IMG/VR virus record: IMGVR_UViG_3300029286_000294
Coordinates: 1-20,581 of that record
From: a virus
Reading direction: 5' to 3' (one strand)
DNA: 20,581 bases
The notes beneath the pieces were generated by a model, which worked only from the letters and a program-made list of their open reading frames with translations, did not search any database and had not been told where the DNA came from. Positions 1-20,581 of the stretch are shown one piece after another. The position numbers were made by a program, and so were the translations under genes. Each line of letters begins with the position of its first letter. The stretch's first letter is position 1.

Positions 1-290
1 TGATCTGCATTCTTTCTCAACCTATCATACACATCATCGTGAAGAGCGTACTCCTCACAGAAATATGTAGCCGTACTTACGTTCCAATCAATAGCGTTGG
101 ACTCCGAGCCAATGGCTCTGTAAGTAGTAGGAGTCTTGAAGTTTCTGGTATAAGTGAAGTAGACATCGCTGTCTTTAGCCACTTTAACCCTAGGAAACAC
201 TTGATCCGCAATAGCTTGTCCGTTTGAGTACTTTACTGACACATTACTCAAAACCGCATCTACGTGAACTGCTCTGCTTACTGGATTCAT
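1..290 (-). CDS. Major capsid protein, N-terminal part (runs off the window)
   Basis: The ATG at 290 opens a frame that continues to base 1, giving 96 codons with no stop; the rest lies outside the window. It is preceded by GAGGTG at a good distance. The visible protein starts MNPVSRAVHVDAVLSNVSV and continues through an IADQVFPRVKV segment and a YFTYTRNF segment. This HVD..L.N.SV.Y......AD..FP.V.V...SD.YF pattern is, from memory, typical of the N-terminus of a large family of tailed-phage capsid subunits. Its place directly after the protease/scaffold and the decoration protein is the usual place for the major capsid gene. The product would assemble the icosahedral shell on the scaffold and be matured by the upstream protease. 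The family call is by eye; without the C-terminal HK97-fold part it is good but not certain. Confidence 0.75.
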   Translation of the reverse strand, partial: MNPVSRAVHVDAVLSNVSVKYSNGQAIADQVFPRVKVAKDSDVYFTYTRNFKTPTTYRAIGSESNAIDWNVSTATYFCEEYALHDDVYDRLRKNAD

Positions 291-330
291 AATTTTTTCA
301 CCTCTTTCCTTTCAAATAAAATTATCAAAC

Positions 331-729
331 TTATTGGTGATGTGAGATACCAGGCATCAATAGTACTTCTACTAATGCGCCAGCACCTGCTGCGTTGGCC
401 TCAAGTGCGATACCCACGCCGATTTCTTTGTCGGCGTCTGCGACTTCGCCTCTTCCATCACCCCCATCAGCACCGACAATAATATCCCCCCTACTGCAGT
501 TTTCCGCCATTACTACCTTTGAAGTTCCTCTGGTAGCGATGGTACCGAATTCTCCAGAATTGGGTTTATTCTGTAACACACCGATAGGATGTGTACCCGC
601 TGCTCCCGCTCCGCAAAGGGCAAAATCTCCGTTGGCGTCACCAACTTTGACGATATAATACTGCCCAGTAGTTCTGCAATCAGAATCTGCTCGTAGCGTG
701 ATCTGTCCGTCTATTTTAGATTGACTCAT
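331..729 (-). CDS. Capsid decoration protein (DUF2190-like)
   Basis: A 132-residue protein starting MSQSKIDGQITLRADSDC. The ATG at 729 has a near-perfect AGGAGG seven bases upstream; a longer frame from a TTG at 747 has no comparable site, so 729 is chosen. The sequence is rich in glycine and alanine, with a middle stretch GAAGTHPIGVLQNKPNSGE and a C-terminal GALVEVLLMPG. Both patterns are typical of DUF2190-type head decoration proteins, which sit on the outer capsid and stabilise it after expansion. The gene lies between the protease/scaffold and the major capsid gene, the standard position for this family. No signal peptide or membrane segment is seen. It could instead be a scaffold accessory, but composition and order favour decoration. 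Confidence 0.75.
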   Translation of the reverse strand: MSQSKIDGQITLRADSDCRTTGQYYIVKVGDANGDFALCGAGAAGTHPIGVLQNKPNSGEFGTIATRGTSKVVMAENCSRGDIIVGADGGDGRGEVADADKEIGVGIALEANAAGAGALVEVLLMPGISHHQ

Positions 730-772
730 TTTTCTACACCTCCTCAAATAAACAAACTTTTATACGTCTCGC

Positions 773-1474
773 TTATTCCTCTTCGTCGAGTTTCTTTGCG
801 AGTTCTGGATTGTCCGCAGACACCTTTTTCAGAGCTTCCCCAAACTTAATGCCTTTCTCTTTTGCAAGAGCCTCGGCTCTTTGGGTAAGTTCCTCAGAAG
901 CCTTTAACGATTTACCATCGTCTCCCCCAAGTTCTGAAAACAGAACTTTAGATACTTTCGGTAGGGATTCCATGAAGTCCTTGAACAACACCGACTGTCT
1001 TTCTGATAAGCTCATCAAAAGTTTATGAGCAACTTCCGTACTCTTAGGAAGCAGCTTTCCGTTTGGATTGCTTTCAGAAAATGTGTATCCGCTGATTCTT
1101 TCTTTGACTTCGGTAAACTTAAGTTTTGCTTCCATCACTCCAAGTTTAGCTTTCAAGTCATTGAACTCTTTGGCACTGGGAGTAGGCTCAGTCATTTTAT
1201 GCTCGCTCATTCCTTTAGCTACGCACTTTCCGCCCACCATGACGCCCTCTGTTCCGTCATCTAATGTGCAGACGTCGCCCTCTGCGAACTCTTTAGGCTC
1301 TTCCTTTTTTTCCTCTTTGACTTCCTCTTCCTTTTTTTCTTCCCCATTTTCAACATCCCCCGATTTCTCCTCAGACTTCACTTCCTCTTTGACTTCCTCA
1401 ACTTTGGGTTGCTCTTCTGACTTGACTTCGGGTTTAGTTTCAAGTTCCTCGGCTTTCTTTTCCTCTTCGTTCAT
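773..1474 (-). CDS. Nested scaffold protein from an internal in-frame start
   Basis: Inside the protease gene, an ATG at 1474 is in frame (228 codons after the ATG at 2158) and opens a 233-residue product starting MNEEEKKAEELETKPEV. It lies eight bases after AGGAGGTG, one of the best Shine-Dalgarno matches in the window. The product covers only the acidic/lysine-rich and helical C-terminal half and lacks the protease domain. Separate production of scaffold from an internal start is established for phage Mu (gpZ within gpI) and lambda (Nu3 within C), so the same arrangement is inferred here. Extra scaffold over protease would suit head assembly. The site is seen directly; its use is inferred. 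Confidence 0.65.
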   Translation of the reverse strand: MNEEEKKAEELETKPEVKSEEQPKVEEVKEEVKSEEKSGDVENGEEKKEEEVKEEKKEEPKEFAEGDVCTLDDGTEGVMVGGKCVAKGMSEHKMTEPTPSAKEFNDLKAKLGVMEAKLKFTEVKERISGYTFSESNPNGKLLPKSTEVAHKLLMSLSERQSVLFKDFMESLPKVSKVLFSELGGDDGKSLKASEELTQRAEALAKEKGIKFGEALKKVSADNPELAKKLDEEE

Positions 1475-2140
1475 AATATTTTCACCTCCTTTGTCTTTTA
1501 ATTTGATAAACATATTCTCGCTTAATTGGACTGGTGCTAACGATTTAAAATAGGGGCGATTGGTTAAAGCCCCACCCAACAAGACATTGGCGAACTTGTC
1601 GTGCGTCTCGTAGTCCTCGTACTCGAAGTCGAACTCTGGGGAGAAATACCTATATATGCCTTTACTCACCAAGTCCATACCCATGGCTGTCCATTCCACT
1701 TTGGCTTTTAGTTTGGTTACCCCATTCTCCACAACTTTTTTCAACTCCTTGAACCAGCCCGCTGCTCCCAACTCTGGCTTGTGTTCTTGATCCACAGCAA
1801 TATCTATTTTTCTTGTCTTGTCATTGAAGTTCTGGACAAACTTGTCTATGTCTTCTGGGGTTATTTCTATTTCTCCGTACTCTGGGTGCTCCCAATAGCC
1901 CTCGGTTAAGACTTCTATCTCGGACACGGGTTTCTTGTCGGCGAACACTTTTCCCATCTCAATGCGGGAAAATAGCTTGGCTATTCTCTGTTCGCTTGCA
2001 TCCTTCTTCGTCATAACCTCTCCATTATACGACTTTCCGTCTTTGTAGCATATACGCATATACTGGTTGGGATTGCCTTCTACATTAATGGTGCGCACTT
2101 CCCCGCCCTCATCTACGCATTTTGTGAAGTCAGCTGGCAT
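773..2140 (-). CDS. Prohead protease fused to scaffold (Mu gpI-like)
   Basis: A 455-residue protein starting MPADFTKCVDEGG. The ATG at 2140 follows AAGGAG at short spacing; an ATG at 2158 has a weaker site. Residues about 70 to 215 match the Mu gpI-type protease: GYWEHPEYGEIEIT, then DIAVDQEHKPELGAAGW, VEWTAMG, IYRYFSPEF and GGALTNRPYF, corresponding to the family's D-x-EH, AGW, WT, YRY-SP and ALTN-P signatures. The second half is a highly charged Glu/Lys-rich stretch, then a helical C-terminus, as expected of a scaffold removed by the protease during capsid maturation. Two small Cys/Gly segments (near the N-terminus and after the acidic stretch) resemble each other in having a C..DGG/DG..GV pattern. 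An internal start may make the scaffold separately. It overlaps the holin-like gene by 11 bases. Confidence 0.85.
   Translation of the reverse strand: MPADFTKCVDEGGEVRTINVEGNPNQYMRICYKDGKSYNGEVMTKKDASEQRIAKLFSRIEMGKVFADKKPVSEIEVLTEGYWEHPEYGEIEITPEDIDKFVQNFNDKTRKIDIAVDQEHKPELGAAGWFKELKKVVENGVTKLKAKVEWTAMGMDLVSKGIYRYFSPEFDFEYEDYETHDKFANVLLGGALTNRPYFKSLAPVQLSENMFIKLKDKGGENIMNEEEKKAEELETKPEVKSEEQPKVEEVKEEVKSEEKSGDVENGEEKKEEEVKEEKKEEPKEFAEGDVCTLDDGTEGVMVGGKCVAKGMSEHKMTEPTPSAKEFNDLKAKLGVMEAKLKFTEVKERISGYTFSESNPNGKLLPKSTEVAHKLLMSLSERQSVLFKDFMESLPKVSKVLFSELGGDDGKSLKASEELTQRAEALAKEKGIKFGEALKKVSADNPELAKKLDEEE
1483..1490 (-). promoter_or_regulatory. Internal ribosome binding site for the scaffold
   Basis: On the minus strand AGGAGGTG is followed by an eight-base AT-rich spacer (AAAATATT) and ATG at 1474. 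Its position inside a coding region, at the boundary between protease and scaffold parts, is what makes it notable. The codons for Lys-Gly-Gly-Glu encode it. Confidence 0.7.
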
Positions 2141-2438
2141 AGTTCTCCTTTCTACCATTGCCGTTCTCTTTTAGCATGGCAATAAAATGTATTAAAGCCC
2201 AGGCAGCAGCACCAATGGTTAACAAAATATCATCTGTGAGGGTTGACGCTGGCACTACTTCAAATAGATGCAAAAATACTACTGTGAATATTAAGATCAA
2301 AGCCAAGAACACGTCTCCCACAAAAAGCCAATTAGTGAACTTCCTTTTAGCTATCCCTCGCAGAGAAGTTAAAACCACAACAGCGTAAGCTATTATTCTA
2401 AAATAATCCAACATAGTGTCTATAAGTTGCAGATTCAT
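2130..2438 (-). CDS. Small membrane protein, holin-like
   Basis: A 102-residue protein with three probable membrane segments: about residues 14-28 (IIAYAVVVLTSL), 38-62 (LFVGDVFLALILIFTVVFLHLF) and 70-90 (DILLTIGAAAWALIHFIAML). It has a short charged C-terminal tail, KENGNGRKENYAS. Size and topology resemble a class I holin, which would sit in the inner membrane and release or activate the lysin. The start overlaps the stop of the upstream gene as ATGA, so the two are probably translationally coupled. The upstream neighbour is an XhlA-like protein, and such pairs act together in lysis in Bacillus prophages. No endolysin is in the window. A general membrane protein of other function is possible. 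Confidence 0.5.
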   Translation of the reverse strand: MNLQLIDTMLDYFRIIAYAVVVLTSLRGIAKRKFTNWLFVGDVFLALILIFTVVFLHLFEVVPASTLTDDILLTIGAAAWALIHFIAMLKENGNGRKENYAS

Positions 2439-2680
2439 TGCTTCTGCACTCCCAAATAAGTTGCTACCGCCCCGATAATCACAGAGAACGCCCCCTGAAA
2501 TATAGCCATATTAGATATTCTCTCGTTAGATCGGGCTTGCGCCACTTCCATTGCCCCTAGTCTGACATCCAACTTGTCCACTATCTCTCTCTGATCCTTT
2601 TTGAACTCGTCAAAGGATTTCATTAGATTCGATAAATCCGATCTAATGCCAGTCATTATTGAGCGAATGTCATCGGACAT
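2435..2680 (-). CDS. XhlA-like coiled-coil protein with C-terminal membrane anchor
   Basis: From the ATG at 2680 (MSDDIRSIMTGIRSDLSN) this is an 81-residue protein. About 50 residues form a charged heptad-rich helix (DEFKKDQREIVDKLDVRLGAMEV), followed by one C-terminal membrane segment, FQGAFSVIIGAVATYLGV, and a short KQ tail. This layout matches the haemolysin XhlA/holin-accessory type proteins. The ATG at 2680 follows GAGGG at about eight bases; an ATG at 2695 also exists with GGAGG only three bases away, so the start is uncertain by five codons. The stop overlaps the next gene's start as ATGA. Its position between portal and protease genes is unusual for lysis genes, so a head or membrane role cannot be excluded. 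Confidence 0.5.
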   Translation of the reverse strand: MSDDIRSIMTGIRSDLSNLMKSFDEFKKDQREIVDKLDVRLGAMEVAQARSNERISNMAIFQGAFSVIIGAVATYLGVQKQ

Positions 2681-2897
2681 ATTTTTGTCCCTCATGTTCC
2701 TCCACAAACTTTAGTAAATTTACGCACCTCTCGTAGAGGGTGTGGCAAGTGTCCTTAAGCAGTTTACGCTCCCTTTGCTCATCTTCGTATTTAGCGTCCA
2801 GCTTATCCATACTTTCCTCCATGTGCTTCAAAATCTCCTTTATCTCCCTTTCGGTTTTGTAGTTAACTTTGTTTTTATTCAAGTGAATTAGGCTCAT
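2670..2897 (-). CDS. Small coiled-coil protein, unknown function
   Basis: A 75-residue, highly charged protein (MSLIHLNKNKVNYKTERE...) predicted by eye to be nearly all helix, with heptad-like spacing of Ile/Leu/Met in IKEILKHMEESMDKLDAKYE. It has two cysteines and no membrane segment. It is read from the ATG at 2897. The annotated portal frame stops four bases upstream, while an alternative portal frame stops in an ATGA overlap with this start (see findings). It ends 11 bases inside the XhlA-like gene. I do not recognise a family. It may be a partner of the following membrane proteins. Confidence 0.55.
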   Translation of the reverse strand: MSLIHLNKNKVNYKTEREIKEILKHMEESMDKLDAKYEDEQRERKLLKDTCHTLYERCVNLLKFVEEHEGQKYVR

Positions 2898-2901
2898 TTC
2901 T

Positions 2902-5394
2902 TTAGTTTCTCCAATTCTGCGATGGCATCCTCGTCTTGGAGAACTTGTCCTTGAGCATGCTCAAATGTTCTTTTAATGCAGATATATCTTCCCCGTCCAC
3001 AAGAGGTATGTGCTGTCCGCCACGGATAATCCATTGCACATCTCCCTCGGCGTGCTTCTCGCTAAATACATCCTGCCCGTAGCTCACGGGAGTACCAGCC
3101 CCCGCAGGCGCGTAAAGCCTTTCGTCAATATTAAGAGAACTGCTTCCAGGTAGCGGAGCGGAAGCATCTTCGAAGTCCCAAGGCGGTACCTCAGTCTGCG
3201 GTTTTAGGGAGTCAGGAATGCCCGTGTACGCTGGTAACGGATAGTCATCCTTTAGGACTGCTACCCAGATGCACCTGCAGAGAAAGTGAACCCGCCCCGG
3301 CTGATAGGCTGAAAAACTCCTATCTACTGCTGAGATTGTCTTGCCATCCATGCTTCGACAATAGTTACAAGTCCCTCCATCTAGAATCGAACTCCACTGA
3401 TACGCGTAAATATCCTCCGCGTATTTATTGAAAACATACTTTCTGCCCTCGTTGATATTCTCCGATATGACAAGGTTGGAAGCTGTGTATGCATTTTTGT
3501 TTACAAAAGATTTGAACGCATCGTGCAATTTCGCAACTGCTTCGCGCTCAGTAACTGCCTGGTTAGTCATAGCTAGCACCGCTGGGGCTGTCAAAGAACT
3601 TAGTAAATCCTGATATCCTTTCTGTGCGTAGAAGTGCGCCTTGTCGTATAGCTTGGTTTCTATCTCTGGTGTGGTGTAGGGTACGGTTTTCTTCAGTTCA
3701 AAAGATGCTTTGTTTTTCCCGAACTCGAATATCTTTTTTATTCCGTTTCTGAACACCCTCTCGTATTCCCCGCTAAACCTGCCCGCTATTCTCTGCAAGC
3801 TGGCGATGTCCTGATCTCTAACAGCCTTTTCAAATATGGGCAACAGATAAGCGCGCTCTTTCAGAAGAATCTTACTCAGCTCCTTGTAGAGTTTGGCTTC
3901 CTCTGTACGCATATAAGAGTCAATTTCCTCGAATCTGACTCTACTCTCTGCTTTGGTTAAATCCCTGTGCCACTTCCCCTCGTGCATCTTGGCTGGTTGT
4001 TCTTCTTTTTTCTTTTTTAAATCCTCGTCAATAGCTCCTGCATCCTGTGGGTTTTCAGGATTCCCGCTAGGCTGCTCGCTGTCACCATTCTGATAAAACG
4101 GATTAGGCGGTGGGTTTATTGTACGTTCGTGCTGTGCTTCGTTTTCCTTTTCTTTCATCTCCCTTTGCTCATCGCTCATTTCTGGCAGCTTAAGTACAGT
4201 CCGTAGGTAGTCTTCCATCTCCAAGTCTGGTGTCAATGCTCCCGCAAGGGTAAGAGTCTGAACGGCGTTGGCTAGTATATCAACCTGCGTAGAACCCAAG
4301 TCCCCATGAGTCAGCTTGGGGTAGTCGGTTACTGTAAAATTCAAGTCTACTAGAGGTACTATAAACTGGTGGTAAATCGTGTCCTCTATGTTCTTGGCTA
4401 TTGAGTCTATGGCGTTCAAAAAGAAACTGGACTGATCGGTGCTTAGTGCGTAGCTCCCTGTACTTGTGCTTCCCAACTCTACAAATTGAGCCAGCACAGA
4501 TTTTAATATCTCCCTAGTGTGATGATCTAGCATTTCCTTTGGATCCTTGATTGTGGACGCTTTCATATCTAACATCTCAATCATCCACTTGTCGGACGGG
4601 CGAATAACATAAGCCTGTTCATTGCTCCGTAGATTCTTGCCCAATTCCTCGGCTTCTGTTTTGTCTTGCGCGGTGTAACCCTCTGGTAAAGTAATGACTG
4701 GAATTCCCACTCCGTGCCTTTCGGTTGCAATAGCGTCTATCTTGTAATATTTATCTCTAAAAAACCAATGTTTGTATGCTTGTCTTAAAATAGAAGTCCC
4801 TTTCCAGTTGTCGCCCTCTTTCTGATGTACCAGTACCATTAATTTCTCTATAGGTATCTCGACATTTTTGTATAGGTTATCCTGATAGAATCTCTGGGTG
4901 ATGGACTTCAACTCTCCCTTTTCCGTGTTCCAAGAAACGATAGTCTTGGGCAATCTGGGTGCCCATTTTGTGCAGACGATCTTATTGTCCTCGAATCCAT
5001 AAACCAATTCAAAGGCGAAGTGTCCATAAGCTAACATCAGAAGGGCTTGTCTTAAATTATCGTTCCAAGGGAGTATTTCAAATAGGTTGTGCTTTACGAA
5101 CTCGGCTACTTCATCGTCTGCGGATTCCTCTGATGCAGCGGTGATATCCCACTCTGCGGATAAAAGGGGTAGATTAACAACCTGCAAAGCCATGTGAACG
5201 GAAGCATCACTCCATCTCATCTGGTTGACTGTATCGATGAGTTTGTCCCCGATTAAGTCGGCTACATATTCTCCCGTGTCTATCTGTCCTGAAAAAATGG
5301 TAGTCCCTGTGCCTCCGAGTTCTGTACTTTGTGGCACTCGTTTGGGTGTTGCAAATCTATTCGTTATCCTTTTTAGTATTGACTCATTTGGCAT
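2902..5394 (-). CDS. Portal protein (DUF935-like) fused to MuF head morphogenesis domain
   Basis: An 830-residue protein. Residues 1 to about 420 resemble the Mu gp29/DUF935 portal family: SGQIDTGEYVADLIGDKL, VHMALQVVNLPLLSAEWDI, then the long helical core that forms the dodecameric ring for DNA passage. A proline/asparagine-rich linker (about 426-470) leads to a MuF/SPP1 gp7-like domain (about 480-720), with DGGTCNYCRSMDGK at 672-685 and HFLCRC at 703-708, the conserved Cys/His signature. A short C-terminal unit, WIIRGGQHIPL, follows. The start lacks a good Shine-Dalgarno and lies three bases after the terminase stop, so it probably relies on reinitiation. The last roughly 20 codons may be out of frame: the minus-one frame reads a more natural end that stops as ATGA with the next gene. 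Portal and MuF are usually separate adjacent genes; fusions occur. Confidence 0.85.
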   Translation of the reverse strand: MPNESILKRITNRFATPKRVPQSTELGGTGTTIFSGQIDTGEYVADLIGDKLIDTVNQMRWSDASVHMALQVVNLPLLSAEWDITAASEESADDEVAEFVKHNLFEILPWNDNLRQALLMLAYGHFAFELVYGFEDNKIVCTKWAPRLPKTIVSWNTEKGELKSITQRFYQDNLYKNVEIPIEKLMVLVHQKEGDNWKGTSILRQAYKHWFFRDKYYKIDAIATERHGVGIPVITLPEGYTAQDKTEAEELGKNLRSNEQAYVIRPSDKWMIEMLDMKASTIKDPKEMLDHHTREILKSVLAQFVELGSTSTGSYALSTDQSSFFLNAIDSIAKNIEDTIYHQFIVPLVDLNFTVTDYPKLTHGDLGSTQVDILANAVQTLTLAGALTPDLEMEDYLRTVLKLPEMSDEQREMKEKENEAQHERTINPPPNPFYQNGDSEQPSGNPENPQDAGAIDEDLKKKKEEQPAKMHEGKWHRDLTKAESRVRFEEIDSYMRTEEAKLYKELSKILLKERAYLLPIFEKAVRDQDIASLQRIAGRFSGEYERVFRNGIKKIFEFGKNKASFELKKTVPYTTPEIETKLYDKAHFYAQKGYQDLLSSLTAPAVLAMTNQAVTEREAVAKLHDAFKSFVNKNAYTASNLVISENINEGRKYVFNKYAEDIYAYQWSSILDGGTCNYCRSMDGKTISAVDRSFSAYQPGRVHFLCRCIWVAVLKDDYPLPAYTGIPDSLKPQTEVPPWDFEDASAPLPGSSSLNIDERLYAPAGAGTPVSYGQDVFSEKHAEGDVQWIIRGGQHIPLVDGEDISALKEHLSMLKDKFSKTRMPSQNWRN

Positions 5395-5397
5395 ATG

Positions 5398-7014
5398 TTA
5401 GAACCTAACGTCTAATAAACCCCCAGTTATGGGTTTATTATCCTTTGTTGGTTTATTAACTACATCAGCCAAAGAGCCAGCCACAGCTCTGCTAACTGCA
5501 ATCATACCATAATTCGCAGAATGTGCATAGTGATCCGCGCCAGTTGCTATGTAATTGAACGCGTAACTTCCGTCTGGCTTCTCTACTTTCTCCTTAGCCA
5601 ACGCGCAATGATGCCTGATAAACTCCTCCACATCGTTAGTGAGCTTGGGCAACACAATATTCTTGATTTTATACTCGTCTGCCAGCACGTCAAGAGTCTC
5701 AGTTCTATGAACTACTACGTGATATTCCTTTTTCTCTTTGTCCTCTTTCCAGACTATGTGCTCTTTTTGTGTATCGTTGTAATAACAAAGCCAAACCTTA
5801 CCTGGGAACATAAGCTGGAATCTCCTAGCTGAATGCTTGTTAGGCATGGCATCTATAACGCAACTTATGACTCCGAATCTAACCATGAGATCTGGAAGTT
5901 CCTCAAAGTCTTTCAGTATCCCTATCCAAAACAACTTTTTTAGCTTGCCGTCCTTGCGCCAGACTGACACATGAAGATTGTCGCCCTGATCTACTCCCAT
6001 ATAAGTACCTTGCCCCACGCCCCGCATATCCCAACCCGCCTGAATACACTCAAGCATATCTGTTCTTTTAATGGGTAGGTTTTCTCCTGCGTACGGCTCT
6101 CCTAGTACAAAGTTCCAGAATGTCTGTTTCCATCTCTCATTTTCAAACTTTAGGAATATATCCTCCGCGCTGATCCATGGCACCATAAGTTGAGAAACAT
6201 GATAACCAGATATTTTGCTCCCCTCGTTCGTGGGCTTCCACCTGCCATCTATCCTGTCGTCATCGGTAAGCGGAGCATTACAGTAAACGCATTGATAATA
6301 TATCTCCCCGAATCCCGCCCTACCCATGTGAATAGAATCAGGAAACTTCAATACCTGCTCCTTCCCGCATTCCATACAAGTAACAAACCATTGCTTCATA
6401 TCAGAGCGCATATAAAGAGCATTTACTCCGTAGTCTGGTATCGATGGGTTAGATAGGTGAATCGTGTATTTATGTTTTGAATGGGATAGCCTTTCTTGAT
6501 AGATAGATATGATTTGTGGCTTGCTCCTGTCGGTTTCATCGTGAATGAGCATATCCGCGTCAATAGATATAGCTTGTCGCTCTCCCCATGTTCCTCTAAA
6601 GTAAATGAAAGAGTTTCCTAATTGCTTTAGTTCCACAGAGTCCACATTAACAATCCTGCTCATAAGATATGGGCTGTCCTGTATGACTGGGTTTACCCTA
6701 GACTTTGAGAACTCGTTGACATCTCCAGCTGTAGGGAAAGTATAAATAATCGAAATGGGGTTAGTATCTGCAAACCAAAGGGCTTTATTTATCCCGTAAG
6801 TAGTAAGCCCTGTCTGTGCTGCCTTTTGCACGACAATGTTTTTACTCTCGTCCTTGTAGATATCTACCAAGAACCTATGAGTAGAGAAGTCTAGCGGTTC
6901 TCCTTTAGGCGTCTTGCAGTTTGCCAGCGTCCACGTCAGTAAGTTTGCTCTTTGCGCTTCTCTTACTACGGTTTCGCTGGGTTGCAATTTCCTCAATGGC
7001 TCTGTTGTAGGCAT
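5398..7014 (-). CDS. terL: Terminase large subunit (GpA-like)
   Basis: A 538-residue DNA packaging motor with ATPase and nuclease parts. A degenerate Walker A, QKAAQTGLTT (63-72), is of the type seen in GpA-like terminases. A Walker B with acidic tail, DADMLIHDETD, lies at 152-162. A zinc knuckle uses C213, C216, C242 and C245, and SGYHVSQLMVPW follows at 269-280, a hallmark of the GpA family. The C-terminal nuclease shows candidate metal-binding aspartates in GVDQGD (340-345), VIDAMP and GADHYAHS. The ATG at 7014 has AGGAG seven bases upstream. No usable later ATG exists before residue 118, so the 110-base overlap with the small terminase gene is probably real. Packaging specificity (cos or pac) cannot be read from this. 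Confidence 0.92.
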   Translation of the reverse strand: MPTTEPLRKLQPSETVVREAQRANLLTWTLANCKTPKGEPLDFSTHRFLVDIYKDESKNIVVQKAAQTGLTTYGINKALWFADTNPISIIYTFPTAGDVNEFSKSRVNPVIQDSPYLMSRIVNVDSVELKQLGNSFIYFRGTWGERQAISIDADMLIHDETDRSKPQIISIYQERLSHSKHKYTIHLSNPSIPDYGVNALYMRSDMKQWFVTCMECGKEQVLKFPDSIHMGRAGFGEIYYQCVYCNAPLTDDDRIDGRWKPTNEGSKISGYHVSQLMVPWISAEDIFLKFENERWKQTFWNFVLGEPYAGENLPIKRTDMLECIQAGWDMRGVGQGTYMGVDQGDNLHVSVWRKDGKLKKLFWIGILKDFEELPDLMVRFGVISCVIDAMPNKHSARRFQLMFPGKVWLCYYNDTQKEHIVWKEDKEKKEYHVVVHRTETLDVLADEYKIKNIVLPKLTNDVEEFIRHHCALAKEKVEKPDGSYAFNYIATGADHYAHSANYGMIAVSRAVAGSLADVVNKPTKDNKPITGGLLDVRF

Positions 7015-7462
7015 CTATCAGCTCCTTTGGGGCATTTACGGTTAGCTTACTATCTATTGCTCCCGAATGCTCAAACTTCTCTTTTACTACATATTCTTCA
7101 GGTAAAGTCCTCTCAAGATACCATGCTGCCGAACGCCAATCCCCTCTACCGACTAAAATCTTCTTGCCATGAATATCTAATACGAAATCCCCGTTAGTGT
7201 CTTTTAGGTACTCATCTGTTGAGGCGTTTATAATCCTATTAGCTAAAGCTGTGTTTCTTTTGGCTCTAGCCCTACCCATAGACTCCAGAAACTCCAGACG
7301 CTCCTCCACAGATAATGGGTTGGCTTCGTCATCGGAAAGCCACATATAAAGTACAGATTCACTTATCCCGCACATAGTTGCTGCATCCCTGTTGGTTGCT
7401 CCCGCTTCTATATACCCGCAGAACTCGTTTCTTAACTCTGGACTGTATTTCAAGTTAGCCAT
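6905..7462 (-). CDS. terS: Terminase small subunit, helix-turn-helix
   Basis: A 185-residue DNA-recognition partner of the large terminase. A helix-turn-helix is visible at about 20-43 (AGATNRDAATMCGISESVLY). It is followed by a helical oligomerisation region (VEERLEFLESMGRARAKRNT) and the GRGDWRSAAWYLERTLPEEY segment at 105-124, typical of this group of small terminases and related phage HTH proteins. The basic tail (QRNRSKRSAKSK) is encoded within the overlap with terL. The start overlaps the stop of the glycosyltransferase gene as TAATG, which ties the packaging genes to the modification cluster in one transcript. It should bind the packaging start site. Confidence 0.82.
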   Translation of the reverse strand: MANLKYSPELRNEFCGYIEAGATNRDAATMCGISESVLYMWLSDDEANPLSVEERLEFLESMGRARAKRNTALANRIINASTDEYLKDTNGDFVLDIHGKKILVGRGDWRSAAWYLERTLPEEYVVKEKFEHSGAIDSKLTVNAPKELIDAYNRAIEEIATQRNRSKRSAKSKLTDVDAGKLQDA

Positions 7463-8139
7463 TATATTGCTATCCCTTTATATCTCAGTAACTCTTTGAA
7501 CTTTAATCTTGGCTCCATAAAGCCATCGTTAGCCACTACCTTAATAAACTTGCTATATTTACCCCATTTGTTGACAAAAGCCTCCGTAGACTTCTGCATA
7601 TATTCTTTAGTCCTGTAAGTTCCGCACCCGTCTTTATTCCAATGTTTGAATTCCATCGCGTATTCATAACTGGTAATAGGTAGAAACCCTTTGTCGAATA
7701 ACTGCATGCTTAGATCAAAATCCTCAAATAAGTCTATATTAGGATCAAAGTTTATTCCGTTTTCCATTAACACCCTGCAATTAAGATAATAAGCAGAGTA
7801 AACCCTTCCGAACAGTAAAGGTTCTTGTTTAGAATGTACCCCCACAGCATTAGAGCCTAAACATAAAAACGGCGTACTGAAACTACTCATAAGATTTGTG
7901 TGATAGTTAAACATAGTTTCTAAATCAACCTCTTTGACATATTTACCGTTTACCCTGTGCCACATACCTACTAAATCATCATCTAACATAAGAACAGTTA
8001 AGTCAGAATCAGCGTGAGTTTCCACTAAAGATTTACGAGCGTTGGCTATACCCATATTATTAACAAACAATTCCGCTCCTTGAAAAAATTTAGTTGTGGT
8101 GACTTTCTCAGGACGATTTGTTGGTATTATTACCTTCAT
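7462..8139 (-). CDS. TET-associated-type glycosyltransferase (TAGT-like)
   Basis: A 225-residue GT-A-like protein. The ATG at 8139 (MKVIIPTNRPEKV) has AAGGAG four to five bases upstream and begins at the fold's first strand; an earlier ATG at 8169 adds ten unlike residues. The visible signatures are an IPTNRPE start, NMGIANARKSL (28-38), a LDDD metal-binding motif at 52-55 and LFEDFDLSMQL (137-147). The IPT-R-P, R, DDD and EDFD series matches my recollection of TAGT proteins, described in phage loci that sugar-modify bases in DNA. It would move a sugar from a nucleotide-sugar to an acceptor, perhaps a modified base. It overlaps the radical SAM gene by 32 bases and is AT-richer than the head genes. 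A glycan-modifying GT2 enzyme is the main alternative. Confidence 0.68.
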   Translation of the reverse strand: MKVIIPTNRPEKVTTTKFFQGAELFVNNMGIANARKSLVETHADSDLTVLMLDDDLVGMWHRVNGKYVKEVDLETMFNYHTNLMSSFSTPFLCLGSNAVGVHSKQEPLLFGRVYSAYYLNCRVLMENGINFDPNIDLFEDFDLSMQLFDKGFLPITSYEYAMEFKHWNKDGCGTYRTKEYMQKSTEAFVNKWGKYSKFIKVVANDGFMEPRLKFKELLRYKGIAI

Positions 8140-9418
8140 ACTTCTCCTTATTAAATTTATAAATGACATCGTTATTTTCGTCTAATCCTGCTGGTTGCAA
8201 TATTCCGTCAAAGTAAATGGCTGGACTGGTTTTACGTGTCGGATCATTCCAAACACCTCTCATAAAATCATAAAGAGATTTAAATTTGTTGGACATATGC
8301 CCCTTTAGACTACCTTGATTAAGTCCCTGCGCTGCTCCGTAGGATACGACATCTAAATATCCGTGAAAGTTCTCGGCTATTTCGCTAAATCTTACCTCTC
8401 CATTGCGTTTAGCCATCACTATTGCCTCGGTAAACTGACAATGAGCGTAATTAGAGAAATATTTATCCTGTGGTAAACCGCAACAACTCCCATGCGCGCA
8501 TCGTTCTTTATGGTTAGCGTCGCTAATAAACAACTTCATTTCTACATCCCGCGCGGTTTCTTCCATGTCCAAAACGAATGGGCGTTTAATTTCATAATTT
8601 AACCTACGATATCCGCTTCCCCTGCTGTGTAGTCTGTAAAATTCCCATAAGTCATAACCAACTATTTTGGATAAATCCTTATATCTGGCTCTTAACTCGT
8701 CATTGGCGCGGGATTCTAAACAATAAAACTCTGTTGATACGCCGTAGGCTCCAAGGGATTTAGCATACATAATCATCTGCTTGTGTCCGTTATTTAAATT
8801 ACTCACTCCTATAATAAACGGACGGAGTCTTAGGTTAACCCCCGCAACCCCCAACTTAGCATATTCCCCTATAGCCCAAAATCTCTCTTGCGGACTGGGA
8901 ACACCCAATTCTATTTCTTCTGCCTTTTTAGGATCCAAAGTAATAATAGAAACCTTGAAATGAAAGTTTTTAGCTCCCTCAATTAAATCTCGATATCTGT
9001 TGTCTTTCAGATGCCAAACACTTTTAGAACTGAAACTTATCGGGTAATCAATATCTCTAAAGAACTTCATAAGTTGTAGAGTAATACCCATTTCCTGTTC
9101 CTTGATATCAAATGGTTCGCTTAATCCGCCCCACTGCATAGGGATTCTAGCTTTTACGTATTCCCCGAACTGTGAAGAATCAGGCTCAGTAAATATCTTC
9201 TTAACTTTCTCAACATTTACTCCCCTAATGTTTGCGTTGACATAATCATCGTAGTGCATTCTCTGAAAATAGGAAAAACAATATAGACACCCATATGAAC
9301 ACAAGTTATATGTGTCAAAAGTCATAGGCATACTACAGTCAAGAAATTCGTTGCTCCACCTAGGAGATGAGTAGTATCCTTTTTTAGCTGATGTAGTTTC
9401 CTTGTTTGAGGAAGTCAT
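8108..9418 (-). CDS. Radical SAM enzyme with extra C-terminal cysteines
   Basis: A 436-residue protein from the ATG at 9418 (GGAG nine bases upstream; an ATG at 9436 is possible). The radical SAM iron-sulphur motif CSYGCLYC is at 40-47 (C40, C44, C47). Strand-like segments follow, such as MQWGGLSEPF (94-103), LRLRPFIIGV (196-205) and a tyrosine/cysteine-rich middle, resembling spore photoproduct lyase-like members. Four more cysteines, C307, C312, C313 and C327, could bind an auxiliary cluster. It would split S-adenosylmethionine to make a radical for a hard C-H or C-C step. Lying between a ParB-like and a TAGT-like gene, a role in making or extending a modified base is inferred; the substrate is unknown. 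It is AT-rich compared with the head genes. Confidence 0.78.
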   Translation of the reverse strand: MTSSNKETTSAKKGYYSSPRWSNEFLDCSMPMTFDTYNLCSYGCLYCFSYFQRMHYDDYVNANIRGVNVEKVKKIFTEPDSSQFGEYVKARIPMQWGGLSEPFDIKEQEMGITLQLMKFFRDIDYPISFSSKSVWHLKDNRYRDLIEGAKNFHFKVSIITLDPKKAEEIELGVPSPQERFWAIGEYAKLGVAGVNLRLRPFIIGVSNLNNGHKQMIMYAKSLGAYGVSTEFYCLESRANDELRARYKDLSKIVGYDLWEFYRLHSRGSGYRRLNYEIKRPFVLDMEETARDVEMKLFISDANHKERCAHGSCCGLPQDKYFSNYAHCQFTEAIVMAKRNGEVRFSEIAENFHGYLDVVSYGAAQGLNQGSLKGHMSNKFKSLYDFMRGVWNDPTRKTSPAIYFDGILQPAGLDENNDVIYKFNKEKYEGNNTNKSS

Positions 9419-9983
9419 ATAATTTAGCTCCGTCATTGCCCTTCACAAACTTGCCGTCATTAAAGAACTTCCCTACTGCTTCCGCTTGTTCAGGATCAGC
9501 AAATGAAAATATAATCATGATAGCTTCGTTGGGTATCTCCCCGCCTGCTCCCGAGCCTCCCTCGCCTGTGCCGTAGTTGGGCGTTTCCCCTTGATTGTAA
9601 TATTGTAATTCCCACTTCTCAAAACCTGTAAGAGACAGATCTAATTTCTTTAGAGTTAAATCTGTAATAAGCTTGCCTAATTTCTCAGTATCCCACCTAC
9701 CCGTGATTCTGTTAAGAGCCAAGTTAAGCATTTTAGCTTTATCCTCTGGTAAATCAACATAAAGAACTGGTACTTTAGTCCATCCCAAAGCCTCCGAAGC
9801 TCTGACTCTCATGTGTCCCCCTATGATGGTGTTATCCTTATTTACAACGGCGGGTTCGACAAATCCGAACTCCTTAATGGAATTTTGTAGATTTATGAAA
9901 GCCTCGTCCGTGATTTCTCGGGGATTGTATTCGGCGTACTTTAATTTGCTAATCTCTACCTGAGTTACATCTGTGGTGTTCAT
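9384..9983 (-). CDS. ParB-like (ParB/sulfiredoxin-fold) protein
   Basis: A 199-residue protein. Residues 8 to 90 match the ParB N-terminal nuclease-like fold: ISKLKYAEYNPREI, a helix SIKEFGFVEPAVVN, the central IIGGHMRVRASEALGW (53-68) with the GG-H-R-R-A signature, and VPVLYVDLP. Then come a helical part and a glycine-rich linker (about 131-149), and a separate C-terminal unit, AIMIIFSFADPEQAEAV..FFNDGKFV, of unknown role. Phage ParB-like proteins of this type often sit next to DNA methyltransferases or base-modification enzymes. Here the neighbours are a radical SAM enzyme and glycosyltransferases, so sequence recognition or processing of modified DNA is inferred. The start overlaps the upstream stop as ATGA. 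No partition partner (ParA) or parS array is seen, so plasmid-type partition is unlikely. Confidence 0.8.
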   Translation of the reverse strand: MNTTDVTQVEISKLKYAEYNPREITDEAFINLQNSIKEFGFVEPAVVNKDNTIIGGHMRVRASEALGWTKVPVLYVDLPEDKAKMLNLALNRITGRWDTEKLGKLITDLTLKKLDLSLTGFEKWELQYYNQGETPNYGTGEGGSGAGGEIPNEAIMIIFSFADPEQAEAVGKFFNDGKFVKGNDGAKLYDFLKQGNYIS

Positions 9984-10162
9984 TTTTTGCCTTTCTTAAC
10001 TTTTATTCCAAAACTTATCTTGTGTCCACCCCTCAATTTAACCTCGAAACCCACATCCTTGATGTTATGCTTTTCCAATCCCTGCATAGTTAAGGTAATG
10101 AAATCTTCTAAGAACATGCCTTCCTCAGTGAGTATATACAGTGTATTATCTGTTGTTGCCAT
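9980..10162 (-). CDS. Unknown 60-residue protein in the modification cluster
   Basis: The ATG at 10162 (MATTDNTLYILTEEGMFLED) is preceded by AAGGA at about five bases; a longer frame to 10234 would run far into the upstream gene. The protein looks like a small alpha/beta domain ending in a very basic tail (KVKKGKK). I do not recognise a family. It overlaps the glycosyltransferase-methyltransferase gene by 17 bases and the ParB-like gene by ATGA, so it is coupled to both and should be made with the cluster. An accessory or DNA-binding role is possible only as a guess. Confidence 0.6.
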   Translation of the reverse strand: MATTDNTLYILTEEGMFLEDFITLTMQGLEKHNIKDVGFEVKLRGGHKISFGIKVKKGKK

Positions 10163-11567
10163 TTGTTCCTTTCTTGCAAATACCAAATAAAAACGGAGCC
10201 TCCGCCCATGACTTATCATCGGGGCGTTTGACATCTGATACTAGGCACTTCTTCTGGTAAACCTCAACCTGTCCTTTGAACGCAGCGTTCAAGAATGCCT
10301 TGTAGGTTTCCTTGTCGTACATCACCCTGTGCTCCGCTATCTCGCTGGGTGGCATGGTATTGTCTGGTACGGTGAATATAGCTAGCCCCCCCTCTTTTAA
10401 TACACGGCAAGACTCCCTTACGGTTTCAAATCTTTCTTTGTCGTCTAAATGCTCTAGAGTTTCACAAGCGATAACACAATCGTAGGAATCGCTCTGAGTA
10501 TAGGCGGTAACTCCCTCTTTTAACCAGTCAGGAAGAACACCCTCGTAGGCTATGAATCCTTTCTTCTTCATTTGTTCAACCGCATATTTAGATATATCCA
10601 TGCCGTAAATCGTAAACTTGGGGTGCTGGCTCCTTATTTCTTCCATGAGGATACCAAGTCCCGCTCCCAACTCAAGCACATTTGCATTCTCTGGCAAATC
10701 CTTTAGTAACTCGCTGGCTATAAAGGGAAACTTGCCTGGATAGGTTCGCCAGTTGAAATTCCCCTCGACTTCGGTTTTGTATACATTGTCCCAGTACCCC
10801 TCTTGGGTATTTAGGTTCTTTCCCATCGTCCTTAGATCAGCCATCTTGTCCAGTTGTAAGTCTTTTCTCCAATTAGGATATAGTTTTTGTAGATAGTTGT
10901 GAGAACCCTGTAAGGAATTCTGAGCGAACACAACTCTCATATCTTCGGGAATGTCCCAAAAGTCTCTGACTGTCCAAATCTTAGGGGCTATGTGTCCCAC
11001 CAAAACGCCTGGGTGCGCCCAAATCCTAAATCCTGCCAGCTTTGCAGCTATACAGAAATTCAAGTCCTCTGAGAACCCGTGCTTGAAATCAAACCAAGGC
11101 TCTTTTATAGCTTCCAGCACTTTGCGCGTCATAAGGATAAAACCGAACCCGCACCCGTCTATCTCAAAGGGTATCGCGCTGTCAGGTAGTTTGGCTATCG
11201 GCTCCATGACTCCGTATTGTAGGTTCAATCTTCTTATAATGGGAAGCCTATGAGAACCCGAGGCGAATTGAATACCTGTCACTATGTCAGCCCCGTGATC
11301 TAGAACGTCCATCAAAAGCTGGATGTCGTCCTTGTCCCAAATGGTGTCAGAGTCAATCCAAAGCAAATACTCCGCGTCCGTGTCCAGGAATCTTCTCGTT
11401 ATGCTGTTCCTCGCCTGCGCGTGAGGACGCTGCTCGCTTATAGGTACATACTTGGCTGGATGTCCCCCGAACATTTTCAAAAGGCACTCTATCCACTCCC
11501 AATAGAACCCATCCTTGCCTCTCGGCACTCCTATAGCAATTTTAGTTTCTGGCGTAATTTTAGGCAT
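10146..11567 (-). CDS. Glycosyltransferase-methyltransferase fusion
   Basis: A 473-residue two-domain protein. The ATG at 11567 follows GGAGAG closely. Residues 1 to about 230 form a GT-A glycosyltransferase: IAIGVPRGKDG, then ARNSITRRFL, the metal-binding LLWIDSDT at 68-75, CGFGFILMTRKV, and FSEDLNFCIAAKLAGF at 165-180. Residues about 255 to 473 form a class I SAM methyltransferase, with motif I VLELGAGLG (297-305), an acidic GMDIS loop (322-326) and CETLEHL (368-374). The two activities in one chain suggest that a sugar is added and then methylated, or that both act on one product. It is richer in GC than the radical SAM/TAGT pair downstream, hinting at a mosaic origin. The acceptor may be DNA, a nucleotide or a surface glycan; sequence alone does not decide. 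Confidence 0.8.
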   Translation of the reverse strand: MPKITPETKIAIGVPRGKDGFYWEWIECLLKMFGGHPAKYVPISEQRPHAQARNSITRRFLDTDAEYLLWIDSDTIWDKDDIQLLMDVLDHGADIVTGIQFASGSHRLPIIRRLNLQYGVMEPIAKLPDSAIPFEIDGCGFGFILMTRKVLEAIKEPWFDFKHGFSEDLNFCIAAKLAGFRIWAHPGVLVGHIAPKIWTVRDFWDIPEDMRVVFAQNSLQGSHNYLQKLYPNWRKDLQLDKMADLRTMGKNLNTQEGYWDNVYKTEVEGNFNWRTYPGKFPFIASELLKDLPENANVLELGAGLGILMEEIRSQHPKFTIYGMDISKYAVEQMKKKGFIAYEGVLPDWLKEGVTAYTQSDSYDCVIACETLEHLDDKERFETVRESCRVLKEGGLAIFTVPDNTMPPSEIAEHRVMYDKETYKAFLNAAFKGQVEVYQKKCLVSDVKRPDDKSWAEAPFLFGICKKGTNGNNR

Positions 11568-12198
11568 TTTCTCTCCTTTTCCATAAATAACCCTGTACAT
11601 TATAAAAATAAGGCGTCAAGTCGGGATGGCTGATGTGTTCAGGAAACATATACGTGTACTTTATCAGTTCGGGATTGCTTATAAGGTAGGTACAATGTTT
11701 AGCCATGTCCTTAATGACTGGCTCGGGATCTGGCAAATGCTCTAAGACGTCCATAGCGACAATCAAGTCGAAATCCCTGTCTATTTTGTAACCCTCGCCT
11801 TCTATGGTGGGCTGTACATTGTGCTTAGCAAAACGATAGTTGGCGTACACCATAGTCCTGCTGTTCCAGACATCGGTATAAGTGGTGTCCGCGCCCTCTT
11901 TACAGGCGACAATCGTGTACTCCCCTATTCCCCCACCGTAATCCAGTACAGACTTAATATTGTAGTTTCTGATAAACTGAGCCAACCAATTATGAAAGTC
12001 CTTTTCTTGCAAACGAGTTTGGTATCTGGATAACCCAAAGATGTACAAATCGGTTTCCTTGTAGTATTCCAAAACCCTGTCCTTGTAACTGGGAAACAGC
12101 CATGCGAGTTCGGTTGAAGCACACAAACACCTAGCCTCAACCAGTTGTCTGTCCCTCTGACAGTATTCTGCCAACTCCGCGTAAAAATCTGTTGTCAT
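11560..12198 (-). CDS. Class I SAM-dependent methyltransferase
   Basis: A 212-residue protein. The SAM-binding motif I, SVLDYGGGIGEYT, is at 83-95, followed by a TYTDVW acidic strand end (106-111), and a DLIVAMDVLEHLPDPEP motif (144-160) of the type seen in small-molecule and glycan methyltransferases rather than base-specific DNA methyltransferases (no DPPY or PCQ motif). The N-terminal helical part (about 1-70) is unlike the usual fold and may recognise substrate. It lies directly upstream of the glycosyltransferase-methyltransferase fusion with an eight-base overlap, so the two should be co-translated and probably act in one pathway. Confidence 0.78.
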   Translation of the reverse strand: MTTDFYAELAEYCQRDRQLVEARCLCASTELAWLFPSYKDRVLEYYKETDLYIFGLSRYQTRLQEKDFHNWLAQFIRNYNIKSVLDYGGGIGEYTIVACKEGADTTYTDVWNSRTMVYANYRFAKHNVQPTIEGEGYKIDRDFDLIVAMDVLEHLPDPEPVIKDMAKHCTYLISNPELIKYTYMFPEHISHPDLTPYFYNVQGYLWKRRENA

Positions 12199-12449
12199 TT
12201 CTTTTTTTCCTTTTCCTTTGCTTCTGCCAACTTTTTCTCGTCGTCAAAATTTATAACGCCGTTCCCTATATCAATGTTGCAATATTGAAAGTCCTCTGGG
12301 GTAAGTCCCACTTCGGGGAATATCTCAGTCATAATAAATCTAGACGTCTCCTTATCCGCCATACTCATCACCAACTCATAGTGCTTAAATACTGCAAATA
12401 TGGACTGTAATCTATCGTTTTTTTCTTTAGATATATTGTATTTTTTCAA
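12195..12449 (-). CDS. Unknown small protein with a TTG start
   Basis: An 84-residue protein beginning at a TTG (KKYNISKEKNDRLQ after the start). The TTG is chosen because it overlaps the NinG-like stop as TTGA and has AAGGA five bases upstream; the next ATG is about 28 codons later. It is helical, with a middle ITEIFPEVGLTPEDF-like segment and a C-terminus rich in Lys/Glu/Ala. No family is recognised. It overlaps the methyltransferase start by four bases and joins the nuclease block to the modification cluster. Confidence 0.55.
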   Translation of the reverse strand: MKKYNISKEKNDRLQSIFAVFKHYELVMSMADKETSRFIMTEIFPEVGLTPEDFQYCNIDIGNGVINFDDEKKLAEAKEKEKKK

Positions 12450-12895
12450 TTTGTTCCTTCCAATAATTTTTTATATGCTAACTCGTACTTATCCGCTATC
12501 TCCACCAGTTCGCTATCGGTAAAGCGTTTAATGACTTTCTTTTCCGCTTGTAACTCCTCAACCCTCACTAGTCCGTACATTTCAATCATTCTCGGCGTGT
12601 AGACATCTTTATTTCCGCTCTTAAAAATGTTGCATTGTACGCATTGGGCGTGTACGCCGTCTTCCTGAAACAACACGCTATTCCCACGTCCATCAACAAA
12701 ATGTCCAGCATGCAACTCGGTTAGGGGTTTGTGAGCAGGACAGGTGAAGCATTGTCCCCAATCCTTCCTTCCTGTAGTTTTCAAGCAATCCCGCAACCTA
12801 ATATACTTACTAAACCAATGCCACGCGTCAGCTTTTAGCTTCTTGTGACTGGGTTTTTTTATTTGATTTGGCTTTTTCGCTTTCTTTGACTTCAT
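12446..12895 (-). CDS. NinG/Rap-like recombination endonuclease
   Basis: A 149-residue protein from the ATG at 12895; a TTG at 12901 is also possible and neither has a clear Shine-Dalgarno. A very basic N-terminus is followed by WHWFSKYIRLRDCLKTTGR (26-44), a zinc pair CFTC (49-52), LHAGHFVDGRG (61-71) and AQCVQCN (83-89), then Y-T-P-RMIEMYGL. This W-FSKYIRLRD, C-x2-C, AGHF and QC-x2-CN order is the signature of lambda NinG (Rap), a branch-directed endonuclease that aids recombination. The fold is HNH-like. Its location next to the Rad52-like and RecB-like block fits recombination or replication-intermediate processing. It overlaps the upstream gene by 68 bases. Confidence 0.75.
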   Translation of the reverse strand: MKSKKAKKPNQIKKPSHKKLKADAWHWFSKYIRLRDCLKTTGRKDWGQCFTCPAHKPLTELHAGHFVDGRGNSVLFQEDGVHAQCVQCNIFKSGNKDVYTPRMIEMYGLVRVEELQAEKKVIKRFTDSELVEIADKYELAYKKLLEGTN

Positions 12896-13142
12896 AAGCA
12901 ATTAGATGAAAGTGTCCGCTCTTACTCTCGGAAATCCTGTACTTTCCCATCTCCTTTTTGGCAAGCCTGTTAAAGACGAAGTACATCCAGTCCCTCTGTC
13001 TTTTAGAGGCAACCCCGCTGGTATCCCTGAATACACATATCAACCCTTTGGGGTACTTACTAATCACGCAACGGCTATCATAATAGATTGCCGTCTTGAC
13101 GTTTACATATTCTGCTAGCGGACTCGTTTTAGTCAATCTCAT
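12828..13142 (-). CDS. Unknown basic protein
   Basis: A 104-residue protein starting MRLTKTSPLAEYVNVKTAI. It has an alternating strand pattern, then a basic segment (VASKRQRDWMYFVFNRLAKKE), a SGHFHLIAYEV strand and a very charged Lys/Ser/Gln tail encoded in the overlap with the NinG-like gene. An AGGG lies about ten bases upstream of the ATG. No family is recognised; the basic character would suit nucleic-acid contact. The leader contains the inverted repeat at 13156-13214. Confidence 0.55.
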   Translation of the reverse strand: MRLTKTSPLAEYVNVKTAIYYDSRCVISKYPKGLICVFRDTSGVASKRQRDWMYFVFNRLAKKEMGKYRISESKSGHFHLIAYEVKESEKAKSNKKTQSQEAKS

Positions 13143-13155
13143 ATTTTAATCCCTA

Positions 13156-13214
13156 ATCCTGACGGGTAGAATACAAGCCCTGCCCGAACCTGTACCCAAG
13201 TACCCCGTCAGGAT
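13156..13214 (-). other. Inverted repeat / structured RNA candidate in a leader
   Basis: The arms ATCCTGACGGG and CCCGTCAGGAT form an 11-bp perfect stem, extended by two pairs across a single bulged base. The arms enclose about 35 bases that can form smaller alternative hairpins (GUAC/GUAC, or UACAGG/CUUGUA, which exclude each other). It fills the only gap between the zinc-ribbon gene and the next gene. On the minus strand the stem ends just before the AGGGATT ribosome-binding region, so it could affect translation. There is no T-run, so it is not a standard terminator. A frame through it is open but has no good start. Confidence 0.5.
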
Positions 13215-13220
13215 AAGAAA

Positions 13221-13544
13221 CTAAAATCCTTTAATCTCTTTCCAACATTCAGGACAATACTCTTTTTCGTTCTTCCTAACTTCCAAGGTAGAGAAATATT
13301 TAATCCCGCACTTGGCACAAGTAGCCTCGTGAACTCCCTGATCTGTTATAGACATCCCATCCTCCAACGCAGTCTTTAATATTCTGCGCTTTTGCCTACA
13401 TATCGCGCATCTCATGGGAGTCGCCCAACCCTTTTGCCCGAACATTTTCTGCTCCCAAATTGTAAAAGCGAATGTCCTCTTACAATCCTTGCATATAAAC
13501 TTCTTGTCTGTTAGTTCTTCAGTTAGTTTTTCAATCTCTGCCAT
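13221..13544 (-). CDS. Double zinc-ribbon protein (zf-trcl-like)
   Basis: A 107-residue protein with two Cys4 sites: C18, C21, C46 and C49 in KFICKDCKRTFAFT and MRCAICRQKRR, and C76, C79, C97 and C100 in ATCAKCG and YCPECW. The first half matches the pattern of a widespread small zinc-ribbon (F-C-x2-C-x3-F-x-FT-x2-EQ-x6-GW-x2-P-x-RC-x2-CR). Such proteins occur in phages and bacteria with poorly known roles, probably in nucleic acid binding. The ATG at 13544 has GAGG at good distance and overlaps the upstream gene by 22 bases. Confidence 0.75.
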   Translation of the reverse strand: MAEIEKLTEELTDKKFICKDCKRTFAFTIWEQKMFGQKGWATPMRCAICRQKRRILKTALEDGMSITDQGVHEATCAKCGIKYFSTLEVRKNEKEYCPECWKEIKGF

Positions 13545-13789
13545 AGTGTCCTCTTTTTGGCTTTACTTGCTAGGTACATATGCAAAGCCATTAGGTTGTC
13601 GGCCGTCATACGTTTCCTTGCCCGCTTAACCCAAAAGCCTATCGTGTTTATCTTGAATCTTTTTACTTTTTCAAACTTCCAACCATACACAACATTTAAC
13701 AGATAAAAGCAAAAGTCCATCTCGTCAGGAGAAAGAGAATTCTCCAACGTGAATGTCACTAGGTTCCTCGGAGGCGTCTGTTCCATCAT
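13523..13789 (-). CDS. Unknown basic helical protein
   Basis: An 88-residue protein starting MMEQTPPRNLVTFTLENSLS. The N-terminal third is neutral to acidic; the rest is strongly basic and aromatic (VYGWKFEKVKRFKINTIGFW, then RARKRMT and a final KAKKRTLWQRLKN). The start overlaps the upstream stop as ATGA and GAGG lies seven bases upstream. No known family is recognised. The composition would suit DNA or RNA binding, and the helix DEMDFCFYLLNVVYGW recalls sigma-like or HTH helices, but I see no firm motif. Confidence 0.55.
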   Translation of the reverse strand: MMEQTPPRNLVTFTLENSLSPDEMDFCFYLLNVVYGWKFEKVKRFKINTIGFWVKRARKRMTADNLMALHMYLASKAKKRTLWQRLKN

Positions 13790-14253
13790 TCCCTAGCCTC
13801 TCTATAAAGTTTCCTGTAACTCTCTAGATTGCTTTTAACTTCCTCAATCTTTTGGGGTATCTTGTCCAAGTCCGCCATGAACATCGAGTACCTCATGTGT
13901 CCCATTCTCTCGGTGATGGTGATTGTGGTTTCTGGGCTTATGTCTGGAGGTAGGACAAACAGTTTATATAGTTTCCCATCCCTTAAAGTGAGCAAAATGT
14001 AGAAATCAACCATGTGTCTATTAACAGATGATACGGTATAGTTCCATTTGGGAAACCTGGAACTGGTGGAACAGTTGGCAACCCTCACGCTTAACTTGTT
14101 GTCGTTCCACAAAATGTCGTAGGGAGAATTCTGCCCAAGAATGTCACTAGCCCGTATCTTAGTTGCTCCGTTAGAAGGTAAAGCGTCGTACACCAGCTGT
14201 GTCCCCAGACGGCTCATGTCTGTTTCATTCAGGTTCTTAAAATCCATGCTCAT
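13786..14253 (-). CDS. Possible PD-(D/E)XK-fold nuclease
   Basis: A 155-residue protein. The pattern LGTQLVYDALPSNGATKIRA, then SPYDILWNDNKLSVRVAN (43-60) followed by aromatic strands (WNYTVSS, VDFYILLTL, KLYKLFVLPP), resembles phage PD-(D/E)XK/Holliday-junction-resolvase-like proteins, where a short motif D-I-x ends one strand and a hydrophobic strand with V-x-V/K ends the next. Here the expected lysine seems to be an arginine (SVRV), so activity is uncertain. The start (ATG at 14253) overlaps the HNH stop as ATGA, with AGGGG eight bases upstream; a second ATG is at 14247. A promoter-like sequence overlaps its start region. Confidence 0.5.
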   Translation of the reverse strand: MSMDFKNLNETDMSRLGTQLVYDALPSNGATKIRASDILGQNSPYDILWNDNKLSVRVANCSTSSRFPKWNYTVSSVNRHMVDFYILLTLRDGKLYKLFVLPPDISPETTITITERMGHMRYSMFMADLDKIPQKIEEVKSNLESYRKLYREARE

Positions 14254-14813
14254 ATTTTAACCCCTTTTTCACCCTTGTCAAGCCTTGATTTTAGGCTTTG
14301 GTATAAGGTTTCTGTCCAATATTTCCTGTTCAAGTTGGTTTTGGAATGGCAACTTTTGCACAATGTTATGAGATTATTAATATTACAGTTCTTTTTATCA
14401 TAATTGATGTGGTGTATTACTACCGCAGGTTCTTCCCAGCATATCTGACAAGTATATCTATCTCGCTCACGGATACTTTTCTTAAGAGAGCGAGTCCAGT
14501 CTACTCCATATGGTTCAAAAGATTTACCTCCCATCCACTGAGGATTGTTTTCCCCATCATGGTTACCAAAATGTTCCCAATTCCTCTGTGCATACGAACT
14601 GCATTTTTTGGAACAAAATCTTTTACTCTCCCACTGTCTTATACTGTACTTTCTATTTTTATAGAAGAAGTTACCGCAAAATTGGCAATCTTTAAGTTCC
14701 TGAGGTTTTTTTACTAGCCTTTTTCTTCTCTTTATCCAACTTAGTCTTTGAATTTTAGATAATTTCTTAGATAGCCTATTCTTTTTTCTTATTTCATTCT
14801 CTAAAGTGCTCAT
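14250..14813 (-). CDS. HNH endonuclease with N-terminal zinc finger
   Basis: A 187-residue protein. A very basic N-terminus is followed by a zinc finger (C43, C46, C67, C71: CQFCG ... FCSKKC), a NNPQWMGG segment like those that precede phage HNH domains, and an HNH nuclease core: CQIC (122-125), VVIHHINYDK (131-140), NNLITLCKSCH (146-156). Such genes are common in phages as homing or group-I-type selfish endonucleases, but here the gene is tightly coupled: it overlaps the upstream gene by 20 bases and the downstream gene by ATGA. Parts of it look AT-richer than its neighbours, compatible with a separate origin. It would cut DNA; the target is unknown. Confidence 0.85.
   Translation of the reverse strand: MSTLENEIRKKNRLSKKLSKIQRLSWIKRRKRLVKKPQELKDCQFCGNFFYKNRKYSIRQWESKRFCSKKCSSYAQRNWEHFGNHDGENNPQWMGGKSFEPYGVDWTRSLKKSIRERDRYTCQICWEEPAVVIHHINYDKKNCNINNLITLCKSCHSKTNLNRKYWTETLYQSLKSRLDKGEKGVKI
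14254..14281 (-). promoter_or_regulatory. Promoter-like TTGACA-N16-TAAAAT in the 3' end of the HNH gene
   Basis: On the minus strand TTGACA (14281-14276) and TAAAAT (14259-14254) are 16 bases apart. The -35 context GGCTTGACAA is identical to that of the promoter at 18512-18539, with the same spacer length. A 6-bp inverted repeat, AAGCCT/AGGCTT (14280-14298), overlaps the -35. It lies in coding sequence, and a start about seven bases beyond the -10 would fall near the second ATG (14247) of the next gene, so a leaderless transcript is possible. Confidence is modest because coding constraints can make such matches. Confidence 0.35.
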
Positions 14814-15339
14814 GAAAATCCTTTAAGAACTTAGGACAACATTCAGAAGTAGGTATAACTATAATCCATTTACCACAATTGCATTCGTTTTCTCTACATC
14901 TGTAAAACTCTGGGGCTGGTAAATAATCCTTGAATCCATTGTTAGCCTGCTCGTCCTTATACTGCTTTGCAAAATCACTCCATCTAAGAGAGAGAGCATT
15001 GCTCATCACTTCCCGCACTTTACAGTCCCCACTGACGATGGGTATTAACTTCCGCAATTTGTCGTAAGAATACTCCGTCAACTCCTCTGGTTTGTACTTT
15101 AACTTTTCTATGTAGGTTTCGTAAATCTCTATGTAGTAATAGGCTGTCCGCTGGTTCAGTCCTACGTCTGGACTTTGGACATATGCTAAGAAACTGTCAT
15201 ACCCGAGCGAGGTATATAATTCCCCGTCCCGTATCTTTTTTAGAATCTCCGCCATGCTAAAAAGCATAGCCCCCATTTGGTTCTTTAGCTGTAAAAGCTG
15301 CTGGTGCAAACTTAACGCTAAAATGGACATATTTTCCAT
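14794..15339 (-). CDS. Phage protein with a helical domain and Cys-rich C-terminus
   Basis: A 181-residue protein from the ATG at 15339, with AAGG about five bases upstream. The N-terminal half is helical and contains LGYDSFLAYVQSPDVGLNQR (45-64) followed by TAYYYIEIYETYI. This pattern of a helix, a GYDSF/W-x-x-Y segment and an aromatic helix is common in phage and plasmid regulators with a DNA-binding helix. The C-terminus has C148, C153, C155, C167 and C168, possibly a zinc site. I cannot name a family with confidence. It lies between two nuclease genes with long overlaps. A role in DNA binding is inferred. Confidence 0.6.
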   Translation of the reverse strand: MENMSILALSLHQQLLQLKNQMGAMLFSMAEILKKIRDGELYTSLGYDSFLAYVQSPDVGLNQRTAYYYIEIYETYIEKLKYKPEELTEYSYDKLRKLIPIVSGDCKVREVMSNALSLRWSDFAKQYKDEQANNGFKDYLPAPEFYRCRENECNCGKWIIVIPTSECCPKFLKDFHEHFRE

Positions 15340-15776
15340 GTTTTCCTTTCTCCTACCTTTGCGTAGGGATAAAACAAAAGTTTATTCCTCGGCAACAGAT
15401 ATCCCTGTTTCGGAGGCGTTATCCTGTCAAAAGTCAGTAACTTTAATCCCCAACTCTCTATGGCGTATCTCAACGATTCGGTGGACACCCAAACAATCTC
15501 ATCGTCACTCATGAATACCCAATAGTGAGCCTTAGTAACACTCAACCCAGAACTCTTGCCGTTGCTTCGTGTCTCCACAAAGTAATTACCTGTTTTGCAC
15601 GCTAAGTAGTCATACTTGACTTCTAGCATGGTGGGCACGTCAGGAACGACGATATCGTACCCGCTCTGTTCTCCTTCAACTACATAAGCCTGTGGGTGAA
15701 ACTGCTTAATAATCCCGCAGACTTCGTGTTCGGCAATCTTCCCCCGCTCCAAGTCTGTATTGAAGTCGTTGCTCAT
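15318..15776 (-). CDS. PD-(D/E)XK nuclease
   Basis: A 152-residue protein. The catalytic core is visible: GYDIVVPDVPTMLEVKYDY (39-57) gives D41 and the E52-x-K54 pair; NYFVETRSNGKSSGLSVTKA (64-83) carries a further acidic residue and the SGL-x-x-T-x-A-x-YW segment often seen in phage/host PD-(D/E)XK DNA nucleases and resolvase-like proteins. The N-terminal GKIAEHEVCGIIKQF helix is the usual first helix. It would cut DNA, perhaps branched intermediates from the Rad52-like system. ATGA overlaps join it to the upstream gene, and it overlaps the next gene by 22 bases. Confidence 0.75.
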   Translation of the reverse strand: MSNDFNTDLERGKIAEHEVCGIIKQFHPQAYVVEGEQSGYDIVVPDVPTMLEVKYDYLACKTGNYFVETRSNGKSSGLSVTKAHYWVFMSDDEIVWVSTESLRYAIESWGLKLLTFDRITPPKQGYLLPRNKLLFYPYAKVGERKTWKICPF

Positions 15777-16093
15777 GTAACTATTCCTTTGATTTTCCCC
15801 CGTAGTTCATTTAGTTTCTCTAGATTTTTCTCTCTCTGCTCATCTGTTATTTCCATCTGGTTACCTAATCCCAACTCAAGACTACCTGACTTTGACTTGT
15901 AAATTGACTGAATAAAGGAAATGTTAATAGCGAACTCCCCAAACCAAACTATCCTAATATCCCCCCTTTGGGTGGCTTCTTTCAGGACGGAAGCCTCCAC
16001 CCCGTCAAGAATGAATACTTCGTTGCTCGTCCTTACTAGCCATTGTTCTCGCTCTAATAATTGCCTCTGCGTCGATTGCTCTAGGTTTTGCAT
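15773..16093 (-). CDS. Unknown protein between replication and nuclease genes
   Basis: A 106-residue protein starting MQNLEQSTQRQLLEREQW. The first part has strands and helices (VRTSNEVFILDGVEASVLKEA, then IRIVWFGEFAINISFIQSI), the last third is a charged helix (DEQREKNLEKLNELRGKIKG). AAGG and a further GGAGG lie upstream of the ATG. It overlaps the replisome organizer by 89 bases in another frame and the nuclease start by ATGA. No family is recognised. It might be a small regulator or replication accessory. Confidence 0.55.
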   Translation of the reverse strand: MQNLEQSTQRQLLEREQWLVRTSNEVFILDGVEASVLKEATQRGDIRIVWFGEFAINISFIQSIYKSKSGSLELGLGNQMEITDEQREKNLEKLNELRGKIKGIVT

Positions 16094-16748
16094 TTTGCCT
16101 TACCTCCTTTCTGTATTTTTCCATATCGCTTTTAACCCAATTGGCCAAAAATGCCTTATAGTTCTTCTTAACCTTGCCATTACAGTCCAGCCAGTTTTGA
16201 GCCGAGTCCCAACAATTAACGACAAAATCCACAGGTACTTCGTACTTCCGAGCCAGTTCTTCCACAACGGAGTCTGTAATATCCTCCCGTTTACTGAATT
16301 TATTTTCTTTTAGGGGTGCGTGTTCCTCTCCCTCTCCTATCCTATCCTTACCTATCCTATCCTTACCTATCCTACGCGGGAGTACTCCCGGAGTACTCCT
16401 GGAGTTGTCTATCAGTTGGTATACTCCTGTTTCTGTACTTAATAGCAACTTCTCTTCTTCAACAAACTGAGACAGTGCTTCCCTGTCCAACCTCAGATTA
16501 TTGTTGATCTTCCAGTGAGTGATAACTATAACGCCACTTTCAAAGGGAATAGCAAAGCCCCTACCAACCAGGGCATTCAAGTCGTCGGCGGTAGAACCCA
16601 ACATTCTCATCACCACGCGAGGGTAAACAAAGCCCTTAACGTCAGCATCCATACACAGTTGAAAATATAATGCTTGAGCCGACAGCGACATATCTAAAAA
16701 ACTATCCGTCCTAACTACATCTTTGGAAAACATTCGCTTTTGCGACAT
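16005..16748 (-). CDS. DnaD-type replisome organizer / replication initiation protein
   Basis: A 247-residue protein. The N-terminal winged-helix region is visible: RTDSFLDMSLSAQALYFQLC (13-32), DADVKGFVYPRVVMRMLG, LVGRGFAIPF and VIVITHWKINNNLR, typical of phage replisome organizers that bind the origin. A middle RIGKDRIGKDRIGEG repeat is encoded by DNA iterons. The C-terminal KKNYKAFLANWVKSDMEKY (194-212) is the common end of DnaD-like phage initiators, which load the host helicase. AAGGA is about eight bases before the ATG. The DNA repeat in the middle suggests the gene contains the replication origin, as in lambda O and related phages. Confidence 0.8.
   Translation of the reverse strand: MSQKRMFSKDVVRTDSFLDMSLSAQALYFQLCMDADVKGFVYPRVVMRMLGSTADDLNALVGRGFAIPFESGVIVITHWKINNNLRLDREALSQFVEEEKLLLSTETGVYQLIDNSRSTPGVLPRRIGKDRIGKDRIGEGEEHAPLKENKFSKREDITDSVVEELARKYEVPVDFVVNCWDSAQNWLDCNGKVKKNYKAFLANWVKSDMEKYRKEVRQNAKPRAIDAEAIIRARTMASKDEQRSIHS
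16336..16375. repeat. Pentamer iterons (CCTAT/CCTTA array)
   Basis: Eight consecutive pentamers read CCTAT, CCTAT, CCTTA, CCTAT, CCTAT, CCTTA, CCTAT, CCTAC. This equals about 2.7 copies of a 15-base unit. On the coding strand it gives Arg-Ile-Gly-Lys-Asp repeats. Probable initiator binding sites. Confidence 0.7.
16378..16399. repeat. Adjacent palindromes GGGAGTACTCCC and GGAGTACTCC
   Basis: A perfect 12-bp palindrome at 16378-16389 is followed at once by a perfect 10-bp palindrome at 16390-16399; both are centred on AGTACT. Half-site-like GGAGT and ACTCC copies recur at about 16401 and 16423. This looks like a cluster of dimeric protein sites beside the iterons. Confidence 0.6.
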
Positions 16749-16809
16749 AGGCAGAATCCTTTCTTGTTAAATTATTGAGATTTTGAGATTTTCGTGTTAT
16801 CTTAGTCAT
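16711..16809 (-). CDS. Possible 32-residue leader peptide upstream of the replisome organizer
   Basis: The ATG at 16809 follows AAGG and opens MTKITRKSQNLNNLTRKDSA and 12 further residues. It ends 38 bases inside the replisome organizer gene in another frame. It is basic, with no known family. The start lies in the otherwise gene-free 16749-16911 stretch. It could be a true microprotein or a coupling leader, or chance. Confidence 0.25.
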   Translation of the reverse strand: MTKITRKSQNLNNLTRKDSAYVAKANVFQRCS

Positions 16810-16824
16810 GAAATTAACCTTTCA

Positions 16825-16852
16825 CGGGCTGGTGGAGCAATCTGTCAGCCCG
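16825..16852 (-). other. Hairpin in the replication leader
   Basis: CGGGCTG and CAGCCCG form a perfect 7-bp stem around a 14-base loop in the gap between the RecB-like gene and the replisome organizer. No T-run follows on the minus strand, so it is not a standard terminator; it lies between a possible -10 and a Shine-Dalgarno and could act as a leader structure. Confidence 0.35.
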
Positions 16853-16863
16853 AACTTTAATCA

Positions 16864-16869
16864 ATTATA
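16864..16869 (-). promoter_or_regulatory. Candidate -10 box TATAAT
   Basis: A consensus TATAAT on the minus strand lies in the 163-base gap upstream of the replisome organizer. No good -35 is found at 16 to 18 bases, so this is only a weak candidate promoter. The rest of the gap also has a TGAACG/CGTTCA inverted repeat (16900-16914) that overlaps the RecB-like stop. Confidence 0.25.
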
Positions 16870-16911
16870 ATCCCTTTACTGCAAATAAAAAGCCCCTTTT
16901 GAACGCTACGT

Positions 16912-17580
16912 TCAGCAACCAGAATATGGACACATTCTGTGATGGGAGTTAAACCTCGTTTGTTTAGGGGCAAACTCACTTACCTCTATTTCCTCAATGA
17001 TTTTCTTAACCCAATAATAGAACCAAACCAAATCCTCGAACGTCCTGTAAGTCTCCAATGACTGGTATTTACAGGCAATTTTGTTCTTTTTTAGAACAGA
17101 AAATCTGATGCCCTCTGGCAGTTTTCCGTAGATTTGAAAGTAGGCGTAAGCGTATGCCGTAGCCTGTATATTCGTTGCCACATCAGCGTAAACCCAATAA
17201 TTACTTGATGTCTTATGCTCGTGGATCCACCCTCCTTTAGTGTCTATTCCGTCAAAAAAGCCCCTTAATTTTGTATTAAAATTCGGCAAGAATTCCCCCG
17301 TCGCTATGTTCTCTATGGGTACTATAAACTCTTTCTCTGCCACGTCCAGGCAGTCCGCAGGCACGTTTTCAACATATACCCTCACCAACTTCTCGGCTTC
17401 CTCGGAAAGTTCCACCTTGGGCTGTTTGAGATGATAGTTTTTGATTGCCTCGTGAACTTCCAAACCCAAAGCTTGTGCAGGGCTGGAATCCTCACCCAAC
17501 CCCGCAACATAGCTCAACCAATAGCATCTTGGGCATTCCTCAAACTTCTTCAAGGAACTGACGCTCTGGTATTCCCGCAT
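16912..17580 (-). CDS. RecB/Cas4-like PD-(D/E)XK exonuclease with Fe-S cysteines
   Basis: A 222-residue protein. Motifs in order: SSLKKFEECPRCYWL (8-22) with C16 and C19, LGLEVHEAIKNY (38-49) with H43, LRGFFDGID (105-113) with D110, the HEHKTS motif (E121 and K123), QATAYAYAY (139-147), and a C-terminal RMCPYSGC with C217 and C222. The set H, D, E-x-K and Q matches the RecB/AddB/Cas4 nuclease family, and the four cysteines suggest the 4Fe-4S cluster that holds the ends of such domains together. With the Rad52-like annealing protein next to it, it would resect DNA ends for single-strand annealing recombination. The start overlaps the annealing gene stop as TAATG. The protein ends exactly after the last cysteine. 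Confidence 0.85.
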   Translation of the reverse strand: MREYQSVSSLKKFEECPRCYWLSYVAGLGEDSSPAQALGLEVHEAIKNYHLKQPKVELSEEAEKLVRVYVENVPADCLDVAEKEFIVPIENIATGEFLPNFNTKLRGFFDGIDTKGGWIHEHKTSSNYWVYADVATNIQATAYAYAYFQIYGKLPEGIRFSVLKKNKIACKYQSLETYRTFEDLVWFYYWVKKIIEEIEVSEFAPKQTRFNSHHRMCPYSGC

Positions 17581-18293
17581 TACAAATCCTTTTTCTTGCT
17601 CTCTAGCAGTTTTCTCAGGTAGGCTATTTGCTTTCCGCCAACCTTGCCTACTAAAGCAGTAACCATTCTATCTACACTTTCGGCTTCCGCTTTGTTGGTT
17701 ATGCCCGCTATCGCAGTAATTTCCTTTTCAACCTCTTTTAACTCTGCTCCCGTTATCTGAGGCATAGTCGCACTAACGACAGGATCAACTGCTGGCTCTT
17801 CAACAGGGCGGTAATCCTCGTCAATCGTACCCTCGTAGGCATCAGCCCCTACTCCGAATAATGCAGCGGTTTTCTTGAAAGCGTTTGTGTAAGCACCCTT
17901 CATGGCATCAGCGTGGGTGGAACTTTGATGTCCCCCGTAACAATGCCTCGCATCCACAACCTGCCTATTGTCGTCAAGAAATAGAAGCGAGAGCCTCCCT
18001 GCATACTCGTAATATATCTGTCCGCTCTTGCTCGGATATTCCTTTAACATTTTAATCTCATCTTGAGTTGTCCAATGTAAACCGAACTTGGGAAGAACTT
18101 CGTTTAATCGGTTTACTACAAATTGATATCCGTAACCAGTCGTATCATAACCCTTGCGAGTTACTTCCTTTTTTGTTCTCTCTACACAATTTTCCCCGTA
18201 AACTTCTTTCAGAGATTTCTTTAACTCATCAAAAAGAGCGGGGTTAGGTTGACTTTTAATTTTGTCCATTTCTGGAATCTTTGTATCAGGCAT
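17580..18293 (-). CDS. Rad52/Rad22-like single-strand annealing protein
   Basis: A 237-residue recombinase. The core is visible at about 25-155: ELKKSLKEVYG, then DTTGYGYQFVVNRLNEVLPK (50-69), FGLHW, a YYEYAGRLSLLFLDD strand pair, and GGHQSSTHADAMKGAYTNAF (120-139) followed by KKTAALFGVG. This TGYGYQFV...R-LNEV and GHQSS-H-DA-KGA-TNA-KK-A--FG pattern fits the Rad52/Rad22 annealing family of phages. The C-terminal part, after an acidic proline-containing linker, is helical and may bind partners. It pairs with the RecB-like exonuclease next to it. A GAGGAG lies seven bases before the ATG; it overlaps the upstream gene by eight bases. Confidence 0.88.
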   Translation of the reverse strand: MPDTKIPEMDKIKSQPNPALFDELKKSLKEVYGENCVERTKKEVTRKGYDTTGYGYQFVVNRLNEVLPKFGLHWTTQDEIKMLKEYPSKSGQIYYEYAGRLSLLFLDDNRQVVDARHCYGGHQSSTHADAMKGAYTNAFKKTAALFGVGADAYEGTIDEDYRPVEEPAVDPVVSATMPQITGAELKEVEKEITAIAGITNKAEAESVDRMVTALVGKVGGKQIAYLRKLLESKKKDL

Positions 18294-18486
18294 TTCGTGT
18301 CTCCTCTGGCAGTTCAGTAACCATAGGGTACTGATCTACGTCTAATTTAATACTGTGATGCAGTTTCTCTATGTTTTCTACTAACTCTTTGACTTTTGTT
18401 AGATGAATCGATTTGGCTTTGTCTGTGTCTTCCGTGTTGACTAATGTAACAACTTGAATATTGGATCTAACCGTATATTTATTCAT
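18286..18486 (-). CDS. Small protein sharing a cassette with its neighbour
   Basis: A 66-residue protein starting MNKYTVRSNIQ. Residues about 12-41 (VVTLVNTEDTDKAKS and on to LVENIEK) are identical in protein and DNA to the middle of the 18611-18985 protein. The rest, LHHSIKLDVDQYPMVTELPE, is unique. It is the first gene after the strong promoter at 18512-18539, and GGCGGTG lies before the ATG. No known family. The shared segment is helical. It is not clear which gene the cassette came from. Confidence 0.55.
   Translation of the reverse strand: MNKYTVRSNIQVVTLVNTEDTDKAKSIHLTKVKELVENIEKLHHSIKLDVDQYPMVTELPEETRNA
18363..18454. repeat. Direct repeat S, copy 1 (92 bp, identical)
   Basis: This 92-base segment is identical, base for base, to 18715-18806. 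It encodes the same 30 residues in the same frame in both genes. The identity suggests a recent transfer between the two genes, or an assembly artefact. Confidence 0.9.
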
Positions 18487-18511
18487 TAAATATCACCGCC
18501 TTTCAACAATA

Positions 18512-18539
18512 ATGATAATCTTTTCTTATACTTTGTCAA
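18512..18539 (-). promoter_or_regulatory. Strong sigma-70 promoter for the recombination/replication block
   Basis: On the minus strand TTGACA (18539-18534) and TATCAT (18517-18512) are 16 bases apart, a perfect -35 and a five-of-six -10. It lies in a true gap between genes, and the first gene start (18486) follows. It would drive the Rad52-like and later genes. The context GGCTTGACAA recurs at 14276-14284. Confidence 0.75.
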
Positions 18540-18560
18540 GCCCTTTTTGTCATTAGAATA

Positions 18561-18619
18561 GGTGAGTAAAACTCTAGATAGACAAGATTCTATCCAGCCA
18601 AACCTTAGTCCTACTCACC
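18561..18619 (-). other. Inverted repeat with inner hairpin near the end of the upstream gene
   Basis: GGTGAGTA and TACTCACC (8 bp) enclose a second stem GATAGA/TCTATC with a six-base loop. The outer right arm lies at the stop codon of the 18611 gene and the structure ends about 20 bases upstream of the -35 at 18534-18539. It has no clear T-run on the minus strand. It could be a terminator-like or operator structure between two transcripts. It is 59 bases long, like the one at 13156-13214, but the sequences are unrelated. Confidence 0.45.
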
Positions 18620-18985
18620 CTCTCCCGCCTTCATAACTTCGTGGGTAAATCCGTTGGCAACACCCTTGAAGTCGTACTTGCTATCCCCACCCCAAAAACC
18701 CTTAGAATATACCTGTTTCTCTATGTTTTCTACTAACTCTTTGACTTTTGTTAGATGAATCGATTTGGCTTTGTCTGTGTCTTCCGTGTTGACTAATGTA
18801 ACAACTCCCGCCTTCATAACTTCGTGGGTAAATCCGTTGGCAATATCCTTGATTTCGTACTTGCTAACCCCATCCCAAAAACCCTTAGAATATACCTGTT
18901 TTACAATCCACTTCACAATCTTGATCTGCTCCCTCTCTAACTTCATCAGCCATACTATTCCGTTGTAATGTTCGTCAAAAGACAT
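18611..18985 (-). CDS. Repeat-built protein R-S-R, unknown function
   Basis: A 124-residue protein. After an N-terminal MSFDEHYNGIVWLMKLEREQ and a short helix comes a roughly 31-residue unit beginning QVYSKGFWDGVSKYEIKD and ending GFTHEVMKAG; then a 30-residue unit identical to part of the neighbour protein (VVTLVNTEDTDKAKS and on); then a second copy of the first unit, QVYSKGFWGGDSKYDFKG, ending MKAGEGE. The frame stays open throughout. The start is coupled to the upstream stop (TAATATG) with no Shine-Dalgarno. No family is recognised. The gene may have grown by duplication and cassette insertion, or the assembly may have merged two variants. Confidence 0.6.
   Translation of the reverse strand: MSFDEHYNGIVWLMKLEREQIKIVKWIVKQVYSKGFWDGVSKYEIKDIANGFTHEVMKAGVVTLVNTEDTDKAKSIHLTKVKELVENIEKQVYSKGFWGGDSKYDFKGVANGFTHEVMKAGEGE
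18622..18718. repeat. Direct repeat R, copy 1
   Basis: A 97-base unit repeated at 18805-18901 with six mismatches by eye (91 of 97 identical). It encodes the QVYSKGFW...MKAG unit near the C-terminus. It abuts the S repeat, sharing four bases (GTTT) at the border. Confidence 0.85.
18715..18806. repeat. Direct repeat S, copy 2 (92 bp, identical)
   Basis: Second copy of the 92-base segment at 18363-18454, placed exactly between the two R copies. It shares GTTT with one R copy and CT with the other, as if joined at short microhomologies. Confidence 0.9.
18805..18901. repeat. Direct repeat R, copy 2
   Basis: Second copy of the 97-base R unit (offset 183 bases, a multiple of three). It encodes the first QVYSKGFW...MKAG unit. 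The six changes against copy 1 alter several residues (for example FWDGVSKYEI against FWGGDSKYDF), so the copies are older than the S copies. Confidence 0.85.
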
Positions 18986-18986
18986 A

Positions 18987-19133
18987 TTAATAAAAGGTTA
19001 TAACTATTGCCCAAATCAAACCAGTCCAAGCACAACCCAAAAGAAACCATTCGAGTCTACTGGGTGCCTTCGATTCTCGTGGATGGAATGCCCCTTGAAG
19101 ATGCTTGTCAGTCTTTACTGTTCTGTGTGGCAT
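18987..19133 (-). CDS. Small single-pass membrane protein, 48 residues
   Basis: The ATG at 19133 has AGGAG six to seven bases upstream and opens MPHRTVKTDKHLQGAFHPRE followed by a C-terminal membrane segment, WFLLGCAWTGLIWAIVITFY. The basic N-terminus would stay inside the cell. It ends just before the R-S-R gene and overlaps the next upstream gene by 26 bases. Unknown function. Confidence 0.7.
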   Translation of the reverse strand: MPHRTVKTDKHLQGAFHPRESKAPSRLEWFLLGCAWTGLIWAIVITFY

Positions 19134-19260
19134 AAGTTACTCCTTTCATTACTTCCGCTAGCTTTCCCCGCAATCTCTCAGCAGAAGGCATCATTCCTAG
19201 ATTCAGGAACTGATAAATAAGTTTATACAGATTCTGCAGTTCTTCCCTGTTATCTGTCAT
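19108..19260 (-). CDS. Small helical protein, 50 residues
   Basis: The ATG at 19260 has AAGG seven bases upstream and opens MTDNREELQNLYKLIYQFLN, then a segment LGMMPSAERLRGKLAEVMKG. It looks all-helical with charged and hydrophobic spacing like a small regulator or coiled coil. Unknown family. Its 3' end overlaps the membrane microprotein, and the gap of 29 bases to the SWIM-like gene holds its Shine-Dalgarno. Confidence 0.65.
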   Translation of the reverse strand: MTDNREELQNLYKLIYQFLNLGMMPSAERLRGKLAEVMKGVTYATQNSKD

Positions 19261-19289
19261 AATTAACCTTTCTTAAATTTATAAATCTC

Positions 19290-19529
19290 TCAACTTTCCT
19301 TTTCTGGGTTTTCCAACTCAAACTCACGCACGGCACGTATGTGTTTACACTCGAATAGTTTGTCCTTAGCTGCGTGAGTCATGTAGCCAATACATTGACA
19401 CCTATAAACGAAGGTGTCAGCCGTGGTGTGGAGTCTATCTATTGAATAATAGACACCAACCTGTGAAGTAGACGGAACCCTGTATGTCTGTTTGTCCTTT
19501 TGGACTTGTGTTAATTTATAGATTTTCAT
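19290..19529 (-). CDS. SWIM-type zinc finger protein
   Basis: A 79-residue protein from the ATG at 19529, which overlaps the upstream stop as TAATG; an ATG at 19541 is also in frame. It reads MKIYKLTQVQKDKQTYRVPS with a strand-rich middle, then the zinc site CQC ... CKH (C44, C46, C61, H63) in the order C-x-C-x14-C-x-H, the SWIM pattern. SWIM fingers bind DNA or proteins. As a stand-alone small gene in an early phage region a regulatory or DNA-binding role is likely; the target is unknown. Confidence 0.7.
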   Translation of the reverse strand: MKIYKLTQVQKDKQTYRVPSTSQVGVYYSIDRLHTTADTFVYRCQCIGYMTHAAKDKLFECKHIRAVREFELENPEKES

Positions 19530-19849
19530 TATTTTTCGCATTCCGTCAAAATTTCGTCATACTCCTCTGGATCTAGCCAAAAATCCCCGTAGAAGTCGTC
19601 CTCTGTCATAATGCCTCTACTGACTAGAGCAGTAGTCCAATCTGCAATAGTACCCTCGTAATCGTTGGGCGGAATTGCAGGCAACCTCTCTTTCTTTTTA
19701 ATTCTGTCTCCGACAATCATTTTCATTTTCTTTTCACCTATTTGAAAGCCACATGCACACATTACTTTTCCGTTCTCGTAGGTACCCGAACGCACAAAGT
19801 CCTTACTGCATTGCGGGCATTTATTTTTCTTTAGGTTACTCCAGTTCAT
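19529..19849 (-). CDS. Small zinc-ribbon protein, unknown function
   Basis: A 106-residue protein from the ATG at 19849 (GGAG six bases upstream). The N-terminus has a zinc ribbon: NKCPQCSKDFVRSGTYENG then MCACG, with C11, C14, C32 and C34. The C-terminal half is acidic (DYEGTIADWTTALVSRGIM, then EDDFYGDFWLDPEEYDE). It overlaps the upstream gene by 14 bases. The two-part layout, zinc ribbon plus acidic tail, is seen in many phage regulators, but I recognise no family. Confidence 0.6.
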   Translation of the reverse strand: MNWSNLKKNKCPQCSKDFVRSGTYENGKVMCACGFQIGEKKMKMIVGDRIKKKERLPAIPPNDYEGTIADWTTALVSRGIMTEDDFYGDFWLDPEEYDEILTECEK

Positions 19850-20048
19850 TTCCTCTCCTCGTAACAATGTTCTGCTCTTTCCTATCCTTGTCCGTGATCT
19901 CTATTCCATATACCTCGTCTGTAGGTTTGGGTTCTTCCAAAGTAAACTTAATTAATCTCTCATCCCGTAGTTTTATCCATTCCTTTAGTATCTGGAACAT
20001 TTCACTATCTAAACCATAAGCCAGTTTTTCAAACAGTTCTTTTTCCAT
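19836..20048 (-). CDS. Unknown small acidic/helical protein
   Basis: A 70-residue protein starting MEKELFEKLAYGLDSEMFQI, then LKEWIKLRDERLIKFTLEEP and a C-terminal charged tail (TDKDRKEQNIVTRRGNELE). AAGGA lies upstream of the ATG. Charged residues dominate; no zinc site, membrane segment or family is seen. It is coupled to the zinc-ribbon gene by overlap. Confidence 0.5.
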   Translation of the reverse strand: MEKELFEKLAYGLDSEMFQILKEWIKLRDERLIKFTLEEPKPTDEVYGIEITDKDRKEQNIVTRRGNELE

Positions 20049-20052
20049 TTAT

Positions 20053-20136
20053 TTATCCTTTCAGTGCAAAGAACAACAACACCATAACTATCTGTACGAA
20101 TACAACAAGCCAAATACCAATTATTTTATCTTTCAT
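20053..20136 (-). CDS. Membrane microprotein, 27 residues
   Basis: The ATG at 20136 has GGAGG about five bases upstream and opens MKDKIIGIWLVVFVQIVMVL then LFFALKG and a stop. It is a single membrane helix with a short charged N-terminus. It overlaps the upstream gene end by 11 bases and fills the 77-base gap before the next gene. The strong Shine-Dalgarno makes it probably real. Unknown function. Confidence 0.6.
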   Translation of the reverse strand: MKDKIIGIWLVVFVQIVMVLLFFALKG

Positions 20137-20311
20137 CCTTACCTCCTAACTCATCAGGTACATTACAAAATGTAATAGTAGAACCATTAAAGAAGGTATA
20201 AGTCTCTCCTATAACATCATCATCAATCATTGGTGTTCCTCTATATTCCAAATTATCCCAATGGGGTATTCTTAGTCTATGCTGTACCCAATGCCATATT
20301 TTATTTAACAT
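20126..20311 (-). CDS. Unknown 61-residue protein
   Basis: The ATG at 20311 has AGGAG four bases upstream and reads MLNKIWHWVQHRLRIPHWDN, then strands (TYTFFNGSTITFCNVPDE). The sequence is rich in tryptophan, histidine and aromatic residues near the N-terminus. No family is recognised. It overlaps the upstream gene by 11 bases. The 20060-20581 end of the window is AT-rich by eye. Confidence 0.5.
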   Translation of the reverse strand: MLNKIWHWVQHRLRIPHWDNLEYRGTPMIDDDVIGETYTFFNGSTITFCNVPDELGGKDER

Positions 20312-20558
20312 TAGACTCCTTATCTTTATCTTCTAAGGATTTAAAGTAATACTTCATAAGATCATTTACCCAACCTTTTAAGTCTTTTCTATCAACATCA
20401 TCAGCACCGATATCTAACCAGTCTACAAACTGAACTACCGCCCCCTGCCTTTCTTCTTGGATGAGGGATAAAAATCCATCAACTACTCTTTTACGGCTAT
20501 TCTCACCATACATATCATCGTCTAATAACTTTCTTATTTCCTTTTCGTAGTTTTTCAT
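20301..20558 (-). CDS. Unknown 85-residue protein
   Basis: The ATG at 20558 is preceded by GGAGG at good spacing and reads MKNYEKEIRKLLDDDMYGEN. It looks helical, with an acidic/hydrophobic middle (VQFVDWLDIGADDVDRKD) and a charged tail. No known family is recognised. It is the first complete gene at the right edge; the remaining 23 bases hold only its Shine-Dalgarno and possibly the end of an upstream gene. Confidence 0.55.
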   Translation of the reverse strand: MKNYEKEIRKLLDDDMYGENSRKRVVDGFLSLIQEERQGAVVQFVDWLDIGADDVDRKDLKGWVNDLMKYYFKSLEDKDKESNVK

Positions 20559-20581
20559 TTAACCTCCAAATCTCTAAGGCA

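What the first reader, a model, noticed from the sequence alone, without database searches (positions are those of the whole stretch)
7462..12198. Possible new phage DNA hypermodification cluster: ParB-like, radical SAM and TAGT-like enzymes with a GT-methyltransferase fusion
Six coupled genes sit directly before the terminase genes: a SAM methyltransferase, a glycosyltransferase-methyltransferase fusion, a 60-residue unknown, a ParB-like protein, a radical SAM enzyme and a TAGT-like glycosyltransferase. ParB-like, radical SAM and TAGT proteins are known parts of phage loci that oxidise and sugar-modify bases, usually with a TET/JBP oxygenase. No oxygenase, deoxynucleotide hydroxymethylase or kinase is visible here, so the radical SAM enzyme may do the step that creates or extends the acceptor group. 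The glycosyltransferase-methyltransferase fusion would then finish the sugar. Function is inferred from motifs and order.
Basis: partly seen in the sequence, partly recalled or inferred. Interest (0 to 1): 0.8.

Follow-up and report, generated by a model that had tools for sequence, protein, structure and literature searches.

The report
Oxygen-free phage DNA-modification cassette
This phage carries a DNA-decorating gene cassette in which an iron-sulfur radical enzyme, structurally closest to an enzyme that acts on thymine in DNA, appears to replace the oxygen-using or folate-using enzyme that normally makes the attachment point for sugars; this would explain how viruses of gut anaerobes disguise their DNA without oxygen.

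Summary
The six genes are present at the stated coordinates. Three of them (ParB-like, radical SAM, TAGT glycosyltransferase) form a recurring phage module; the GT-methyltransferase fusion, small ORF and lone methyltransferase are backbone or unplaced genes. The radical SAM protein belongs to a full-length family found in about 55 phage or prophage loci. Its neighbour is either a TAGT (20 of 57 loci) or a 5-hmdU-kinase-like enzyme and/or amino acid:DNA transferase (25 of 57), never both. Two related phages encode a TAGT-radical SAM fusion. No thymidylate-synthase-type hydroxymethylase or TET/JBP oxygenase was found in any radical-SAM record; other TAGT loci carry one or the other (39 and 11 of 80, never both). 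The best solved structural match is spore photoproduct lyase, which acts on thymine in DNA. Hosts of prophage copies are nearly all gut or rumen anaerobes. Best explanation (about 0.6): the radical SAM enzyme oxidises the 5-methyl of thymine (less likely 5-methylcytosine) in DNA to a hydroxymethyl acceptor without O2, and TAGT glycosylates it. Chemistry and modified base are inferred, not shown. A TAGT clade with no visible acceptor maker is the main caveat. New variant of phage DNA hypermodification.

The parts
7462..8139 (-). TAGT-family DNA glycosyltransferase (225 aa; start 8139 has a good ribosome-binding site), predicted to put a sugar on the hydroxyl made upstream
   Evidence: PF20691 E=2.4e-8 above gathering score; phrog_842 E=2.8e-15; DDD motif at residues 53-55, D140 and G170-G171 conserved; closest relatives sit beside pyrimidine hydroxymethylase or TET genes
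8108..9436 (-). Radical SAM enzyme (442 aa), predicted maker of the 5-hydroxymethyl acceptor; overlaps the TAGT start by 32 nt
   Evidence: CX3CX2C at C46/C50/C53 plus C34, C239, C318, C319 conserved in 51-53 of 53 relatives; AF2 pLDDT 90.2; Foldseek PDB best hit spore photoproduct lyase, E 5e-7; neighbour statistics; TAGT fusion in relatives
9384..9983 (-). ParB-like protein directly upstream of the radical SAM gene; role unknown (DNA targeting, nuclease or NTPase)
   Evidence: ParB_N E=5.9e-11; present in 49 of 57 family loci, but also beside 41 of 52 control radical SAM genes, so not specific
9980..10162 (-). 60-aa ORF, unknown; not a recurrent partner
   Evidence: no family match; no homologue detected in L008 or L009
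10146..11600 (-). GT2 glycosyltransferase-methyltransferase fusion (start 11567 or 11600); backbone gene of this phage group, role open
   Evidence: Glycos_transf_2 E=1.5e-8 and Methyltransf_23 E=1.7e-14; homologues in L008 and L009, the latter without a TAGT
11560..12198 (-). Stand-alone SAM methyltransferase, role open, not found in sister phages
   Evidence: Methyltransf_23 E=3.5e-10; no homologue detected in L008 or L009
6905..7462 (-). Terminase small subunit (context)
   Evidence: phrog_4102 E=2.6e-18
5398..7014 (-). Terminase large subunit (context)
   Evidence: phrog_675 E=5e-119

Best explanation
A phage DNA-hypermodification cassette for anaerobic hosts. After replication, the radical SAM enzyme acts on a 5-methylpyrimidine in phage DNA, most likely thymine. 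A 5'-deoxyadenosyl radical takes a hydrogen from the 5-methyl group; the resulting allylic radical is oxidised (perhaps by an auxiliary Fe-S cluster on C34, C239, C318 and C319) and trapped by water to give 5-hydroxymethyluracil. TAGT then glycosylates that hydroxyl, giving a base-J-like sugar-modified base that hides the genome from nucleases. In sister phages the same hydroxyl is instead phosphorylated by a 5-hmdU-kinase-like enzyme and replaced by an amino acid. Shown: family membership, neighbour statistics, exclusion patterns, fusion, fold. Inferred: the reaction, the substrate base, the source of oxygen, the sugar, and the role of ParB.
For: Full-length relatives of the radical SAM gene occur in about 55 phage or prophage loci. 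Of 57 loci, 20 have TAGT within 4 kb, 25 have a 5-hmdU-kinase-like and/or ADDT gene, 12 have neither, 0 have both; 0 of 52 control phage radical SAM loci have any of these. Curated matches support the local models: TAGT PF20691 in 12 of 26 records, HMUDK PF18748 and ADDT PF18724. On the radical SAM tree the partner switches an estimated 14 times, at least 9 on well-supported branches: different decorators, one shared acceptor. TAGT-radical SAM fusion protein in L010 and L011. No ThyA-type hydroxymethylase or TET in radical SAM records, by Pfam search and by local HMMs over held and fetched stretches. Of 80 TAGT loci 39 carry a hydroxymethylase and 11 a TET, never both; two more carry this radical SAM and neither. 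0 of 14 against 29 of 48, Fisher p=3e-5 (relatedness ignored). Sister phage L009 (56% identical rSAM, same terminase, portal and ParB) has a kinase where the window and L008 have TAGT. Nearest solved fold is spore photoproduct lyase. Known ViI/M6/phiW-14 pathways start from 5hmdU in DNA, then 5hmdU DNA kinase (PMC6449724). No C5-MTase in the viral radical SAM records and one in the loci searched (L216), favouring thymine over 5mC. Hosts of 29 of 32 full-length genome copies are anaerobic gut or rumen lineages.
Against: No biochemistry; the modified base is unknown. A separate TAGT clade (28 of 80 loci) sits between ParB and terminase with no hydroxymethylase, TET or this radical SAM, so TAGT can occur with no visible acceptor maker. 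All records are incomplete or of unknown completeness; window and relatives could carry an undetected maker such as a ThyX-type enzyme or another oxygenase (not tested family by family). The genome search missed an ADDT in L029 that hmmscan found, so its negatives are imperfect. I know of no radical SAM enzyme shown to hydroxylate a DNA base. The tree is a quick one with many weak forks.
Confidence: 0.6

Rival explanations
1. DNA hypermodification, but the radical SAM enzyme acts elsewhere in the pathway (for example remodelling an already hydroxymethylated or substituted base), and the hydroxymethyl group comes from an undetected phage enzyme or the host.
For: From memory, a radical SAM step has been proposed in a known thymidine hypermodification pathway; contigs are incomplete; TAGT loci without any visible acceptor maker exist.
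Against: One enzyme family pairs with two chemically different decorators, TAGT or kinase/ADDT, that share only the need for a hydroxyl; no hydroxymethylase or TET in any radical SAM record, including 57-kb and 137-kb contigs.
Confidence: 0.22
2. The radical SAM protein is a thymine-dimer lyase or other repair enzyme that merely travels with modification genes in phage cargo next to the terminase.
For: Best structural match is spore photoproduct lyase; other radical SAM genes also sit beside ParB in phages.
Against: TAGT-radical SAM fusion; strict one-or-the-other pairing with TAGT or kinase/ADDT in 45 of 57 loci against 0 of 52 controls; four conserved extra cysteines, for which I know no counterpart in spore photoproduct lyase.
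Confidence: 0.08
3. The glycosyltransferases act on surface glycans or virion proteins and the radical SAM enzyme serves that pathway.
For: The GT2-MT fusion resembles phage glycosyltransferases of unknown acceptor; TAGT is a GT-A fold related to GT2 (PMC13216743); the TAGT model matched only carbohydrate enzymes, weakly.
Against: Sister loci swap TAGT for 5-hmdU DNA kinase and amino acid:DNA transferase homologues; nearest TAGT relatives sit beside pyrimidine hydroxymethylase or TET genes.
Confidence: 0.05
4. The substrate is 5-methylcytosine rather than thymine, i.e. a TET-like 5mC to 5hmC step followed by glycosylation (a sub-case of the main explanation, differing in the base).
For: T6 TAGT acts on glucosylated 5-hmC in DNA (PMC13216743); one prophage locus (L216) has a C5-methyltransferase.
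Against: No C5-methyltransferase in the 26 viral radical SAM records, while the search rang in control genomes; kinase and ADDT partners belong to thymidine pathways (PMC6449724).
Confidence: 0.15

Closest known systems
TET/JBP-TAGT phage DNA glycosylation loci
   Same: TAGT glycosyltransferase with an enzyme that can oxidise a 5-methylpyrimidine in DNA; found at the same kind of locus
   Different: Radical SAM enzyme instead of an O2- and 2-oxoglutarate-dependent dioxygenase; no TET in any radical SAM record
T-even phages (T6): dCMP hydroxymethylase, alpha-GT and TAGT
   Same: TAGT family PF20691 acting on hydroxymethyl-pyrimidine DNA (PMC13216743)
   Different: No hydroxymethylase seen; acceptor would be made on DNA, not in the nucleotide pool
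ViI / M6 / phiW-14 thymidine hypermodification (5-hmdU, 5-hmdU DNA kinase, amino acid or amine transfer)
   Same: Sister radical SAM loci carry kinase and ADDT homologues (and a PLP-like enzyme in L029)
   Different: No 5-hmdUMP-making hydroxymethylase; radical SAM enzyme in its place
Kinetoplastid base J (JBP1/2 and JGT)
   Same: Proposed logic: oxidise thymine in DNA, then glycosylate
   Different: Oxygen-independent chemistry; unrelated oxidase family
Spore photoproduct lyase (SplB)
   Same: Radical SAM fold, best PDB match; acts on the thymine methyl region in DNA
   Different: 17% identity; four extra conserved cysteines and a long C-terminal part; genomic context is base modification, not repair
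PA0069-family radical SAM proteins
   Same: Nearest curated sequence family for the N-terminal half (39 bits)
   Different: Far below that family's cut-off of 360 bits; a separate family

Membership tests
TAGT glycosyltransferases (PF20691) | Match to the curated profile above gathering score | tested here: met
   34.6 bits against 27.5
TAGT glycosyltransferases (PF20691) | Acidic metal-binding motif and conserved C-terminal GG motif | tested here: met
   D53-D55, D140, G170-G171 conserved
TAGT glycosyltransferases (PF20691) | GT-A fold | tested here: inconclusive
   Model pLDDT 76; only weak PDB matches, best a fucosyltransferase at E 0.008
TET/JBP-type DNA hypermodification system | TET/JBP dioxygenase present | tested here: not met
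   No PF12851 in 26 radical SAM records nor by local HMM; the same search found TETs in 6 of 50 TAGT records
Hydroxymethylase-type systems (T-even, SPO1, ViI, M6) | Thymidylate-synthase-family hydroxymethylase present | tested here: not met
   0 of 26 by PF00303 and none by local HMM over held and fetched stretches; 23 of 50 TAGT records positive. The window itself is a fragment
Radical SAM superfamily | CX3CX2C cluster motif and radical SAM fold | tested here: met
   C46/C50/C53 invariant; PDB matches are radical SAM enzymes
Spore photoproduct lyase | Close sequence similarity and context with spore or photoproduct repair | tested here: not met
   No PDB sequence match at E<1; structure match at 17% identity; context is DNA modification
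Spore photoproduct lyase | Repairs thymine dimers | not testable with these tools
   needs biochemistry
Phage DNA hypermodification cassettes | Modified base present in virion DNA | not testable with these tools
   needs nucleoside LC-MS
Phage DNA hypermodification cassettes | Neighbourhood carries base-decorating enzymes | tested here: met
   TAGT in the window; TAGT or kinase/ADDT in 45 of 57 loci, window included

The most novel reading that the evidence does not exclude
A radical SAM enzyme family is an oxygen-independent functional counterpart of TET/JBP: it converts thymine (or 5-methylcytosine) in DNA to the 5-hydroxymethyl base with water as the oxygen source, feeding interchangeable glycosylation or kinase/aminoacylation branches in phages of strict anaerobes.
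Probability: 0.5. Interest if true: 0.93.

Novelty: new variant of a known kind. Interest (0 to 1): 0.8.

Why it matters
The routes I know to a hydroxymethyl group on DNA pyrimidines use either O2 (TET/JBP) or a folate-dependent hydroxymethylase on the nucleotide. An O2-free, DNA-level route would be a new kind of DNA base oxidation, would explain how phages of gut and rumen anaerobes hypermodify DNA, and would offer a TET-like tool that works anaerobically. It is directly testable because prophage copies sit in cultured strains (Bacteroides fragilis S82, Selenomonas ruminantium S137).

Tried and rejected
Single-sequence searches with the radical SAM, TAGT or TerL protein found no relatives of use in viral contigs or genome contigs, and none for the first two in phages at E 1e-5, because short patterns of one divergent sequence miss the family; alignments solved this. 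Surface-glycan reading: rejected on context. ParB as evidence for modification: rejected, since it is about as common beside unrelated phage radical SAM genes. GT-MT fusion as sugar finisher: not supported (kept in L009 without TAGT). TAGT fold search was uninformative. The weak hydroxymethylase-model hit in L188 (E 0.013, 13.6 bits) was judged chance. A host base-rate test within Bacteroidia returned only the query genome in 395: the gene is rare and the test gave no contrast. Literature searches found no report of this pairing, but several key papers I tried (among them Iyer 2013, Lee 2018, Pyle 2024) are not held in the library, so prior mention cannot be excluded.
Full report
OBSERVATION. 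The window is a complete IMG/VR contig of 20,581 bp, a fragment of a tailed phage. Its recognisable genes read on the - strand: replication and recombination genes, NinG, an 84-aa ORF, then MT, GT2-MT fusion, a 60-aa ORF, ParB-like, radical SAM, TAGT, TerS, TerL, portal-head fusion and protease. The 7462-8139 protein passes the TAGT gathering score and matches phrog_842, the T6-type beta-glucosyl-HMC-alpha-glucosyltransferase. The radical SAM protein has no own Pfam hit but a weak PA0069-type match.

FAMILY. Aligning the radical SAM protein with two weak gut-phage relatives and scanning viral contigs gave L007-L034, 28 loci nearly all with full-length homologues, 26-57% identical. A second scan with the family alignment found 34 loci in bacterial and archaeal genomes, 32 full-length. 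Across 53 relatives the three cluster cysteines C46, C50, C53 and also C34, C318 and C319 are invariant, and C239 is kept in 51: enough for a second Fe-S cluster, though this is inference. AlphaFold2 gave a confident model (pLDDT 90.2). Its best matches in the PDB are two spore photoproduct lyase structures (4k9r, 4fhf, E about 5e-7, 17% identity), from the radical SAM enzyme that repairs thymine dimers in DNA.

NEIGHBOURS. With profile models built here and checked against Pfam on examples, the 57 non-redundant loci divide into 20 with TAGT, 25 with a 5-hmdU-kinase-like P-loop enzyme and/or ADDT, and 12 with neither (several at contig ends or distant members); none has both. Curated models agree: PF20691 in 12 of 26 viral records, PF18748 and PF18724 in others; many kinases match only general P-loop models, so 'kinase-like' is the safe term. 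As a control, 52 other phage radical SAM loci from the same scan have none of these partners. L010 and L011 encode a single 698-aa TAGT-radical SAM fusion. L029 combines radical SAM with ADDT (E 9e-22), a P-loop kinase and what looks from its sequence like a PLP-dependent enzyme. On a radical SAM tree the partner type changes about 14 times, at least 9 on well-supported branches. The window's own clade shows it: L008 has TAGT, L009 has a kinase-like gene, with the same ParB, terminase, portal and GT-MT gene. Both partner types need a hydroxyl on the base, so the shared enzyme most simply makes that hydroxyl.

ABSENCE OF THE USUAL ACCEPTOR MAKERS. PF00303 (hydroxymethylases) and PF12851 (TET/JBP) have no match in 26 radical SAM records. 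Because genome search missed one ADDT later found by hmmscan, I fetched the remaining stretches of many of these contigs and searched with models trained on TAGT-linked hydroxymethylases and TETs: no significant match. The nearest relative with a long contig, L008 (44 kb), showed no hydroxymethylase or oxygenase among the best-matched families of 49 of its proteins, though only 25 families per library were listed. In 80 TAGT loci found independently of the radical SAM gene, 39 have a hydroxymethylase and 11 a TET, never both; two more (contigs of 137 kb and 57 kb) carry this radical SAM gene and neither of the others. Whole-record comparison: 0 of 14 radical SAM+TAGT records against 29 of 48 others, p=3e-5, or 0 of 10 non-redundant records of at least 20 kb, p=8e-4; relatedness is ignored.

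A COMPLICATION. The other 28 TAGT loci have no recognised maker. All that enter the tree form one TAGT clade, and the four inspected lie between ParB and terminase genes. Either they rely on an unknown maker or that clade glycosylates something else. The window's TAGT groups, weakly, with the hydroxymethylase/TET-linked clade, most identical (26%) to a TET-linked one; most other radical-SAM-linked TAGTs form a clade nearer the unexplained one. So TAGT presence alone is not proof of an acceptor.

SUBSTRATE AND HOSTS. C5-methyltransferase PF00145 is absent from the viral radical SAM records and a homologue was found in only one locus (L216), so thymine is the likelier substrate, as for the 5hmdU pathways in which 5hmdU in DNA is phosphorylated and then further modified (PMC6449724). 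Of 32 full-length genome copies, 29 are in Bacteroidales, Clostridia, Negativicutes, Coriobacteriia, Victivallales, Spirochaetaceae, Methanobrevibacter or other gut and rumen lineages; the exceptions are unplaced or candidate-phylum genomes. That these lineages are mostly strict anaerobes, where TET could not work, is general knowledge. No formal base rate was obtained: only the query genome itself was positive in 395 Bacteroidia genomes. Cultured carriers are B. fragilis S82 (ParB-like, ADDT, kinase-like, radical SAM, then terminase-like genes) and S. ruminantium S137.

MECHANISM PROPOSED. Radical abstraction of a methyl hydrogen, oxidation of the allylic radical, capture by water, then glycosylation by TAGT. 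Shown: gene content, co-occurrence, exclusion, fusion, fold. Inferred: reaction, base, oxygen source, sugar, order of steps. ParB may target or guard the reaction but its link is unspecific. The GT-MT fusion is a phage-group gene that stays when TAGT is absent (L009), so its role is open.

VERDICT. Phage DNA hypermodification is very likely; the radical SAM enzyme as maker of the acceptor is the best-supported explanation (about 0.6) and would be new in kind as a reaction, within a known kind of system. I found no earlier report, but the central papers are not in the library I could read.

Noticed in passing
L035-L086 and L010, L011, L013, L016, L019, L023: Other phage radical SAM genes, including a shorter family (about 280 aa), also sit beside ParB-like genes (41 of 52 control loci), sometimes next to the first family; function unknown.
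   Followed up: partly
L112, L113 (radical SAM gene; pieces in L167-L170): An intein-like insertion begins exactly at the third cysteine of the CX3CX2C motif; its middle is frame-broken, perhaps an endonuclease domain.
   Followed up: partly
L100, L117, L127, L139 and others (28 of 80 TAGT loci): A TAGT clade lies between ParB and terminase genes with no recognised hydroxymethylase, TET or radical SAM gene; acceptor unknown.
   Followed up: partly
L010, L011, L015, L019, L225, L227, L231: S-adenosylmethionine synthetase-like gene right beside the radical SAM gene, perhaps to supply its cofactor.
   Followed up: no
L017 7745-9276: HAD/kinase-like protein and a cytidylyltransferase next to TAGT, possibly for making a nucleotide-activated sugar or polyol.
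   Followed up: no
L029 5879-8663: Apparent PLP-dependent enzyme, ADDT and P-loop kinase in a row upstream of ParB and radical SAM: a ViI/M6-like branch with the radical SAM enzyme in place of the hydroxymethylase.
   Followed up: partly
window 18286-18486 and 18611-18985: The peptide VTLVNTEDTDKAKSIHLTKVKELVENIEK is repeated in two neighbouring small ORFs, a local duplication.
   Followed up: no
window 2902-5394: 830-aa protein matching portal over residues 13-472 and head-morphogenesis families over its C-terminal part.
   Followed up: no
L216 3501-5188: The B. fragilis S82 prophage also has a C5-cytosine methyltransferase-like gene and, just before it, a gene that looks like a DUF2400-type protein.
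   Followed up: no
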